Part shown: positions 1 through 64,000 of the stretch, in pieces
Layout: every line of letters starts with the position of its first letter
Numbering within the stretch: the first letter of the stretch is position 1
Origin: Mesonia aestuariivivens
Lineage (GTDB): Bacteria > Bacteroidota > Bacteroidia > Flavobacteriales > Flavobacteriaceae
Length of the DNA: 64,000 nucleotides
NCBI RefSeq assembly: GCF_019311235.1
Contig: NZ_JAHWDF010000015.1
Location: 1 to 64,000 of the forward strand
Direction: 5' to 3'
The notes under the pieces: model-generated
Told to the model about the DNA's origin: nothing
Seen by the model: the letters and a program-made list of their open reading frames with translations, nothing else
The model's database searches: none
Made by a program: the position numbers and the translations under genes

Positions 1-440
1 ACAGGAAACAGGAAGCGGGATTTTTGAATGTTGAATTGTGAATGTTGAATTGGTATTTAGTAGTGAGTATTGAGTAGTGAGTACAATTTTGAATGTTATC
101 CTTCGGCAAGCTCAGGATGAAAGGGAAGAGAGAATAGAGAATAGAGAATAGAATTTAGACTATTTCTTTGAAACAGGAAGCTAGATTTTTGTCTAAAAAT
201 AAAATTACTGAGGGTGCTTGCACACCCGTAAGGTGAGGTACGGGTTACACTCACTAAGTGTTTTACACCTGCAACGCGTGGGTTCTCTTATTTTTTAGCT
301 TGTAACAGTTAGTCTTAGGCATCAAGCCGAGCTAGGGCTGGTAAAAAGGAGCTAGGATTTTTAGAATCAAGAACCTAAAAGGTTCAACTTCAGCTTCAAT
401 TTCATTTTCATTCATCACCCCTCCCCTCTGAACGTTTCAA
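1..440. repeat. Repeat-rich non-coding region
   Basis: No convincing gene is visible here. The stretch holds degenerate short repeats: GAATGTTGAAT-like units near 25-52, GAGTATTGAGTAGTGAG-like units near 57-84, a small hairpin at 98-118 with the CTTCGGCAAGCTCAG motif seen in variants elsewhere in the window, and three tandem copies of the heptamer AGAGAAT at about 128-150. At 212-275 three small hairpins lie close together (arms GGGTG/CACCC, ACCCGT/ACGGGT, ACACT/AGTGT). It lies downstream of the minus-strand DUF6266 gene and could include its terminator, but there is no clear U-tract. Confidence 0.5.
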
Positions 441-1073
441 TTACAGGCTACCCAAATAAACACTCAGCGAAGCTTGTTGTTCTTCAGGTCGATAATAACC
501 TACCCATATATAAAATTGAGCAGCAGCATCCCAAACTTCTGGTAATTCAAAAGTAGCTTGCCCAGCTTGCCTTTCAGCCACTTGCTCCACAAAACAGAAT
601 TGATGTAAATCTGGTTGGTACACCACTACAAAAAGTTGATCGTCTGGCTGCGCCATGGCTTGCTCCTGTTGAGGTTCCCAAGTGAGTAGAACTTCGTACA
701 TTCCCTCCCTTTGAAACACTACCTGTTCAGGCATTCGAAGATCGCCATAACTCATCAAACAACGGGAATAGACGAGTTGAAAACCTTCTCCGCTAGGGGT
801 CAAAGCATGGCGTAAATAATAAGATTTGATATGATTAAAACTAGGGGAATTTTGCTGTAACGGAAAGTAGGTATTCTTTAAAATCCATCGGAGGGGCGTT
901 AAAAAATGCATCACCATCTTCATTTTGCTTTGCTGACGCTGTTGCAAAACGGAAGGCTTTTTCGTTACATTCGGCAAACTACTTACATAATTACCGTACT
1001 TTGTTTTTTTAAACACCACCGACCCGGCTTTTCCAGAAAGTTCTCCCAAAGGATTATTAATAATTCTTGCCAT
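441..1073 (-). CDS. DUF6266 family protein
   Basis: A 210-residue protein of unknown function. The N-terminus (ARIINNPLGELSGKAGSVVF) matches the start I associate with DUF6266 proteins of Bacteroidota, where a Gly-rich turn is followed by a basic segment. There is no signal peptide or membrane segment. The second half is rich in Gln, Glu and aromatic residues and looks beta-rich. The family has no established function as far as I know. It stands alone between repeat-rich DNA and a divergent regulatory region. A -7-like box TATCTTTA lies at 1104-1111. The gene is richer in Gln than its neighbours, which may hint at a separate origin. Assignment is by recognition of the N-terminal pattern only. 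Confidence 0.75.
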   Translation of the reverse strand: MARIINNPLGELSGKAGSVVFKKTKYGNYVSSLPNVTKKPSVLQQRQQSKMKMVMHFLTPLRWILKNTYFPLQQNSPSFNHIKSYYLRHALTPSGEGFQLVYSRCLMSYGDLRMPEQVVFQREGMYEVLLTWEPQQEQAMAQPDDQLFVVVYQPDLHQFCFVEQVAERQAGQATFELPEVWDAAAQFYIWVGYYRPEEQQASLSVYLGSL

Positions 1074-1647
1074 GACAAATTCATTTTTAAAGTAAGCATC
1101 TTATAAAGATACTCAAAATGGTCATTTAAAATCGTGATGATCCTTTAATAATTTAAGGTAACGTTATCACTACTCCGTAACTTCTTCGAGTTTTGCTAGT
1201 AAATTATAGGAAATACGGTACTTTAATCAAGGAAAACTCGAAGAAGTATCGAAGAAGTATCAATAAAGCTAGGGGGATGTTGGGAAGATCGTTAATCGGA
1301 AAATAATTTTTTAAACGAATGTTTTAAACATGCATTATTCGCTTCAAGCAAAACGCTTTGAATGGTAAGCATTGATACGCTAATTAATAAAAAACAGTTA
1401 GCGTTACCGTAAAGAGAACACTTTCTACCAACAATCAGGTAATATAAAAAGATGATTTTAGGATTAGTAGCCACCTTAATACGGGTAACTTACCAATTCT
1501 TCCACTTCACCTTAACTCTTTCAAAAAGTTTAAGAAGTTTGAATAAACATTTTATAAAACTACCAACTATTAAATTATATTATTTAACTACTTTTACTGA
1601 AAATTCGGTACTAAATTTACTAATTTTCTAAATAAGCCCTTTTTAAA
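1074..1647. other. Intergenic region with inverted repeat upstream of GntR regulator
   Basis: Divergent 574-bp gap between the DUF6266 gene and the GntR regulator. It contains a perfect 15-bp inverted repeat (1180-1194 and 1233-1247, arm ACTTCTTCGAGTTTT) with a 38-nt spacer. The right arm is followed by a second copy of CGAAGAAGTAT (1239-1249 and 1250-1260). A smaller near-palindrome ATGTTTTAAACAT lies near 1319-1331. A -7-like box TAAATTTA at 1612-1619 sits 28 bp before the regulator start. I see no convincing coding sequence; a 60-codon open frame on the minus strand at 1292-1474 has no recognisable features. Confidence 0.5.
1104..1111 (-). promoter_or_regulatory. Putative -7 box for the DUF6266 gene
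   Basis: TATCTTTA on the minus strand, one base from the Bacteroidota -7 consensus TAnnTTTG, 30 bp upstream of the start codon. No clear -33 TTG is visible. Confidence 0.4.
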
Positions 1648-2694
1648 ATGTTACAGATTCTCAATATCGAAATTAATAGTCAGTCACGTATCCCTAAATA
1701 CAAGCAAATTGTCGACTCGATTATTAACGACATTTCTAGAGGCAATCTACAAGTAGGTGAAAAAATACCCTCGATTAATGAATTAAGTGAATACCTTCTG
1801 CTCTCTAGGGATACAGTAGAAAAGGCTTATAAACTTTTAAAAGAAAAGAAAGTCATCGTCTCGGTCAAAGGAAAAGGTTACTACACCGCCAAAACCGATC
1901 TGATTTCTAAAGTAAATGTTTTTTTCTTGGTAAACAAACCGAGTACTTACAAGATGATGATTTATAACTCTTTTGTAAATACAATTGGGGTGAACGGTCA
2001 CGTTAATTTATTCATCTACCATTGTGATGAAATTTTATTTAAACGTTCAGTAGAAAAAAATATAGGCGCTTATGATTATTATGTAATTATGCCACACTTT
2101 CGAGATGAGAATTCTAACCACGTGAGTTATACCGATGAGATATTAAAATTAATGGAGAATATCCCTAAAGATCAACTTATTTTATTAGATAACACTAAAC
2201 CTCATATAAAAGGAGATTATGGTTCAATTTATCAAGACTTTCAAAAAGACATTTACAATGCTTTAAAAGAAGGTATTGAAAAAATAAAAAAATACGATAA
2301 AATCATCTTAGTCTACCCTCGTAAATCAGTAAATCCATACCCTCGTCGAATTCTTCACGGTTTCAAACAATTTTGTATCGAGAATAATTTTGATTTTGAA
2401 GTGTTAGATGAAATTTATGACGATATGGAATTGCAAAGCAAAGACGTTTACGTCACCATACAAGAACGAGACCTGGTCAATTTAGTTCGACAAGTACGTG
2501 CTAAAAATTTAGAGTTAGGAAAAGACATTGGTATCATTTCTTATAACGAAACTCCGCTTAAAGAACTTTTAGGGATCACCGTGATTAGTACCGATTTTAA
2601 AGCAATGGGAGAATCTGCGGCTTATATGGTGCTAAAAAACAAGAAAGAAAAAGTAAAAAACGTGTTTAAATATATTGAGCGTAATTCTCTATAA
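1648..2694 (+). CDS. GntR-type transcriptional regulator with periplasmic-binding-protein-like sensor domain
   Basis: A 348-residue DNA-binding regulator. Residues about 12-75 form a GntR winged helix-turn-helix (IPKYKQIVDSIINDI, then GEKIPSINELSEYL and the recognition helix SRDTVEKAYKLLKE, with the wing ending KGKGYY). Residues about 90-345 look like the LacI/PBP1-type sugar-sensing fold, starting VNVFFLVNKPS and ending with the typical ISYNETPLKELLG and KAMGESAAYMV segments. It heads the plus-strand arm of the polysaccharide utilisation locus, so it is the likely local regulator, probably binding an oligosaccharide or monosaccharide. Flavobacterial GntR regulators of glycan loci such as AusR for alginate are a known precedent. 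Four sites of a conserved motif in the locus are its candidate operators; that link is inference. Confidence 0.85.
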   Translation: MLQILNIEINSQSRIPKYKQIVDSIINDISRGNLQVGEKIPSINELSEYLLLSRDTVEKAYKLLKEKKVIVSVKGKGYYTAKTDLISKVNVFFLVNKPSTYKMMIYNSFVNTIGVNGHVNLFIYHCDEILFKRSVEKNIGAYDYYVIMPHFRDENSNHVSYTDEILKLMENIPKDQLILLDNTKPHIKGDYGSIYQDFQKDIYNALKEGIEKIKKYDKIILVYPRKSVNPYPRRILHGFKQFCIENNFDFEVLDEIYDDMELQSKDVYVTIQERDLVNLVRQVRAKNLELGKDIGIISYNETPLKELLGITVISTDFKAMGESAAYMVLKNKKEKVKNVFKYIERNSL

Positions 2695-2701
2695 ATACCA
2701 T

Positions 2702-2721
2702 CATCACAGTACAGGATACCT
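2702..2721 (+). promoter_or_regulatory. Locus regulon motif, site A (upstream of the sialate esterase)
   Basis: CATCACAGTACAGGATACCT, first of four sites sharing the core AYAGTRCAGGAYAC. It ends exactly 17 bp before the -7-like box TATCTTTA (2739-2746), so it covers the -33 region. The downstream start codon is at 2770. Likely bound by the adjacent GntR regulator (inference). Confidence 0.75.
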
Positions 2722-2738
2722 AAGTACTTAAAGCCCTC

Positions 2739-2746
2739 TATCTTTA
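2739..2746 (+). promoter_or_regulatory. Putative -7 box of the sialate esterase/GH2 transcript
   Basis: TATCTTTA, one base from TAnnTTTG, located 24 bp before the esterase start codon and 17 bp after regulon site A. Promoter geometry is identical at the other three sites in this locus. Confidence 0.6.
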
Positions 2747-2769
2747 AAGCTAAATTCTAAAATTTAGTT

Positions 2770-4299
2770 ATGGTTTCATTTCAGAAGTACTGCTTCTTTT
2801 TTTTCTTCGCTTTAAGTGTTCATTTTTCGGTTCAAGCACAAATAAAACTACCGTCTTTAGTGGGTGATCATATGGTTTTACAACAAGATACCGAGGTTAA
2901 GCTTTGGGGCTGGGCTTCATCAAATGAAAACATCAACATTACAGCAGATTGGCTATCAAAACCAATAACAATTTCTTCTGATGAAGATGGAAATTGGAAA
3001 ACCACAATTAAAACGCCAGAAGCCGATCATCAACCCCACCAAATTACTTTAGAAGGAAAAAATAAAATTGAAATTAATGATATTTTATTCGGAGAAGTTT
3101 GGTTGTGTTCAGGGCAATCCAATATGTATTTTCCAGTAGGTAAAAAAGAAGATACTTGGAAAACCGGAGTCACTAATTATCAGGAAGAGGTCAACAATGC
3201 AGACCAACCACAAATCAGACTTTTTACCGTTGGTTTAGCAGCTTCTCAAACTCCTTTAAAAGACGTTAAAGGAACCTGGCAAATAGGCTCTCCTGAGACC
3301 GTTTATAATTTTTCTGCGGTAGCGTATTTCTTCGGAAAAAATCTTTATGAAAATCTCAACGTCCCTATAGGACTTATTTCTTCGTCTTGGGGAGGCACGC
3401 GCGCTGAAGCTTGGACTTCTCAGGAAGTCTTAGAAGATACCCCAGATTACCTTCCCATTTTAGAACGCTTTACCGAAAAACAAATTTCTTATTACAAAAA
3501 ACTACAACACTATTATCAAGAAAAGGAAAAAGCTCAAAGAGATTCTTCCAAATTAACTTTAGATAAACCAACTTATGGCGAGTTAAATAAAGATCCATAT
3601 GTATTATACAATGCGATGTTGCATCCTTTAATTAATTACACCATCAAAGGTGTTACTTGGTACCAAGGTGAAAGTAATGCCCAACGTGCCTATCAATACC
3701 GCACATTGTTTCCTGATATGATCCAGAATTGGAGAGAAGATTGGCAACAAGAAAACCTGCCCCTTTATTTTGTACAAATCACTCCGCATCACAGTCAAAA
3801 TCCTGAAATTCGTGAAGCACAACTTATGGCTTACCGTTCAGTAGATCATACTGGAATGGTGGTGACCACCGATATCGGGAATCCTAAAAATATTCATCCT
3901 GAAAATAAACAAGAAGTAGGCCGTCGCTTAGCACTTTGGGCACGTTCCAATACCTATGGAGAAAAAAATATTGAATATTCGGGGCCAATGTATAAAGATT
4001 TCAATGTGAAAAGAAACAAAATTCAGATCTATTTTGATTTTGCTGAAAACGGATTGCAAAAAAAAGGAAAACAACTCACTCATTTTGAGATTGCCGGTGA
4101 AGATCAAAAATTCTATCCTGCGAAAGCAAGAATTAAAGGAAATACGGTAATTGTTTCTTCAGCTAAAGTTAAAAAACCGGTAGCAGTTCGTTTTGGCTGG
4201 AGTAAATCTCCTGAACCTAATTTGTTCAATACTGCCGGATTACCGGCTTCGCCATTTCGTACAGATAATTGGCCCGGAGAAACTCATCAAAAATTTTGA
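2770..4299 (+). CDS. Sialate O-acetylesterase-type SGNH hydrolase
   Basis: A 509-residue secreted esterase expected to remove O-acetyl groups from sugars. Residues 1-23 are a signal peptide (a long Phe-rich hydrophobic core ending VQA). The SGNH catalytic block appears as VWLCSGQSNM with the nucleophile Ser at about 117, and the Asp/His pair is in the segment DIGNPKNIHPENKQEVGRR near residue 365. An N-terminal beta domain (DHMVLQQDTEVKLWGWAS) is typical of the family (PF03629). In glycan loci such enzymes often act on acetylated pectin or hemicellulose rather than sialic acid, so the family name should not be read as substrate. The GH2 gene follows after 31 bp, so the two are probably co-transcribed. 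Confidence 0.88.
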   Translation: MVSFQKYCFFFFFALSVHFSVQAQIKLPSLVGDHMVLQQDTEVKLWGWASSNENINITADWLSKPITISSDEDGNWKTTIKTPEADHQPHQITLEGKNKIEINDILFGEVWLCSGQSNMYFPVGKKEDTWKTGVTNYQEEVNNADQPQIRLFTVGLAASQTPLKDVKGTWQIGSPETVYNFSAVAYFFGKNLYENLNVPIGLISSSWGGTRAEAWTSQEVLEDTPDYLPILERFTEKQISYYKKLQHYYQEKEKAQRDSSKLTLDKPTYGELNKDPYVLYNAMLHPLINYTIKGVTWYQGESNAQRAYQYRTLFPDMIQNWREDWQQENLPLYFVQITPHHSQNPEIREAQLMAYRSVDHTGMVVTTDIGNPKNIHPENKQEVGRRLALWARSNTYGEKNIEYSGPMYKDFNVKRNKIQIYFDFAENGLQKKGKQLTHFEIAGEDQKFYPAKARIKGNTVIVSSAKVKKPVAVRFGWSKSPEPNLFNTAGLPASPFRTDNWPGETHQKF

Positions 4300-4330
4300 A
4301 ATCAGAAAACCTTACGGAAATTAAACCACA

Positions 4331-7174
4331 ATGATCAAACTAAAACTTACTTTCTTTCTCTGCTGTTCATTGTTTTTTCTGAACATAAACGCTCAGAAAA
4401 CCCTAAAAATAATGCTTTCAGGTCCCGATTTTGAGCATCAAAAAGAATGGGGTTTTAAAGTAACCGACGGCCAAAATTCGGGCGAATGGACAAAAATCGG
4501 CGTACCCTCGCAATGGGAAACGGAAGGCTTTGGAACCTATACTTACGGGCGTTGGTACAAAGAATTGAATCAGGAAGAACCTAGCATAGAAGAAGGTTTT
4601 TATAAGTATAAATTTGAAGTTCCGCAAGAATATGAAGATCAGCAAGTAATCATCCATTTTGGTGGGGCAATGACCGATACTGAAGTAAAAATCAACGGAA
4701 AATTGGCCGGTGAAAAACATCAGGGTGGTTTTTATGAATTCAGTTACGATATTTCAGATTTGATCAATGAGGACGAAAAAAATCTATTGGAAGTTCATGT
4801 TTGGAAACATTCAGAAAATCATAATGTCAATAGAGCAGAACGCTATGCAGACTGGTGGTTATTTGGCGGAATTTACCGTCCCGTTTGGCTAGGTATTTTA
4901 CCTAAAACCAACATCAAGCACGTCGCTATCGATGCCAAAGCAGATGGAAATTTAACGGCCGATTTGGAGTTTGAAAATCTTCCTAAAAAAGCCGAAGTTG
5001 AAATTTCACTAATGGCAGATGGCGCTGCTTCTTCAAGCTTCAAAAAATTCACAAAAGAGCTCGATAAAAAAACTAAAAAACAACGAATTTCAGTTCAGTT
5101 TGAAAATATAAACCCTTGGAATCCGGAAGATCCTAACTTGTATTGGGTGCAATTCGATTTAAAGAAAAACGGAGAAGTTTTACATTCCATCAAAAAACGT
5201 ATTGGATTCAGAACCTTAGCATTTAAAAAACGTGATGGAATTTACGTAAACGGCACCAAAATTAAAATGAAAGGGATTAACCGCCATAGCTTTTGGCCGG
5301 AATCTGGGCGAAGCACCAGCAAGCGTATCAGTGTGATGGATGTTAACCTCATCAAAGATATGAATATGAATGCGGTACGGTTTCATTATCCGCCAGACAC
5401 GCATTTTCTGGAAGCTTGTGATTCTCTTGGTCTCTTTGTTTTAGACGAATTAGCCGGATGGCAAAATGGATATGACACCGAAACTGGACAAAAATTGATC
5501 AAAGAAATGGTTGAGCGCGACGTGAACCATCCTTCAGTAATTATTTGGGATCAGGGAAATGAAGGCGGCTGGAATTACGAATTGGATGATGATTTCGCAA
5601 AATACGACCCTCAAAACAGAATTGTGATTCATCCCTGGGCAGATTTCAATGGTTGGGATACACACCACTACCCTACGTATCAAACGGGAGTACACCGTTT
5701 TGGAAGTGGCGAAAATGTATTTTTTCCAACAGAAACGATGCACGGAACTTATGATAACGGAATCGGCTCCGGATTACGTGACTTTTGGGAGCATTACAGT
5801 GAAAGTCCGCTTTTTGCCGGAAGTTTTCTTTGGGTTTTTAGTGACGAAGCTGTCTTAAGAACCGATTGGACAGGAGAACAAAAATATGATTCGAAAGGAA
5901 ATTTAGCGCCCGACGGAGCTTTGGGGCCGCACCGCGAAAAAGAAGGTAGTTTCTATGCCGTGAAAGAAGTTTGGGCGCCAATGCAATTTCAACCTTTGCA
6001 AATCACACAAACTTTTAATGGTGAGTTTTTAGTTGAAAACACCTATTTATTTACCAATTTGAATGAATGTAACATCACTTATAAAGTACAGCAAGCGCCT
6101 AAGAATTTCTTGTATGTAGATGCTGAAGTACAAACTATTTACAAAGGAGATTTTGAAGTTTCGGACATTCAACCGGGTGAAACGCGTAAGTTGAAAATGC
6201 CTGTAAAAGACAATTTTTTTGAAGGTGATTGGGTTGAAATTACAGCTACCGACAAGCACGGAAGAGAAATTTATACCTGGACCTGGAAAATTCATCACGC
6301 AGATGCGTTTGCTGCTAAATTCATTCAAAAAAACAAAGAAGAAAAAGCCAGCGCTACAGACAATGGAAATTCGGTTGTTTTAAATGGTGGAAGCGTAAGC
6401 GTAAAGATCGATAAAAAGACAGGTGAAATTACTAAAATCACCAACGCTAAAGGTGAAATGCCATTTGTAAACGGTCCTCGCCCAATTGGGATGCAAGCCA
6501 AAGTGGATAAAATCGAAATCAAAAACAAGACAGAAAATGCAGTAGCTACCGTGTTTTACAATGGCGGCATCGATCATATTAAATGGACAATCACCAAGGA
6601 CGGAAGAGTGCATATGGAAGCGATTATGCTGAAAAATGCCGGCCGCAACAGTGGTTTTGATGGTGCATTTTTCCAGGGAGAAATTAGTAAATTCGGACTT
6701 ACTTTTGATTTTCCTGAAGAGATTGTTGAAGGTTTCAAATGGTTCGGAAAAGGTCCGTACCGCATTTGGAAAAACCGTTTGGACGGAGTAGAATACAACG
6801 TTTGGGACAAAGATTACAACAACACCATTACAGGTGAAAGTTTTGAAAATCTCATCTATCCAGAATTTAAAGGATACCACGCAAATTTCATTGCTGGAAA
6901 ACTAGAAGCGAAAGACAAAACTTTTAGAATTTTCAGTGAATCAGATCAATTGTTCTTGCGCTTATTTACGCCCGATGAACCTAAAAACACTATTTCCAAC
7001 GCCAAAGCTCATCCCGATTTCCCGGAAGGAAATATTTCGTTTATGTATGAAATTCCGGGAATGCACGCTTTCAAACCGCTTTCGCAACAAGGCCCCAGCA
7101 GTCAGCCCACCAACATCCGAATTAAAAGTGGTGATGATGGAATTGCTATGAAATTATGGTTTGATTTCCGTTAG
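4331..7174 (+). CDS. Glycoside hydrolase family 2 enzyme (beta-galactosidase/beta-glucuronidase type)
   Basis: A 947-residue exported glycosidase. Residues 1-21 form a signal peptide ending NAQ. A jelly-roll sugar-binding domain (about 40-190) contains VPSQWETEGFGTYTYGRWY and IHFGGAMTDTEVKINGK. An immunoglobulin-like domain follows (about 195-300), then the TIM barrel with MKGINRHSFWPESGR. The catalytic acid/base is Glu411 in DQGNEGGWN and the nucleophile is probably Glu468 in FFPTETMHGT. A large C-terminal beta-sandwich region ends with a segment like that of large LacZ-type GH2 enzymes (KWFGKGPYRIWKNRLDGVEY). Exact specificity, galactosidase or glucuronidase, cannot be read from sequence. 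The stop codon lies at the edge of a GTATTGA tandem array. Confidence 0.92.
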   Translation: MIKLKLTFFLCCSLFFLNINAQKTLKIMLSGPDFEHQKEWGFKVTDGQNSGEWTKIGVPSQWETEGFGTYTYGRWYKELNQEEPSIEEGFYKYKFEVPQEYEDQQVIIHFGGAMTDTEVKINGKLAGEKHQGGFYEFSYDISDLINEDEKNLLEVHVWKHSENHNVNRAERYADWWLFGGIYRPVWLGILPKTNIKHVAIDAKADGNLTADLEFENLPKKAEVEISLMADGAASSSFKKFTKELDKKTKKQRISVQFENINPWNPEDPNLYWVQFDLKKNGEVLHSIKKRIGFRTLAFKKRDGIYVNGTKIKMKGINRHSFWPESGRSTSKRISVMDVNLIKDMNMNAVRFHYPPDTHFLEACDSLGLFVLDELAGWQNGYDTETGQKLIKEMVERDVNHPSVIIWDQGNEGGWNYELDDDFAKYDPQNRIVIHPWADFNGWDTHHYPTYQTGVHRFGSGENVFFPTETMHGTYDNGIGSGLRDFWEHYSESPLFAGSFLWVFSDEAVLRTDWTGEQKYDSKGNLAPDGALGPHREKEGSFYAVKEVWAPMQFQPLQITQTFNGEFLVENTYLFTNLNECNITYKVQQAPKNFLYVDAEVQTIYKGDFEVSDIQPGETRKLKMPVKDNFFEGDWVEITATDKHGREIYTWTWKIHHADAFAAKFIQKNKEEKASATDNGNSVVLNGGSVSVKIDKKTGEITKITNAKGEMPFVNGPRPIGMQAKVDKIEIKNKTENAVATVFYNGGIDHIKWTITKDGRVHMEAIMLKNAGRNSGFDGAFFQGEISKFGLTFDFPEEIVEGFKWFGKGPYRIWKNRLDGVEYNVWDKDYNNTITGESFENLIYPEFKGYHANFIAGKLEAKDKTFRIFSESDQLFLRLFTPDEPKNTISNAKAHPDFPEGNISFMYEIPGMHAFKPLSQQGPSSQPTNIRIKSGDDGIAMKLWFDFR

Positions 7175-7194
7175 TATTGAGTATTGAGTATTGA
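7174..7194. repeat. GTATTGA heptamer array
   Basis: Three perfect tandem copies of the 7-mer GTATTGA. The array begins at the last base of the GH2 stop codon. Related degenerate units occur near 57-84. Confidence 0.8.
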
Positions 7195-7463
7195 GAAAAT
7201 AGACAAGAGAAGCAACAACCAAGATGATCACATCATCCTTGTTGAGAATCTGATGAGGTTCCGTTTCAGGCAAGAAATGACAATCAAAAAAGTAATAGAT
7301 GAAAATAAAAAAACAAGGGCCTACTTTTTAATTCTGTAGTAATTGTAGGGAAATAGCCCAGCGATGGATGTGGAGCAAAGGATTAGTGAAACGCTTTCCC
7401 TTGCGCAGGATAAACTATTTTTCTAACAATTCAAGGAAATAAAAATAAGACTAGACTTTTTTG

Positions 7464-7492
7464 CTACTTTTTTTGGCAATGAAAAAAAGTAG
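7464..7492. repeat. 11-bp-arm hairpin
   Basis: Inverted repeat CTACTTTTTTT / AAAAAAAGTAG around the loop GGCAATG. It lies between two plus-strand genes, has A and T tracts on both sides of the loop, and could terminate transcription weakly. It resembles a dispersed palindrome type I associate with Bacteroidota genomes. Confidence 0.6.
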
Positions 7493-7551
7493 AGAGAAAG
7501 AAAATCTTTAATAACGAAGCGATCTAGCATCTGAATGACATAAAACAACTT

Positions 7552-7641
7552 GCGCAAGGGATTGAAAAGTAAACCCCGTATTGCGACCAGAGGAAGCAAA
7601 CGGAATTGAAACGGAAAGTCCGACCCGAGAGGGATGCGCCC
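7552..7641 (+). repeat. Composite intergenic element, copy 1
   Basis: About 90 bp starting GCGCAAGGGATTGAAAAG and ending GAAAGTCCGACCCGAGAGGG then ATGCGCCC. Its ends match those of the elements at 48145-48263 (same strand) and 53929-54073 (opposite strand), while the middle differs. It carries no ORF and abuts the 5' side of the tandem esterase gene. Confidence 0.6.
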
Positions 7642-7659
7642 AAAAACATCAACTAAAAT

Positions 7660-9174
7660 ATGAAAACAACCAAGTTATTTGCCGTGTTATTACTTATGGC
7701 AAGCTTTTTAAGCTGCAAACAAAAACCAGAGAGCAAACCTACCGTTTACATCATCGGCGATTCTACTGTGAAAAATGGTAGCGGTAAAGGTGACGGCGGA
7801 CTTTGGGGCTGGGGTGATTATATGGATCAGTTGCTGGACACTACAAAAGTTGCCATTGAAAATCACGCTTTAGGTGGCACTAGTAGCCGAACTTTCCAGA
7901 GCAAAGGTCTATGGGAACCGGTGAAAGATAGTCTGAAAAAAGGAGATTATGTATTGTTACAATTTGGACATAACGATAATGGTCCTATCAATGATAATTT
8001 TCGTGCACGTGGTACTATAAAAGGAGTTGGAGAAGAAAGCGAAGAAATTGATAATATGCTTACCGGCAAACACGAAATAGTACATTCTTATGGTTGGTAT
8101 TTGCGTAAAGTAATTAAAGAAACTAAAGAAAAAGGCGCTATACCAGTAGTAATCTCGCCTATTCCCCGCAACGATTGGACAGACGGAAAATTGTCTAGAA
8201 ACGATCAATCGTACGGCGGTTGGGCAAAACAAGTTGCCGAAGAAGAAGGCGTTACCTTCATCAATTTAAATGAAAGAATGGTTAACGTCTTGAATCCAAT
8301 AGGAGAAGAAAAAGTAACCGGCACGTACTTTTACAAACGCGACCATACGCATACTTCGGCACGTGGGGCATTGCTTTCGGCTAGTTTAATTTCTGAAGGT
8401 TTGGCTGCATCTGATAATGATTTGAAAACATATTTACTGAAAGATCCTAAGACGCATTTACCTGAAAAGAAAGATATTTTCTTAATCGGCGATTCTACCG
8501 TTGCTAGCAATAATGATACACTTGTAGGTTGGGGAGTTGTTTTCGAAAAATATTTCGACACGACCAGAGTTCGTATTCATAACAAAGCTAGAGGAGGTCG
8601 CAGCAGTCGTACGTTTAGGGGTGAAGGTTTATGGGATGCAGTGAAGGATTCGCTCAGCGAAGGGGATTTTGTGTTGATGCAATTTGGGCATAATGACGGC
8701 GGACACATCGATACCCCTAAATATCGTGGTTCTATTCGCGGAATGGGCGATGAAACGCAGGTAGTCAATTTTAGCAACGACAGTACGGAAGTGGTGCATA
8801 CTTATGGTTGGTATATGAAAAAATATATTGAAGAGACGCGTGAAAAAGGAGCTACTCCTATTGTGTTGAGTATGGTGCCCAGAAATATCTGGCACGGAGA
8901 AAAAGTAGAGCGCAATGATGACGATTATGCCGGATTAGCAAAAAAAGCCGCAGAAGAAATGGATGCCATTTTTGTAAATCTAAATGATGAAGTAGCACTC
9001 AAATACGAAGCAATGGAAAAAGAACAAGTGAAAGACTATTTCCCAAAAGATCATACCCACACCAATAAGGAAGGTGCCGAATTGAACGCCTTAACGGTTG
9101 CTGAAAAATTAGAGCAAATTAGAAATTGCTACATCCGCGATTATATTTATTTGCCAGAAGAAGCAAAAAATTAA
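7660..9174 (+). CDS. Tandem SGNH/GDSL acetylesterase (CE12-like, rhamnogalacturonan acetylesterase type)
   Basis: A 504-residue lipoprotein with two homologous esterase domains in one chain. The signal peptide ends in a lipobox with Cys19 (MASFLSC). Domain 1 (about 28-262) has VYIIGDSTV with nucleophile Ser35, GGTSSRTF, LLQFGHNDNGP and the catalytic DHTH near the end. Domain 2 (about 270-495) repeats this as IFLIGDSTV (Ser279), GGRSSRTF, MQFGHNDGG and KDHTHTNKEG. Both domains keep the full Ser-Asp-His set, so both should be active. CE12 enzymes deacetylate rhamnogalacturonan or related pectins, which fits the pectate lyase and rhamnose mutarotase nearby. The exact polymer is inference. Confidence 0.9.
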   Translation: MKTTKLFAVLLLMASFLSCKQKPESKPTVYIIGDSTVKNGSGKGDGGLWGWGDYMDQLLDTTKVAIENHALGGTSSRTFQSKGLWEPVKDSLKKGDYVLLQFGHNDNGPINDNFRARGTIKGVGEESEEIDNMLTGKHEIVHSYGWYLRKVIKETKEKGAIPVVISPIPRNDWTDGKLSRNDQSYGGWAKQVAEEEGVTFINLNERMVNVLNPIGEEKVTGTYFYKRDHTHTSARGALLSASLISEGLAASDNDLKTYLLKDPKTHLPEKKDIFLIGDSTVASNNDTLVGWGVVFEKYFDTTRVRIHNKARGGRSSRTFRGEGLWDAVKDSLSEGDFVLMQFGHNDGGHIDTPKYRGSIRGMGDETQVVNFSNDSTEVVHTYGWYMKKYIEETREKGATPIVLSMVPRNIWHGEKVERNDDDYAGLAKKAAEEMDAIFVNLNDEVALKYEAMEKEQVKDYFPKDHTHTNKEGAELNALTVAEKLEQIRNCYIRDYIYLPEEAKN

Positions 9175-9274
9175 ACTCATTGTCTTTGATATTTATACTA
9201 AATACATCACCCCGAACTTGATTCAGCGTCTGATGCTATGAATTCATATTCTTAATTATTAAACGAGGTTACAG

Positions 9275-9293
9275 ATCAGATCCGGAATCTGAT
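9275..9293. repeat. Hairpin between converging genes
   Basis: Perfect 7-bp arms ATCAGAT / ATCTGAT around CCGGA, between the esterase (ends 9174) and rhamnose mutarotase (ends 9300). There is no U-tract, so a terminator role is doubtful. The preceding stretch (from 9205, CATCACCCCGAACTTGATTC) resembles the start of the element at 59148. Confidence 0.5.
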
Positions 9294-9299
9294 AAGTGT

Positions 9300-9614
9300 T
9301 TACTTCATATAAAAAACTTTTTCTAAAGGAATAACTACTGGAGAGTGATCTGGATTAACTTCCATTAAATCTGCCATGTACTCCCACCATTTTTTCATGA
9401 GTGCATGTTTAGGCAATTCAGCTTCGGTTGAATTCTCCTTCAGTTTTTGAACCGCGAAAAGACTTAGGCTTTCTTCGTCTAAAAATATATGGTAATCAGT
9501 GATACCATTTTCTTTCAGCAAGCTTTCTAATTCAGGCCAAATTTCGTCATGACGTTTTTTATATTCAGCCTCATTACCGGGTTTTAGTTTCATTTTAAAG
9601 GCAACTGTTTTCAT
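9300..9614 (-). CDS. rhaM: L-rhamnose mutarotase
   Basis: A 104-residue cytosolic enzyme that interconverts the alpha and beta anomers of L-rhamnose, easing its entry to catabolism. Length equals the usual family length. The diagnostic segment KKRHDEIWPEL carries the catalytic His22, followed by the conserved IFLDEESLSLF and KWWEYMADLM motifs. The other rhamnose catabolic genes (isomerase, kinase, aldolase) are not in this window. It lies at the distal end of the minus-strand arm of the glycan locus, which supports a rhamnose-containing substrate such as rhamnogalacturonan. A -7-like box TATCTTTC lies at 9634-9641, so it may have its own promoter. Confidence 0.93.
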   Translation of the reverse strand: MKTVAFKMKLKPGNEAEYKKRHDEIWPELESLLKENGITDYHIFLDEESLSLFAVQKLKENSTEAELPKHALMKKWWEYMADLMEVNPDHSPVVIPLEKVFYMK

Positions 9615-9650
9615 ATTGATATTTGATTAAATGGAAAGATAGTAAATAAA

Positions 9651-9672
9651 CACTTCGACAAGCTCAGTAGAA
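9651..9672. repeat. CTTCGACAAGCTCA-type dispersed repeat
   Basis: CACTTCGACAAGCTCAGTAG, a variant of the short palindromic repeat also seen at 98-118, 10488-10547, 48191-48215, 54000-54035, 57145-57168 and 59231-59252. Confidence 0.55.
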
Positions 9673-9722
9673 CAAATTAGCATAACTACAGGGTTTTAAA
9701 AATCTTGTAGGAGAAATAGAAT

Positions 9723-10412
9723 TTATCGCAAGGGTACGTTCACTTCTTTTGCATCTTTACTAAATTGTTTTGCAATAGCTTGCTTCATTTTCTCTGCGAT
9801 TGTTGGATATTGCTGGATCACATTGTTTTCTTCGGAAGGATCTTCTTCAACATTGAATAATTCAAACTCGGTTTTAGCATGGAGATGACGCGTTCTTACA
9901 AGTTTCCAAGGCCTTTGAATCAAGCTTTCTTGTTTATGCCCACGAACGTAAATGCTATGATGTTCATTCGTTTTCTCTTTTAAAATTACAGTTAAGCTCT
10001 CTCCTTCCACTTGTTCAGGAATTTTTACTGCTGCTAATTCTAAAAATGTAGGCATGACATCGATTACGGAGGTATAATTATGATTTTTTTCAGCTTGCAT
10101 AAAATTATTATTCCACGAAATAATTGCGGGTACCCGAATGGCTCCTTCGTAATTACTGGTTTTATAATTGCGTAAAGGCTGATTACTTCCTAATTGATCA
10201 TTCGGTCCATATTTACCTTCATATTGAGATGTTGGATGCCAGTTTTCTTGTGCTCCATTATCGCTCATAAACAATACAATGGTATTTTTTCGTAATCCTA
10301 AACTATCTAAACGCTTCAAGACTTGACCTATCGCATCGTCCAAATGACTCATTGCGGCGGCGTAATCACGTCTGGATTCACTCTTTATAAAGCTGTATTT
10401 ATCTCTCCATTG
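9723..10412 (-). pseudogene. Sulfatase remnant, C-terminal part only
   Basis: The frame encodes the C-terminal half of an arylsulfatase-type enzyme: HLDDAIGQVLKRLDSLG, VLFMSDNGAQ (a metal-binding Asp-Asn), the KTSNYEGAIRVPAI segment and the ELFNVEEDPSEENN tail. Reading upstream of the Met at 10352 the same frame still gives family-like sequence (ESRRDYAAAMSHLDD), to about 10412. After that similarity stops and a stop codon lies at 10458-10460. The N-terminal half with the Cys/Ser-X-Pro-X-Arg formylglycine motif is absent, so no activity is expected. The break is followed by a large palindrome at 10488-10547. A former sulfatase suggests that the locus once handled a sulfated glycan. Confidence 0.85.
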
Positions 10413-10487
10413 CAGTTCAAAAAAACACTCGAGATGACTTCTTAACTAACAAGTAAATTTATAATTCACCTAATAGACTAGTTGAAT

Positions 10488-10547
10488 TGTCACATCGAGC
10501 GGAGTCGAGATGTTATGATATAGCTTTCGACTCCGCTCAAGCTGACA
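10488..10547. repeat. Large palindromic repeat (inverted pair of CTTCGACTCCGCTCA units)
   Basis: The left arm (10488-10511) contains TGTCACATCGAGCGGAGTCG and the right arm (10524-10547) contains CGACTCCGCTCAAGCTGACA, nearly complementary over about 24 bp with a 12-nt centre. It is the same unit as single copies at 48191-48215 and 57145-57168. It lies at the break of the sulfatase remnant and downstream of GH31. Confidence 0.75.
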
Positions 10548-10575
10548 CTAATGCAATAAAGAAATAATTAAAAGA

Positions 10576-12969
10576 TTACTTTGAAAAATTAATGCTAGTC
10601 TTCTTTTTAGAATTGCTTAAAATACTTACGGTAGAAACATTTTCTTTTTGCTGAATTTTTAAAGATTTCCCGTTTGATTTAGCTTTGGAATAATTTCCGT
10701 GTAAACGAATTTCGTAAGTTCTATCATCTAATTTATAGTTCCCTTCCGCAGGTTGAATTGTTACTTTTACCTCATCTTCTTCAGCATTCACTTCAATCGT
10801 CGTCAACGCATATTTTCCTTCTTGATACTCTAAACTTTTACCATCATCATCGTAGAGCGTGAACGAAGAATTTCCGTCGGGATAAATATCTAACGTAATT
10901 TTTTTAATATCTTTTTCACCTACATATTGCACAACTTCTTGCGAAGGAATAATGGCTCCACCTTTTATAAAAATTGGCATTTCTTCAATAGGGCAAAGTA
11001 CGTTTAAGTATTGTTTTCCTTCAAATTGTTCACCTGTCCAGTAATTGGTCCAATTTCCTTCAGGTAAATAAACGGTTCTTGTTTTTGCTCCTTTGGTGGT
11101 TACCGGGCAAATCATCATACTTTCCCCAAATAAATACTGATCGGTAATTTCGTAAACATTAGAGTCGTCTTGATAACCTAATACCAAAGCCCGCATTAAC
11201 GGCATCCCGGTTTGATGATTTTCGTAAGCGGTACTGTAGATATAAGGAATTAAACGATAACGTAAATCGTCGTATTGCTTAAAGATGCGTTGGGCTTCTT
11301 CACCGTAATTCCAAGGTTCTTTATAATTAGGATGTTCCATCCCGAACAAGTGAGCAATCGGACTAAAGAGACCAAATTGGCACCACCTGATGTACAATTC
11401 CGGATCTGCCACGTGTTCAAATCCGCCCATGTTGTGACTCCAATAGCCTACGCCAGACATCCCTATATTTAGTCCGGCTTTAATGACCGGTTCGAAATAT
11501 TGCCACTCACTCGGCCAGTCACCTGCCCAAATAAAAGGATACCGCTGAATCCCGGCATAGCCTTCACGGGTATGATTCATTCCGCGCATTTTGTTATAGG
11601 CTTGGTATTTTTCATAAGGTGCTTTGGCATAAGCTACCGGAAATAAATTATGCAAGGATTTAATTTCCTGACCTTGTGGTCCCGTTTTATTACTTTCATT
11701 GGCTTTTCTACCAAAGGCGCTTCCTTCATCGGTTTTAAAAAACATGGCGCCTTGTTCTGCGACGCGCATCGCTCCGTTTTCCCACCACCAATCGACTGCA
11801 TCTTCATCAAAGAAATTGACAAATTCACCTGAATTGTTAGGTTCGGGATATACGTAACCGGCTTCTCTAGCTTCGTCCAACAAGCGTAGTTTCTTTCCAT
11901 TATCGAAACGCGGACGAACATGGAGTCCTACGGCATTCAAGTTTAAGGCATATAAACTATCGAACATTTTTTCGGTGTTGTGAAAAGTTTCTCTCCACTC
12001 AAAAGTAGTGGCACCGCTCCCTCCATTTTCGCCAAACATTCTCCACGTAGAATCTAAGTGAAGTACATCAATAGGAATTTGGAATTGTCTAAATTTCTCG
12101 ACCAAAGCCACCGGATAATTTGCAGAGGTTTCTTCTTCGTGACCCCAAGTACCACCGCTATATGTCCCTACGTGCAATCCCATCGCAAACTTAGGAAGCA
12201 TCGGAGATTTTCCGGTAATGGAAGTATAGGCATCCAATATCTTTGGAAGATTAGGACCATACATAAAATAATAATCGAGCTCCTTATCTTCTGAAGAAAA
12301 GGTATAGGTTTCAGCATTTGATTTTCCCATATCCCAAGTGGAAGGATATGCGGTATGATAGAAGATTCCGTAACCTTTGGTACTCATAAAAAAAGGAACT
12401 GGTGCATAATTGGCTTCCAACACATTATAAGCTCCAATAATATGCGGTTTTCCCAATCCGCGACCTACGTTTAAAGTTACTTCTTTTCCTCGACGATCGA
12501 GCATATCCATACGTTCGCCAAAGCCGAAGAAATGCTCATCGGCTTGAAGTTTTTTAGTAGTTCCAAAAGTTTCTTCTGAAGTTTTTTGGTTGGAAGGAGC
12601 ATCGGCATTTAATAAATTTCCTTCCTGATCGTAAATATGAATTTGAAACGGACTTTTCTGAATTTCAACGTTTAATTGACTGGTTTGAAAACTTAGCTTA
12701 TCGGATGTTTCATTTTGCTGAACTTTTACTTGATCCCAATCGTAATTGATCACCATATACGGTTCATTTTCCTTGAACTTTCCGTTCCAAGAAGTTCTAA
12801 AGCGAACGATAGAAGAAGTACAGAATTCCACTTTCACATCGGCTGCTGAGGTTTTTAAATGAAAGGTATTGTTATTTTCTTTTTTTAATTTCTGAAAGTC
12901 ACCCATTTGCTGAGCAAAAAAACTAACTGATAGAAAAAAGCTAAAAAGTGTGAGTCCTAATTTTTTCAA
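10576..12969 (-). CDS. Glycoside hydrolase family 31 (alpha-glucosidase/alpha-xylosidase type)
   Basis: A 797-residue exported alpha-glycosidase. A signal peptide (residues 1-20) ends FFAQ. The N-terminal beta domain contains the DEHFFGFGERMDMLDRRG loop. The TIM barrel keeps both catalytic acids: nucleophile Asp414 in FFKTDEGSAFG and acid/base Asp484 in FIWAGDWPSEW, with the typical SGVGYWSHNMGGF after it. Two C-terminal beta domains follow. The KTD nucleophile context resembles alpha-xylosidases of the YicI kind more than the WxDMN of classical alpha-glucosidases, but specificity is not certain. It has its own promoter with regulon site B, and the sulfatase remnant lies downstream. Confidence 0.93.
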   Translation of the reverse strand: MKKLGLTLFSFFLSVSFFAQQMGDFQKLKKENNNTFHLKTSAADVKVEFCTSSIVRFRTSWNGKFKENEPYMVINYDWDQVKVQQNETSDKLSFQTSQLNVEIQKSPFQIHIYDQEGNLLNADAPSNQKTSEETFGTTKKLQADEHFFGFGERMDMLDRRGKEVTLNVGRGLGKPHIIGAYNVLEANYAPVPFFMSTKGYGIFYHTAYPSTWDMGKSNAETYTFSSEDKELDYYFMYGPNLPKILDAYTSITGKSPMLPKFAMGLHVGTYSGGTWGHEEETSANYPVALVEKFRQFQIPIDVLHLDSTWRMFGENGGSGATTFEWRETFHNTEKMFDSLYALNLNAVGLHVRPRFDNGKKLRLLDEAREAGYVYPEPNNSGEFVNFFDEDAVDWWWENGAMRVAEQGAMFFKTDEGSAFGRKANESNKTGPQGQEIKSLHNLFPVAYAKAPYEKYQAYNKMRGMNHTREGYAGIQRYPFIWAGDWPSEWQYFEPVIKAGLNIGMSGVGYWSHNMGGFEHVADPELYIRWCQFGLFSPIAHLFGMEHPNYKEPWNYGEEAQRIFKQYDDLRYRLIPYIYSTAYENHQTGMPLMRALVLGYQDDSNVYEITDQYLFGESMMICPVTTKGAKTRTVYLPEGNWTNYWTGEQFEGKQYLNVLCPIEEMPIFIKGGAIIPSQEVVQYVGEKDIKKITLDIYPDGNSSFTLYDDDGKSLEYQEGKYALTTIEVNAEEDEVKVTIQPAEGNYKLDDRTYEIRLHGNYSKAKSNGKSLKIQQKENVSTVSILSNSKKKTSINFSK

Positions 12970-12998
12970 ACTTGAGTATTTTAAAATTTCATGGTCTG

Positions 12999-13006
12999 TA
13001 AATATA
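12999..13006 (-). promoter_or_regulatory. Putative -7 box of GH31 gene
   Basis: TATATTTA on the minus strand, one base from TAnnTTTG, 29 bp before the GH31 start codon and 17 bp after regulon site B. Confidence 0.6.
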
Positions 13007-13023
13007 GATGTTGTAAGCGCTAG

Positions 13024-13043
13024 AGGTATCCTGCACTATACTG
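13024..13043 (-). promoter_or_regulatory. Locus regulon motif, site B (upstream of GH31)
   Basis: CAGTATAGTGCAGGATACCT on the minus strand. It shares the 14-bp core AYAGTRCAGGAYAC with sites A, C and D and has the same 17-bp spacing to the -7 box. Confidence 0.8.
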
Positions 13044-13093
13044 TTGCTGAAGATAATCATCGAATTTAAAATGAAATAGTTTGGATAATCAGG

Positions 13094-14509
13094 CTATAAA
13101 TCGACGAGTCCATTGATGTACATTTCTATATTTAAGTAATTCTCGCAAATACTACTTACTTCTAACGCATCTGTAGCATCATTAGGGTTTAATCCTAATT
13201 GATTTTCCCATATATCCGGAATACCATCTTGATCACTATCTGTGGGAGAATTGGTACTTTCATAATTGCCTAAACCATTATTTGATAATGACAAATCACT
13301 TTCTGTATATACATAAATCCCTTGTGTACCTTTGGAGTCAAGTTCAGCCATTATCAATTCATCAACTTCATCTTGTGAAGGATAATTAGCCCCGGCATTA
13401 TTTTTCACATAATTATAGGCCTGACTAGCTGATAAAAATGTATTCATCTCTGGATATGGGTAAGGAGAACTTTTTAAGTTGGCAGGAAGAAGCCCGGGAT
13501 AGCCTAAGGTATCTTCCGGTACCAAATTACCGTCTAAAATTCCATTCTTATTATTATCGAAATAATTTCCAGAAGCATATACATTGAACGTTTCTGTACC
13601 TCTAGAAAATGGTGTTTCTTCATTATCTAAAGTTAAGGGACCGCTTATAAAATAATTATTTATAATATTTACTTCTGAAACCATAGCGGAACCTCCCATT
13701 ATATAAGCTGCTCCAGAAACAGTATGCCCCATTGGGTTATCTTTATTTCCATAATTGTAAACGATATTATTTACATATTCACTTTTTCCTTTCACTTTAG
13801 GATTTCTCGTTTTATTACTGGCATATAAAGAATTAAGAATACTGATATGTCCATTCTCTGATTGAATTAATCCGCCTGCAGAGTGATTGTGTCGATGAAG
13901 ACCTTGAGCGATAATTGAATTTTGAATGGTAATACTATCGGGTTCAAAACCTTTCTTATCCCAATTAATTGAAAAAACTTCATCTAAGCCCCAAGAAACA
14001 GAAAAATGATCTAAAATGATATTTTTTCCGTTAGCGATTCCTGAGGCATCAGTATTTTTTGAAATACCTGAAGTATTTCCTAACCGAATTCTTAAATAAC
14101 GGGCAATGGTGTGATTAGCACCGGTGAAAGATACTTTTTGCCCATACAAAACTATACCATCTCCCGGAGCGGTTTGTCCGGCAATGGTTAAATTATTTGC
14201 TATACTAACCGGAGATTGTAAATTAATAATACCACTTACCTCAAATAGAACAAATCTTCCCGACTTACTTACCGCATCCCTAAACGAACCCTGTCCACTA
14301 TCGTTAAGGTTAGTTACTTTATATACTTCTGGATGCGCTACGCTTCTAGCCCCAGAAGCATATTTTCCAAAACCTTGAGCCGTAGGGAAGGCAAGTACTT
14401 GATCTTCGCTACAAGCATCATTGTTTCCGCCACCCGGGAAAAAATCATCTGTGATACACGAAACAAATAAAAAAGAAAAAAGAAAAATTATACAGTTTAG
14501 TTTGGACAT
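13094..14509 (-). CDS. Pectate lyase-like lipoprotein (PL1-type right-handed beta helix)
   Basis: A 471-residue cell-surface lipoprotein. The lipobox is FLFVSC (Cys18). The catalytic-domain start AFPTAQGFGKYASGARS is typical of bacterial pectate lyases, followed by VTNLNDSGQGSFRDAV and the NNLTIAGQTAPGDGIVLYG turn of the beta helix, then ILDHFSVSWGLDEVFSIN, where calcium and substrate residues lie in family PL1. A C-terminal thrombospondin-3-like calcium loop (DSDQDGIPDIWENQLGLNP, about 425-445) is commonly found on these lyases. It would cut homogalacturonan or galacturonate-containing backbone by beta-elimination. It has its own regulon site (C), just after the SusCD terminator. Confidence 0.88.
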   Translation of the reverse strand: MSKLNCIIFLFSFLFVSCITDDFFPGGGNNDACSEDQVLAFPTAQGFGKYASGARSVAHPEVYKVTNLNDSGQGSFRDAVSKSGRFVLFEVSGIINLQSPVSIANNLTIAGQTAPGDGIVLYGQKVSFTGANHTIARYLRIRLGNTSGISKNTDASGIANGKNIILDHFSVSWGLDEVFSINWDKKGFEPDSITIQNSIIAQGLHRHNHSAGGLIQSENGHISILNSLYASNKTRNPKVKGKSEYVNNIVYNYGNKDNPMGHTVSGAAYIMGGSAMVSEVNIINNYFISGPLTLDNEETPFSRGTETFNVYASGNYFDNNKNGILDGNLVPEDTLGYPGLLPANLKSSPYPYPEMNTFLSASQAYNYVKNNAGANYPSQDEVDELIMAELDSKGTQGIYVYTESDLSLSNNGLGNYESTNSPTDSDQDGIPDIWENQLGLNPNDATDALEVSSICENYLNIEMYINGLVDL

Positions 14510-14536
14510 GATTATTATTTTAAAATTTTAATATCA

Positions 14537-14544
14537 TTAAATTA
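14537..14544 (-). promoter_or_regulatory. Putative -7 box of pectate lyase gene
   Basis: TAATTTAA on the minus strand, 28 bp before the start codon. It is the weakest match of the four to TAnnTTTG, but it has exactly the same 17-bp distance from its regulon site. Confidence 0.45.
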
Positions 14545-14561
14545 CTCATTATATTGATTTA

Positions 14562-14581
14562 CAGTATCCTGCACTATACTG
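14562..14581 (-). promoter_or_regulatory. Locus regulon motif, site C (upstream of pectate lyase)
   Basis: CAGTATAGTGCAGGATACTG on the minus strand. In this copy the ends form a perfect 6-bp inverted repeat (CAGTAT / ATACTG around 8 bp), suggesting binding by a dimer, as expected for a GntR regulator. Confidence 0.8.
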
Positions 14582-14593
14582 TGTCAAAAAGAA

Positions 14594-14623
14594 AAGCCCT
14601 GTTTTCAAAAGAAAACAGGGCTT
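14594..14623 (-). terminator. Rho-independent terminator after susD
   Basis: Stem AAGCCCTGTTTTC / GAAAACAGGGCTT (13 bp) with a 4-nt loop, followed on the minus strand by a U-rich tract (TTTTCTTTTT). It separates the susCD transcript from the pectate lyase promoter. Confidence 0.85.
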
Positions 14624-14653
14624 GGATAATTCAAATAAACAAAAACATATACA

Positions 14654-16162
14654 TTAATTGTACCCTGGGTTTTGTTCGTATAAACCTGGGTTTGATAAAA
14701 TTTCTTGTAATGGAATTGGATAAATTAATGAATTTGGATCTATCCCTCTTAATGCATTTTCATCATCTACTTCTGTTTTCCAATTATTAAGAATGTTAAT
14801 CGCGTTTCCTGTTCGATATAAATCAAACCAACGATTTCCTTCTGCAAAAAACTCTTTTTGACGTTCTTGAAATAATTCTTCAAGAGTAACATTTACCGCA
14901 TCTGCGGGTAAGCCTGCACGCTCTCTAACCTTATTTATAATAAAATCTACGTCTGCTTGAGCACCTCCACCTCCTTGTAAGGTGCATTCTGCCATAAGCA
15001 TTAAAATATCTGTATATCGAAGTACCATAAAATCTACTCCCCAATCTGTTCTGCTATCTCCATACCGGGTCACATCAGCATATTTTGAATAAACAGGACG
15101 ATCATATGAACCTTCCCATCTTCCCTCATCTACTACGTAAGAATCTACGATACCAAACTCTGCTCTCAAATCTCCCTCTGCAAAGCTGCTTCTTAAATCA
15201 GGTGAGACAAATCTACCTTCTGAAGCCCCTTGAGCTGAAAGACCTAAAGAAGCAAAATAAGAGTCTGCCCCAATATGTTCAGACATGAAATTTGTTCCCA
15301 CACTATTTCCAGTACTTTCTAAAAAAGGAATGACAAATACATTCTCAGTATTTTGAGTTCCTTCGGTTCGAAAAATTCTACTGTATTCTTCTTCTAATTG
15401 AAATTGACCACTATTTCTTATATCATTTAATTGTTGGTAGGCTAAATTCCATTCTCCTGAATTTAATCCTGGACCATCTATTCCATAAGTTTCACTAGAT
15501 CTGGTCATATACACTAAGGCTAAAATACCTTTGGCTGCATATTTTGAAACTCTTCCATAATTCTCATCGTCATAACTTTCTGGTAAATTTTCTACTGCGA
15601 ATTTTAAATCTTCAATAACGAGTTGATAAATATTTTCTACAGAAGATCTTGGTATTTTTGCAGCTTCTTGAGGTGATACTGTTCGATCTAATAATGGAAC
15701 GGGGCCAAACCATCGGATAAGATCGAAATAGCAAAATGCTCTCATAAAATGAGCTTCAGCTCTAATATTAAGACGTATATCTGTATCGATTATCACTTGA
15801 CCATTTTCATCTAACTTTTCTAGTAATTGGTTTACTTTGTAGATAGTATTATAATTGGTAGCATAGGCCTCTTCGATAAAGCCATTAGCTGTAATAGAGG
15901 TATAGAAGTTATGGATTTCTGACCATGCATAGTTTACATCTGGCACTGTATAAATATTATCTGATCTTGTTTCACTTAAATTCATTAAACGAGTAGGATA
16001 TGAATATAAGCCTGAAGAATAGGTTGCGTTTCTCGCCTGCTCAAAATCATTTTGGTTAGCATAAAAACTTTCCGTTGTTCCGTATGATAATGGCACTTGA
16101 TCTAAATCTGACTCACAAGCCATTAGTACCATTAAAAATGAGAAGTATATAATTTTTTTCAT
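14654..16162 (-). CDS. SusD/RagB family glycan-binding outer-membrane lipoprotein
   Basis: A 502-residue surface lipoprotein that forms the lid over the SusC transporter and captures oligosaccharides. Lipobox with Cys16 (FLMVLMAC). TPR-like SusD features are visible: FMRAFCYFDLIRWFGPVPLLDRTV, a mid-protein FMSEHIGADSYFASLGLS segment, and the near-C-terminal FMVLRYTDILMLMAECTLQGG followed by INKVRERAGLPAD and ELFQERQKEFFAEGNRWFDLYRTG. These are hallmarks of the RagB/SusD family, and the length is normal. It starts 10 bp after susC ends, which implies one transcript. The bound glycan cannot be told from sequence; neighbours suggest pectic material. Confidence 0.95.
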   Translation of the reverse strand: MKKIIYFSFLMVLMACESDLDQVPLSYGTTESFYANQNDFEQARNATYSSGLYSYPTRLMNLSETRSDNIYTVPDVNYAWSEIHNFYTSITANGFIEEAYATNYNTIYKVNQLLEKLDENGQVIIDTDIRLNIRAEAHFMRAFCYFDLIRWFGPVPLLDRTVSPQEAAKIPRSSVENIYQLVIEDLKFAVENLPESYDDENYGRVSKYAAKGILALVYMTRSSETYGIDGPGLNSGEWNLAYQQLNDIRNSGQFQLEEEYSRIFRTEGTQNTENVFVIPFLESTGNSVGTNFMSEHIGADSYFASLGLSAQGASEGRFVSPDLRSSFAEGDLRAEFGIVDSYVVDEGRWEGSYDRPVYSKYADVTRYGDSRTDWGVDFMVLRYTDILMLMAECTLQGGGGAQADVDFIINKVRERAGLPADAVNVTLEELFQERQKEFFAEGNRWFDLYRTGNAINILNNWKTEVDDENALRGIDPNSLIYPIPLQEILSNPGLYEQNPGYN

Positions 16163-16172
16163 AATCTTTACT

Positions 16173-19100
16173 TTAGAAATTAAAATTTAATCCTACAATT
16201 AATGTTTTAGCTATAGGTGCTCCACCGTAATCTGCTGGAACAGGAAATCTTCCATCATTACTTGCGGGAGCATTAGTTGCCTCTGGATTAAATCCGCTGT
16301 AATCTGTCCAATACAACCAGTTTTCTGCGGTAGCATAAATTCTAGCTCCTGAAATTCTTTCTCCAAAGTATTCAGACATATCGAAGCCTAAAGTTATATT
16401 TCTTAAACTGATGTAATCAGAATCATAAACCCAAGAACTATTAACGATATAACCAAAACTAGTTTTCCAATTACCTTGAACATTTGGATTTACATCTAAA
16501 TGATTTTCACCAGAAGACATGCCTGTTCTATTAATAGCACGATCTAAAAGACTTATCACTTTACCTCCATTTTGACCTTGTAATAAGATATTTAAATCGA
16601 ACTTTTTGTATTTAAAGGTATTGGTTATTCCCCAGTTAATTTTAGGAAAAGGGCTTCCTATATCTACTCGATCATCTGCAGTTATTACTCCATCTCCATT
16701 TTGATCTACATATTTAGGATCTCCTAGAACGGGTTCGCCTCCTCCATAAGTTGCTGCTCCATTAGCTATATCTTGAGCTGTTAAAACACCATCTTGCTGT
16801 ATTGTATGGATTTGATACATAGGTTTCCCTTTTTCTAAAAGTACAAATGGTATATTACTATATCCTGAAGTAACTTCTATACGATCTTGATCAGGACCTA
16901 AAGCTAAAACTTCATTTCTATTATGGCTGGCATTTATAGATGTTTTCCATTGAAAATTATCTTGAATAATATTATAAGTCGTTAATTCAAATTCAATTCC
17001 GTCATTTCTAACTCTTCCAATATTATCTAAATAACTTGAAAAACCCGAAGCCTGAGCTGCTGGAACTTTTAATAATAACTTTGAATTTTCTTTTCTATAA
17101 AGGTTTAATGTGGTAGTAATACGGCCTTTCAATAAGCCAAAATCCAATCCAAAATTAATACTTTCAGATTCTTCCCAGCTTATTGCGTCATTGGGTATGT
17201 TACCTACTCCTGATCCTGGAACAGAAGAATCACCAATAACGTAATTACTAGAGGTCAATCTTGATCTCCAAGCATATGGTCCAATATTATTACTACCATT
17301 TATACCGTAGCTAGCTCTAAGTTTCAATTCACTTAGCCAAGTTGAATTTTTCAAAAAAGATTCTTCACTAATTCTCCAGCCCGCAGAAATAGCTGGAAAT
17401 AAACCCCATCGGTTCTCTGGACCAAATTTAGATGAACCATCTGTTCTTAAACTTAATGATAAAAGATACTTTTCTTGAAAATCATATTGTAATCTTGAAA
17501 AATAAGATATCATTACATTCTTAGAAGAGTTAGTATTACCTGTCGATCCATCAGGAAGTGTGTAAATACCAAATCTAGTATAACGGTTACCTGAACTTAA
17601 ACTAGAAGATGTAATTGAGTATTTATTATAGGAGTGCCCTACTAAAAAATTAAAGTTATGATTACCAAAAGAATTTACATAATTCAAAGTATTTTCATTC
17701 ACTAAATTTTGTTTTCTATAGGTGCCATAACCTCCTCTTATACTTTCTAAATTATCATTAGGTAAGTAAGACTCAGAAGTTCTATCTGTATTATCAAAAT
17801 TAAATGAACTTCTTAGCGTTAACCCATTAAATATTTGATAATTAATAAAAGTTGTGAATAAATTTCTAAACATACTTCCTTTTCCAGTACGATTTAGCCT
17901 TGGTAAAGGATCGGTATTACTACTTCCCCAATCATATCTAGTAGTATATAATTCTCCTGCCTCATTTGGTGTACTTTCCATCAAAGGAGTAGTAGATAAA
18001 GTTTTATGTAATGTATTATCTTTTCCTTCTAAACCAGGATCATTTTTTATAGAGTATGAGGGTGCTAAATTAACTCCCATAGAAAGTTTATCTGTAATAT
18101 TTGCTGTAATATTTGCGCGTGCACTAAATTGCTCAAAATCAGTATTTATAATATAACCTTCATTTTTTTGATAATTTCCAGAAACATAATAATTGATATC
18201 TTCTGTCGCTCCAGATACCGATAATTGATAATTTTGAAATACTCCTGTTCTAAAGATTCGATCTTGCCAATCGATAACATTTAAATCTCCATAACCTTCC
18301 ATATCCCAACGAGGATCATACATATAACTAGTATTAAACTCAGTTGGTGCTAATAAATCATTACCTTCTTGTAGTTGAAATTGATTAAATACTTCTCTTC
18401 TTTGATCAATACTTTGGTTTACATTTGCTCCTGGAATACCTGAATTCATCCATTGCTTATCAATCATGGTTTTAGCACGATCAATCCATTCATCGGCATT
18501 TAACATATCAACTCTCTTTGCTTCTTTAGATATACCTCCATATGTATTTAAAGTAAATTTTGGTTTACCCATTTTTCCTTTTTTAGTAGTTACAATAACA
18601 ACCCCATTAGAAGCTCTAGAACCATAAATTGCAGCGGCTGCAGCATCTTTTAAAACTTCAATAGATTCTATATCATTAGGATTGATGTTGTCTAGCGGAC
18701 TACCGTTACTAAAATTACCATTAGAATTTACTCCATTTGTTTCTACAGGAAAACCATCTATTACATATAATGGTTCATTACCAGCGGATATAGAACCAGT
18801 CCCTCTTATTCTAATACTAAGTGGACTCCCTGGCATTCCGCTAGTCTGCTGAACATTAACACCGGCCATTTGCCCTATTAAACCTTGATCAACTCTTGTA
18901 ATAGGCCTTTCTGCAAAATTTTCAGCATCTAAAGAACCTACAGAACCAGTTGTGAGTTTGCGCTTTTGTGTACCATATCCAACCACCACTACTTCATCTA
19001 ATTCAGCACTATCAGACTCCATCACTACATCGTAAGTACTTTCAGCACCTATCTTTTTCTCAATCGTTTTCGTACCTACATATGAAAAAAGAATAAGATC

Positions 19101-19307
19101 ACCTTCAGAAGCTTGTAAAGAGTAATTTCCATCAAAATCACTTTGCGTACCTTGGCTGGTTCCTTTAATTAAAATGTTAACTCCTGGAAGTGGAACATTA
19201 TTTTCATCTTGTACCGTACCTGATACCGTTTTATTTTGAGCTTGAATCGAAAAAGTAATTATCGATAACAAACCACAAAAAATAATTTTAAGTATAACGT
19301 GTTTCAT
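16173..19307 (-). CDS. SusC/RagA family TonB-dependent outer-membrane transporter
   Basis: A 1044-residue TonB-linked transporter for oligosaccharides. A signal peptide (about 1-23, ending QAQ) precedes a carboxypeptidase-like regulatory domain (about 28-95: VSGTVQDENNVPLPGVNILI, DGNYSLQA). The SusC-specific box DEVVVVGYGTQKR comes next (about 104-116), then the plug (PITRVDQGLIGQMAGVNVQ, IRGTGSISAGNEPLYVIDGFPV, IESIEVLKDAAAAAIYGSRAS) and a long beta barrel ending in the aromatic residue Phe (LIVGLNFNF). Length is typical. The promoter has a perfect -7 box and regulon site D, so uptake is likely co-regulated with the depolymerising enzymes. Confidence 0.96.
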   Translation of the reverse strand: MKHVILKIIFCGLLSIITFSIQAQNKTVSGTVQDENNVPLPGVNILIKGTSQGTQSDFDGNYSLQASEGDLILFSYVGTKTIEKKIGAESTYDVVMESDSAELDEVVVVGYGTQKRKLTTGSVGSLDAENFAERPITRVDQGLIGQMAGVNVQQTSGMPGSPLSIRIRGTGSISAGNEPLYVIDGFPVETNGVNSNGNFSNGSPLDNINPNDIESIEVLKDAAAAAIYGSRASNGVVIVTTKKGKMGKPKFTLNTYGGISKEAKRVDMLNADEWIDRAKTMIDKQWMNSGIPGANVNQSIDQRREVFNQFQLQEGNDLLAPTEFNTSYMYDPRWDMEGYGDLNVIDWQDRIFRTGVFQNYQLSVSGATEDINYYVSGNYQKNEGYIINTDFEQFSARANITANITDKLSMGVNLAPSYSIKNDPGLEGKDNTLHKTLSTTPLMESTPNEAGELYTTRYDWGSSNTDPLPRLNRTGKGSMFRNLFTTFINYQIFNGLTLRSSFNFDNTDRTSESYLPNDNLESIRGGYGTYRKQNLVNENTLNYVNSFGNHNFNFLVGHSYNKYSITSSSLSSGNRYTRFGIYTLPDGSTGNTNSSKNVMISYFSRLQYDFQEKYLLSLSLRTDGSSKFGPENRWGLFPAISAGWRISEESFLKNSTWLSELKLRASYGINGSNNIGPYAWRSRLTSSNYVIGDSSVPGSGVGNIPNDAISWEESESINFGLDFGLLKGRITTTLNLYRKENSKLLLKVPAAQASGFSSYLDNIGRVRNDGIEFELTTYNIIQDNFQWKTSINASHNRNEVLALGPDQDRIEVTSGYSNIPFVLLEKGKPMYQIHTIQQDGVLTAQDIANGAATYGGGEPVLGDPKYVDQNGDGVITADDRVDIGSPFPKINWGITNTFKYKKFDLNILLQGQNGGKVISLLDRAINRTGMSSGENHLDVNPNVQGNWKTSFGYIVNSSWVYDSDYISLRNITLGFDMSEYFGERISGARIYATAENWLYWTDYSGFNPEATNAPASNDGRFPVPADYGGAPIAKTLIVGLNFNF

Positions 19308-19346
19308 ACTGCTAATTGATTAAATTGTTCACAATTATTTAACACT

Positions 19347-19354
19347 CAAATATA
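19347..19354 (-). promoter_or_regulatory. -7 box of the susCD transcript
   Basis: TATATTTG on the minus strand, a perfect match to the Bacteroidota -7 consensus TAnnTTTG, 39 bp before the susC start codon. No TTG is seen at -33; regulon site D occupies that position. Confidence 0.8.
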
Positions 19355-19371
19355 TTTTGATTAAAATTTAT

Positions 19372-19391
19372 TAGTGTCCTGTACTGTACTG
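19372..19391 (-). promoter_or_regulatory. Locus regulon motif, site D (upstream of susC)
   Basis: CAGTACAGTACAGGACACTA on the minus strand, sharing the core AYAGTRCAGGAYAC and ending 17 bp before the perfect -7 box. Confidence 0.8.
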
Positions 19392-19478
19392 TTGAAATTT
19401 AAAAGAATACAATTAGACTGGAATTATATTATATATTTCTAAATATTAAGGTATTATTTTAAATAAAACACAAAAAAA

Positions 19479-19499
19479 AGCAAGCTAAAATAGCTTGCT
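19479..19499. terminator. Terminator after tRNA-Arg
   Basis: Stem AGCAAGCTA / TAGCTTGCT (9 bp) with a 3-nt loop, with an A-tract (19472-19479) on one side and a T-tract (19499-19504) on the other, so it can act in either direction. It lies directly downstream of the minus-strand tRNA and shields the susC promoter region. Confidence 0.85.
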
Positions 19500-19509
19500 T
19501 TTTTACTAG

Positions 19510-19583
19510 TGACCCCGGCAGGATTCAAACCTGCAACCCTCAGAGCCGAAATCTGATGCGCTATTCAGTTGCGCCACGGGGCC
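19510..19583 (-). tRNA. tRNA-Arg (anticodon UCG)
   Basis: 74 nt that fold into a full cloverleaf. Acceptor arms are GGCCCCG / CGGGGTC with discriminator A. The D arm is GCGC...GCGC. The anticodon stem TCAGA / TCTGA closes the loop TTTCGGC with anticodon TCG at positions 34-36. The T arm is GCAGG / CCTGC with loop TTTGAAT. No CCA is encoded. The UCG anticodon reads CGN arginine codons. It stands alone, with a promoter box TACCTTTG at 19603-19610 and a terminator right after it. It sits at one boundary of the glycan locus, a common integration site type, but I see no attachment-site duplication. Confidence 0.97.
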
Positions 19584-19602
19584 AATACTGTTAATTATGC
19601 TA

Positions 19603-19610
19603 CAAAGGTA
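19603..19610 (-). promoter_or_regulatory. -7 box of tRNA-Arg
   Basis: TACCTTTG on the minus strand, a perfect match to TAnnTTTG, 19 bp before the mature tRNA 5' end. Confidence 0.7.
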
Positions 19611-19622
19611 GCTTTTAAAAAA

Positions 19623-20072
19623 TTATTTAGATAATTTATTTTTAACAACAATAGAAATGGTTTTTCCATCTGCTTTACCAGCGAGTTCTTTAGAAGCTAA
19701 GCCCATTACTTTGCCCATATCTTTCATACCTTCTGCTCCGCTTTCATTAATAATCGCTTCTACTTTAATTGCTATTTCTGCTTCGCTTAATTGTTCTGGT
19801 AAAAACTGAGCGATAACTTCTGCTTGCTTAATTTCAGGCTCTACTAAATCTTCTCTATTTTGCTCTTTATAAAGTGCAGCACTATCTTTACGTTGCTTGA
19901 CTAATTTCTGAACAATTTTAATCTCTTCTTCTTCAGATAAGTCTTGCTGACTATTTTCTGTTTTTGCCAATAAAATAGCCCCCTTAATTGCTCTTAAAGC
20001 TTCTAAAGCTGTCGAATCTTTTGCTTTCATCGCAGCTTTCATTTGCGTCATGACGTCTTTTTCTAAACTCAT
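19623..20072 (-). CDS. yqeY: GatB/YqeY domain protein
   Basis: A 149-residue cytosolic protein of the YqeY family, related to the C-terminal tail domain of the GatB subunit of tRNA amidotransferase. It starts SLEKDVMTQMKAAMKAKDSTALEALRAIKGAI and carries the conserved EEEIKIVQKLVKQRKDSAALYKEQ and IAQFLPEQLSEAEI segments and the C-terminal GKVMG block, matching full family length. The exact role is not settled; a tRNA-related function is suspected from homology. It lies downstream of ftsZ but is separated from it by a strong terminator, so it may be expressed separately. Confidence 0.9.
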   Translation of the reverse strand: MSLEKDVMTQMKAAMKAKDSTALEALRAIKGAILLAKTENSQQDLSEEEEIKIVQKLVKQRKDSAALYKEQNREDLVEPEIKQAEVIAQFLPEQLSEAEIAIKVEAIINESGAEGMKDMGKVMGLASKELAGKADGKTISIVVKNKLSK

Positions 20073-20114
20073 AAATAGAAAATTATTTGTGATACGAAGA
20101 TACTAATCTCCACT

Positions 20115-20154
20115 AAAAAACCCGAAGTTTATTTATGCAAAACTTCGGGTTTTT
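20115..20154 (-). terminator. Terminator after ftsZ
   Basis: Stem AAAACCCGAAGTTT / AAACTTCGGGTTTT with a 9-nt loop, followed by a T-run on the minus strand. It marks the end of the long mraZ-ftsZ transcript. Confidence 0.9.
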
Positions 20155-20177
20155 ATTATTTTTTAGAACCTCTACTT

Positions 20178-22202
20178 TTAATCTACATTATCGTGTAAAA
20201 AAGAATTATTAGTTCTAAATGTAACTTCATCATTATTATCTTTCCCTAAAGAAGTTCTAGATATTTTCTCGTTGGTTGGAGATTGGTTATTATTAATATC
20301 GATGCCCGCTCTTTTATAGGCTGGCTGCTTTTCTATCTCGTCTATATTATTATTATTTCTAAATTTATAGTTGAAATTTTTCATTCTTGCTCTACGCTCT
20401 GCTGCTCTCGCTATCAAGTCTTCTGAAATAGGATTCTCAAAAGGGTCTATCTCTTCTGAATCTTGTTCTTGAGGGGCTTGCTTTTGCTCCTGCTGTATTT
20501 CTCTTTTTTCTACCTTAAATTCTTCTACTTTTGGAGAGGGATTAGCTTGAGATGGTGTGGTAGATTTAGATGTTGGTTTTGCACTCTCCATTCGCTCTTC
20601 CAATTCCATGTAATCTTCTAACGAATATCTTTTTTCTCCATTTTGATGTTGCACTGAAGAACCTATTTCAATTTCGCTATTTACTTTTGCATTTTTTGTT
20701 TCAACTTCCTCCTCTTCTAAACTGAAATAAACTTTATGTTCATCTTCTTCCGCTTGATTTTTTACTTCAGTATCAATTTCATTTGAGTGATCTTCTGATT
20801 TATCATCATTCAAAGGAAAATCGAAAGTAAACATAGAAGTTTGGTCTTCATCTTCTACTTGAGGGCTTATTTCTTGAGGTTCATTAACTTCAAAATCATT
20901 GATTTCTTGATCTGCATCTATAATTACAAAATCTTCTTCGTGATAGCTTATATCTTCATAAGAAACATCGATATTTTTAATTAACTCTGAAGTTGGAATT
21001 AAATCCATCTCATTTCTAGGCGTACTTGGTTTAGGAGTTGGTTTTTCTTCTACCTCTTCTTCTAACGTATGCACTATTTTATTTTGCGCTGCCGTTTTGT
21101 TTTGTAGCGGAGTATGCTGTCTAGGTGTGGTTTGATTAGGCGTTAGGTTATGAACTGCTTTTTGTTCGTCTTCTAACGTATGAATAATCTTTTTGGTTTC
21201 TGTATTTACAATTACATTTTGCTGTTCAAGGTCGAAACCTGTTGCTATAATGGTTACAGAAATAGATTCTTCTAAACTTTCATCGTCACCAACACCCATA
21301 ATAATATTGGCACTATGGCCTGCTTCACCTTGAATGTGATCGTTGATTTCTCCTATCTCATCGATGGTAATTTCTTCTGAACCAGAAACTATTAATAGCA
21401 ATACGTTTTTAGCACCACTAATTTTATTATCGTTTAATAGAGGTGAATCTAATGCTTTTGCGATGGCTTCTTGCGCTCTATTACTACCTGATGCGGTTGC
21501 AGAACCCATAATTGCAGTACCACTATTACTCAATACCGTTTTTGCATCTCGCAAGTCAATATTTTGTGTGTAGTGGTGTGTAATTACTTCTGCAATACCT
21601 CTAGAAGCTGTGGCCAGCACTTCATCAGCTTTAGAGAATCCTGCTTTAAAACCTAAATTACCATAGACATCTCTAAGTTTATTGTTGTTAATAACAATGA
21701 GAGAGTCTACATTTTTTCTTAAACGTTCTACACCTAACTGCGCTTGTTCATTACGCATTTTCCCTTCAAATTGAAAAGGAATGGTAACGATACCTACCGT
21801 TAGAATATCCATATCTTTAGCTTGCTTTGCGATAATTGGCGCTGCACCAGTACCGGTACCTCCACCCATTCCTGCAGTGATAAATACCATTTTGGTATTT
21901 TTATCTAACAGGGTTTTTAAATCGTCAAAACTTTCTAAAGCAGCTTTTTCTCCAATTTCAGGATTTGCTCCCGCTCCTAATCCTTCAGTTAAATTTACAC
22001 CTAACTGAACTTTAATAGGCACAGGGCTGTTTTCTAAGGCTTGAGAATCTGTATTACACACTACAAAGTCTACACCGTTAATTCCTTGGTGAAACATATG
22101 GTTTATAGCGTTAGATCCACCACCGCCTACGCCAATCACTTTAATGACGTTAGATTGATTTTTTGGTAAATCAAATGAAATGTCGAATTCTGTGCTGCTC
22201 AT
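20178..22202 (-). CDS. ftsZ: Cell division protein FtsZ
   Basis: A 674-residue tubulin-like GTPase that forms the division ring. The N-terminal GTPase domain contains VIGVGGGGSNAINHM (about 22-36), the tubulin signature GGGTGTGAAP (113-122) and the synergy loop region with NIDLRDAKTVLSNSGTAIMG. After about residue 325 there is an unusually long, acidic, low-complexity linker of over 300 residues, ending in a short tail (FLHDNVD). Long FtsZ linkers are usual in Bacteroidota, while E. coli FtsZ has 383 residues. It is the last gene of the division cluster, 48 bp after ftsA, and is followed by a strong terminator. Confidence 0.98.
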   Translation of the reverse strand: MSSTEFDISFDLPKNQSNVIKVIGVGGGGSNAINHMFHQGINGVDFVVCNTDSQALENSPVPIKVQLGVNLTEGLGAGANPEIGEKAALESFDDLKTLLDKNTKMVFITAGMGGGTGTGAAPIIAKQAKDMDILTVGIVTIPFQFEGKMRNEQAQLGVERLRKNVDSLIVINNNKLRDVYGNLGFKAGFSKADEVLATASRGIAEVITHHYTQNIDLRDAKTVLSNSGTAIMGSATASGSNRAQEAIAKALDSPLLNDNKISGAKNVLLLIVSGSEEITIDEIGEINDHIQGEAGHSANIIMGVGDDESLEESISVTIIATGFDLEQQNVIVNTETKKIIHTLEDEQKAVHNLTPNQTTPRQHTPLQNKTAAQNKIVHTLEEEVEEKPTPKPSTPRNEMDLIPTSELIKNIDVSYEDISYHEEDFVIIDADQEINDFEVNEPQEISPQVEDEDQTSMFTFDFPLNDDKSEDHSNEIDTEVKNQAEEDEHKVYFSLEEEEVETKNAKVNSEIEIGSSVQHQNGEKRYSLEDYMELEERMESAKPTSKSTTPSQANPSPKVEEFKVEKREIQQEQKQAPQEQDSEEIDPFENPISEDLIARAAERRARMKNFNYKFRNNNNIDEIEKQPAYKRAGIDINNNQSPTNEKISRTSLGKDNNDEVTFRTNNSFLHDNVD

Positions 22203-22250
22203 AATTCTATAATTTTCGGTTTTAATGTCTTTATTTCTTTTTCTAGCTTT

Positions 22251-23651
22251 TTATTCTGCGTTGTCTAAAAAATCTTTAAAATCGTCAAACCATTTTTCAA
22301 AAATGTTTTTGCGATGTTTTTTAGGCTTTGTATATTTTTCTTCTTGTTCCTCTTCTTCTACTTCTTCCGCTAACTCTTCATTTACATCTTGTTGAGGCGC
22401 TTCTATAGGCTGCTCTACGAAAGGCTTCGTTTCTGGCTGGATTTGCTCTTCTTTTTCGGCTTCAACTATATCTTCATTTTTCAGTTGTTGGTTTTTCTCT
22501 AAACTATTTAAGACCAAACCTACGGCTGTCGCATACATTGGACTTGTTGTTTCAGGATCACTATTGCCAGCTAAATGTTCATTAGGGTAACCAATACGAG
22601 TATCCATCCCAGTAATATATTCTACTAATTGTTTCAGGTGTTTTAACTGTGCACCACCACCTGTAATTACAATTCCGGCTATTAATTTTTTCTTTTGCTC
22701 GTCGTGACCGTAATTTTTAATTTCTAAAAAGACCTGCTCAATAATTTCTACGACTCTAAAATGAATGACTTTAGACAGGTTTTTTAACGTAATTTCTTTT
22801 GGCTCTCTTCCTCGTAAACCAGGAATAGAAACAATCTCGTTGTCTTTATTTTCTCCTGGCCAAGCAGAACCAAATTTTACTTTTAATAATTCGGCTTGCT
22901 TTTCAATGATAGAGCAACCTTCTTTAATGTCTTCTGTAATCACATTTCCGCCGAAAGGAATCACAGCTGTATGCCGAATAATGCCATCTTTAAAAATGGC
23001 TAAATCTGTGGTTCCGCCACCTATATCTATTAAGGCTACTCCCGCTTCTTTCTCTTCTTGACTCAATACGGCATTTGCAGAGGCTAAAGGCTCTAGCGTT
23101 ACTCCAAACAATTCTAATCCAGAACTTTTTACACAACGGCCAATATTTCTAATAGATGAAATTTGCCCTACAACTACATGAAAATTAGCTTCTAATCTAC
23201 CGCCATACATACCGATAGGTTCAGAAATTTCAGCTTGACCATCTACTTTATATTCTTGAGGTAGTACGTGAATAATTTCTTCTCCAGGAAGCATTACCAA
23301 TTTATGCACCTGATTACAAAGCATGTCGATATCTTTTACCGATATCACTTCATCTGGATTTGCTCTAGTGATATAATCGCTATGTTGTAGGCTTCTAATG
23401 TGCTGCCCAGCGATACCAACTACTACTCCATCAATAGCTACACCAGAATTAGCTTCCGCTTCTTGTACGGCTTGCTGAATTGATTGTATAGTTTGTGTTA
23501 TGTTATTAACTACGCCTCTATGGACTCCTAAACTTTTAGACTTCCCGATACCGAGAATTTCCATTTTACCGTATTCATTATTACGGCCAACCATGGCTAC
23601 AATTTTAGTGGTTCCAATATCAAGTCCTACTGCAATATCTTTATCTTTCAT
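22251..23651 (-). CDS. ftsA: Cell division protein FtsA
   Basis: Actin-like ATPase that tethers FtsZ filaments to the membrane. I place the start at the Met whose codon ends at 23651 (MKDKDIAVGLDIGTTKIVAMVG, 466 residues), because an upstream Met in frame at 23696 would add 15 atypical residues and overlap ftsQ. Visible motifs are the phosphate-1 loop VGLDIGTTK, the 1C/SHS2 region GVVVGIAGQHIRSLQHSDYI, ALIDIGGGTTDLAIF and VITGGGAQL. The C-terminal end has an acidic Glu/Gln-rich linker and then a basic-aromatic helix KNIFEKWFDDFKDFLDN, plausibly the amphipathic membrane anchor. It lies 13 bp after ftsQ. Confidence 0.96.
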   Translation of the reverse strand: MKDKDIAVGLDIGTTKIVAMVGRNNEYGKMEILGIGKSKSLGVHRGVVNNITQTIQSIQQAVQEAEANSGVAIDGVVVGIAGQHIRSLQHSDYITRANPDEVISVKDIDMLCNQVHKLVMLPGEEIIHVLPQEYKVDGQAEISEPIGMYGGRLEANFHVVVGQISSIRNIGRCVKSSGLELFGVTLEPLASANAVLSQEEKEAGVALIDIGGGTTDLAIFKDGIIRHTAVIPFGGNVITEDIKEGCSIIEKQAELLKVKFGSAWPGENKDNEIVSIPGLRGREPKEITLKNLSKVIHFRVVEIIEQVFLEIKNYGHDEQKKKLIAGIVITGGGAQLKHLKQLVEYITGMDTRIGYPNEHLAGNSDPETTSPMYATAVGLVLNSLEKNQQLKNEDIVEAEKEEQIQPETKPFVEQPIEAPQQDVNEELAEEVEEEEQEEKYTKPKKHRKNIFEKWFDDFKDFLDNAE

Positions 23652-23664
23652 AGTCAAAATAATC

Positions 23665-24381
23665 TCACTTTTTGGTACAAACAACCTGATTATCAAACTG
23701 AAGACTTACGCTTTGGTAAGCATCTAGTTTTTCATCTTTCATCGCCTTTTTGTAAAAAGCTTTGAAATTTTTAATTTTAAATTCTAAATTCTCTATTTTT
23801 CCTAACTCTACTTCAAAATCTATGACCCTTAAACCTAGCTTATAATTACCATTTTCACTTTTTGAAATTAATGTAATATGTTCTTTTAGAAACATATCTT
23901 CTTTAATTTTCAAAAGTAAGGGGTAAACTTCAGAAATATCTTCTTCTTTTAAACCTGTTACTATTGGTACTCTGGCTGAATATATAGTAGAAAGCGGCAT
24001 TTTTTTACTTTGTGTATCTATATAAAATGACTCACTACCATATACTCTAGCTAAGGGTTTACGTTGAGTTATAGTTGCAATAAGCTTTTTATTGATAGTT
24101 AAATAAACGTCTGCTTGTTTAATCATTGCATGCTTATCTAACTTAATTTCTAAATCATTCAAATTTAATATTTCTTTTTCACTATTTTCCAGTGTATCTT
24201 CTTTCACTTCTAACAACTTATAAATCTCATTTTCAGTCACATACAAGTTATCACCATTGGTAAATTCAATTTTCACCTCTGAAATTCTTCTAGTTGCGTT
24301 TCTTTTGGAAGAAAAACTGTATAAAAATACAACCAACGCCAATAATGCAAAAGCTTTTATATAACTCCAATTAACTTTCAC
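23665..24381 (-). CDS. ftsQ: Cell division protein FtsQ-like (FtsQ/DivIB)
   Basis: A 238-residue bitopic membrane protein of the divisome. One transmembrane helix (about residues 7-23, IKAFALLALVVFLYSFSS) follows a short basic N-terminus. The periplasmic part has a POTRA-like start (RRISEVKIEFTNGDNLYVTENEIYKLL) and the FtsQ segment KKLIATITQRKPLARVYG. Sequence similarity within the FtsQ family is low in Bacteroidota, so position between murC and ftsA is a large part of the evidence. It overlaps the end of murC by 11 bp, which suggests translational coupling. Confidence 0.88.
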   Translation of the reverse strand: MKVNWSYIKAFALLALVVFLYSFSSKRNATRRISEVKIEFTNGDNLYVTENEIYKLLEVKEDTLENSEKEILNLNDLEIKLDKHAMIKQADVYLTINKKLIATITQRKPLARVYGSESFYIDTQSKKMPLSTIYSARVPIVTGLKEEDISEVYPLLLKIKEDMFLKEHITLISKSENGNYKLGLRVIDFEVELGKIENLEFKIKNFKAFYKKAMKDEKLDAYQSVSLQFDNQVVCTKK

Positions 24382-25726
24382 GATTTAACTCAACTTTAAT
24401 GGTTTCTACTTCATTTCCTATATCTCCAGCACCCATCATTACTATCACTTCTGCTGAAGATGCTTTTATATTTTCACTTAATTTTTCTCTTGAGACTAGT
24501 GCCTTTTTTTCGTTTAAAATTTTGTCTAATAACATTTGAGAATTTACTCCTTCGATAGGTAGTTCTCTTGCTGGGTAAATATCCATCAAAAGCACCTCGT
24601 CAAACTTAGATAAACTTGCCGCAAAATCGTCTGCAAAATCTTTAGTTCTACTGAATAAATGTGGTTGAAAAACCGCTAATACTTTTTTACCAGCATGCAT
24701 TTCTCGTACTGCTTGATGTACTGCCAAAATCTCTTCTGGATGATGTGCATAATCTTCAATTAAAACTTTCGCTTCGGTTTTTAGGTGATAAGTAAATCTT
24801 CGCTCAACTCCTTTAAAACTTTTTAATGCATTTTTTAGTAATTCACCTTTTACTCCAAACTTTAAAGCCATAGCAAGTGCTGTTGCTGCATTTGTTAAAT
24901 TATGCTTGCCTGGCAAGCTAAATTCTAGGTCTTTAATCGTTTCTTGCGGAGAAACAAAATCGAAACGATAAGAGCCATTCTGCACCTTTACATTTGCAAC
25001 TTTGTAATCGGCTTCTTCTTCTACAGCTATTGAATTTCCTTTTAAGTCTAATCCTTTTTTATAAAAGAAATTAGATTTATCTTCTACCTTTTCAGCAAAG
25101 CTCAAAAAGGTTCTTTTTAATTCTTCTGTTTCTCCATAAATATCTAAATGATCTGCATCCATCGAAGTTATGGCGGCTATTGTTGGGTGAAGGTGTAAAA
25201 ACGAACGATCAAATTCATCTGCTTCTACGACAACAGCTTGGTGCCCATCATTGATAAAATTGGTATGGTAATTTTCACTTATCCCGCCTAAAAAAGCGGT
25301 AAGCTTAACGCCAGATTGTTTCAAAATATGTGCTAAGATGGCAGTAGTAGTAGTTTTACCGTGGGTACCAGCTACTGCGAGTGTAGGAAAATCTTTTGTA
25401 ATCATCCCAAGAACTTCTGCTCTCTTCTTGATCTCAAATTCATTGTTTTTGAAATATTGAAACAATTCATTTTCCTGTGAAACTGCCGGCGTATAAACGA
25501 CCAGCGTATTTTCTTTATTTGTAAAAGAAGTTGGTAAGCTATCTTTGCTAGCTGTAAAACTTACTACAACCCCTTCTTCTGCTAACTTTTTAGTGATTTT
25601 ACTAGGTGTTTTATCATAACCACCTACTTGCTTATTTTGCTGTACAAAATACCGAGCCAAAGCGCTCATACCAATGCCGCCAACGCCAATAAAATAAATA
25701 TTTTGTATGTTTTTAAATAAGCTCAT
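24371..25726 (-). CDS. murC: UDP-N-acetylmuramate--L-alanine ligase
   Basis: A 451-residue cytosolic ligase that adds L-Ala to UDP-MurNAc with ATP. The Rossmann-type N-terminal domain opens with IYFIGVGGIGMSALARYF. The Mur ligase ATP loop is GTHGKTTTTA (about 120-129). The central domain contains DADHLDIYG, and the C-terminal domain has FQPHLFSRTKDFADDFA, a signature of MurC. Length is normal. It lies 51 bp after murG and overlaps ftsQ by 11 bp. Consistent with this cluster, murF, murB and ddl are not nearby. Confidence 0.97.
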   Translation of the reverse strand: MSLFKNIQNIYFIGVGGIGMSALARYFVQQNKQVGGYDKTPSKITKKLAEEGVVVSFTASKDSLPTSFTNKENTLVVYTPAVSQENELFQYFKNNEFEIKKRAEVLGMITKDFPTLAVAGTHGKTTTTAILAHILKQSGVKLTAFLGGISENYHTNFINDGHQAVVVEADEFDRSFLHLHPTIAAITSMDADHLDIYGETEELKRTFLSFAEKVEDKSNFFYKKGLDLKGNSIAVEEEADYKVANVKVQNGSYRFDFVSPQETIKDLEFSLPGKHNLTNAATALAMALKFGVKGELLKNALKSFKGVERRFTYHLKTEAKVLIEDYAHHPEEILAVHQAVREMHAGKKVLAVFQPHLFSRTKDFADDFAASLSKFDEVLLMDIYPARELPIEGVNSQMLLDKILNEKKALVSREKLSENIKASSAEVIVMMGAGDIGNEVETIKVELNRES

Positions 25727-25777
25727 TTTATTCTTTAACTATAATGATGTTATTTTGAATCTAGTTCAGAGTAACTT

Positions 25778-26869
25778 TTATTTTTTAATTAGTTTTTCTA
25801 TTTCATCTACAATATCTTTAGTAGCATTTGGTTTGGCTAAGGTTAAGATATTTGTTGCTAATTTTTGCTGAAGCGTTGCTGAATTTAATAATGCTGAAAA
25901 TTCTTGTTGAAATTTTTCTTCCAATTGTGTTTCTTTCAACATTAATGCCGCATCTTCTTTCACTAGACTTAATGCATTTTTAGCCTGATGATCTTCAGCA
26001 ACATTTGGCGATGGAATAAATAACACTGGTTTTGCTACCATACACAGTTCACTCACCGATCCTGCTCCCGCTCTAGAAATAATTATATCTGCAGCACTAT
26101 ACGCTAAATCCATTCGGTTTAAAAATTCATGCACTTGAATAGTCTTCGATTGATACTTTTTGTACTTCTCGAAATACAGTTTTCCTGTTTGCCAAACGAC
26201 CTGCAAACTGTTTTCTTCAAAATAAGTCAAATTAGCTTCTACCAATTCATTAATGCGCTTAGCTCCTAAACTACCGCCAAGAATTAAAATTGTTTTTTTA
26301 TTGGGTACGAGTTTAAAAAAAGCTTGCGCTTCATTTTCTTTATGAGCAATTTCGATAAGATCTTGTCGAACTGGGTTTCCTGTAAATTTTATCTTTTCTT
26401 TCGGAAAGAAGTTCTCCATTCCTGCATAGGCCACACAAATTTTATTGGCTTGATTGGCCAACCATTTATTGGTGATGCCGGCAAACGAATTTTGCTCTTG
26501 CAATACCGTAGGTATATTTTTTTGATTCGCAACTTTCAATAAAGGTCCGCTCGCAAAACCGCCAGTACCCACAACTACATCGGGCTGAAAGTTTTTGATA
26601 ATTTTTCTAGATTTGCGTAAACTGCTGAATAATTTAAAAGGAAAAGCTAGGTTTTGAAGGGTTAATTTACGTTGAATTCCGCTAATCCATAATCCTTCAA
26701 TTTGATAACCTGCTTGCGGAATTTTTTGCATTTCCATACGGTCTTGTGCTCCCACAAATAAAAATTCAGCATTGGGATGACGTCTTTTTAGCTCATCTGC
26801 AATAGCGACCGCTGGGTAAATATGACCGCCAGTTCCGCCTCCTGATAGTATGAATTTTAATTTTCTCAT
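25778..26869 (-). CDS. murG: UDP-GlcNAc:lipid I N-acetylglucosaminyltransferase
   Basis: A 363-residue peripheral membrane glycosyltransferase (GT28) making lipid II from lipid I on the inner face of the cytoplasmic membrane. The N-terminal G loop is [25 protein letters not shown], and the donor-site motifs are [13 protein letters not shown] and the C-terminal [29 protein letters not shown] with EDHQAKNA. Length is as expected. It overlaps the ftsW end by 4 bp (ATGA), a coupling arrangement. Confidence 0.97.
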
Positions 26870-28104
26870 ATGGCTTCACTCAAAATTTCTAACGGATTAT
26901 CGTTATTATCTTCAATTGAATTATTTTCTTCTTCTTGTTTTTTAATTTCTTCTCGTTTTGCAGCTACACTTTGTACAATACCAAGGGCTAAACACGTCAT
27001 CCAAATAGAGGACCCACCGCTACTAATAAGCGGAAGTGTTTGTCCTGTTACCGGAAACAATTCTACGGCTACTGCCATATTAATTAAGGCTTGAACAATA
27101 ATTGGTAAACCCACAGCAATGACTACTAGCTTTCCAAACACAGTGGGGGCTTTAGTTGAAATAATCACTAACCTAAACAAAATAAATAGGTAAGCTAACA
27201 TTACTCCAAAAGCGCCTATAAGTCCCATTTCTTCTACAATAATTGCATAAATAAAATCTGAAGAAGACTGAGGTAGAAAATTACGCTGAATACTTTTCCC
27301 TATTCCTTCTCCTGCTATGCCGCCTCTTGCTATGGCTATTTTTGCTCTTTCAATCTGATAATCTGCTTCTGTATCTTCTCCACTTACAAAATTTTCTACC
27401 CTGCTAATCCAAGTATCTACTCGGTTAGGAAAAACTCCTGGAAAAGCTTTTGCAGACAGCACAAATAATGACAAGATTAAAATTCCGGAACCTAAAATAA
27501 TTCCGATATATTTTAAAGGATAGCCGCCTAAAAAAACCAAAGCAATCACCATTAAAAAAAGAATAGCCGTAGTAGAAAAATTAGCTGGCAAAATTAACAT
27601 TAAAATTGCACCTACCGGCAACCAAAGTGGCAAAATTGTTTCTTTAAACTGAAGTTCTTTGTTTTGAATTTTTGATAAATACCTTGCTACATAAATCATT
27701 AAAATAACAGAAGCCAAGGTTGATGTTTGAAAGGTTTTATTGATAATAGGAATAGTAATCCATCTACTAGCGTTTGCCCCTCCAATAGTGGTTCCTTGAG
27801 CCAAGGTATATACTAATAAGCCCACTACTACAGGAATCATTAAAATAGACAAACCTTTAAAGTAGTGGTAAGGAATACGATGTACAGCATACACAATTAC
27901 AAAACCTAAAAATAAATGTACAAAATGTGTAATTAAGTATTTAAAAGTATCTCCATCACCGTATAAATAGGCCAAATTACTACTGGCACTATATACAGGT
28001 ATAAAAGAGAATATAGCCAAAAGCGCTGCTGCTGCCCAAATAGCTTTATCTCCCTTTAGATAAGAAAATATATGATTTGATGATATGTTATCTTTTAATG
28101 CCAC
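26866..28104 (-). CDS. ftsW: Septal peptidoglycan glycosyltransferase FtsW (SEDS family)
   Basis: A 412-residue polytopic membrane protein polymerising lipid II at the septum together with the class B PBP. About ten hydrophobic segments are visible, starting [26 protein letters not shown] motifs include [10 protein letters not shown], the periplasmic loop region [39 protein letters not shown] and the late [18 protein letters not shown]. The acidic residue in the [15 protein letters not shown] region and the QRNFLP segment are typical of the family. It lies 7 bp after murD. FtsW rather than RodA is preferred from the cluster position. Confidence 0.95.
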
Positions 28105-28111
28105 TAATGAT

Positions 28112-29446
28112 CTATAAGTCTCTTACATTATTTTTAAATTGTCTCCCGCGGTCTTCATAATTTTCGAATAAATCAAAACTGGCGCAAGCTGGAGAAAGTA
28201 AAACCGTATCTCCTGATTTTCCTAATTGATAAGCTAATTGAACCGCTTCTTTCATTGATTGTGTTTCTACAAAATTTTCTACACAATTACCAAAAACCTC
28301 TTTAATACGAGCATTATCTACACCCAAACAAATCACAGCTTTTACTTTTTCATTTACTAAAGGCAATAATTCTTCATATTTATTACCTTTATCTACTCCA
28401 CCTACGATCCAAATTGTTTCAGCGGAAACACTCTCTAAGGCATAATACGTTGCGTTAATATTAGTCGCTTTAGAATCATTAATATACTGTACATTATTAA
28501 TTTTCAATACTCTCTCTAAGCGATGCTCTACTCCTTGAAAACTTCCCATACTCTCGCGTATGATTTGTTTTTTTATTTTTAAAAGCTGCGCTACGGTAGA
28601 AGCTGCCATTGCATTTTTAGTATTATGCTCTCCCTTCAATGCTAAATCTTCTCTTGCCATAATAAACTCATTATCTACTATTCTTACTACAATATTTTGC
28701 TCATCTGCATACGCTCCTTCTTTTACTTTCTTTTGGAAAGTTAACGGCAGTTTTTTTGCTTTTACATCAAATTTCTCTATCCATTCTGCGATGGTTGGAT
28801 TATCTGCATCATAGATAAAATAATCATTTTCTGTTTGATTCTTTATAATTCTAAATTTAGAAGCAATATAATTTTCATATTTATAATTATACCGATCTAA
28901 ATGATCTGGTGTGATATTGGTTAAAACCGCTATATGAGGTTTAAAATCTTCTATCCCATCTAACTGAAAACTACTAAGTTCTAACACATAAAAATCGGCT
29001 TGGTTTTTCAAAACCGCTTTTGCAAAACTATCTCCTATATTTCCAGCTAAGGCTACATTTACTCCCGCATTCTCCAACACATAATCTACCCACGTTGCGG
29101 TGGTAGTTTTACCATTGCTACCAGTAATACCAATTAGATTAGCTTTGGTAAATGCCGAAGCAAATTCAATTTCAGAAATTACTGGAATTTCCTTTTGAAA
29201 AAGCTTTTGTACTATTTCTACTTTTTCAGGAATACCAGGACTTTTCATCACCACATTCGCATTTAAAATAAGGGCTTCTGTATGCTTTTCTTCTTCCCAA
29301 TCTATGTCATTACTTACGAGAACTTCTTTATATTTCTGGGCAATTTTGCCTTTATCTGAAACAAAAACTTCATAGCCTTTTGCCTTACCTAATAATGCGG
29401 TTCCTACCCCACTTTCTCCACCACCAAGCACTACTAATCTTTTCAA
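28112..29446 (-). CDS. murD: UDP-N-acetylmuramoyl-L-alanine--D-glutamate ligase
   Basis: A 444-residue cytosolic ligase adding D-Glu to UDP-MurNAc-L-Ala. Domain 1 starts LVVLGGGESGVGTALLG. The ATP loop is GSNGKTTTATW (109-119), the central domain contains ITPDHLDRYNYKYENYIASKFRI, and domain 3 begins INDSKATNINATYYALES, a classic MurD block, with WIVGGVDKGNKYEELLP after it. Length is normal. It starts 1 bp downstream of the mraY stop codon, so tight coupling is likely. Confidence 0.97.
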   Translation of the reverse strand: MKRLVVLGGGESGVGTALLGKAKGYEVFVSDKGKIAQKYKEVLVSNDIDWEEEKHTEALILNANVVMKSPGIPEKVEIVQKLFQKEIPVISEIEFASAFTKANLIGITGSNGKTTTATWVDYVLENAGVNVALAGNIGDSFAKAVLKNQADFYVLELSSFQLDGIEDFKPHIAVLTNITPDHLDRYNYKYENYIASKFRIIKNQTENDYFIYDADNPTIAEWIEKFDVKAKKLPLTFQKKVKEGAYADEQNIVVRIVDNEFIMAREDLALKGEHNTKNAMAASTVAQLLKIKKQIIRESMGSFQGVEHRLERVLKINNVQYINDSKATNINATYYALESVSAETIWIVGGVDKGNKYEELLPLVNEKVKAVICLGVDNARIKEVFGNCVENFVETQSMKEAVQLAYQLGKSGDTVLLSPACASFDLFENYEDRGRQFKNNVRDL

Positions 29447-29447
29447 T

Positions 29448-30677
29448 TTATCTTAATTTTAAAGTTATAATGGTAAGCACTGCTAGAAAAATCCCTACAA
29501 CCCAAAATCTCACTACAATTTTACTTTCGTGATGACCTTTTTTCTGATAATGATGATGCAAGGGAGACATAAGAAATACACGTCTTCCTACACCAAATCG
29601 CTTTCTTGTATATTTAAACCAACCTACTTGCAGCACTACTGATAAATTTTCAATTAAAAAAATTCCGCAGAGAATAGGGATTAGCAATTCTTTTCTAGTT
29701 GCTATCGCCAATACTGCTATAATACCACCAATCGTTAAACTACCCGTATCACCCATAAACACTTGCGCTGGATACGTATTATACCATAGAAAACCTACCA
29801 AGGCTCCCGCAAAAGCAGCGATATAAACCGTCATTTCTCCTGAATGCGGAATATTCATGACGTTTAAATAATCTGAAAAAATAATATTTCCAGAAACCCA
29901 CGCAAAAAGCCCTAAAGTAAGAACGATGATGGCTGAAGATCCTGCCGCTAAACCATCTATCCCATCGGTTAGATTGGCACCATTAGAAACAGCGGTGACA
30001 ATAAAAATAACGATAGGAATAAAAATGATCCACGCATATTTTGCATAGTCTGGATCTATCCAAGTAATTAAACTAGAATAGTCAAACTCATTGTTTTTAA
30101 CAAAAGGAATGGTGGTTTTAGTCGATTTTTTTTCGGTTTCAAAGTTATTCGTCTTCGCATCTGTAATTTCTTCTTTAACCACATCTGTTTTCACCTGCTC
30201 TTTTATAGTAATGTCTTGATGAAAATACATAGTTGCTCCTACGATAATCCCTAAGCCTACCTGACCAATTATTTTAAACTTTCCTTGTAAACCTTCTTTA
30301 TTTTTTTTGAATATTTTAATGTAATCATCAATAAACCCGATAACCCCCATCCACAAAGTGGTCACAATTAGCAACCAAACGTAAACATTGTCTAACTTCG
30401 CAAAAAGCAATACTGGAATTAGCGTTGCCATGATGATAATTAGCCCACCCATGGTTGGTGTACCCGCTTTCTCTGACTGACCTCGAAGGCCTAAATCACG
30501 AACACTCTCACCAACTTGTTTTTTTAATAAGTAGCCAATAATTCTTTTCCCAAAGATGGTAGAGATTAATAGAGAAATAATAATCGCTAAGGCTGCACGA
30601 AATGAGATAAACTCAAATATCTGCGCTCCAGGCAAATTATATTGATCTTCTAAAAATTGAAACAGGTAGTATAACAT
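29448..30677 (-). CDS. mraY: Phospho-N-acetylmuramoyl-pentapeptide-transferase
   Basis: A 409-residue polytopic membrane enzyme that forms lipid I from UDP-MurNAc-pentapeptide and undecaprenyl phosphate. About ten membrane segments are present. Signature motifs: [13 protein letters not shown], the Asp-rich [34 protein letters not shown], and the C-terminal [17 protein letters not shown]. Between the membrane segments near residue 155 and 205 there is a hydrophilic insert of about 45 residues rich in Lys, Thr and Glu ([16 protein letters not shown]). E. coli MraY has 360 residues, and much of the difference is this insert. Confidence 0.97.
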
Positions 30678-30697
30678 GTTCTAGTTTTTCCTTTTTA

Positions 30698-32161
30698 TTA
30701 CTTCTCTAATTGTGCTAAGAATTCTTTTACGATTTTCATATCATCAAAATCTGAGCGCACTCCATTTACTTCTTGATAAGTTTCATGCCCTTTTCCCGCA
30801 ATTAAAATAATATCGTTAGGTGCAGCCATTACACAGGCCGTTTTAATAGCTTGCCTTCTACTGGTAACAGCAATTACTTTTTTTGTGTTTTGAGGTTCTA
30901 CTCCAGCTACTACCTCTTCGATAATTTCATCAGGGTCTTCTGTTCTAGGGTTATCGCTAGTCAAGATTACTTTTGTACTTAATTCTGAAGCGATATGCCC
31001 CATTTTTGGTCGTTTGGTTTTATCACGATCACCACCGCAACCCACTACCGTAATCAATTCTTCATTTTTAGTACGAATAGCATTTATAGTTTCTAATACA
31101 TTTTTTAGCGCATCAGGGGTATGAGCGTAATCTACAATTGCCGCAATTTTATGATCTGAAATAAAATACTGAAACCTACCACTTACTGCTGTTAAACTAC
31201 TCATTAGCTTTAAATTTTCTAATTCATTTAAACCTAATAAATCTGCCGTACCGAAAATGGCCGCTAGATTATAAGCATTAAAATTACCTACCAGTTTACT
31301 CCAAATTTCATTTCCGTTTAACTTCAACAATAAACCTCCAAAACTATTTTCTAGAATTTGAGCTTTATAATCTGTCATTGTTTTTAAACCGTAGGTATAT
31401 GTTTTAGCTTTTGTATTTTGAAGCATTATCGCTCCATTTTTATCGTCTGCATTGGTTAATGCAAAGGCTTCTTTCGGCAATTCATCAAAAAATCGCTTTT
31501 TCACATCTCTATATGCTGCAAAACTGTGGTGATAATCTAAATGATCATGCGACAGATTTGTGAATATTCCTCCTACAAAAGTTAATCCGCTAGTACGGTG
31601 CTGATCAATTCCGTGAGAACTTACTTCCATAAAGCAAAATTCTACTCCAGCATGATTCATTTCTGCCAAATATTTATTTATAGAAATAGAGTCTGGTGTT
31701 GTTAACTTTGTAGCATATTCTTTTTCACCCACTTTTATAGCTACCGTTGAAATTAAGCCAACTTTAAAACCCGCTTTAGAAAATAACTGATACAGTAATG
31801 TTGATATCGTGGTTTTACCATTAGTACCGGTTACCCCTACTAATTTTAAATTCTCTGAAGGGTTTCCGTAATAGTTACTCGCCATTAAGGCTAATGCTTT
31901 TTTAGAATTTTTTACTTGAACATACGTAATTCCGCTAATTTGTGTTGCTGGTATTTGCTCACAAACAATAGCTAAAGCTCCTTGATTTTGAGCTTGTTCA
32001 ATATATTGGTGCCCATCAGATAAAGCTCCACGAATGGCTACAAAAACATCATTAAGCGCCACTTTTCTCGAATCAAAATTTAAGTTAGTGATTGCCATAC
32101 TGGTATCACCTATTACTTTTTCAATAGAAACTTTATAGAGTATGTCTTTTAACTGTATCAA
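30698..32161 (-). CDS. murE: UDP-MurNAc-L-alanyl-D-glutamate--meso-DAP ligase
   Basis: A 487-residue cytosolic Mur ligase adding the third residue of the stem peptide. The ATP loop is TGTNGKTTIS (111-120), the central motif is FTNLSHDHLDYHHSF, and the C-terminal domain carries DNPRTEDPDEI (DNPR at 403-406), the motif associated with meso-diaminopimelate specificity. This predicts meso-DAP in the peptidoglycan. It overlaps the upstream penicillin-binding protein gene by 4 bp. Confidence 0.96.
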   Translation of the reverse strand: MIQLKDILYKVSIEKVIGDTSMAITNLNFDSRKVALNDVFVAIRGALSDGHQYIEQAQNQGALAIVCEQIPATQISGITYVQVKNSKKALALMASNYYGNPSENLKLVGVTGTNGKTTISTLLYQLFSKAGFKVGLISTVAIKVGEKEYATKLTTPDSISINKYLAEMNHAGVEFCFMEVSSHGIDQHRTSGLTFVGGIFTNLSHDHLDYHHSFAAYRDVKKRFFDELPKEAFALTNADDKNGAIMLQNTKAKTYTYGLKTMTDYKAQILENSFGGLLLKLNGNEIWSKLVGNFNAYNLAAIFGTADLLGLNELENLKLMSSLTAVSGRFQYFISDHKIAAIVDYAHTPDALKNVLETINAIRTKNEELITVVGCGGDRDKTKRPKMGHIASELSTKVILTSDNPRTEDPDEIIEEVVAGVEPQNTKKVIAVTSRRQAIKTACVMAAPNDIILIAGKGHETYQEVNGVRSDFDDMKIVKEFLAQLEK

Positions 32162-34125
32162 ATTGAAGAAATTAAAATTTGCTGATTTGGTTTTACTTTT
32201 TGTCCTTTTTCGATGGATTGCTTTTTAATATTCCCTAAACCGTTTAGTTTTACTTTTAAGCCTAAGTTTTCAAGAATAGCAACTGCATCCATAGCCGGAA
32301 GGCCTTTAACATCTGGAACGATGGTTTTATATTTTTGGGCTACTGCGAAGTATTTTTCAAAATCTTTATTCACCTTTTTGTTAGTAGATTCTAGTTCTTC
32401 AATTTCATCTACATTAGGGGTGTCTATATAAATTTTTTGAGCGATAGTTTTGAACACAGGTCCAGCTACAATATTTCCGTAATAACCGATACTTCTATCG
32501 GGTTTACTAATCACTACAATGCAAGAATATTTAGGGTGATCTGCTGGAAAATAACCTGCAAAAGAAGCAATATATTCTGAACCACTTTTACCAGCCCCAT
32601 AACCTGTTAAACAAGTACCGGTTTTTCCTGCCATCGAAAAACTTTCTGTATAAATATTAGCAGCTGTTCCTCGCTTTACGGTTTTCTTCATCATTTCACG
32701 AACCTTACTCGCTGTTTCTTTAGAGCATACCGAGTTTTGAACCACGGGCTGACTATAATCGTAAACAATACGATCTCTACTTCTCACCTCTTTGATTAGC
32801 CTAGGCTTAATCATAATTCCGTCATTAGCAATCGCATTATAAAACGCTAATGTTTGTAATGGTGTAATGGAAACTCCATACCCAAAAGACATCCAAGGCA
32901 AGGTAGTGCCATACCAATTACTATCGTCTGGATGCGGTATTTTAGGGGTTCCTTCACCTTTTATTTCTAATCCTATTTTCTTATTAAGCCCCATATAATC
33001 TAACCGATTCACGAAAGCTTCAGGGTCGTTTTTATAGCTTTCATAAATAAACTTTGAAAAAGCTGTATTAGAAGAAACTTCAAAAGCTCTTGCTACTGAA
33101 ATTTTACCATACCCCCCACGATGAGAATCACGTACCACGCGATCGTAATATTTAATAGTCCCGTCTTCTGTATCTACAACATCTGCAGTATCTATCACTT
33201 TATCTTCTAACGCCGCCACCATAGACATGAGCTTAAATGTACTACCTGGCTCGTGAGATTCCCAAATTGCATAATTTCTCTTCTCGTAATATTTTCCCTC
33301 ATCGGTGCGCCCTAAATTTGCCATGGCTTTAATTTCACCGGTTTGGGTCTCCATCACCACCACAGTACCATGATCTGCCTGAAAGCGCTCTAACTGAGAA
33401 AGCAATGCATGGTGTGCTATGTCTTGAATATTAATATCTATAGTTGAAACGACATCTAAACCATCTTCTGGCTCTCGCTCATTTTCATCACTAATTGGCT
33501 TCCATTGTCCCTGAGCTATTTTTTGTTTTAGACGATGCCCATCTTTTCCTTTTAAATATTCATCATAAGCTCCTTCTAAACCAGCTTGCCCATGCCCCAC
33601 TGTTCGTTCTCCTATCTTACCAAGCGGGCGTTCTCTTACCGTGCGTTGTTCTGAAATAAAACCACCTTTATAAGCCCCTAAACGAAACATTGGAAACGAT
33701 TTAATTTTCACATATTGAGAATACCCCAACCCCCTAGCCACTAAAAAATACCTATTTTTATTAGCACGGGCTCTTCTTAAGACATTTATGTAATAAGACT
33801 GAGGTCTACCTAGCATTCCTGAAAGCTCTTTTGCCAATGGCTTTAAGTACAAATCAAAATTTTCTTGAGAAACAGTTAAGGCATCAAAACGAATATCATA
33901 CTCAGGTACTGAAGTAGCTAACAAGTTTCTATCTGTATCATAAAGATTACCCCTATTAGCAGGAATAGTGAAATTTTTAAAAACACGCTTATCCGAAAGC
34001 TCTTTATACTTTTCGCCTTCAGAAATTTGAATATTCACCAATTTAAAAACAATCAAAATTGCAAACAACAGTATTCCCCCAGCAATGAGGTAAAGTCTAT
34101 ACAATATGTTTTTTTCTGATCCCAA
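32158..34125 (-). CDS. ftsI: Class B penicillin-binding protein with PASTA domain (FtsI/PBP3 type)
   Basis: A 655-residue septal transpeptidase. One N-terminal membrane helix (about 9-28) precedes the dimerisation domain (NRGNLYDTDRNLLA). The transpeptidase domain keeps all three motifs: STFK (Ser295, Lys298), SSN (351-353) and KTG (501-503). A single C-terminal PASTA domain (about 590-655) follows (VPDVKGLPAMDAVAILENLG). The start must be TTG ending at 34125: the frame upstream runs through one Phe codon straight into the stop codon of ftsL, and no ATG is near. PASTA on FtsI is usual in Bacteroidota. Confidence 0.94.
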   Translation of the reverse strand: MGSEKNILYRLYLIAGGILLFAILIVFKLVNIQISEGEKYKELSDKRVFKNFTIPANRGNLYDTDRNLLATSVPEYDIRFDALTVSQENFDLYLKPLAKELSGMLGRPQSYYINVLRRARANKNRYFLVARGLGYSQYVKIKSFPMFRLGAYKGGFISEQRTVRERPLGKIGERTVGHGQAGLEGAYDEYLKGKDGHRLKQKIAQGQWKPISDENEREPEDGLDVVSTIDINIQDIAHHALLSQLERFQADHGTVVVMETQTGEIKAMANLGRTDEGKYYEKRNYAIWESHEPGSTFKLMSMVAALEDKVIDTADVVDTEDGTIKYYDRVVRDSHRGGYGKISVARAFEVSSNTAFSKFIYESYKNDPEAFVNRLDYMGLNKKIGLEIKGEGTPKIPHPDDSNWYGTTLPWMSFGYGVSITPLQTLAFYNAIANDGIMIKPRLIKEVRSRDRIVYDYSQPVVQNSVCSKETASKVREMMKKTVKRGTAANIYTESFSMAGKTGTCLTGYGAGKSGSEYIASFAGYFPADHPKYSCIVVISKPDRSIGYYGNIVAGPVFKTIAQKIYIDTPNVDEIEELESTNKKVNKDFEKYFAVAQKYKTIVPDVKGLPAMDAVAILENLGLKVKLNGLGNIKKQSIEKGQKVKPNQQILISSI

Positions 34126-34128
34126 AAA

Positions 34129-34446
34129 CTACTTCTGTTTTAAAATAACTATTTTTTGAGGAGGAGTTTTAGAAAGCCCCAACCCAGTACCATCTAATTG
34201 TTTTAAGATGGTAGACTCCATTTTAAGACGCATTAAATTTTTTTCTAAATCCACATGCTCACTTCTTAACTCTCTAACTTCTTTATTAATTTTAGCGATT
34301 TGATGTACTTTTCTTTCGGCGCTATGCGAACAAGCAATCATAACAATAGCTAATGCGGTACAAAAAAGAATAAAACTCCAGTTTTTTAGCGCATCATCAC
34401 TGATCAAAAATTTACCTTTAAAAATATCGTAAACTCCTTTTTTCAT
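34129..34446 (-). CDS. ftsL: FtsL-like cell division protein
   Basis: A 105-residue bitopic membrane protein. A cytosolic N-terminus (KKGVYDIFKGKFLISDDALKNW) is followed by one membrane helix (about 25-43, FILFCTALAIVMIACSHS) and a periplasmic coiled coil (HQIAKINKEVRELRSEHVDLEKNLMRLKME). This shape and its position between rsmH and the septal PBP identify it as the FtsL component, which bridges FtsQ/FtsB and FtsW/FtsI. Sequence similarity to proteobacterial FtsL is weak. Its stop codon is in the same reading frame as the PBP start, two codons away. Confidence 0.85.
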   Translation of the reverse strand: MKKGVYDIFKGKFLISDDALKNWSFILFCTALAIVMIACSHSAERKVHQIAKINKEVRELRSEHVDLEKNLMRLKMESTILKQLDGTGLGLSKTPPQKIVILKQK

Positions 34447-34452
34447 TGCTCG

Positions 34453-35361
34453 TTAGATTCGCTCTCCTATTCTTAATTTCGCACTCCTCGCTCGATTATT
34501 TTGTTTAATTTCTTGTTCTTTAGGCACGATTAACTTCCCTACTTTTTTAAATGGAACTTCCACCCGACCAAAAACATCTTTTTCTGGCTCTCCTTCAAAA
34601 AGACCATTTCTAATATATCTTTTCACCAAACGATCTTCTAAAGAATGGTAAGAGATTAAACTTATACGCCCCCCTTTTTCTAAGACTTGTTCTGTTTGTT
34701 GTAAAAAATCTTTTAATACTTCAATCTCTTGATTTACTTCAATACGAATGGCTTGATAAATCTGAGCTAAAATTTTAAATTCTCTATACTTAAACAAATG
34801 CGGCATTAACAATTCTTTTAACTGATCGCCAGTTTCTATAGGTCGTTCACTTCGTTCTTCTACAATTACTCGCGCCAATTTTGGTGAATTTTTCAATTCG
34901 CCATATTGATAAAAAACTGAACGCAACTGCTCTTCAGAATAGGTATTTATTACCTCATAAGCACTTAGCTTTTCCTTCTGATTCATACGCATATCGAGCT
35001 TCGAATCAAACCGTGTAGAAAAACCACGCTCTGCTACATCAAACTGATGAGAAGAAACACCAAAATCACCCAACACACCGTCTACCTTCTTACATCCATA
35101 AAACCGTAAAAACTGTCTTAAAAATTTAAAATTTTCAGGGATAAGCGTAAAACGTTTATCATCAATTTTATTTTGTTTAGCATCAGGATCTTGATCAAAA
35201 GCAAACAATTTTCCGTTTTCATTTAATCGGCTAAGAATTTCACGAGAATGCCCTCCTCCTCCAAACGTAACATCTACATATACACCATTTGGCTTAATAT
35301 TTAAACCATCAACTGTTTCTTTTAATAATACTGGATTATGATATTCCAAATTCTTCATCAA
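34453..35361 (-). CDS. rsmH: 16S rRNA (cytosine1402-N4)-methyltransferase
   Basis: A 302-residue SAM-dependent enzyme that methylates N4 of C1402 in 16S rRNA. It starts MKNLEYHNPVLLKETVDGLN, the family N-terminus, and has the SAM loop YVDVTFGGGGHSREIL, then FDQDPDAK, GVLGDFGVSSHQFD and RGFSTRFDSKLDMRMN, and the C-terminal ISYHSLEDRLVKRYIR and RARSAKLRIGERI. Length is normal. It begins 26 bp inside the end of mraZ, so the two are coupled, as is usual at the start of division clusters. Confidence 0.97.
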   Translation of the reverse strand: MMKNLEYHNPVLLKETVDGLNIKPNGVYVDVTFGGGGHSREILSRLNENGKLFAFDQDPDAKQNKIDDKRFTLIPENFKFLRQFLRFYGCKKVDGVLGDFGVSSHQFDVAERGFSTRFDSKLDMRMNQKEKLSAYEVINTYSEEQLRSVFYQYGELKNSPKLARVIVEERSERPIETGDQLKELLMPHLFKYREFKILAQIYQAIRIEVNQEIEVLKDFLQQTEQVLEKGGRISLISYHSLEDRLVKRYIRNGLFEGEPEKDVFGRVEVPFKKVGKLIVPKEQEIKQNNRARSAKLRIGERI

Positions 35362-35806
35362 GTCCTCCCATTACTTCTTCTGCCAAATCTGCAAAGTCAT
35401 CTGTTGCATCTTCAATAGCAGCTTCATATTTATTTTTATCCCAAATCTCCACGATATTCACCGCAGAAGACAACACGATTTCTTTTTGAAGTTCAGCAAA
35501 ATTTAAAAGATCTTTCGGTACCAAAAGTCGGCCATTAGCATCTACTTCTACCATTTTCACTCCTGCTGTAAACCTTCTTATAAAATCGTTATTTTTCTTT
35601 TTAAAGCGATTAAGTGAGTTTACTTTTTTCATTAAAGCATTCCACTCACTCATTGGATACAATTCTATACATGGCTGAAATACAGCTCTCTTCAAAACAA
35701 AACCATCTTCTAGCATAGGTAGAAGTTGTGATTTCAATTTTGAAGGAACCATCAATCGACCTTTCGCATCGATTTTACATTCATATGATCCAATTAAGTT
35801 TACCAC
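35336..35806 (-). CDS. mraZ: Transcriptional regulator MraZ
   Basis: A DNA-binding repressor with two SpoVT/AbrB-like swapped-hairpin domains (IGSYECKIDAKGRLMVPSKLK and MVEVDANGRLLVPKDLLNFA). I place the start at a GTG ending at 35806, giving VVNLIGSYECK and 156 residues, near the usual length. A GTG further upstream at 35857 lies beyond the -7 box and inside the operator repeats, so it could not be translated from that promoter. MraZ is known to repress its own operon by binding spaced TGGG-type repeats. Here the repeats are GTGGTA at 10-bp intervals. First gene of the division cluster. Confidence 0.9.
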   Translation of the reverse strand: MVNLIGSYECKIDAKGRLMVPSKLKSQLLPMLEDGFVLKRAVFQPCIELYPMSEWNALMKKVNSLNRFKKKNNDFIRRFTAGVKMVEVDANGRLLVPKDLLNFAELQKEIVLSSAVNIVEIWDKNKYEAAIEDATDDFADLAEEVMGGLDEEFGIS

Positions 35807-35823
35807 GTCAAGAATTCTTAATT

Positions 35824-35831
35824 CAAAGATA
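35824..35831 (-). promoter_or_regulatory. -7 box of the mraZ/division operon
   Basis: TATCTTTG on the minus strand, a perfect match to TAnnTTTG. It lies 17 bp before the GTG start at 35806 and implies a leader of about a dozen nucleotides. Confidence 0.8.
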
Positions 35832-35841
35832 TTGAAAATAT

Positions 35842-35867
35842 TACCACTTTTTACCACATTCTACCAC
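35842..35867 (-). promoter_or_regulatory. MraZ operator: three GTGGTA repeats with 10-bp period
   Basis: On the minus strand GTGGTA occurs at 35862-35867, 35852-35857 and 35842-35847, exactly 10 bp apart, that is on one face of the helix. They begin 10 bp upstream of the -7 box and cover the -33 region. Evenly spaced TGG-containing repeats upstream of mraZ are the known recognition pattern of MraZ. The repeat sequence differs slightly from the E. coli TGGGN type. Confidence 0.85.
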
Positions 35868-36055
35868 ATTGTTGATAAGTTTTGATTCCTATACAGTATC
35901 AAAATCGCGAAACCCCCTAAAATTACTGACAAACAGCAGGTTAAAAAAAGTGTAATGAAGTGGGGTGATTAATTGTGAACAAGCTCAAAACTATAAGATT
36001 AAAAATCTATTCTTTATCGGGTCACAATAATTATTCATTCTTAAACAATAATCTC

Positions 36056-36063
36056 TATATTTG
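36056..36063 (+). promoter_or_regulatory. -7 box of the hydrolase/engB transcript
   Basis: TATATTTG, a perfect match to TAnnTTTG, 25 bp before the hydrolase start codon. Confidence 0.7.
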
Positions 36064-36088
36064 TGTTTGCTAACCGCAATTCTCATTA

Positions 36089-36853
36089 ATGAAAGAAGAA
36101 ATTAAATCTGAAGGAAAGTTTAATTATATCGAAAAAGGAGAAGGCACTCCAATAATTATCCTACATGGTTTAATGGGAGGTTTAAGTAACTTTGACGGTG
36201 TAGCACAATTTTTTCCAGAAAACGGTTATAAAGTTGTGATTCCTGAACTTCCACTATACTCCATGCCACTTTTAAAAACAAGTGTAAGTAACTTTGCTAA
36301 ATACATCAAGGAGTTTATCGACTTTAAAAATTACTCAGAAGTAATTTTATTAGGAAATTCTCTTGGAGGCCATATTGCTTTATTAACCACAAAACTGTAT
36401 CCTGAAAAAATTAAAGGCTTAGTGATTACTGGAAGTTCTGGTCTTTATGAAAGTGCCATGGGAGAAAGTTATCCTAAACGCGGCGACTACGAGTACATTA
36501 AGAAAAAAGCGGAAAATGTTTTTTACGATCCTGCGGTTGCTACCAAAGAAATTGTAGATGATGTGTATGCTACTGTTAATAACAGAAATAAGCTAATCAA
36601 AACTTTAGCGATTGCTAAAAGTGCCATTAGACATAATATGGCCAAAGATTTACCTAAAATGAATACCGAAACTTGTATTATTTGGGGTAAACAAGACCAT
36701 GTTACACCACCAGACGTAGCGGAAGACTTTTATAGATTACTCCCAAACTCTAAATTATACTGGATCGATAAATGTGGTCATGCAGCCATGATGGAGCACC
36801 CCAAAAAATTCAATAAATTGTTTCACCATTGGTTAAAAGACAAGCAGCTGTAA
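36089..36853 (+). CDS. Alpha/beta hydrolase
   Basis: A 254-residue cytosolic alpha/beta-hydrolase. The oxyanion-hole motif is IILHGLMGGLSNFDG (about 26-40). The nucleophile elbow is GNSLGGH (Ser near residue 93). The acidic residue lies in IIWGKQDHVTPP and the catalytic His in DKCGHAAMMEHP. All triad members are present, so it should be active; the substrate is unknown, and this subfamily includes esterases and C-C bond hydrolases. It is followed after 3 bp by engB, so the two are co-transcribed. It diverges from mraZ. Confidence 0.88.
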   Translation: MKEEIKSEGKFNYIEKGEGTPIIILHGLMGGLSNFDGVAQFFPENGYKVVIPELPLYSMPLLKTSVSNFAKYIKEFIDFKNYSEVILLGNSLGGHIALLTTKLYPEKIKGLVITGSSGLYESAMGESYPKRGDYEYIKKKAENVFYDPAVATKEIVDDVYATVNNRNKLIKTLAIAKSAIRHNMAKDLPKMNTETCIIWGKQDHVTPPDVAEDFYRLLPNSKLYWIDKCGHAAMMEHPKKFNKLFHHWLKDKQL

Positions 36854-36856
36854 GAA

Positions 36857-37453
36857 ATGGAAATTAAATCTGCCAAGTTTGTAATTAGCAACAGTGACGT
36901 TAAAAAATGTCCTGAGAGCAATTTACCAGAATATGCTTTTATAGGAAGAAGTAATGTTGGTAAGTCTTCTTTAATCAATATGTTAACCAAGCGAAAAAGC
37001 TTGGCTAAAACTTCTGGAAGACCTGGAAAAACTCAGCTCATTAATCATTTTCTAATCAATGAAAATTGGCATCTTGTAGATTTACCAGGCTATGGCTACG
37101 CAAGAGTTAGCAAGAAAGACAAAAAAACATTTCAAAAATTTATTACCGATTATTTTAAGGATAGAAAGCAGTTAATTTCAGCATTTATTTTAGTTGATTC
37201 TCGTCATGAACCACAAAAAATAGATTTAGAATTTATGCAATGGTTAGGCGAAAACATGATTCCGTTTGCGATTATTTTCACTAAAGCAGATAAGTTAAAA
37301 CCTAATGCACTAGAACGAAATGTAGAAGATTATCAGAAAAAATTATTAGAAACTTGGGCGAGCGTGCCTCCTTATTTTATTTCTTCATCTTCTAAAGAAA
37401 TTGGTAGAGATGAAATTATTAATTATATTGAAGAGGTTAATAACTCACTTTAA
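36857..37453 (+). CDS. engB: Ribosome biogenesis GTP-binding protein EngB (YihA/YsxC)
   Basis: A 198-residue GTPase needed for assembly of the large ribosomal subunit. G motifs are complete: G1 [10 protein letters not shown]2 region with [13 protein letters not shown]3 DLPGYGYA, G4 TKADK, and G5 ISSSSKE. The N-terminal [16 protein letters not shown] and the length match the family. Some bacterial homologues are essential for division-linked growth. It is translated with the hydrolase upstream. Confidence 0.96.
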
Positions 37454-37656
37454 AAATCTTATTTTTAAATTCTGAGCATTAAAAACATTATTGCGGAGAA
37501 ATTTTAACACGTAATAAATATGTCTAAAACTCCTCCACTTTCTATGTTGTTTAAATATTTATTGAGTTCATTTAAACAATTTGTGTTTATTAATAGTTAT
37601 AAAATACTAAGAACACCTTTATATTTTCAGATTTTAAATAAATTCACCACCACTTA

Positions 37657-37992
37657 CTACTCTTTATTCAATTCTAATTTTTCAGCAAAATAAGCACAGA
37701 AATCTTTCATGGTTTCCATCATTTTCTCATCTTCAGTCGCTCTGTAAAAAGTATCACTTAACGCTACTAAAGTTTGGTGAAAGAAAACTTTCATTTCATC
37801 TACAGGCATATCTTTAGTCCACAAATCTATACGTAAGGTTTCCTGCTGCTTGCTGTCCCAAAGTGAAAGTAGCATCGCTTTTGCCTCTTCATGATCGATA
37901 CCACCATCTTGAGCCGTCCAATTTAAAGCTTCAGGAACATTATTTTCATCTACTTCTACTTGTATTTTTATTTCAGATTTTTTATTTGCCAT
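37657..37992 (-). CDS. gldC: Gliding motility protein GldC
   Basis: A 111-residue soluble protein. The sequence SEIKIQVEVDENNVPEALNWTAQDGG and DLWTKDMPVDEMKVFFHQTLVALSDTF is the recognised GldC pattern. In Flavobacterium johnsoniae GldC supports gliding but is not absolutely required, and its gene lies next to gldB, as here (2-bp gap). The exact role in the gliding machinery is not established. The 200 bp downstream, up to engB, holds no visible gene. Confidence 0.93.
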   Translation of the reverse strand: MANKKSEIKIQVEVDENNVPEALNWTAQDGGIDHEEAKAMLLSLWDSKQQETLRIDLWTKDMPVDEMKVFFHQTLVALSDTFYRATEDEKMMETMKDFCAYFAEKLELNKE

Positions 37993-37994
37993 GC

Positions 37995-38963
37995 TTATGG
38001 TTTTCTAGGTTTATAATTTGATTGTTTAAAAATAGTTTCGGCATCTAACTGCAATACTTCAGCCAAAGAAACCTCGGGATTTTTAGCTGCAAATTGTTTT
38101 ACAATTTGCCACCCCATATATTGTCCTAATTGTGACGGACTTTCATTGTCTAATTGTAATCTAAATTTTGAAAAAGGCGCCAAATTAATAAACCGCTGTT
38201 CTAATTCATTATCTGTATCATATAGCAATTCATGCTCTATAAAATAACGCCATATTTGCTCTTCATTAGTATGTGCCCAAGTTATTTCTTTAGAAGTATA
38301 GCCCATGCGCTGTGCCTCAGAAAAATTGGGAATTAGTTGATCTTTTACATATAAAAGTTTACCATAATAGATCATAGACGCCAAAAAAGTTCTTCCTTCA
38401 GGTTGAGGGGTAAACTTTTTAGCATAGGCTGTAGCGATATCGGGAATAATTTGTTCTTTTCTTAATTTTTTCTTTAAATACGACTGTAAGCCTATATAAA
38501 ATTTATGCTCTTCTCCTAAATACGTATCTAAAGAAACTAACACCACAGTATCTGTGACTATTGTTTGATGACGATAATCTACTTCTGAAGTTACGGTAAT
38601 TACTTTTGGCACTTGGAACTGCGGAAAATAATACTTAAGATGCTGAAAAAGATTCTCTAAGGCTTCTTGCTGCTCAAATTCAGGAAACGCTTTAAGGGTT
38701 TCTCTATTTAATTCTTGCTGGATGGTATCGTTTATCATCTTCACCCAAACCGAATCTGCATATTGTTTTGGGAATAATAATGGATACTCTCTCTTTAACT
38801 TCGGAATATCTTCTGGCGTAGCTTCAGCAAAAACTTTATCAAAACGATCTACCGCTACATTAACAGGAATTTTAGCAATCTCTTCTTCTATCTTCTCGCT
38901 ATCATTTTTACAACTTGTTATGAAATTAATTATCAATAATAAATAGATAATATTTTTGAGCAT
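37995..38963 (-). CDS. gldB: Gliding motility lipoprotein GldB
   Basis: A 322-residue lipoprotein. The signal peptide ends with lipobox ITSC (Cys18). The mature part starts KNDSEKIEEEIAKIPVNVAVDRFDKVFAEATPEDIPKLKREYPLLFP, the typical GldB opening, and the later NFSEAQRMGYTSKEITWAHTNEEQIWRYFIEHELLYDTD block resembles DUF2268/GldB domains. GldB is needed for gliding in F. johnsoniae, although its biochemical function is unknown. It is followed by gldC after 2 bp. Confidence 0.94.
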   Translation of the reverse strand: MLKNIIYLLLIINFITSCKNDSEKIEEEIAKIPVNVAVDRFDKVFAEATPEDIPKLKREYPLLFPKQYADSVWVKMINDTIQQELNRETLKAFPEFEQQEALENLFQHLKYYFPQFQVPKVITVTSEVDYRHQTIVTDTVVLVSLDTYLGEEHKFYIGLQSYLKKKLRKEQIIPDIATAYAKKFTPQPEGRTFLASMIYYGKLLYVKDQLIPNFSEAQRMGYTSKEITWAHTNEEQIWRYFIEHELLYDTDNELEQRFINLAPFSKFRLQLDNESPSQLGQYMGWQIVKQFAAKNPEVSLAEVLQLDAETIFKQSNYKPRKP

Positions 38964-39023
38964 AGACTTATTCTTACAATTGGTTTTAACGCGCTTTCGT
39001 ATTTATAATTATACTTAAAAGCT

Positions 39024-39031
39024 TATTTTTG
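39024..39031 (+). promoter_or_regulatory. -7 box of nadE
   Basis: TATTTTTG, matching TAnnTTTG, 36 bp before the nadE start codon. Confidence 0.6.
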
Positions 39032-39067
39032 CTGCAAAGGTAATTTATAAACTTAAAACATTCGTCC

Positions 39068-39859
39068 ATGCAAGCTGAAAAAGTAGTAGAACATATTGTA
39101 CACTGGTTAAAAAATTATGCGGTAAAAGCCAATGTAAATGGTTTTGTAATTGGTATTAGTGGCGGAATTGACTCTGCTGTAACCTCTACGCTTTGTGCAA
39201 AAACAGGATTAAAAGTTAAATGTTTAGAAATGCCTATTCATCAAGCTGAAAACCAAGTGAGTCGTGGTGCTAGGCATATAGAATGGTTAACCAAAAATTT
39301 TGAACACGCTGAAAAACAACATGTAAATCTAACTCCTGTTTTTGATAGTTTACTGGAAACCTTACCAAAGGTCGAAAATGAAGAAAATCGCTTTATGGCT
39401 TTAGCTAACACACGCGCCAGATTACGAATGACTTCTCTTTATTATTTTGCAGGTTTAGAAGGACTGTTGGTCGCTGGAACCGGAAATAAAGTAGAAGATT
39501 TTGGCGTTGGTTTTTATACCAAGTACGGTGACGGCGGTGTAGATTTGAGTCCGATAGCCGACTTATTAAAAACTGAAGTTTTTGAAATTGCAGCACATTT
39601 AGGGATTCATGATGAAATTTTAAAAGCTGCGCCTACCGATGGATTATGGGGTGACGATCGTACCGATGAAGACCAAATTGGAGCTACCTATCCAGAATTA
39701 GAATGGGCGATGCATATGGACGATTTAGGAAAAACTGCCGATCACTTTACTGACCGAAAATTAGAAGTTTTTAAAATTTATAAAAAACTAAATAGTGCCA
39801 ATCAACATAAAATGCAGCCTATACCAGTTTGTGAGATTCCGCTAAATCTGAAGAAATAA
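39068..39859 (+). CDS. nadE: NAD synthetase, ammonia-dependent type
   Basis: A 263-residue enzyme making NAD from deamido-NAD, ATP and ammonia. The PP-loop ATP motif is ISGGIDSAVTS (about 29-39), and NTRARLRMTSLYYFA, VAGTGNKVEDFGVGFYTKYGDGGVDLSPIADL and the TDGLWGDDRTDEDQIG loop are all conserved. There is no N-terminal nitrilase domain, so ammonia is the nitrogen donor. It ends 1 bp from the end of dnaG on the other strand with no terminator between them. Confidence 0.96.
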   Translation: MQAEKVVEHIVHWLKNYAVKANVNGFVIGISGGIDSAVTSTLCAKTGLKVKCLEMPIHQAENQVSRGARHIEWLTKNFEHAEKQHVNLTPVFDSLLETLPKVENEENRFMALANTRARLRMTSLYYFAGLEGLLVAGTGNKVEDFGVGFYTKYGDGGVDLSPIADLLKTEVFEIAAHLGIHDEILKAAPTDGLWGDDRTDEDQIGATYPELEWAMHMDDLGKTADHFTDRKLEVFKIYKKLNSANQHKMQPIPVCEIPLNLKK

Positions 39860-39860
39860 T

Positions 39861-41828
39861 CTAGAGCACGCGTTTAATACGTTCGGCGATATTCATTTCT
39901 AATTTTTTATATTCAATTACCTGCTCGAGAATTTGATGGTGATGCGCTGCAATATCTTTTTTGGCATCTTCCATGAGCTCTGCTACCTTTTGCTTCACTA
40001 AATGCATACGTAAGTTTAAAATGGTATCGTTTACTTCTCGAGCTTCAAGCTTTGTTTTGGGCTGTACAAAAATATCTTGATCTTCCCAGCGGTGAAGCAC
40101 ATTTTTCTCTTCAGCCATTAATATTGCGGTGATTTCTGAAGCTTGCGCTGCCGTTAATTCATTAATAAAAGTTTCTACTTTTAGGTCTTCTTTGGTATTA
40201 AACTCATAAATAATCTTTTCATATAACGACCTAAATCCATCATTAGTAAATTCAATTTCATCTTCCTGAAGGTCTAAAAATATTTTTTCATAAACTTTAG
40301 CTTCCTGCTTTTCTAGCTCTAGTACAAGATTTCCGTCACTATCTTCTTTATAAACATATTCTTCAAACAAATCTTCCACTTTACCGTAACGCAACAGCAA
40401 GCTTATAATATGACGCTCTAACTCAAATTGACGATCTACTTTTGGCCGAACTTCTTTCGGTTGCTTAATAACCTCAAAATTTCCCTTTTTGGGTGTATAT
40501 TTACCACTACCCCCCGATTCTTTATTGTTTTTCGCATTTAATTGCGCGAGTGTACTGTACAAAACATCTTCTGAGACATCCATAATTCGCGTACATTCTT
40601 TCAAGTAAATTTCTTGCTGAATTTGATCTGGTATTTTAGCAATGCTGTTTACCATATCCCGAACAACTTCTGCCTTTTTTATGGGATCGCCTTCAGCTTG
40701 ATTCACCAAAAGTGAAGCTTTAAAACTGATAAAATCTTTTGAATTTTGCTGAAGAAAATCTTGAATCTCTTCTTGTGTATTAGCTTTTGCAAAACTATCG
40801 GGATCTTCGCCTTCAGGGAACGTACAAACTTTTACATTCATTCCCTGTTCTAAAATTAAATCTATACCGCGCATAGAAGCACGAAGTCCCGCAGCATCGC
40901 CATCAAAAAGTACGGTAATGTTTTTGGTTAGCCTATTAATGAGCCTAATTTGATCTGCTGTTAATGCTGTACCCGAAGAAGCGACTACATTTTCTATTCC
41001 TACCTGATGCATTTGAATTACATCGGTATAGCCTTCTACTAAATAGCAATTATCCTCTTTGGCAATGCTTTGTTTGGCATGATAAATACCATACAGCACT
41101 TTACTCTTATGGTAAATATCACTTTCTGGAGAATTAAGGTATTTAGCCGCTTTTTTATCGTTGGTTAAAATTCTACCTCCAAAACCTAGCGTTCTGCCAG
41201 ACATAGAATGAATAGGAAACATCACTCGCCCTTTAAAGCGGTCAAACTTTTTTTGCTCCTTCACAATACTAAGTCCGGTTTTTTCTAAAAACGCTAACTT
41301 ATAACCACTTTTTAGAGCTTCTTCCGTAAAGGCATCCCAAAGATCGGGAGAGTATCCTAAATCAAATTTTTTGATGGTCTCGTTGGTAAAGCCTCGCTCT
41401 TTAAAATAGCTTAATCCAATCGCTTTACCTTGTTCGGTTTTGTGTAGTTTTTTCTGAAAAAATTGATTCGCAAATTCTGAAACCAGATACATACTTTCGC
41501 GCTCATCGGCCTGCTGCTTTTGCTCGTCGGTTCGCTCGGTTTCTTCAATTTCGATTCCGTATTTTTTAGCGAGGTATTTTATAGCCTCAGGATAATTAAA
41601 ATGCTCGTGCTCCATTAAGAACGCCACGACATTCCCGCCTTTACCACTACTAAAATCTTTCCAGATTTGCTTCACTGGGCTTACCATAAAACTTGGTGAA
41701 CGCTCATCGGTAAACGGACTTAAACCTTTATAATTTGAACCAGATTTTTTTAGTTGCACAAAATCACCAATTACCTCTTCTACACGAGCGGCATCAAAAA
41801 CTTGATCTACGGTTGACTTATGTATCAT
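39861..41828 (-). CDS. dnaG: DNA primase DnaG, without N-terminal zinc ligands
   Basis: A 655-residue primase. The N-terminal region keeps the fold-defining sequence of the CHC2 zinc domain (YKGLSPFTDERSPSFMVSP and KDFSSGKGGNVVAFLMEH), but the Cys/His residues that bind zinc in other primases (LCPFH, HCFGCG) are replaced (LSPFT, KDFSSGKGG). The catalytic core and TOPRIM domain are intact: GFGGRIL, LVEGYTDVIQMHQ, VVASSGTALT and FDGDAAGLRASMRG. The C-terminal part, which would bind the helicase, is Lys/Glu-rich. I recall similar changes in other flavobacterial DnaG proteins, so this may be lineage-wide. The promoter box is at 41861-41868. Confidence 0.94.
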   Translation of the reverse strand: MIHKSTVDQVFDAARVEEVIGDFVQLKKSGSNYKGLSPFTDERSPSFMVSPVKQIWKDFSSGKGGNVVAFLMEHEHFNYPEAIKYLAKKYGIEIEETERTDEQKQQADERESMYLVSEFANQFFQKKLHKTEQGKAIGLSYFKERGFTNETIKKFDLGYSPDLWDAFTEEALKSGYKLAFLEKTGLSIVKEQKKFDRFKGRVMFPIHSMSGRTLGFGGRILTNDKKAAKYLNSPESDIYHKSKVLYGIYHAKQSIAKEDNCYLVEGYTDVIQMHQVGIENVVASSGTALTADQIRLINRLTKNITVLFDGDAAGLRASMRGIDLILEQGMNVKVCTFPEGEDPDSFAKANTQEEIQDFLQQNSKDFISFKASLLVNQAEGDPIKKAEVVRDMVNSIAKIPDQIQQEIYLKECTRIMDVSEDVLYSTLAQLNAKNNKESGGSGKYTPKKGNFEVIKQPKEVRPKVDRQFELERHIISLLLRYGKVEDLFEEYVYKEDSDGNLVLELEKQEAKVYEKIFLDLQEDEIEFTNDGFRSLYEKIIYEFNTKEDLKVETFINELTAAQASEITAILMAEEKNVLHRWEDQDIFVQPKTKLEAREVNDTILNLRMHLVKQKVAELMEDAKKDIAAHHHQILEQVIEYKKLEMNIAERIKRVL

Positions 41829-41860
41829 GTGGGCTTAATATCTAGGAAGTTTATCGGTTG

Positions 41861-41868
41861 CAAAAGTA
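41861..41868 (-). promoter_or_regulatory. -7 box of dnaG
   Basis: TACTTTTG on the minus strand, matching TAnnTTTG, 32 bp before the dnaG start codon. Confidence 0.65.
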
Positions 41869-41876
41869 AGAAAATA

Positions 41877-41909
41877 AAAAAAGGATATGTAGTTACTCAT
41901 ACCCTTTTC
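41877..41909 (-). terminator. Terminator after the sigma-factor cassette
   Basis: Imperfect stem AAAAGGATATG / CATACCCTTTT (one mismatch) with a short loop and an adjoining T-run on the minus strand, just downstream of the 358-residue outer-membrane protein gene. Confidence 0.65.
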
Positions 41910-41932
41910 AACATCTAAATAAAAAAACACTT

Positions 41933-43009
41933 TTATAAACTCACCCTCACTCCTAAAGATACATTATGTTGTTCTACTGGATTATCTTTGAACAGGGTAT
42001 TTAAATCGTATTTCGCATACAGCGTCCAATCACCATAACCCATATAGCCGCTGAGTCCGTAAACAAACTTCTCTACATTGTAATCTTCTTTTATCTTTTC
42101 TTTTTTATTTTTCCCATCTTCTTCATATTTTAATTTCTGCTTCGCTCCCAAATTTAAACCAGCATAACCTCCTAAACCAACTTTAAAATGATCTAGGTCA
42201 TAATAAGCAGAATCGTGACCGTACGCAGTTTTCGCTTTACCTAATTCAATATGAAATGGAACAACTAGGTTATAGAGATTTAATTTAGCTTTATCTAATT
42301 CATAAGGGTATTTCTTTAGATTAGTTTGATCTTCATCTTCTACGAAATACTGGTTATCCTTAGCTTTTATTCCATTCATCTGCACACTAAGCCCATAATC
42401 AATTCTTAACCAGCCGGCTTTATTTAGCATCGTATTCCAACCATAGCCTATTTCAAAAAAACGACTCCCTCCCAATTTATAAGGAGAATCACTTAAAGAC
42501 ACATCGTCTATCAACGAATGATTAAGCCCAAAGGCTACAAAAATATCCTTACGTGTTCTACTAGGTATAGAATCGTAATCTTTAAACTTATCTGTTTTCT
42601 TATCATACCTTAAAAACGCTAATGAAGTATAATATTCATCTATTTCTTGTTTTTCTTCTCCGTCTTCACTTTCTACCTGTTCACTATTTCGTTCTAGCAA
42701 AGCTATATTCTCATCGATAATAGTTAACTGACTCTGTATATTTAGTGCTCGCTTTTCTGCAGCTTTATTTTTTAGTTCTTCTGCTTCTGTTGCCGTAATT
42801 TCGTTACTTTCTAAACGCTCGTTAATTTTTTCTACTTCTTGGCGAAGCTTATCTTTTTCAAGCTTTTCGATCTTGTTTTTTTGCTTTTGCAATTCTTCAA
42901 TTTTCAATTCAATATTATTAATAACATTTAATTGTACGACTTGAGCCTGAACTCCAACACCAACAATCAGGGCTAAAAAAAAGGCTACATTGATAATAAT
43001 TGTTTTCAT
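41933..43009 (-). CDS. Predicted outer-membrane beta-barrel protein with N-terminal coiled coil
   Basis: A 358-residue exported protein that I do not recognise as a named family. A signal peptide (1-22, ending VQAQ) is followed by a long coiled coil (about 29-115: IELKIEELQKQKNKIEKLEK, ERLESNEITATEAEELKN). From about 125 the sequence shows alternating beta strands (YYTSLAFLRYDKKTDKFKDY, FFEIGYGWNTMLNKAGWLRIDYGLS, YGLSGYMGYGDWTLYAKYDLN) and ends in an aromatic/aliphatic strand (VSLGVRVSL), as in outer-membrane barrels. It follows the ECF sigma factor and its predicted anti-sigma partner, so it may be a member or target of that cassette. Confidence 0.65.
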   Translation of the reverse strand: MKTIIINVAFFLALIVGVGVQAQVVQLNVINNIELKIEELQKQKNKIEKLEKDKLRQEVEKINERLESNEITATEAEELKNKAAEKRALNIQSQLTIIDENIALLERNSEQVESEDGEEKQEIDEYYTSLAFLRYDKKTDKFKDYDSIPSRTRKDIFVAFGLNHSLIDDVSLSDSPYKLGGSRFFEIGYGWNTMLNKAGWLRIDYGLSVQMNGIKAKDNQYFVEDEDQTNLKKYPYELDKAKLNLYNLVVPFHIELGKAKTAYGHDSAYYDLDHFKVGLGGYAGLNLGAKQKLKYEEDGKNKKEKIKEDYNVEKFVYGLSGYMGYGDWTLYAKYDLNTLFKDNPVEQHNVSLGVRVSL

Positions 43010-43094
43010 AATTTTTTAATGTTAAGCACTTAGCTTCTCCCCTTCCCTTTTAAGGAAGGAAGAAACGTCGTGGATTGATGAATGATAGCTGATT

Positions 43095-43850
43095 TTACTT
43101 GATAACGGAATTCTTCACTTGTTTAAGACCACTTTCTAACGCGTAAAGTATTTTTTCTTTAAAGGTTTGCTTATTTTCAACTTCTATATGTTCTAGCAAA
43201 TCTTCAGCATTTACTAAAGGATAAGGATTTTTAATATTTCTAAGCTTCACATTTTGTTTTGCCTGAGCCAGCAAAAGTTCTGCCTCTTCTGCTGAAGAAA
43301 GAATTTTCGTTGAAGCTAATGGCTTATCAATAACATCTTCTTCTAAATTAAAATCCCTTTTAACTACTAGTTTTTGCTGAAGAGCCGCTAAGTTATTTAA
43401 TGATAAACGCTGTAATTTTACTCGGTTTATTTCTTGTTGTTCTATAACTGAATTGACGGCACGCAAAGCATTTTCCTGTTCAATTTTTAGTGCTATTTTA
43501 CTTTTTGTTTCCGCTAAACCTGTTTGCTTTTGAGTGTAATTATCTTTTAAGCTAGCTTCTGTTTTATTGTTTTGCACAACTTCAACTTCCTCATAAATTT
43601 GCTCTTTTGGGGCAGTACTCTCTTCTACGAGTTGTATTGCTGGAGTAGACTGTTGGTTAAACACTAAAGAAGTAAGTAAAATTCCTGCCAAAAAACTAGC
43701 CGCTATGGCTAGCCACCAATATTTTTTATTAGATTTTTCTTCCTTTGCTTCTAATGCTGCAGCGAGCTGATCCCAAGTTCTCGCAGAAGGCTTAATTTCT
43801 CGCTCTTCTAAGTGTTTTTTTATTTTTTTATCGAAATTATTTGCCGCCAT
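43095..43850 (-). CDS. Predicted membrane-anchored anti-sigma-like protein
   Basis: A 251-residue protein with a short cytosolic N-terminal helix region (FDKKIKKHLEEREIKPSARTWDQLAAALEAKEE) of the kind seen in Bacteroidota anti-sigma factors, then one transmembrane helix (about 45-65, WLAIAASFLAGILLTSLVF). The extracytoplasmic part is charged and coiled-coil prone (KIALKIEQENALRAVNSVIEQ). It overlaps the sigma factor gene by 14 bp, an arrangement typical of sigma/anti-sigma pairs. No zinc-binding HxxxCxxC motif is present. The function is inferred mainly from context and topology. Confidence 0.6.
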   Translation of the reverse strand: MAANNFDKKIKKHLEEREIKPSARTWDQLAAALEAKEEKSNKKYWWLAIAASFLAGILLTSLVFNQQSTPAIQLVEESTAPKEQIYEEVEVVQNNKTEASLKDNYTQKQTGLAETKSKIALKIEQENALRAVNSVIEQQEINRVKLQRLSLNNLAALQQKLVVKRDFNLEEDVIDKPLASTKILSSAEEAELLLAQAKQNVKLRNIKNPYPLVNAEDLLEHIEVENKQTFKEKILYALESGLKQVKNSVIK

Positions 43851-44433
43851 GATGCTCTTTTCTTCGTAATTCTACTTTTGTTTGCAATAACTTTCTAGCC
43901 TTAAAAAGTTGTGATTTAGAGGTTCCTTCAGAAATACTAAGCAGCTTAGCAATTTCTTGATGTTTGTAACCTTCTACCGCGTAAAGCATAAATACTGCTT
44001 TATAACCTTCGGGTAATTCGTCTATTTTTTGCTGAAGAAAATCTACTTCTTCTACCGACCCAAAACTGTTTTCTGATGCTAATGCTGAATCATTTTCTAA
44101 TGCTTCAGAAAACTGAACTTTCTTCTGACTTCTTAAAAAATCAATCGCTTCTCTCACCATAATTCTACGTATCCAACCTTCAAAACTTCCTGCTGCTTTG
44201 TAACTAGAGAGATGAGTAAAAACCTTCATAAACCCCTTCAGCATTACATCTTCTGCAAATTGCAGATCTTTCACATACATTCTGCAAACGCTTAACATTT
44301 TTGGCGAATAAGTTTCGTACAAACGCTGCTGCGCTTTACGATCTTTTTTGAGTGCCTTTTTAATTAGACGCTTTTCGTTTTGATGTAACTGAATGACTTT
44401 CACCTTTTTTTCATTAAAGACTTCTATGAGCAT
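43837..44433 (-). CDS. ECF-type RNA polymerase sigma factor
   Basis: A 198-residue sigma-70 family protein of the extracytoplasmic-function class. Region 2 is RLYETYSPKMLSVCRMYVKDLQFAEDVMLKGFMKVFTHLSSYK followed by FEGWIRRIMVREAIDFLRSQK. Region 4 is IDELPEGYKAVFMLYAVEGYKHQEIAKLLSISEGTSKSQLFKARKLLQ with a clear helix-turn-helix. It is followed by an overlapping anti-sigma-like gene and an outer-membrane protein gene. The regulated stress or signal is unknown. A 7-bp hairpin (AAACACT / AGTGTTT, 44494-44514) lies about 60 bp upstream. Confidence 0.92.
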   Translation of the reverse strand: MLIEVFNEKKVKVIQLHQNEKRLIKKALKKDRKAQQRLYETYSPKMLSVCRMYVKDLQFAEDVMLKGFMKVFTHLSSYKAAGSFEGWIRRIMVREAIDFLRSQKKVQFSEALENDSALASENSFGSVEEVDFLQQKIDELPEGYKAVFMLYAVEGYKHQEIAKLLSISEGTSKSQLFKARKLLQTKVELRRKEHHGGK

Positions 44434-44559
44434 AGACGAAAGTAAAGTAAAAAAGGTTGCTTGAAATTATATTTTTTCAAAAAAAATTTCACTAAACACT
44501 CATTAACAGTGTTTTAAAAAGTAAATCAATAAAGTTCTACAGCATTTTAATTATTCATT

Positions 44560-44688
44560 TTGAATATTTTAAATAAGAAAGCAGCTAGAGGTTATAATGA
44601 ATGGCGTGGTTTTACTAAAAAGAATTGGTGTGTACGTAAAACTTTTATGAGAAAGTGGAAAATAGAAAAAGATGCTGAATACAGTTGA
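44560..44688 (+). CDS. Possible small basic protein (unsupported by homology)
   Basis: A 42-codon open frame from a TTG, rich in Lys, Arg and Trp (ending KWKIEKDAEYS, with GYNEWRGFTKKNWCVRKTF inside). It lies in the gap between the divergent sigma factor and the end of the polyprenyl synthase gene. The amino-acid make-up looks more protein-like than random AT-rich sequence, but there is no ATG start and I recognise no family. It could equally be a gene fragment or chance. Confidence 0.2.
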   Translation: MNILNKKAARGYNEWRGFTKKNWCVRKTFMRKWKIEKDAEYS

Positions 44689-44724
44689 ATAGAACGCAAG
44701 CCAAAACTGCTAGATAAGAAAATC

Positions 44725-45702
44725 TTATTTTTTACGGTCAATTACGTAAGTCATCATTAACGCTAAAGATTCTTTATAAGGAGAGTCCGGATATTTTTGA
44801 ATAATATCGAAAGCTTGCTGCTGAAAGGCTTTCATTTTGGTGACTGCATACTCCAAACCGCCGGCATCTTTTACAAACTGAATCACTTCTTTTACTCGTT
44901 TTTTATCTTTATTATGATTTTTTATCGAGTTAATAAGCCACCTGCGGTCTTTTTCTGTGGCATTATTTAAAGCGTAAATTAGGGGCAGCGTCATTTTTTG
45001 TTCTTTAATATCGATACCGGTAGGTTTCCCTATTTTTTCTTGACCGTAATCAAATAAATCATCTTTAATCTGAAAAGCCATCCCTATTAATTCTCCAAAC
45101 TTCCGCATGCGTTCTACATGTTTAGAGTCGGGCTTTACCGAGGCAGCGCCCAAACTACAACAAGCAGCAATAAGGGTTGCGGTTTTTTGCCGAATAATTT
45201 CATAATATACCTCTTCGGTAATGTCTAATTTTCGGGCTTTCTCAATTTGTAATAATTCACCTTCACTCATCTCCCGCACGGCTACCGAAATAATTTTAAG
45301 CAAATCAAAATCGTTATTATCGATAGAAAGTAAAAGTCCTTTAGATAAAAGGTAATCACCGACGAGCACGGCAATTTTATTTTTCCAGAGTGCATTAATC
45401 GAGAAAAAACCACGTCGCCGGTTAGAATCATCGACCACATCGTCGTGTACTAAGGTTGCGGTATGTATAAGCTCAATCACCGAAGCGCCACGATACGTAC
45501 GATCGTTCACCTCGCCGCCAGAAACCATTTTAGAAACCAAAAACACAAACATAGGGCGCATTTGTTTCCCTTTACGGTTTACTACATAATGGGTAATTCT
45601 ATTTAGCAACGCCACTTTAGAAGACATGGAGAGTAAGAACTTTTTTTCAAAAAGTTCCATCTCAAAATTAATGGGGGCTTTTATTTGAGCTATGGGTTTC
45701 AC
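44725..45702 (-). CDS. Long-chain polyprenyl diphosphate synthase
   Basis: Trans-prenyltransferase that extends allylic diphosphates with isopentenyl diphosphate, probably to make the menaquinone side chain. Both Asp-rich motifs are present: LVHDDVVDDSNRRRG and FQIKDDLFDYG with KIGKPTGIDIKEQKMTLPL after it. RKGKQMRPMFVFLVSKM is the substrate-entry block. I choose the GTG ending at 45702 (KPIAQIKAPINFEMELF, 325 residues), because the -7 box at 45709-45716 overlaps the alternative TTG start upstream. Chain length cannot be read with confidence. Confidence 0.92.
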   Translation of the reverse strand: MKPIAQIKAPINFEMELFEKKFLLSMSSKVALLNRITHYVVNRKGKQMRPMFVFLVSKMVSGGEVNDRTYRGASVIELIHTATLVHDDVVDDSNRRRGFFSINALWKNKIAVLVGDYLLSKGLLLSIDNNDFDLLKIISVAVREMSEGELLQIEKARKLDITEEVYYEIIRQKTATLIAACCSLGAASVKPDSKHVERMRKFGELIGMAFQIKDDLFDYGQEKIGKPTGIDIKEQKMTLPLIYALNNATEKDRRWLINSIKNHNKDKKRVKEVIQFVKDAGGLEYAVTKMKAFQQQAFDIIQKYPDSPYKESLALMMTYVIDRKK

Positions 45703-45708
45703 GTCGCA

Positions 45709-45716
45709 CAAATATA
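45709..45716 (-). promoter_or_regulatory. -7 box of polyprenyl synthase, near-leaderless
   Basis: TATATTTG on the minus strand, a perfect TAnnTTTG match. The GTG start lies only 6 bp downstream, so the transcript should have almost no leader. Confidence 0.7.
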
Positions 45717-45865
45717 CTATTTAGATCTGTTTTATAAGAAAGAAAATAAAGACTTGTTTTTTTTGTAGCCCTAATTAACAAACTAAATACCTAACAAAAC
45801 TTCCTTAAACCCTAGTATACTTAAAAAAAAACTGTTAAAACCCTTAACTATTCTACATTTATTAT

Positions 45866-45873
45866 TAAATTTA
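45866..45873 (+). promoter_or_regulatory. Putative -7 box of the T9SS-secreted protein gene
   Basis: TAAATTTA, one base from TAnnTTTG, 38 bp before the start codon. Confidence 0.4.
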
Positions 45874-45911
45874 CATCAATAAACAACATAAAAGATATAA
45901 AAAATTTAATT

Positions 45912-46949
45912 ATGAAAAAAATTACCTTAGGTATTGCAGCTATACTTGCTGCTTTTACAATGAATGCTCAGACAATTCTAAATGCTGATAAAGGTGTTCC
46001 ATTTACCAATGAAAACAACACTAGTACAGCTGCTGCTCCAAATGTAGCCACTAACCCTAGCCCATCAGACGGAGAAACAGGAGTATATATTCAGCACACT
46101 TTCTCCACTAATAGTAACGGTCAAACTGTAACTACTCGAGTAGTCCAACTTTCTTGGGATGCACCTACATCTGGCGATGCACCAGCAGCTTACGAAATCA
46201 TTTTTAATGGAGCCTCTTTAGGAGATCTTGGTCCAGCATCAGGAGAAACTACACCTCCAACTGAGGTGGGTATCACTGGAACCGATATTACTTTAGGCGC
46301 TACAGTAACGTGGTCAGTAATACCTAAAAATGCAGATGGATCTGCAACAGGTTCTCAAACTTGGTCTTTTACTATTGTAGAAGAAGCAAATATTAATGAA
46401 GCTCCAAATGCAGTAAATTCAGCACTAACACCAGTAGATGAAGCCACAGATGTTGAAATTAATGATGATGGAAGTATTACATTCGCTTTCTTTGCTGCTG
46501 AAACGGGGGCTCCAGCAATTGATTATGATGTATTTTTTGGTACTGATCCAAACAATTTAACTAATAGAGGCACTTTAAACTCATTAATTGGTTCTATTCC
46601 TGTTGATGCTTCTACAACATATTACTGGTACATAGTAGCTAAAAATGGTGCTGGTTCAGCTCCTGCTAGTCCAACTTGGTCTTTCACAACTGCACAAGAT
46701 ATGAGTGTTGAAGATTTTAAAAATGAATCTTTATCTCACTTTGTAGCTAACGGAATTTTAACTATCGATGCAGAACAACAAATAGAGCAAGTAGAGCTTT
46801 ATAGTATCTTAGGTCAAAGAGTTGCTTCTCAGCAGGAAGTAAACAACAAAAAAACTACTATGAATGTTTCTTCATTACAATCAGGTATTTACTTAGCTAA
46901 AGTACACGCTAAAGGAAAAACTAAAACTTTCAAGTTTGTTAAGAAATAA
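45912..46949 (+). CDS. Secreted protein with T9SS type A C-terminal sorting domain
   Basis: A 345-residue exported protein. A signal peptide (1-19, ending MNAQ) leads to two fibronectin-like repeats (about 45-155 and 163-262), each opening with a Pro/Asp-rich turn (ATNPSPSDGETGVYIQHTF and LTPVDEATDVEINDDGSITF) and ending with a WSF(T) strand (SQTWSFTI, SPTWSFTT). The last 70 residues are a Por-type sorting domain (QQIEQVELYSILGQRVAS, MNVSSLQSGIYLAKVHAKG, TKTFKFVKK). It should cross the outer membrane by the type IX system. The function is unknown; adhesion is a guess. Confidence 0.88.
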   Translation: MKKITLGIAAILAAFTMNAQTILNADKGVPFTNENNTSTAAAPNVATNPSPSDGETGVYIQHTFSTNSNGQTVTTRVVQLSWDAPTSGDAPAAYEIIFNGASLGDLGPASGETTPPTEVGITGTDITLGATVTWSVIPKNADGSATGSQTWSFTIVEEANINEAPNAVNSALTPVDEATDVEINDDGSITFAFFAAETGAPAIDYDVFFGTDPNNLTNRGTLNSLIGSIPVDASTTYYWYIVAKNGAGSAPASPTWSFTTAQDMSVEDFKNESLSHFVANGILTIDAEQQIEQVELYSILGQRVASQQEVNNKKTTMNVSSLQSGIYLAKVHAKGKTKTFKFVKK

Positions 46950-46966
46950 TTAGATTTTTATAAAAC

Positions 46967-47001
46967 AAAAAAGCCCGAATCTAACGATTCGGGCTTTTTT
47001 T
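46967..47001. terminator. Bidirectional terminator between the T9SS protein and rlmN
   Basis: Stem AAAAAGCCCGAATC / GATTCGGGCTTTTT with loop TAAC and A/T tracts on both sides. It serves both converging genes. Confidence 0.92.
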
Positions 47002-47043
47002 ATACTTTTACTTTTTACAAATAAAGTTGTTTTAAATTAGTTA

Positions 47044-48090
47044 TTATTCAGCAGACTTATTTGCTAATTGCCCGCAAGCGGCATCTATATCTTTACCACG
47101 AGAACGCCTTACGGTAACGGTGATTCCATTTTTCTCTAATTGGTGTTGGTAACGATCGGTAACGCTAGAAGAAGCTTGCTGAAATTCTCCATCATCAATG
47201 GGGTTGTATTCAATAATATTTACCTTACAAGGAATTATCTTGCAAAAATCTACCAACGCATCAATATCTTTTTGTTGATCGTTTATACCCTCCCAAATTA
47301 AATATTCGTAGGTCACTCTTCGATTGGTTTTCTCGTACCAATATGCCAACGAATCTGCTAAATCTTTTAAAGGAAAATTAGCATTAAAAGGCATGATTTG
47401 CGTACGTACCTCATCGATAGCCGCATGTAAAGAAACAGCTAGATTAAATTTCACCTCATCATCGGCTAACTTTTTAATCATCTTTGGCACGCCAGAGGTA
47501 GAAACGGTAATTCGCTTAGGCGACATCCCTAAGCCTTCTGTAGAGGTAATCATCGCTATAGACTTTAAAACATTTTTATAGTTCATTAGCGGCTCGCCCA
47601 TGCCCATAAAAACAATATTAGAGAGTGGCATATTATTATAAAGTCTACTTTCGTTATCGATAGCGACTACCTGATCGTAAATTTCATCTGGATTTAAGTT
47701 TCGCATACGCTTAAGTTTTGCTGTAGCGCAAAATTTACAATCTAAACTACAACCCACTTGCGAAGAAACGCAGGCGGTGGTTCTAGAAAAAGTAGGAATT
47801 AATACCGACTCTACGGTAAAACCATCGTGTAACTTTACGGCATTTTTTATGGTACCGTCACTACTGCGCTGCATGTGATCGACCTTGATATGATTGATCA
47901 CAAAATTATCGTCGAGCATTTGGCGGGTTTGCTTCGAGATATTCGTCATATCTTCAAAGCTGTGAGCGCCTTTGCTCCATAACCATTCGTACACTTGTGT
48001 ACCTCTAAATGATTTATCTCCTTCAGCAACAAAAAATTCTCTAAGTTGCTCTTTACTTAATGCGCGTATGTCTCTTTTCTTATCTTTCAC
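47044..48090 (-). CDS. rlmN: 23S rRNA/tRNA adenine-C2 methyltransferase RlmN
   Basis: A 348-residue radical-SAM enzyme methylating C2 of A2503 in 23S rRNA and A37 of some tRNAs. The 4Fe-4S cluster motif is CSLDCKFC (Cys114, Cys118, Cys121), followed by GMGEPLMNYKNV and the C-terminal VTVRRSRGKDIDAACGQLA, which carries the resolving Cys. RGTQVYEWLW marks the N-terminal domain. It starts with GTG only 4 bp after the -7 box (48095-48102), so its mRNA is probably leaderless. Confidence 0.97.
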   Translation of the reverse strand: MKDKKRDIRALSKEQLREFFVAEGDKSFRGTQVYEWLWSKGAHSFEDMTNISKQTRQMLDDNFVINHIKVDHMQRSSDGTIKNAVKLHDGFTVESVLIPTFSRTTACVSSQVGCSLDCKFCATAKLKRMRNLNPDEIYDQVVAIDNESRLYNNMPLSNIVFMGMGEPLMNYKNVLKSIAMITSTEGLGMSPKRITVSTSGVPKMIKKLADDEVKFNLAVSLHAAIDEVRTQIMPFNANFPLKDLADSLAYWYEKTNRRVTYEYLIWEGINDQQKDIDALVDFCKIIPCKVNIIEYNPIDDGEFQQASSSVTDRYQHQLEKNGITVTVRRSRGKDIDAACGQLANKSAE

Positions 48091-48094
48091 AATG

Positions 48095-48102
48095 CAAAGG
48101 TA
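48095..48102 (-). promoter_or_regulatory. -7 box of rlmN (leaderless)
   Basis: TACCTTTG on the minus strand, matching TAnnTTTG. The GTG start codon begins 5 bases downstream, where transcription should start. Confidence 0.65.
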
Positions 48103-48144
48103 TAAAACTTCATGGAGTTGTTTTCTTTTATTCTAATTACTGAT

Positions 48145-48263
48145 GCGTAAGCGATTAAAGCTTTGTTGGAGCTCTTTTTATGTAGTGAAACCTTTCGACT
48201 CCGCTCAAGGTGACAAAATAAAAACGCCCCTGTTGAAAGCCCGGCCCAAAGGGAAAATGCCTA
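48145..48263 (+). repeat. Composite intergenic element, copy 2
   Basis: About 119 bp beginning GCGTAAGCGATTAAAGCTTT and GGAGCTCTTTTT, and ending GAAAGCCCGGCCCAAAGGG then AAAATGCC. The centre contains the repeat CTTTCGACTCCGCTCAAGG then TGACA. It aligns end to end with the reverse complement of copy 3 (53929-54073) and with both ends of copy 1 (7552-7641). It lies between rlmN (divergent) and the end of queA. Confidence 0.7.
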
Positions 48264-48281
48264 ATACACAATTAGTTTATA

Positions 48282-48312
48282 AAAAAGGCTACACAAAATG
48301 TGTAGCCTTTTT
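48282..48312 (-). terminator. Terminator after queA
   Basis: Perfect 14-bp stem AAAAAGGCTACACA / TGTGTAGCCTTTTT with a 3-nt loop and a T-run on the minus strand, 21 bp after the queA stop codon. Confidence 0.93.
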
Positions 48313-48333
48313 AAAATTATAAATTAGTTTCAC

Positions 48334-49389
48334 TTAGATGATTAACATAGCATCACCGTAAGAATAGAATTTATATTCTTCTTTAATAGCTTCTTTATAA
48401 GCACGCTCCATTAAATCGTGACCTGCAAAAGCAGAAACCATCATTAATAGAGTTGATTTTGGCGTATGAAAATTGGTAATCATACAATTAGCAATACTAA
48501 AATCGTAAGGAGGAAAGATAAACTTGTTAGTCCACCCCTTAAATTCATTAAGTCTACCATTAGAAGAAACTGAACTTTCTAAGGCTCTCATCACGGTGGT
48601 ACCAACTGCGCAAATTCTTCTTTTGTTATTGATTGCATTATTAATTACCTGTGTAGAAGCCACTTCAATCTCTGCTTCTTCACTATCCATTTTATGCTTA
48701 GAAAGATCTTCTACCTCTACTGGATTAAATGTACCTAAACCAATATGAAGGGTCACTTCTGCAAAGTCTACACCTTTAATTTCTAAGCGCTTTAATAAAT
48801 GTTTAGAAAAATGTAAACCTGCGGTTGGTGCAGCTACAGCTCCTTCATTTTTAGCATAAATGGTTTGGTAACGGTCTGCATCTTCTGGCTCTACTTCTCT
48901 TTTTATATATTTAGGAAGTGGAGTTTCCCCTAGCTCATTTAATTTTTTTCTGAATTCTTCATAAGAACCATCAAAAAGAAAGCGTAAGGTTCTCCCTCTA
49001 GAAGTGGTGTTATCGATCACTTCTGCCACTAAACTTTCATCATCACCAAAATACAGTTTGTTACCAATACGTATTTTTCTTGCAGGATCTACTAAAACAT
49101 CCCAAAGACGTGTTTCTGGATTTAATTCTCTTAATAGAAAAACTTCTATTCTTGCTCCCGTCTTCTCTTTATTTCCAAAAAGTCTCGCAGGAAAAACCTT
49201 GGTATTATTTAAAACCATAACATCATCTGGCTCAAAATAATCTATAAGGTCTTTAAATTTTTTGTGTTCTATAGTGTCTTCTTTACGGTTTAAAACCATT
49301 AACCGTGCTTCATCACGATCTTCGGAAGGATATTCTGCTAACAAGTTTTTTGGCAGTTCAAACTCGAACTGTGAAAGTTTCATTCCCAT
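48334..49389 (-). CDS. queA: tRNA preQ1(34) S-adenosylmethionine ribosyltransferase-isomerase
   Basis: A 351-residue enzyme of queuosine biosynthesis, transferring the ribosyl part of SAM to preQ1 in tRNA. The opening [46 protein letters not shown], the block [14 protein letters not shown] and the end [21 protein letters not shown] are family hallmarks, and length is normal. Two Met codons (49389 and 49383) are possible starts. A clear -7 box at 49410-49417 gives it its own promoter, although it follows aroA in the same direction after 108 bp. Confidence 0.97.
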
Positions 49390-49409
49390 ACTAAAATTTT
49401 TTAGAATTG

Positions 49410-49417
49410 CAAATATA
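49410..49417 (-). promoter_or_regulatory. -7 box of queA
   Basis: TATATTTG on the minus strand, a perfect TAnnTTTG match, 20 bp before the queA start codon. Confidence 0.75.
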
Positions 49418-49497
49418 CAACCTCAACATAGGCGTTGTCAAGTAAATGAGCAATTATTTAAAAAATAGATTTTTAAAAGCTAAATTTAAGACCAGTT

Positions 49498-50724
49498 TTA
49501 TACCTTTTTGCATTGAATATGGAAGTGTTGCATCGCCTCCCAAAAATCTGGAAATGATTTAGAAACCACTTGTGCATCTTCAATAGTTAAAGTCGTCTTT
49601 AAAGCTAAGGGAGCAAAAGCCATCGCCATACGATGATCGTTATAAGTCGCTATTAAACTATTTTCTTTAAGATTGCGACAGGGATATAACTTTAAACTAT
49701 CGTTGGTGACTTCTACCTGAGCGCCGAGTTTTGTCATCTCGTCGTGTAGCGCTACTAAACGATCGGTTTCTTTTATTTTTAGCGTATGTAAGCCCGAAAG
49801 CTCACAGCCAATCCCCAAGCCTAAACAGCTAACGGCAATGGTTTGTGCCAAATCTGGAGAAGACACTAAATTTGCCCGGTAAGTTTTGGGAAGCTGTACC
49901 GAAGCCTCTTTTTCTAATTGAATTGAATTTTCTAGAAAAGTGGTTTTCACCCCTAAACTTTTATAAAATTCGACTAAAGAAGAATCTCCCTGGAGGCTAT
50001 CTTTTTGATAACTATTAATTTTAATTTTCGCTGAATTGCTTAAGGCTACCAAACTATAAAAATAAGAGGCAGAACTCCAATCTGATTCTACTACAAATTT
50101 CTTTTTCTGATGAAGTTGAAGAGGTTGAATTTTAATTAGGTTATTTTCAAACGATGCTTCTACTCCCAACGTTTTTAACATTGAAAGCGTCATTAAAATA
50201 TAGGGCGTTGAAGTTATTTCTCCATTAAGCTGAATCTCTAAACCATTTTCTAATGAAGGCGCAATTAGCATTAAAGCAGATATATATTGGCTACTTACAT
50301 TTGCCGCTAAGCTCACGTGATGTTTGGTTAACTTTGTTCCGGTAATCGCTAGCGGCGGGTAACCTTCTTTGTTTAGATATTCAATCTTAGCGTCAAGACT
50401 TTTCAATGCATCAACCAATAACTTAATGGGACGCTCTTGCATACGTTTACTCCCAGTTAAAATAGTCTTTCTTCCTTCTTGAATTGAAAAATAAGCGGTT
50501 AAAAAGCGCATAGCTGTTCCTGCATGATGAATATCGATCACTTCTTCTAAAGAAGCTAATGCTTTTTGCAAGACCTTGCTATCATCGCTATTCGATAAAT
50601 TTTCGATCTCTACCTGCGGAAATAAAGCTTGTAAAATTAACAACCTATTGGCTTCACTTTTAGAGCCAGTAACTTGCCAGGTTCCCTTTAAATGAGGATT
50701 TTTAGTTTGAAGCTGAAGATTCAT
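49498..50724 (-). CDS. aroA: 3-phosphoshikimate 1-carboxyvinyltransferase (EPSP synthase)
   Basis: A 408-residue shikimate-pathway enzyme joining shikimate-3-phosphate and PEP. The N-terminus has GTWQVTGSKSEANRLLILQAL (a diverged form of the PEP-binding start), HAGTAMRFLTAYFSI, TGSKRMQERPIKLLVDAL and SSQYISALMLIAP. The C-terminal lobe has LKIKETDRLVALHDEMTKLGA and YNDHRMAMAFAPLAL. It is slightly short compared with E. coli AroA (427). It overlaps the upstream small membrane protein by 4 bp and ends a tightly packed series that begins with rsgA, within the aromatic cluster. Confidence 0.95.
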   Translation of the reverse strand: MNLQLQTKNPHLKGTWQVTGSKSEANRLLILQALFPQVEIENLSNSDDSKVLQKALASLEEVIDIHHAGTAMRFLTAYFSIQEGRKTILTGSKRMQERPIKLLVDALKSLDAKIEYLNKEGYPPLAITGTKLTKHHVSLAANVSSQYISALMLIAPSLENGLEIQLNGEITSTPYILMTLSMLKTLGVEASFENNLIKIQPLQLHQKKKFVVESDWSSASYFYSLVALSNSAKIKINSYQKDSLQGDSSLVEFYKSLGVKTTFLENSIQLEKEASVQLPKTYRANLVSSPDLAQTIAVSCLGLGIGCELSGLHTLKIKETDRLVALHDEMTKLGAQVEVTNDSLKLYPCRNLKENSLIATYNDHRMAMAFAPLALKTTLTIEDAQVVSKSFPDFWEAMQHFHIQCKKV

Positions 50725-50984
50725 TGGCGTTGTTTTTCTCTTTTTAATTTACTTCTAAACTGAAGAAAAGTGACAATAAACCCATAAATCAGCCCACCTA
50801 ATATATTGGCAATTAAAAACCTAAATAACATGGGACCGCTTAATTTTTCTGCTACAAATTCATCAAAATTAAATCCGTAAGAAAATAGCAAATCGATGAC
50901 ATTGTAAATCAACATAAAAGCGATACCTAAAATCACAACAGACTTCCAAAAACCTTTTACAGCAATTACTTCTTTAAAACTCAT
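50721..50984 (-). CDS. Small two-helix membrane protein of unknown function
   Basis: An 87-residue protein with two hydrophobic segments (about 13-32, KSVVILGIAFMLIYNVIDLL, and 51-73, LFRFLIANILGGLIYGFIVTFL) and a basic C-terminal tail (RSKLKREKQRQ). I do not recognise a family. It overlaps both neighbours by 4 bp (MazG-like upstream, aroA downstream), so it is very likely a real, translationally coupled gene. The cytosolic side probably carries the basic tail. Confidence 0.8.
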   Translation of the reverse strand: MSFKEVIAVKGFWKSVVILGIAFMLIYNVIDLLFSYGFNFDEFVAEKLSGPMLFRFLIANILGGLIYGFIVTFLQFRSKLKREKQRQ

Positions 50985-51310
50985 TTTTTTAATTTTTCAT
51001 TTTCATGGTGACGGTTATGGTCACGCTTTGTTTTAAGATCTAATTTTTTATCAAAAGCTTCTTGTAAATTAATACCGGTTTGATTGGCTAGACACAAGAC
51101 TACAAAAACCACATCGGCTAGTTCTTCGCCTAAATCTTTATTTTTATCGCTTTCTTTTTCACTTTGCTCGCCATAGCGACGTGCAATAATTCTGGCTACC
51201 TCCCCTACTTCTTCAGTAAGTTGTGCCATATTGGTAAGCTCGTTAAAATACCGAACGCCGTGTTCTTGTATCCAACTATCTACTGCTTTTTGAGCATCTT
51301 CAATGTTCAT
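50981..51310 (-). CDS. MazG-like nucleotide pyrophosphohydrolase
   Basis: A 109-residue protein of the all-alpha NTP pyrophosphatase group. The metal-binding motif is spread over TEEVGEVARIIARRYGEQ (EExxE) and DLGEELADVVFVVLCLANQ (ExxD), with DAQKAVDSWIQEHGVRYFNELTNMAQL in front. Such small enzymes clean up non-canonical nucleotides; the substrate is unknown. It lies 1 bp after dtd and overlaps the small membrane protein by 4 bp, within the aromatic/translation-quality series. Confidence 0.9.
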   Translation of the reverse strand: MNIEDAQKAVDSWIQEHGVRYFNELTNMAQLTEEVGEVARIIARRYGEQSEKESDKNKDLGEELADVVFVVLCLANQTGINLQEAFDKKLDLKTKRDHNRHHENEKLKK

Positions 51311-51311
51311 A

Positions 51312-51764
51312 TTATTCTTTGTTTTTAGAATCTAAATTTATGGTTACTGGGCCATCATTTACCAAAGAAACTTTCATATCTGCACCGAATGAGCCAGTAC
51401 CGACAGGTTTCTGTAATTGCTTTTCAAATTCTTTGATAAAAGCCTCGTAAAGCGGAATTGCAATATTGGGTTTGGCCGCCTTAATAAAACTAGGACGGTT
51501 TCCTTTTTTGACGCTAGCATGCAGGGTAAATTGACTTATAATTAGAGCCTCTCCATTAATGTCTTGGAGTGATAAATTCATTTTATCATCTTCATCCCCA
51601 AAAATGCGCATATTTACTATTTTTCGACATAACCAATCGATGTCTTCTGGAGTGTCTTCTGCTTCTATCCCTATCAAGATTAAAAAACCTTTTTTAATAG
51701 AAGATTTCACTTGCTTTTCTATCGTCACGCTTGCTTCACTAACGCGCTGCAATACAACTCTCAT
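51312..51764 (-). CDS. dtd: D-aminoacyl-tRNA deacylase
   Basis: A 150-residue enzyme releasing D-amino acids (D-Tyr and others) from tRNA. It starts MRVVLQRVSEASVTIE, has the active-site motif ALIISQFTLHAS, a GNRPSFIKAAKP segment (usually GxRPSF), and the Gly-cisPro-like region GSFGADMKVSLVNDGPVTINL, all family hallmarks. Length is normal. It lies 4 bp after rsgA. Its location beside tyrosine biosynthesis genes may be coincidental. Confidence 0.97.
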   Translation of the reverse strand: MRVVLQRVSEASVTIEKQVKSSIKKGFLILIGIEAEDTPEDIDWLCRKIVNMRIFGDEDDKMNLSLQDINGEALIISQFTLHASVKKGNRPSFIKAAKPNIAIPLYEAFIKEFEKQLQKPVGTGSFGADMKVSLVNDGPVTINLDSKNKE

Positions 51765-51768
51765 ATTG

Positions 51769-52716
51769 TTATTCTTTATAAATATCTACTCGGTAATGTT
51801 CATCTTCTCCATCTAGCATTTGCAAATACGATTTGTACCTAGACCAAGAAATTTCATCTTCATCTAAAGCATCTTTAATAGCGCATTTAGGTTCTTCTAC
51901 ATGTAAGCAATTGTTGAATTTACATTCGCTTTTTCGCTGAAAGAACTCTGGAAAATAATCACCCAATTCTTCTTTTTCAATCTCTACAATACCAAAACCT
52001 TTAATGCCTGGCGTATCGATGATTCGTGCATCAAAAGAAAGGTCAAACATTTCGGCAAAAGTAGTGGTGTGTTGCCCTTGCAAATGCTGTTCTGAAATAG
52101 CGGAAGTCTTTAACTCTAAACTCGATTCTAACAGATTAATTAAAGTTGATTTTCCTACACCACTATGCCCAGAAAACAAAGAAGTTTTACCTATCATCAA
52201 CTCTTTTACTTTATCTAGATTTTTACCCGACTTTGCCGATATTGCTATACACGTATATCCAATTTCTCGGTACATGGCCATGAGGTATAAAATCTCATCT
52301 TTTTCTTCTTCGCTATAGGTATCTACCTTATTGAAAAGGAGCACCGCTGTAATTCCGTAAGCTTCTGCTGTCACCAAAAAACGATCGATAAAAGTCGTAA
52401 AAGTTGGCGGATTATTTAGGGTAATCATTAAAAAAGCAACGTCTATATTCGCTGCAATAATATGAGTTTGCTTAGAGAGGTTAACCGATTTTCTAATGAT
52501 GTAATTTTGGCGTTCTTCAATTACCTTTATCACCCCAACAACTTCTTCTGCTTTGGTATCTACCTCAAATTCCACTACATCTCCTACCGCTACGGGGTTG
52601 GTACTTTTAATCCCTTGGATTCTAAATTTCCCTTTGATACGGCAATTGTAAAACTGCGCATCTTCAGCTTTTACGGTGTACCAACTTCCTGTAGATTTAT
52701 AAACGATTCCTTTCAT
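51769..52716 (-). CDS. rsgA: Ribosome small-subunit-dependent GTPase RsgA
   Basis: A 315-residue circularly permuted GTPase that helps mature the 30S subunit. The N-terminal OB fold begins GIVYKSTGSWYTV. The G motifs come in permuted order: G4 LLFNKVD, G5 ISAKSG, G1 GHSGVGKSTL, then G3 DTPGIKGFG. The C-terminal zinc site is CKFNNCLHVEEPKCAI. It has its own promoter (-7 box at 52773-52780 and a TTG at suitable distance), so the following genes may be expressed from it as well as by read-through. Confidence 0.97.
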   Translation of the reverse strand: MKGIVYKSTGSWYTVKAEDAQFYNCRIKGKFRIQGIKSTNPVAVGDVVEFEVDTKAEEVVGVIKVIEERQNYIIRKSVNLSKQTHIIAANIDVAFLMITLNNPPTFTTFIDRFLVTAEAYGITAVLLFNKVDTYSEEEKDEILYLMAMYREIGYTCIAISAKSGKNLDKVKELMIGKTSLFSGHSGVGKSTLINLLESSLELKTSAISEQHLQGQHTTTFAEMFDLSFDARIIDTPGIKGFGIVEIEKEELGDYFPEFFQRKSECKFNNCLHVEEPKCAIKDALDEDEISWSRYKSYLQMLDGEDEHYRVDIYKE

Positions 52717-52772
52717 TCAGTTTTTTATGAAAATTGCCCAACTACCTTAATAATTGAGCAATTTGCTTTTTA

Positions 52773-52780
52773 CAAAAGTA
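52773..52780 (-). promoter_or_regulatory. -7 box of rsgA
   Basis: TACTTTTG on the minus strand, matching TAnnTTTG, with a TTG 18 bp upstream as a -33 element. It is one of the few complete two-part promoters visible here. Confidence 0.7.
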
Positions 52781-52809
52781 ACAAAAACAAACGGTTTACA
52801 ACCTCCTGA

Positions 52810-53892
52810 TTATTCGTTTAAAATTCTCTCTTGATGCTGAATAGATTCTTGATGAATCGCTTTAAATATCTTTAAGATAAATTCTTCACTTAGGTTATGT
52901 TCTTTACCATCTAAAATCATTTTTCCTAAAATCTCATTCCAACGTGAAGATTGAAGTATGGCTACATTTTTCTCTTTTTTTACATCACCAATATCATCTG
53001 CCACCTTCATTCTTTTTCCCAAAACATCTAGCAACTGATGATCAATTACGTCTATTTTAGCACGTAAAGAAGCTAATTTCTCTTTAAAATCTTCACTTTG
53101 AGAAGCTTCTTTTCTAATTTTTAAATCTCTCGTCATTTGCCCTAATGCATTGGGTGTAATTTGCTGATTGGCATCACTCCAAGCGTTATCGGGATCGTAA
53201 TGGGTTTCTACCATAATCCCATCGTAATTGAGATCTAAAGCAGTCTGACATAAATCTGTAATGATATCTCTTCTTCCTGCAATATGAGACGGATCTAAAA
53301 TTAACGGCAAGTCTGGAAACTTAGTCTGCAGATCAATCGCGATTTGCCATTCTGGATTGTTTCTATATTTTGATTTTTCGTAGGTAGAAAACCCTCTATG
53401 TATTACCCCTAAATTCTTAACATCTTGCTTATAAAAACGTTCTACTGCACCTAACCATAATGATAAATCTGGATTTACCGGATTCTTAATTAATACCGTT
53501 TTATCGGTTCCTTTTAAAGCTTCTGCGATCTCCTGAATATTAAACGGAGACACGGTTGTTCTAGCGCCAATCCATAAAATATCTACATCGTGTTTAAGCG
53601 CTAAATCTACATGAATTGGATTGGCCACTTCTGTCGTGGTTAACAAGCCAGTTTCTTCTTTAGCTTTCTGCAACCATTTTAATCCTAAAGAACCTACGCC
53701 TTCAAAATTACCTGGACGAGTTCTAGGTTTCCAGATACCGGCACGCAATACGCTAGTATCTGTTTCTTTTAACTGGTGCGCAATCTTTAACACTTGCTCT
53801 TCAGTTTCGGCGCTACAAGGTCCTGCAATCACTAAAGGGTGATCTAAATTAAATTTATCTAACCAAGTTCTTAATTCTTTTTTATTTTCCAT
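52810..53892 (-). CDS. Bifunctional DAHP synthase (type I-beta)/chorismate mutase (type II)
   Basis: A 360-residue fusion enzyme. Residues about 1-262 are a KDO8P/DAHP synthase barrel (PLVIAGPCSAETEEQV, RAGIWKPRTRPGNFEG, WIGARTTVSPFNIQEIAEAL, LILDPSHIAGRRD), making the first shikimate-pathway intermediate. Residues about 268-355 are an AroQ-type chorismate mutase (LASLRAKIDVIDHQLLDVLGKRMKVADDIGDVKKEKN), giving prephenate. In such fusions the mutase domain often confers feedback control by chorismate or prephenate. It follows tyrA after 196 bp that hold a composite repeat element. Confidence 0.95.
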   Translation of the reverse strand: MENKKELRTWLDKFNLDHPLVIAGPCSAETEEQVLKIAHQLKETDTSVLRAGIWKPRTRPGNFEGVGSLGLKWLQKAKEETGLLTTTEVANPIHVDLALKHDVDILWIGARTTVSPFNIQEIAEALKGTDKTVLIKNPVNPDLSLWLGAVERFYKQDVKNLGVIHRGFSTYEKSKYRNNPEWQIAIDLQTKFPDLPLILDPSHIAGRRDIITDLCQTALDLNYDGIMVETHYDPDNAWSDANQQITPNALGQMTRDLKIRKEASQSEDFKEKLASLRAKIDVIDHQLLDVLGKRMKVADDIGDVKKEKNVAILQSSRWNEILGKMILDGKEHNLSEEFILKIFKAIHQESIQHQERILNE

Positions 53893-53928
53893 AGGTGTTT
53901 GTTTTCTGTGTTTTGTAAAATTTATCTT

Positions 53929-54073
53929 GGGCGTTTCCCTATCGGGTCGGGCTTTCGGCAGTCGCTTTTTTAATTTGTCTCAACCTTTCGACTTAAGTTT
54001 ATCCTGAGCGATAGTCGAAGGGCTCAAGGTGACAAATTAAAAAGAGCTTCAACAATGCCTCTATCCCTAACGC
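53929..54073 (-). repeat. Composite intergenic element, copy 3
   Basis: 145 bp. On the plus strand it starts GGGCGTTTCCCTATCGGGTC then GGGCTTTCGG and ends CTTCAACAATGCCTCTATCC then CTAACGC. The interior carries a 13-bp inverted repeat (TTTTTAATTTGTC / GACAAATTAAAAA) that frames a CTTCGACT...AGTCGAAG palindrome. The reverse complement aligns with copy 2 at 48145 and with the ends of copy 1 at 7552. It lies between tyrA and the DAHP synthase gene. Confidence 0.75.
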
Positions 54074-54088
54074 AACGTATTTCTTTAG

Positions 54089-54937
54089 TTAATTTATTCC
54101 GTTTAATACTTTTTTAATGTGATTGGTATTTTTCATTTCTTCAAATAATTTTTCAAAATCATCCTGTTCCATTAAGTTTTTAAATTCATTTAGATTCTGA
54201 ATGTATTCCGTTAAGGTTTCTAACACATTTTCTTTATTCTGTTTAAAAATGGGCGACCACATTGCTGGTGAACTCTTTGCTAGCCGTACCGTCGATGCAA
54301 AACCACTTCCGGCTAAATCAAAAATATCTTTTTCATTTTTCTCTTTGTCAAGCACTGTTTTTCCAAGCATAAACGCACTGATATGCGATAAATGTGAAAC
54401 ATAAGCAATGTGTTTATCATGCGAATGCGGATCCATATAACGAATTCGCATTCCCAAACGTTGAAAGATATCAAAAGCTATTTCCTGTAACTTAAATGCT
54501 GTTTTTTCAACTTCACAAACAATCATGGTTTTGTTTTGGTACAACTGAGCAATCGCTGCTTCAGGACCAGAAAACTCAGTCCCCGCAATGGGGTGTGCTG
54601 CCAAGTAATTTCTGCGTTTTGAATGATTTTTAACCGATTCACAAATCTTTTCTTTAGTTGAACCCGTGTCTAGCACCAAGGTATTTTCGCCTATATGATC
54701 TAAAACTTGAGCAAGCACTTTTATACTTACATCTACAGGAACAGAGATAATTACTACCTGTACCGTTTTCAGGTCTTTTAGCGTAGCCACCTCATCGATA
54801 AGCTGTAATTCTTTGGCTTTTTTTAAATTCTGTTCATTTTTATCAATTCCAACAATTTTCACATTGTCCATAGCAGATTTCAGGTCTAACGCCATCGAAC
54901 CTCCTATTAATCCTATTCCTACAATTGCTACTTTCAT
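54089..54937 (-). CDS. tyrA: Prephenate dehydrogenase
   Basis: A 282-residue NAD(P)-dependent oxidoreductase converting prephenate to 4-hydroxyphenylpyruvate for tyrosine. The Rossmann start is VAIVGIGLIGGSMALDLKS, followed by VVIISVPVDVSI, LDTGSTKEKIC, AAHPIAGTEFSGPEAA and the active-site helix KHIAYVSHLSHISAFMLG, all typical. There is no C-terminal ACT domain. It overlaps the aminotransferase gene by 4 bp. Confidence 0.95.
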   Translation of the reverse strand: MKVAIVGIGLIGGSMALDLKSAMDNVKIVGIDKNEQNLKKAKELQLIDEVATLKDLKTVQVVIISVPVDVSIKVLAQVLDHIGENTLVLDTGSTKEKICESVKNHSKRRNYLAAHPIAGTEFSGPEAAIAQLYQNKTMIVCEVEKTAFKLQEIAFDIFQRLGMRIRYMDPHSHDKHIAYVSHLSHISAFMLGKTVLDKEKNEKDIFDLAGSGFASTVRLAKSSPAMWSPIFKQNKENVLETLTEYIQNLNEFKNLMEQDDFEKLFEEMKNTNHIKKVLNGIN

Positions 54938-56085
54938 GCTTCTACCCGTTTAATGGCTTTTTCTATAGTTGCTTCATCTACACAAAGCGAAAACCGAATA
55001 TAACCTTCACCTGCGCTTCCAAAAACCGTTCCTGGTGCGGCAAACAAATGATGCGTTTGCAAAATATGCTCTGAAAATTCTTCTGAACTTTTATAGCCTG
55101 ATGGAATTTTTGCCCAAACAAAAAGACCTACCAAAGCTCGTTCTTCTAATTGGCAACCTAATTTCTGAACCAGTTCTAAAAGTTTTGTTTTTCGGTTTTG
55201 ATAAATAAAATCTAAGTTTTTAAACCAATCTTCATTTTCATTAAGCGCCACGGCAGCTCCCAACTGAATGGGCAGAAACATTCCGCTATCCATATTACTT
55301 TTCACCTTTAAAATAGATTGTAAATTTTCTTTGCTTCCTAATACAGCTCCAACGCGCCAACCAGCCATATTAAAAGTTTTACTTAGAGAATTGAGCTCCA
55401 ATCCCACTTCTTTAGCTTCTGGATAAGCCAGTAAACTATCGGGCTGATCGTTTAAAATAAAACTATACGGATTATCATTAACCAATAAGATATGGTGTTT
55501 TTGAGCAAATTTAATAGCATCGTGAAATACATTTTTGCCGGCTTTTGCTCCTGTGGGCATATGTGGATAATTAAGCCACATCATTTTCACTTTACTTAAA
55601 TCTTGTTGCTCTAATTCTTGAAAATTAGGTTGCCAACCTTGTGCTTCTTTCAACTCATAAAAAACAGGCTTAGCGCCCACCAATTTCGTGACCGAGGTAT
55701 AAGTAGGATAACTTGGATTAGGAATAAGCACCTCATCGCCTTCATTTAAAAAAGCCATAGAAATATGCATCACTCCTTCTTTGCTTCCCAGCAATGGTAA
55801 AATTTCGGCATGAGCATTTACATCTACCTGAAAATTGCGTTTATAGAAATTAGCAAAAGCTTCTCGCAATTCATCTACGCCACGATAACTTTGGTATTGA
55901 TGGGCTTTTTCTTGTTTGGCTGCCAACTGCATTTGCGCCACCGCATCAAAAGGGGGCGGTAAATCTGGGCTACCTATTCCTAGGTTAATCACCTCGATTC
56001 CGTTGTGTTGCATTTCTCTAATTTCTTGCAACTTTTTACTAAAATAGTACTCTTTGATAAACGCTAACCTATTGGCGGGTTTCAT
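54934..56085 (-). CDS. Class I/II pyridoxal-phosphate aminotransferase (aromatic pathway)
   Basis: A 383-residue PLP enzyme. The substrate arm INLGIGSPDLPPP, YPTYTSVTKLVGA, NYPHMPTGAKA (the conserved Asn-Pro region, here with His-Met), NDNPYSF and the PLP lysine in SLSKTFNMAGWRVG are present. It lies between pheA and tyrA with overlaps on both sides (17 bp and 4 bp), so it probably transaminates phenylpyruvate and 4-hydroxyphenylpyruvate to Phe and Tyr. Sequence alone would also allow an aspartate or LL-DAP aminotransferase; context decides. Confidence 0.9.
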   Translation of the reverse strand: MKPANRLAFIKEYYFSKKLQEIREMQHNGIEVINLGIGSPDLPPPFDAVAQMQLAAKQEKAHQYQSYRGVDELREAFANFYKRNFQVDVNAHAEILPLLGSKEGVMHISMAFLNEGDEVLIPNPSYPTYTSVTKLVGAKPVFYELKEAQGWQPNFQELEQQDLSKVKMMWLNYPHMPTGAKAGKNVFHDAIKFAQKHHILLVNDNPYSFILNDQPDSLLAYPEAKEVGLELNSLSKTFNMAGWRVGAVLGSKENLQSILKVKSNMDSGMFLPIQLGAAVALNENEDWFKNLDFIYQNRKTKLLELVQKLGCQLEERALVGLFVWAKIPSGYKSSEEFSEHILQTHHLFAAPGTVFGSAGEGYIRFSLCVDEATIEKAIKRVEA

Positions 56086-56905
56086 GGTTTTTGTTTTTAT
56101 AGATTCCTAATATTTTATGTGCTTCTGAAACTTTTTCTAAAGCTGTAATCGCCTCTAAAAATGTTGCTAATTCTTTAAAAATAACATCGATAAAAAATGA
56201 ATATTTCCAAGGTTCATCTACAATGGGTAAGGATTGTATTTTTGTCATATCTAACCCAAAACGGTCGAGTATCTGCAAGGCTTTTAGCAAACTTCCTTGT
56301 TCATGTTTCAAAATTAATTTTAAAGAAGCTTTATCGGCTTGGGCTACTTGCTCTCCTTCTTTTGAAAGGATTAAAAAGCGAGTCGTATTGGTTTGTTGTG
56401 AATGAATACTTTCTGCTAATACCTTCAGCTTAAAAATTTCAGCAGCAGTTTTACTCGCAATAGCTGCCGTATTTCTGAGTCCTTTTTGGGCTATACGCTT
56501 AGCCGCTTCTGCCGTATCATTATCTTCAATTAGCTTGATATGCGGATATTGCTTAAAGAAGTTTTTACATTGCAACAATGCGATGGGATGCGAATACACT
56601 TCAGTAATACTTTCTAAAGTTTCACCCGGCAGCGCCATTAAATTCATATTTACAGGAATGTAATGCTCGCCTATTACTTCTAAACCATATTCATCTATAT
56701 AAGCATAGTTAGGCAAAATAGAACCTGCGGTAGAATTTTCTATCGCCATTACCGCTTTGGTCACCAAATTTTGCGAAACTTGTTCTGCCAATTCTTTAAA
56801 ACTAGCGCACATCGAAACCTGAACTTGTTCTCCAAAATATTCTCGTGCCACCTGATGATGAAAAGAACCTTCTATGCCTTGTATTGCGATCACTCCGTTT
56901 TTCAT
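56069..56905 (-). CDS. pheA: Prephenate dehydratase
   Basis: A 278-residue enzyme making phenylpyruvate for phenylalanine. The catalytic domain (about 1-180) has IQGIEGSFHHQVAREYFG, MAIENSTAGSILPNY and the key TRF motif in QQTNTTRFLILS. A C-terminal ACT domain (about 195-272) carries SLKLILKHEQGSLLKALQIL and LDMTKIQSLPI, the usual Phe-sensing site. There is no fused chorismate mutase; that activity is on the DAHP synthase protein. It is preceded by a leader ORF and a terminator that end just before its start codon, which implies transcription attenuation. Confidence 0.95.
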   Translation of the reverse strand: MKNGVIAIQGIEGSFHHQVAREYFGEQVQVSMCASFKELAEQVSQNLVTKAVMAIENSTAGSILPNYAYIDEYGLEVIGEHYIPVNMNLMALPGETLESITEVYSHPIALLQCKNFFKQYPHIKLIEDNDTAEAAKRIAQKGLRNTAAIASKTAAEIFKLKVLAESIHSQQTNTTRFLILSKEGEQVAQADKASLKLILKHEQGSLLKALQILDRFGLDMTKIQSLPIVDEPWKYSFFIDVIFKELATFLEAITALEKVSEAHKILGIYKNKNHETRQ

Positions 56906-56911
56906 TTTTTA

Positions 56912-56947
56912 TCAAAAAAAATCCCGATAAAAATTTATCGGGATTTT
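56912..56947 (-). terminator. Attenuator (intrinsic terminator in the pheA leader)
   Basis: On the minus-strand transcript AAAATCCCGATAAA pairs with TTTATCGGGATTTT around a very short loop and runs into eight T residues, ending 7 bp before the pheA ATG. A competing pairing uses leader bases 56986-56998 (GATAGAAACGGGA) with 56926-56943, an RNA segment starting TCCCGATAAATTTTTATC. It covers the 5' arm, so terminator and antiterminator exclude each other. Confidence 0.85.
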
Positions 56948-56974
56948 AATAATTACTTTATAAGTGTTAAGTAT

Positions 56975-57052
56975 TTACATAGCGCTCCCGTTTCTATCTC
57001 TAAAGAAGAAATAAAAATAAAAATAAGCGTTCCAAGTAAATACGTTTTTCAT
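56975..57052 (-). CDS. Aromatic leader peptide of the pheA operon
   Basis: A 25-codon ORF with ATG start and TAA stop in the leader of pheA. Residues 10-17 read YFYFYFFF, eight aromatic codons in a row; with Phe5 and Trp7 this makes ten aromatic residues out of 25. The end (residues 18-25) is RDRNGSAM. Codons 19-23 contain the strand that can pair with the 5' arm of the terminator (56912-56947). This is the layout of classical Phe attenuators such as pheL of enterobacteria: a ribosome stalled for lack of charged tRNA-Phe or tRNA-Tyr would free the antiterminator. The regulatory role is inference from architecture. Confidence 0.8.
   Translation of the reverse strand: MKNVFTWNAYFYFYFFFRDRNGSAM
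56986..56998 (-). promoter_or_regulatory. Predicted antiterminator strand in the pheA leader
   Basis: GATAGAAACGGGA on the minus strand. CGGGA pairs with TCCCG of the terminator 5' arm, and GATAGAAA pairs with TTTTTATC (one G-U) a few bases further on, leaving an ATAAA bulge. It lies directly after the aromatic codon run, where a stalled ribosome would decide folding. Confidence 0.55.
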
Positions 57053-57144
57053 TCTGTTTTCAAATATTGGACTAAATTATAATTTAATTTTTAGATAGAA
57101 AATATTTTTTAAAGTTTTTAGTGAAAATTTTAAACTCAACTACC

Positions 57145-57168
57145 CCTTCGACTCCGCTCAAGGTGACA
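57145..57168. repeat. CTTCGACTCCGCTCA-type dispersed repeat
   Basis: CCCTTCGACTCCGCTCAAGG then TGACA, an almost exact match of the copy inside the element at 48145-48263 and of the right arm of the palindrome at 10524-10547. It lies upstream of gldA. Confidence 0.75.
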
Positions 57169-57234
57169 AATCTCTTGAATCAAAACTTTTAAACTGAAAA
57201 AGATTTTTAGCAGTTAGTTTTATTTATTTTTGAG

Positions 57235-57242
57235 ATTAAATT
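57235..57242 (+). promoter_or_regulatory. -7 box of gldA
   Basis: TATTTTTG, matching TAnnTTTG, 8 bp before the gldA start codon, predicting a very short leader. Confidence 0.55.
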
Positions 57243-57250
57243 GAATAACT

Positions 57251-58156
57251 ATGGGTATTGAAGTAAAAGGTATTTCTAAATTTTATGGAGCACAGCAAGC
57301 GCTAAAAGAAATTTCTTTTGAAATTAATAGCGGAGAGATTGTTGGTTTTCTAGGCCCAAATGGTGCTGGAAAGTCAACCACCATGAAAATTTTGACTGGT
57401 TATTTGGCTGCTTCAAAAGGGGTCGCAAAAATAAACGGTCTTGATATTGCCACCGATAAACTCAAAATTCAGCAGCAAATTGGATATCTGCCAGAACATA
57501 ACCCATTATACTTAGACATGTATGTTCGCGAGTACTTAGGTTTTAACGCTAAAGTTTACCAAACGCCCAAAGAAGAGATTGAAAAAGTGATTCAATTAAC
57601 CGGATTAACTCCAGAAGCTAATAAAAAAATTGGAGAGCTTTCTAAAGGTTATCGCCAACGGGTAGGTTTAGCTACGGCTTTATTGCATCACCCAAGCGTG
57701 CTTATTTTAGATGAACCCACCACCGGTTTAGATCCCAACCAACTAGTAGAAATAAGAGAACTCATTAAAAAAATAGGCAAAGAGAAAACTATTTTTCTAT
57801 CTACCCATATTATGCAAGAGGTAGAAGCCGTTTGCGATCGTGTAATTATTATAAACGATGGTGAAATTGTAGCCGATAAAAAGCTTAAAGAACTTACAGA
57901 AGATAACGAACAAATAGTTGTTGTTGAATTTGATTACCGCATAGAAATGATTGCGCTACAACGCTTACCTCAACTTAAAGAAGTAAAAAACCCTGCTGGT
58001 TTTGTCTACGAAATTACCTTTAAAACTTCTAAAGACATGCGCCCAGTGGTTTTTGATTTTGCCCATGATAACGGACTTAAAATACTTCAACTTCATCAGA
58101 AAAATAAAAACCTAGAAGAGCTATTTAGAGATTTAACACAGAAACAAAAAGTTTAA
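57251..58156 (+). CDS. gldA: Gliding motility ABC transporter ATP-binding protein GldA
   Basis: A 301-residue ABC ATPase. Walker A is GPNGAGKST (about 37-45), the signature is LSKGYRQRVG, Walker B is LILDEPTTGLDP, and the switch is STHIMQEVEAVCD. It matches GldA, which in F. johnsoniae forms a transporter with GldF and GldG and is needed for gliding; gldF and gldG are not within this window. The C-terminal 80 residues are the family extension. Its last 4 bp overlap the end of metF on the other strand. Confidence 0.9.
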   Translation: MGIEVKGISKFYGAQQALKEISFEINSGEIVGFLGPNGAGKSTTMKILTGYLAASKGVAKINGLDIATDKLKIQQQIGYLPEHNPLYLDMYVREYLGFNAKVYQTPKEEIEKVIQLTGLTPEANKKIGELSKGYRQRVGLATALLHHPSVLILDEPTTGLDPNQLVEIRELIKKIGKEKTIFLSTHIMQEVEAVCDRVIIINDGEIVADKKLKELTEDNEQIVVVEFDYRIEMIALQRLPQLKEVKNPAGFVYEITFKTSKDMRPVVFDFAHDNGLKILQLHQKNKNLEELFRDLTQKQKV

Positions 58157-59109
58157 AACAATGCACTAACTATTTTCTGAATGTTATCACTTTTACCCAT
58201 CGAATAATAATGTAATACGGGCGCACCACCTTCAATGAGTTCTTTACTTTGTTGAATGCACCACTCTATACCTACCTTTCGTACTTCTGCAGTAGTTTTG
58301 CATTTTAGCACTTCTAGCGTTAATTCATCGGGAAGATCTACGTGAAAACGATGCGGTAAAATAGAAAGTTGTTTTTTCGTAGCCAAAGGTTTTAGTCCGG
58401 GAATTATAGGAACGGTAATTCCTGCTTTTCTGCATTTATCTACAAATTCAAAATACTTTTTATTATCAAAAAACATTTGCGTGACCACATAACAAGCTCC
58501 GGCATCTACTTTTCCTTTTAGACGCAACAAGTCCTGATCTAAACTTGGCGCTTCCATATGCTTTTCAGGATAGCCCGCCACACCAATACAAAAATTAGTT
58601 TTGCTTTTATTCAGCAATTCTTCATCTAAATATTCTCCTTTGTTGAGCCCTACAATTTGCTTCACCAAATGTTTTGCATACGTATGACCTTCTTTTTCTG
58701 CCGAAAAATAAGTTTCATTTTTTACCGCATCTCCACGCAAAGCCAAGACATTATCGATGCCTAAAAAATCGAGATCGATTAAAAAGTTTTCGGTATCTTC
58801 TTTGGTAAAACCGCCACATAAAATGTGCGGTACAGCATCGACTTCGTATTTATTTTGTATCGCCGCACATATCCCAACGGTTCCCGGGCGTTTTCGCACT
58901 ACTTTTTTTTGAAGTAAACCACTGGGAAGTTCTTTATACACATATTCTTCCCGGTGATAAGTGACATCGATAAACGGAGGTTCAAATTCCATTAAAGGAT
59001 CGATATGATCAAAAATCGATTGAATATTTTGTCCTTTTAAAGGCGGTAAAATCTCGAAAGAAAATAAGGTTTTTCCTGCTGCTTTTTTTATATGGTCTAC
59101 TACTTTCAT
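58153..59109 (-). CDS. metF: Methylenetetrahydrofolate reductase
   Basis: A 318-residue FAD enzyme making 5-methyltetrahydrofolate, the methyl donor for methionine synthase. Motifs: FSFEILPPLKGQ (catalytic Glu), VTYHREEYV, CGGFTKEDTENFLIDLDFLGIDNVLALRGD, GVAGYPEKHMEAPSLDQDL and VTQMFFDNKKYFEFV, with IIPGLKPL afterwards. Length is normal. It follows metH after 175 bp that contain a repeat element (59148-59268), so it may be read through from the SAM riboswitch-controlled transcript. Confidence 0.96.
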   Translation of the reverse strand: MKVVDHIKKAAGKTLFSFEILPPLKGQNIQSIFDHIDPLMEFEPPFIDVTYHREEYVYKELPSGLLQKKVVRKRPGTVGICAAIQNKYEVDAVPHILCGGFTKEDTENFLIDLDFLGIDNVLALRGDAVKNETYFSAEKEGHTYAKHLVKQIVGLNKGEYLDEELLNKSKTNFCIGVAGYPEKHMEAPSLDQDLLRLKGKVDAGACYVVTQMFFDNKKYFEFVDKCRKAGITVPIIPGLKPLATKKQLSILPHRFHVDLPDELTLEVLKCKTTAEVRKVGIEWCIQQSKELIEGGAPVLHYYSMGKSDNIQKIVSALF

Positions 59110-59147
59110 TTTTCGTTTTTAGTCTTAGTTTTTAACTATTTATAATC

Positions 59148-59268
59148 GCGTCATCCCGGACTTGATCTGAATCTCATTCTGTTTCTACTTCACTTATTCT
59201 CTAATACGCTTGATGTGATGCTGAAACAACACTTCGACCCCGCTCAGTATGACATTTCAGCATGACGC
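59148..59268. repeat. 121-bp element with 7-bp terminal inverted repeats
   Basis: It starts GCGTCAT and ends ATGACGC (perfect 7-bp terminal inverted repeats). Inside are CCCGGACTTGATCTGAATCT, an ATGCTGAAA / TTTCAGCAT hairpin (59218-59226 and 59255-59263), and a CTTCGACCCCGCTCAGTATG unit. It has no ORF. It lies between metH and metF. Confidence 0.6.
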
Positions 59269-59283
59269 TACTTTTAAAATTTT

Positions 59284-62022
59284 CTAAGTCAAATTGGGAC
59301 TTAACCATTTTTCAGCTTCTTGAAAAGTGATTCCTTTTCGTTTGGCAAAATCTTCCACCTGATCGGGTTTTATTTTTCCTAGTCCAAAATAGCGAGCTTC
59401 AGGATGCGCAAAATAATAACCGCTCACACTCGCAGCCGGCCACATCGCTAAATTTTCCGTAAGTTCTACACCAATGTTTTCTTCTACTTTTAATAATTTC
59501 CAAATACTTACTTTTTCTAAATGATCGGGACAGGCTGGATAACCCGGCGCGGGACGAATACCTTTATAGGATTCTTTGATCAATTCAGCATTCGACAAAT
59601 TTTCGTCTTGCGCATAACCCCAATCTTGGATACGGACTTGCCAATGCAAATATTCTGCAAAAGCTTCTGCTAAACGATCGGCTAAAGCTTTTACCATAAT
59701 CGAATTGTAATCGTCTAAATTCTTTTCAAACTCTGTGGCTAACTCTTGCGTCCCAAAACCAGTTGTCACACAAAAACACCCAATATAATCCTGAATTTCA
59801 GCTGCTTTTGGCGCTATAAAATCGGCTAATGCAAAGTTGGGCTTGCCTTTATATTTTTTTAGCTGTTGTCTCAGCGTTCTAAACCGAATAATTTCTGCTG
59901 AAGTTTCAGGATCTTGAACTGAAATATCGTCAGCTTCGACCGTATTTGCTGGAAACAAACCAAAAACAGCTTTCGCTTTTAATTGTTGCTGCTGAATAAT
60001 TTCGGTAAGCATTTTTTCAGCATCTTCAAATAAATTAGTGGCTTGTTGACCAACGACCTCATCTTCTAAAATCTCCGGGAATTTTCCGTGGAGATCCCAG
60101 CTTCTAAAAAAAGGTGTCCAATCGATAAACTCTTTTAATTTTTTCAACTCAAAATCTTCAATTATCTGAATCCCTAATTGATTAGGTTGGATAATATCTT
60201 CAGCTTTCCAATCGATTTGAAATTTATTTTTTCTAGCTTCAGCAATCGTTAAATATTCTTTCTTTTTGGTTCGGCTTAAAAACTTCTCTCTGAATTCGGC
60301 ATAATCGAGTTTTAGATCGGTTTTGTATTTCATCGCCGTTTCTTTTTGTAATAAATTTCCTACCACGGTTACCGCACGAGACGCATCGTTTACGTGAACG
60401 ACCGCGTGCTGATATTCTGCATCAATTTTTACAGCCGTATGCGCTTTAGAAGTTGTTGCGCCCCCAATTAATAACGGAACTTCAAAATCTTGACGTTGCA
60501 TTTCTTTGGCAAGAAAAACCATCTCGTCTAAGGATGGTGTGATCAATCCGCTTAAACCTATAATATCGACTTGTTGCGCTTTGGCTTCTGCAATAATTTT
60601 TTCCGGAGGAACCATGACTCCCAAATCGATAATTTCATAATTATTACAAGCAAGAACCACGCTTACAATGTTCTTCCCTATATCGTGTACATCGCCTTTT
60701 ACGGTCGCCATTAAAATTTTTCCTGCACCACTTTTTTCATTTTCAGAAAGCGGATTTTTCAATTTTTCTTCTTCAATAAAAGGGAATAAATAAGCAACGG
60801 CCTTTTTCATTACTCGGGCAGATTTCACTACTTGAGGAAGGAACATTTTTCCGCTTCCAAAGAGATCTCCTACCACGTTCATTCCTGCCATTAAATGACC
60901 TTCAATGACATGAATAGGTTTTTCTGATTGCTGTCGAGCTTCTTCAACATCTTCTAAAATATACGTATCGATGCCTTTTACCAAAGCACGCGTGATTCGG
61001 TCTTGCAAAGCCTCTTCTCGCCAAGACAGATCAACTTTATTTTTTTCTGATTTATTATTTTTTACCGTTTCTGCAAACTCCAATAAACGTTCAGTAGCAT
61101 CGCCGCGACGATCAAGCATTACGTCTTCTACATGTTCTAATAAATCTTTAGGAATGTCGTCGTAAACCTGTAACATCGTCGGGTTAACAATACCAATATT
61201 CATCCCGGCTTGTATGGCATGATACAAAAACACCGAATGCATCGCTTCACGAACGGCATTATTTCCGCGGAAAGAAAAAGAAATATTGCTCACGCCGCCG
61301 CTCACGCTTACATAAGGAAGATTCTGTTTTACCCAACGCGAAGCTTCAATAAAATTGATTGCGTTTTTTCGGTGTTCTTCCATTCCCGTAGCGACCGGAA
61401 AAATGTTTAAATCGAAGATGATATCTTCCGGCGGGAAGTTCACTTTATTCACCAATAAATCATAAGAACGTTGTGCAATTTCGATGCGACGCTGGTAATT
61501 ATCGGCTTGCCCAACTTCATCAAAAGCCATCACGACTACCGCAGCTCCATAACGTTTAATCTTCTTGGCGTGAAGTAAAAATTCTTCTTCACCTTCTTTG
61601 AGCGAAATTGAATTCACCACACATTTTCCTTGAACAACTTGCAAACCGGCTTCGATAATTGCCCATTTAGAGCTATCGATCATGATTGGCACACGAGAAA
61701 TATCTGGTTCTGAAACGATTAGATTTAGAAAATTTACCATCGCTTCTTTTCCATCAATCAAACCATCGTCCATATTTATATCAATAATCTGCGCGCCGCC
61801 TTCTACCTGATCGCGGGCGATGGCCAAAGCTTCCTCAAATTTTTCTTCTTTGATGAGTCGTAAAAATTTTCGAGAGCCGGCTACATTGGTACGTTCACCT
61901 ACATTCACAAAATTGCTTTCGGGAGTGATGATCAAAGGTTCTAAACCCGAAAGTTTCAATGGTCGAAAACTTGAATTGGTTTTACTATTATTTTTAGGTT
62001 CTATCGCTGTAAATAAATTCAT
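59284..62022 (-). CDS. metH: Cobalamin-dependent methionine synthase, large fragment
   Basis: A 912-residue protein holding all MetH modules except the homocysteine-binding one. Order: pterin-binding domain (about 20-280: [48 protein letters not shown]), cap helices, B12-binding domain with the cobalt-ligand motif [10 protein letters not shown] (about 470-480) and [14 protein letters not shown], and the C-terminal SAM-binding reactivation domain ([28 protein letters not shown]). The missing N-terminal module is the next gene upstream, 6 bp away. Split MetH is, I believe, common in flavobacteria. Confidence 0.96.
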
Positions 62023-62028
62023 TTTATA

Positions 62029-63036
62029 TTAAATTAATTGTGGAGCTTCCAATTTTCGAGGCGAATACTTGCCTGCCACATTTGCAATGGCTTTGATATG
62101 CTCCGGCGTAGTTCCGCAGCAACCGCCAATGATATTCACTAAATTTTTCTGAAGGTATTCTTCAATCTGACTCGCCATTTCTTCGGGAGATTCATCGTAT
62201 TCTCCAAAGGCATTCGGCAATCCAGCATTGGGATAGGCGGAAACGCCTGCCGAAGTTCTGTTAGCTAAAACTTCTAAATGTGGCGTGAGTTGTTTGGCAC
62301 CTAACGCACAATTAAAACCTACGCTTAACAACGGAATATGCGAGACAGAGATTAGAAAAGCCTCGGCGGTTTGTCCTGATAAAGTTCTTCCAGAAGCATC
62401 GGTGATCGTACCGCTTAACATTACCGGAATATCGATTTGTTGTTCTTCTTTTATTTCTTCAATGGCAAAAAGAGCAGCTTTGGCGTTAAGCGTATCAAAA
62501 ACAGTCTCAACCAATAAAATATCGACACCTCCTTTGAGTAAAGCTAGCGCTTGTTGTTTGTAAGCCATGCGTAATTCATCAAAACAAATCGCACGAAAAC
62601 CGGGATTATTTACATCTGGAGATATGCTAGCGGTCTTATTGGTTGGCCCCATCGCACCGGCAACAAAACGTGGTTTTTCAGTATTCTCCAAGGTGATTTT
62701 TTGAGCGACTTCTTTGGCAATTCTGGCAGACTCATAATTGAGCTCATCGACCAAATGTTCCATTTTATAATCGGCCATCGCAATGGTAGTTCCCGAAAAT
62801 GTATTGGTTTCTACAATATCTGCTCCGGCTTCAAAATACTTTTGATGTACTTCTGCTATCGCTTTGGGTTGAGTTAACGATAAGAGATCGTTATTCCCTT
62901 TAACGGGAATCTCCCAATTTTTAAAACGTTCTCCCTGAAAATCTTCTTCAGAAAATTGATAGCGCTGTAGCATCGTGCCCATTGCACCATCGAGAACCAA
63001 TATTTTTTGTATTAATAATTCCTTTAATTTACTCAT
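62029..63036 (-). CDS. Homocysteine S-methyltransferase module of split MetH
   Basis: A 335-residue zinc-dependent module that activates homocysteine. It starts LKELLIQKILVLDGAMGTMLQRYQ, the classic MetH N-terminus, with ETNTFSGTTIAMADYKM, the first zinc Cys in GFNCALG and the last two in GGCCGTTPEHI. It works with the adjacent large fragment, which carries folate, B12 and reactivation domains. It is first in the operon behind a SAM-I riboswitch. A stand-alone homocysteine methyltransferase is less likely because of the tight linkage. Confidence 0.95.
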   Translation of the reverse strand: MSKLKELLIQKILVLDGAMGTMLQRYQFSEEDFQGERFKNWEIPVKGNNDLLSLTQPKAIAEVHQKYFEAGADIVETNTFSGTTIAMADYKMEHLVDELNYESARIAKEVAQKITLENTEKPRFVAGAMGPTNKTASISPDVNNPGFRAICFDELRMAYKQQALALLKGGVDILLVETVFDTLNAKAALFAIEEIKEEQQIDIPVMLSGTITDASGRTLSGQTAEAFLISVSHIPLLSVGFNCALGAKQLTPHLEVLANRTSAGVSAYPNAGLPNAFGEYDESPEEMASQIEEYLQKNLVNIIGGCCGTTPEHIKAIANVAGKYSPRKLEAPQLI

Positions 63037-63093
63037 AGCATTTATATATAATAGCTATCAGAAAAAGGAACAGAAGGAAAGTAATTCTGTATG

Positions 63094-63204
63094 GGTTATC
63101 TATCTGCTTTTGCAGTAGAATGTAGCACCTTCTCACTCTATTTTCACAGAAAAAGGGTTGCTAAGGCTTCTTTGGGTCTAGTCCCTCTGCCTTTCTTGAT
63201 AACT
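63094..63204 (-). ncRNA. SAM-I (S-box) riboswitch
   Basis: On the minus-strand transcript the leader of the methionine genes matches the S-box core in order: P1 5' strand GTTATC, then AAGAAAGGCAGAGGGACTAG then ACCC, GAAGCCTTAGCAACCC, AAGGTGCTACATTC, the P4-like TGC...GCA hairpin, and AGATAGATAAC whose GATAAC pairs perfectly with GTTATC. A weak hairpin (ACAGAA / TTCTGT) followed by CCTTTTT lies between P1 and the start codon and may be the expression platform. SAM binding should switch off the split metH and probably metF. Confidence 0.92.
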
Positions 63205-63273
63205 TATTTCAATTTAAATATGAACTTGTGCCTATAAAATAAGCCTTTACTATTGATTTGTAACTAATCGTGT

Positions 63274-63693
63274 TTAAACCTGATTACCATTTAAAAAAAC
63301 TTCGTAATTAATTTCAGCCGTTTTCTCTAGCATTTTTGCTACCGAACAATACTTCTCTAACGATAGATCTACTGCACGGCGTGCTTTATTTTCTGGCAAA
63401 TCTCCCTCCAACTTAATTTTTAAATCTATTTTTTCAAATACTTTTGGCACAGCTTCTGGGTTGCGATAACCTTCAACCTCCATCTCTAGATGCGTTAATT
63501 CTAAGTGTTGTTTTTTTAAAATATGAACAATATCAATTCCGCTGCAACCAGCAATACCACGCAATAACAAATCCATAGGACTAGAGCCTTGAGGATTTTC
63601 AACCGATTTATTATCTAAATGAATCTCATCACCACGCTCGTTAGTGGTCACAAAATGAAAATCGTTATTGAGTCGTTTTAAATGCACTTTCAT
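63274..63693 (-). CDS. OsmC/Ohr family peroxiredoxin-like protein
   Basis: A 139-residue OsmC-family protein. It has HLDNKSVENPQGSSPMDLLLRGIAGCSGIDIVHILKK, where the Cys of GCSG is the first redox cysteine, and SLEKYCSVAKMLEKTAEINYEV with the second (KYCSVAKML). These proteins reduce organic hydroperoxides with thiols; this branch (YhfA-like) is poorly characterised. The -7 box TATCTTTG at 63708-63715 gives it its own promoter. Confidence 0.92.
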   Translation of the reverse strand: MKVHLKRLNNDFHFVTTNERGDEIHLDNKSVENPQGSSPMDLLLRGIAGCSGIDIVHILKKQHLELTHLEMEVEGYRNPEAVPKVFEKIDLKIKLEGDLPENKARRAVDLSLEKYCSVAKMLEKTAEINYEVFLNGNQV

Positions 63694-63707
63694 AGCTTGT
63701 TTTTTTT

Positions 63708-63715
63708 CAAAGATA
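63708..63715 (-). promoter_or_regulatory. -7 box of the OsmC gene
   Basis: TATCTTTG on the minus strand, a perfect TAnnTTTG match, 14 bp before the start codon. Confidence 0.7.
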
Positions 63716-63720
63716 ACGAT

Positions 63721-64000
63721 TCAAATTCTTTCTGCTAATTTTACGACATCACTCACCAAACCTCTGGCAGTTACTTTAGCTCCTGCTCCAGCGCCTTGAA
63801 TGACCAAGGGTTGATTTCCGTATGATTCGGTATAAATTTCAAATAGAGCGTCTGCCCCTTGTAAAGCGCCTAATGGATTTTGTTTTTGTTCGCTAACAAG
63901 TTTTACTTCTAAAACTTCTTGCTCTACATCAAACTCGCCAATGTAACGCAAGACTTCATTCTCGTTCAGTTTTGCTTTCAACGATTCAAATTCTTCATCT
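63721..64000 (-). CDS. thrA: Homoserine dehydrogenase C-terminal end (partial; probably aspartokinase-homoserine dehydrogenase)
   Basis: The frame is open to the right edge, so the gene continues outside the window and only its last 93 codons are seen. The sequence EVLRYIGEFDVEQEVLEVKLV followed by NPLGALQGADALFEIYTESYGNQPLVIQGAGAGAKVTARGLVSDVVKLA is the C-terminal end of the homoserine dehydrogenase domain as found in the bifunctional ThrA-type enzyme, where GAGAG(A)xVTA is conserved. It acts in threonine/methionine synthesis. Whether the aspartokinase half is fused cannot be seen here. A Met at 63981 is internal, not a start. Confidence 0.85.
   Translation of the reverse strand, partial: DEEFESLKAKLNENEVLRYIGEFDVEQEVLEVKLVSEQKQNPLGALQGADALFEIYTESYGNQPLVIQGAGAGAKVTARGLVSDVVKLAERI

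Follow-up and report, generated by a model that had tools for sequence, protein, structure and literature searches.

In the window, by which we mean the whole 64,000-nt stretch of DNA that was analysed, the pheA operon is very probably preceded by a ribosome-mediated transcription attenuator. The element is read in this way because its short open reading frame (ORF), its terminator, a co-varying antiterminator, their spacing and the codon content of the ORF hold over many species. It consists of an ORF with control codons (the translation of which is predicted), an intrinsic terminator and a mutually exclusive antiterminator with compensating changes. Stalling of the ribosome, the efficiency of termination and the direction of regulation are what we infer from this sequence-level record. 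The features of the locus are as follows, in the order of transcription:

57061..57068, minus strand: candidate Bacteroidota-type -7 promoter box, AATATTTG, with one mismatch to TAnnTTTG (motif position)
56975..57052, minus strand: leader peptide ORF, MKNVFTWNAYFYFYFFFRDRNGSAM then TAA, 25 codons (read from the sequence)
57036..57043, minus strand: region 1, GUAUUUAC, 5' arm of the outer protector hairpin (MFE and centroid folds)
57002..57025, minus strand: control codons 10-17, Y F Y F Y F F F; the other aromatic codons, F5 and W7, lie upstream
56986..56990, minus strand: region 2, 5' core of the antiterminator, CGGGA (duplex and covariation analyses)
56971..56978, minus strand: 3' arm of the outer protector hairpin, GUAAAUAC, overlapping the stop codon (RNA fold)
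56914..56947, minus strand: intrinsic terminator, stem 56947-56918, U-run to 56914 (terminator scan)
56939..56943, minus strand: region 3 core, UCCCG, common to antiterminator and terminator (terminator scan, duplex and covariation analyses)
56069..56905, minus strand: pheA, prephenate dehydratase (PF00800)
54934..56085, minus strand: class I/II aminotransferase
54089..54937, minus strand: tyrA, prephenate dehydrogenase
52810..53892, minus strand: DAHP synthase-chorismate mutase fusion (DAHPS-CM), the sole DAHP synthase found in the genome

The initial annotation had described a 25-codon ORF with an eight-codon Tyr/Phe run plus F5 and W7, and this is borne out, codons 10-17 being all Tyr or Phe. 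It had also placed an intrinsic terminator with eight T before pheA, which stands (T-run 56921-56914), although the arms of 14 bp and the gap of 7 bp do not: the terminator scan gives a stem of 13 pairs (4 GC) with a loop of 4, and the T-run ends 8 nt before the pheA ATG at 56905. The stem is nearly identical on both strands, and the plus-strand scan finds it again. The alternative pairing that had been claimed exists as well; it was drawn longer (GATAGAAA...), and the core examined here is CGGGA (56990-56986) with TCCCG (56943-56939).

Transcription would start just upstream of the leader ATG. With charged tRNA-Tyr and tRNA-Phe in ample supply, the ribosome would pass codons 10-17, run on to the stop codon and cover region 2, upon which the terminator (3:4) would form and RNA polymerase would halt before pheA. 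With either charged tRNA in short supply, the ribosome would instead stall on the run and open the protector hairpin (1:2), which makes region 2 available for pairing with region 3; the terminator would then fail to form, and pheA, the aminotransferase gene, tyrA and DAHPS-CM would be transcribed. The RNA from 57070 to 56909 folds with -38.6 kcal/mol (z = -4.94, with none of 200 shuffles equally stable); a 78-nt piece with the antiterminator alone is not unusual (z = -1.26, 15 of 200 shuffles). In the window, the 2:3 pairing amounts to a short duplex of 5 bp (-8.7 kcal/mol), and the fragment with the antiterminator is the less stable fold (-11.0 vs -15.3 for the terminator), so antitermination would have to be kinetic; the terminator is the more stable alternative in 42 of the 114 leaders collected here (see below). 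Compared with dinucleotide shuffles, these 114 leaders have a mean z of -2.95 (below -1.64 in 94), and a leader that folds better than its shuffles fits the protector hairpin.

The genes for pheA, the aminotransferase and tyrA overlap end to start, and DAHPS-CM comes next in the same direction. A second PF00793 match in the genome scores as KDO8P synthase, and type II DAHP synthase has no match in the genome of the window. Control of the whole aromatic cluster, as proposed in the initial annotation, is supported by synteny, the order pheA-aminotransferase-tyrA-DAHPS-CM being found in 27 of 32 stretches. PheA is 87-88% identical in the nearest named relatives: Mesonia mobilis, M. oceanica, a Mesonia MAG and an entry under the name Salegentibacter sp. 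R32.

The proposal also depended on a transcription start that leaves the leader ORF within the transcript. The -7 box consensus, TAnnTTTG, was taken from PMC9723704, where the group is moreover said to be without Shine-Dalgarno sequences. Motifs that agree with this consensus in 5 or more of its 6 defined positions (one mismatch allowed), scored together with their position, are enriched 15-29 nt before the leader ATG (98 vs about 19 expected, 108 leaders), which suggests that the leader ORF is inside the transcript; a second, weaker excess occurs 35-54 nt before the ATG. Counting exact TAnnTTTG within 80 nt was tried too (18/114 leaders vs 21/449 control stretches), the positional version with one mismatch being clearer. 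An A is present at -3 of the leader ATG in 90 of the 114 leaders, and no G-rich column precedes the ATG. Given the size of the ribosome footprint, on which the spacing argument draws, region 2 would be exposed by a ribosome stalled on the run and masked by one that has reached the stop codon: region 2 starts at a median of 12.5 nt past the last aromatic codon, its end precedes that of the stop codon by a median of 11 nt, and a median of 24 nt separates the stop from the start of the terminator.

The conservation of the aromatic run was followed in a family set of 100 pheA upstreams, of which 96 are distinct (L010-L013 repeat L005-L008). The set comes from the better-matching part of the 226 pheA-bearing genomes of the family and so is not a random sample. 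ORFs that begin with ATG, have 8-60 codons and lie within 500 nt were scored by the aromatic codons per 10-codon stretch, Trp being counted as aromatic (a small bias). A score of at least 6 is reached in 98 of the 100 upstreams, as compared with about 3 per 100 in first-order shuffles and 5/100 on the reverse strand, and a score of at least 8 in 76, as compared with 0.05 per 100 in shuffles. An alignment across the family had been proposed as a check, and the run has held. The two upstreams that fall short are L056, where the leader lies further out, about 570 nt before pheA, and L075, in which no leader was found. The order and number of the aromatic residues vary between leaders.

When the sampling is widened, leaders are found in 114 of 141 distinct pheA upstreams (7 duplicates dropped), i.e., in 101/103 from the same family, 11/14 from the "same class" and 2/22 from outside the class, the class and phylum samples being best matches plus 20 hand-picked places, so that these counts are not rates. 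No leader was found in three of the 14 "same class" upstreams, nor in either of the two from another family of the same order. The two leaders outside the class (L121, L124) stand before pheA genes 42-43% identical to that of the window, which would fit the acquisition of the cluster plus leader by transfer. A terminator lies between ORF and pheA in all 114 cases (vs 7/570 shuffled intervals). A covariance model of the terminator only (R1, 9 pairs, built from 75 family leaders) matched at E <=1e-7 in 119 of 149 evenly drawn family genomes, a count made by hand that includes the training genomes and is irrespective of nearness to pheA. At weak scores R1 is unspecific, as 35/35 genomes, pheA-less ones included, match at E <=0.1, and at two such weak matches (L166, L168) there is nothing aromatic. 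In one genome (G142), an ORF of 197 aa (L262, 246-1028) is located just downstream of the aromatic leader, with pheA about 900 nt further on; by eye, this ORF resembles a REP-associated transposase.

The stems were also to be checked for covariation in close relatives, and they do co-vary, in duplex energies and in pair counts alike. Over the 114 leaders, region 2 pairs with its own terminator arm at a mean of -11.7 kcal/mol, compared with -8.5 when the leaders of other species are used; the own pairing is within the best 5% of its own mononucleotide shuffles in 103 leaders and beats the median swap in 94 (Wilcoxon p = 2.7e-18, kinship uncorrected). Duplex energies were used because the longest perfect complement, which is confused by A/T runs and G-U pairs, is too blunt a test (own 6.2, swapped 5.3, shuffled 4.8). 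Antiterminator cells are paired in 85.1%, as opposed to 26-45% when slid by 1-3 columns. The pair counts come from an alignment of 75 leaders selected from 101 family leaders, in which pair 92-156 is A-U in 39, G-C in 32, G-U in 4 and broken in none, and the terminator pair that shares this column varies in step with it. The outermost antiterminator pair is broken in 54/75, and two of five covariation measures (double-change pairs and further pair types) are not clear of shuffles (50 and 87 of 500). Relative to the leader ORF, the purine core that marks region 2 falls in frame 0 in 62 leaders, in frame 1 in 17 and in frame 2 in 22 (past the stop in 9, unclassed in 4), and its occurrence in all three frames indicates that it is the RNA, not the peptide, that is conserved.

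Several other explanations of the element can be weighed against these data. It is conceivable, if extremely improbable, that the terminator merely ends transcription coming from elsewhere and that the ORF arose from T-rich codons lined up by chance, as the DNA is AT-rich and the terminator stem is nearly the same on both strands; however, the frequency of the run in true upstreams relative to shuffles and to the reverse strand, the covariation of the antiterminator and the divergent orientation of the upstream neighbour (57251-58156) all speak against it, and conservation, as judged from the sequences compared, weighs strongly against a chance ORF. Nascent-peptide arrest in the manner of TnaC, in which the ribosome is halted by the nascent chain itself and the ligand is a free aromatic amino acid, would account for a short peptide before a biosynthetic operon and for a conserved aromatic run. 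It is nonetheless very improbable, considering that the aromatic residues differ in order and number, that the part after the run is in different frames by group, and that the response of an arrest peptide would be inverted for a biosynthetic operon.

The strong structure of the leader RNA could also suggest that the sensor is another RNA element (a T-box, a riboswitch or a protein-bound leader) and the ORF incidental. This finds next to no credence, as no Rfam family reaches its gathering score at the leader and the codon content tracks the downstream genes. The 11 sub-threshold Rfam matches there, with E values no higher than 1, all fall well short of their cut-offs; His_leader scores 22 bits against 49, and no Phe or Trp leader is among the 11. 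No T-box or amino-acid riboswitch was found at the leader, the matches at gathering score in the window being a SAM riboswitch (63205-63093) and one tRNA. The missing match to an Rfam leader denies membership of a sequence family, not the mechanism, and ribosome-mediated attenuation, for which the initial annotation had the mechanism right, is the reading retained here.

Which amino acids the attenuator reads is a separate matter. The joint sensing of Phe and Tyr suggested in the initial annotation fits, both codon types being present in 114/114 leaders. It is possible, but less sure, that W7, a Trp codon common in Flavobacteriaceae leaders, adds Trp as a third input, because the operon holds the only DAHP synthase found in the genome; a Trp input is supported by this sole enzyme together with the Trp leaders of pheA-less genomes described below. 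The alternative, that attenuation responds to Phe and Tyr only and W7 is a neutral aromatic residue, has a little under an even chance: Trp codons are few (78 vs 1022 Phe/Tyr codons in the 114 leaders), and 39 of the leaders have none. That such Trp-free leaders belong to Trp auxotrophs was considered and failed, since TrpA is present in 45/45 pheA-bearing relatives tested (25 with Trp-free and 20 with Trp-bearing leaders) and in the genome of the window. With TrpA in all 25 of those tested, the Trp-free leaders make a Trp input optional at best. Against a neutral W7 stand the 75 of 114 leaders with a Trp codon (under a score that counts Trp, the small bias mentioned) and seven pheA-less genomes in which the leader of DAHPS-CM has Trp codons and no Phe/Tyr run.

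At the level of sequence, pheA-less genomes represent a natural codon-swap experiment, which is new here and is the natural counterpart of the codon swap made at the bench. Within the genus of the window, 10 of 16 genomes are without a match to the pheA of the window though 90-99% complete, and Phe/Tyr synthesis was probably lost in those ten, once or more often. A total of 29 family genomes without a pheA match was followed (the 10 of the genus and 19 others, three unlisted ones being left out). In at least two of them pheA is probably off the contig end, as G076 has a tyrA fragment beside DAHPS-CM, and G130 an aromatic leader, at a contig edge. A strong DAHPS-CM match is kept in 24 of the 29, of which 22 are readable (the upstreams of G076 and G130 being cut). 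In seven of these 22, DAHPS-CM is preceded by an ORF with Trp codons and a terminator, without a Phe/Tyr run. Six contain WW (L169, NFWWHH; L170, NWWLQ; L173, AWWHM; L175, IWWYI; L176, YWWHP; L188, TWWSN), and the seventh, found by eye, has a single Trp (L171, LIRWRH). The sequence TGGTGG occurs in 7/22 upstreams, those of the six and of L184, as compared with 0.46 expected and 0 on the other strand; no terminator was found in L184.

The gene after DAHPS-CM is rsgA in six of the seven Trp-leader loci, an arrangement shared with the window, and in four of those six dtd comes next too, within the stretch covered. On the DAHPS-CM tree, six Trp-leader genomes form one clade (99/96) that adjoins L235 (87/98, not starred), a genome that keeps pheA and the aminotransferase and has the leader MSNKTLHTAFYFWYFFFLK. 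L188 stands apart, and at least two changes are required by the starred branches; L188 sits on a long branch, however, and its placement is unsure, so the second Trp-leader lineage is one that rests on a single long branch. TrpA is present in 7/7 Trp-leader genomes, as against 6/15 readable ones in which the leader is missing (Fisher test uncorrected for kinship, p = 0.010 one-sided and 0.017 two-sided). Three of these six leaderless genomes with TrpA have a second DAHP-synthase-like gene directly after trpA; no match to a second DAHP synthase better than about 3e-11 was found in the Trp-leader genomes. G001, G003 and G007 have TrpA, a match to a second DAHP synthase at a weak level at most, and no leader that was found. 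At L266, L267 and L268, all pheA-less, the separate DAHP-synthase-like gene directly after trpA encodes 334 aa, 31-32% identical to the enzyme of the window. The 2:3 pairing of the Trp leaders is not significant in L169 (49/200 shuffles as good) and marginal in L175 (19/200), with 0 to 7 of 200 in the other five, and region 2 begins 22-32 nt past the Trp codons, further than in the pheA leaders.

Two genomes without a pheA match have a YYYY leader with a terminator before a small phenylalanine hydroxylase (MKNLNNTYYYYPILTRRIGQ in L199 and MNFIATSYYYYFFIHQKKN in L200), their 2:3 pairings being equalled by 4 and 1 of 200 shuffles, respectively; a Tyr-controlled conversion of Phe to Tyr is possible. 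The hydroxylase has a match in 53/80 genomes; 30 loci were returned and the gene was found in 29, with a Tyr leader in those two only, the start used being doubtful in a few loci such as L224. A third small hydroxylase (L201, in a genome with pheA) has no such leader, and a fourth (L202, in the pheA-less G103) was not readable.

The control codons thus follow gene content, as some pheA-less relatives carry Trp leaders, two pheA-less genomes carry the YYYY hydroxylase leaders, and in the genome of the window a WWW leader stands before a trpE-like gene. A broader reading, given close to an even chance as a whole, is that one Bacteroidia-wide attenuator family reads all three aromatic amino acids on behalf of the shared entry enzyme and that its codons are rewritten when a branch is lost. 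They would be Phe/Tyr(/Trp) where pheA, tyrA and DAHP synthase are together, Trp-Trp where DAHP synthase is alone, and Tyr only before phenylalanine hydroxylase where this is the likely tyrosine route. If true, the amino acids that a strain produces, and those that limit it, could be predicted from codon content.

In the pheL-pheA attenuator of enterobacteria, a leader ORF with a run of Phe codons precedes pheA, and protector, antiterminator and terminator are alternative structures. The element of the window is alike in its aromatic run, its three alternative structures and its position before pheA. It differs in that the run is a mixed Tyr-Phe one, related leaders often having a Trp codon, in that it heads a pheA-aminotransferase-tyrA-DAHPS/CM cluster, in having no G-rich column before the ATG and in not matching the Rfam Phe_leader. 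The ilvGMEDA and thr leaders are multivalent attenuators, and like them the present leader combines codons for several products of its operon; unlike theirs, the codon set is aromatic and differs with gene content in relatives. Lopatovskaya and colleagues are said to have published a comparative study in 2010.

A 2021 transcriptome study of Flavobacterium psychrophilum (PMC9723704) names a structured 5' element before pheA that has no Rfam hits and is said to be conserved in other genera of the Flavobacteriaceae; the study also presents strong clues that leader-peptide attenuation operates ahead of operons for amino-acid biosynthesis. This is likely the same element as that of the window, in view of the same gene and family, identity being judged from the description. 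Attenuation before pheA in this family is therefore not wholly new, and the passage of that study on the pheA element gives neither a leader sequence nor its covariation and codon content, nor any occurrence beyond the family. The initial annotation had missed this paper, as well as the possible role of W7 and the Trp-codon leaders of pheA-less relatives. Of two other papers, one mentions that Bacteroides thetaiotaomicron has short ORFs which recall leader peptides (PMC7366714), and the other states the general codon rule (PMC1183508). In the literature searched, with most subscription journals outside it, the mixed aromatic leader, its spread in Bacteroidia and the codon switch were not found described. 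The record over 114 distinct leaders would make classical attenuation very probably a main control of aromatic synthesis in the group. As the element of the window matches no Rfam family, a covariance model and a leader-codon rule could enter annotation, from which likely limitation and auxotrophy could be read in genomes.

Elsewhere in the genome of the window (L155, contig C23), a WWW leader, MKNLTVHTWWWNNLRQNS, with a terminator (AAGGCTTGTC...GACAAGCC plus a T-run) precedes a trpE-like gene, which shares its contig with trpA and lies about 5 kb ahead of it; an antiterminator for this leader was not found (129/200 shuffles as good). The SAM riboswitch in the window (RF00162, 71.9 bits, minus strand) lies just 5' of an ORF (63036-62029), after which come the genes for methionine synthase and MTHFR.
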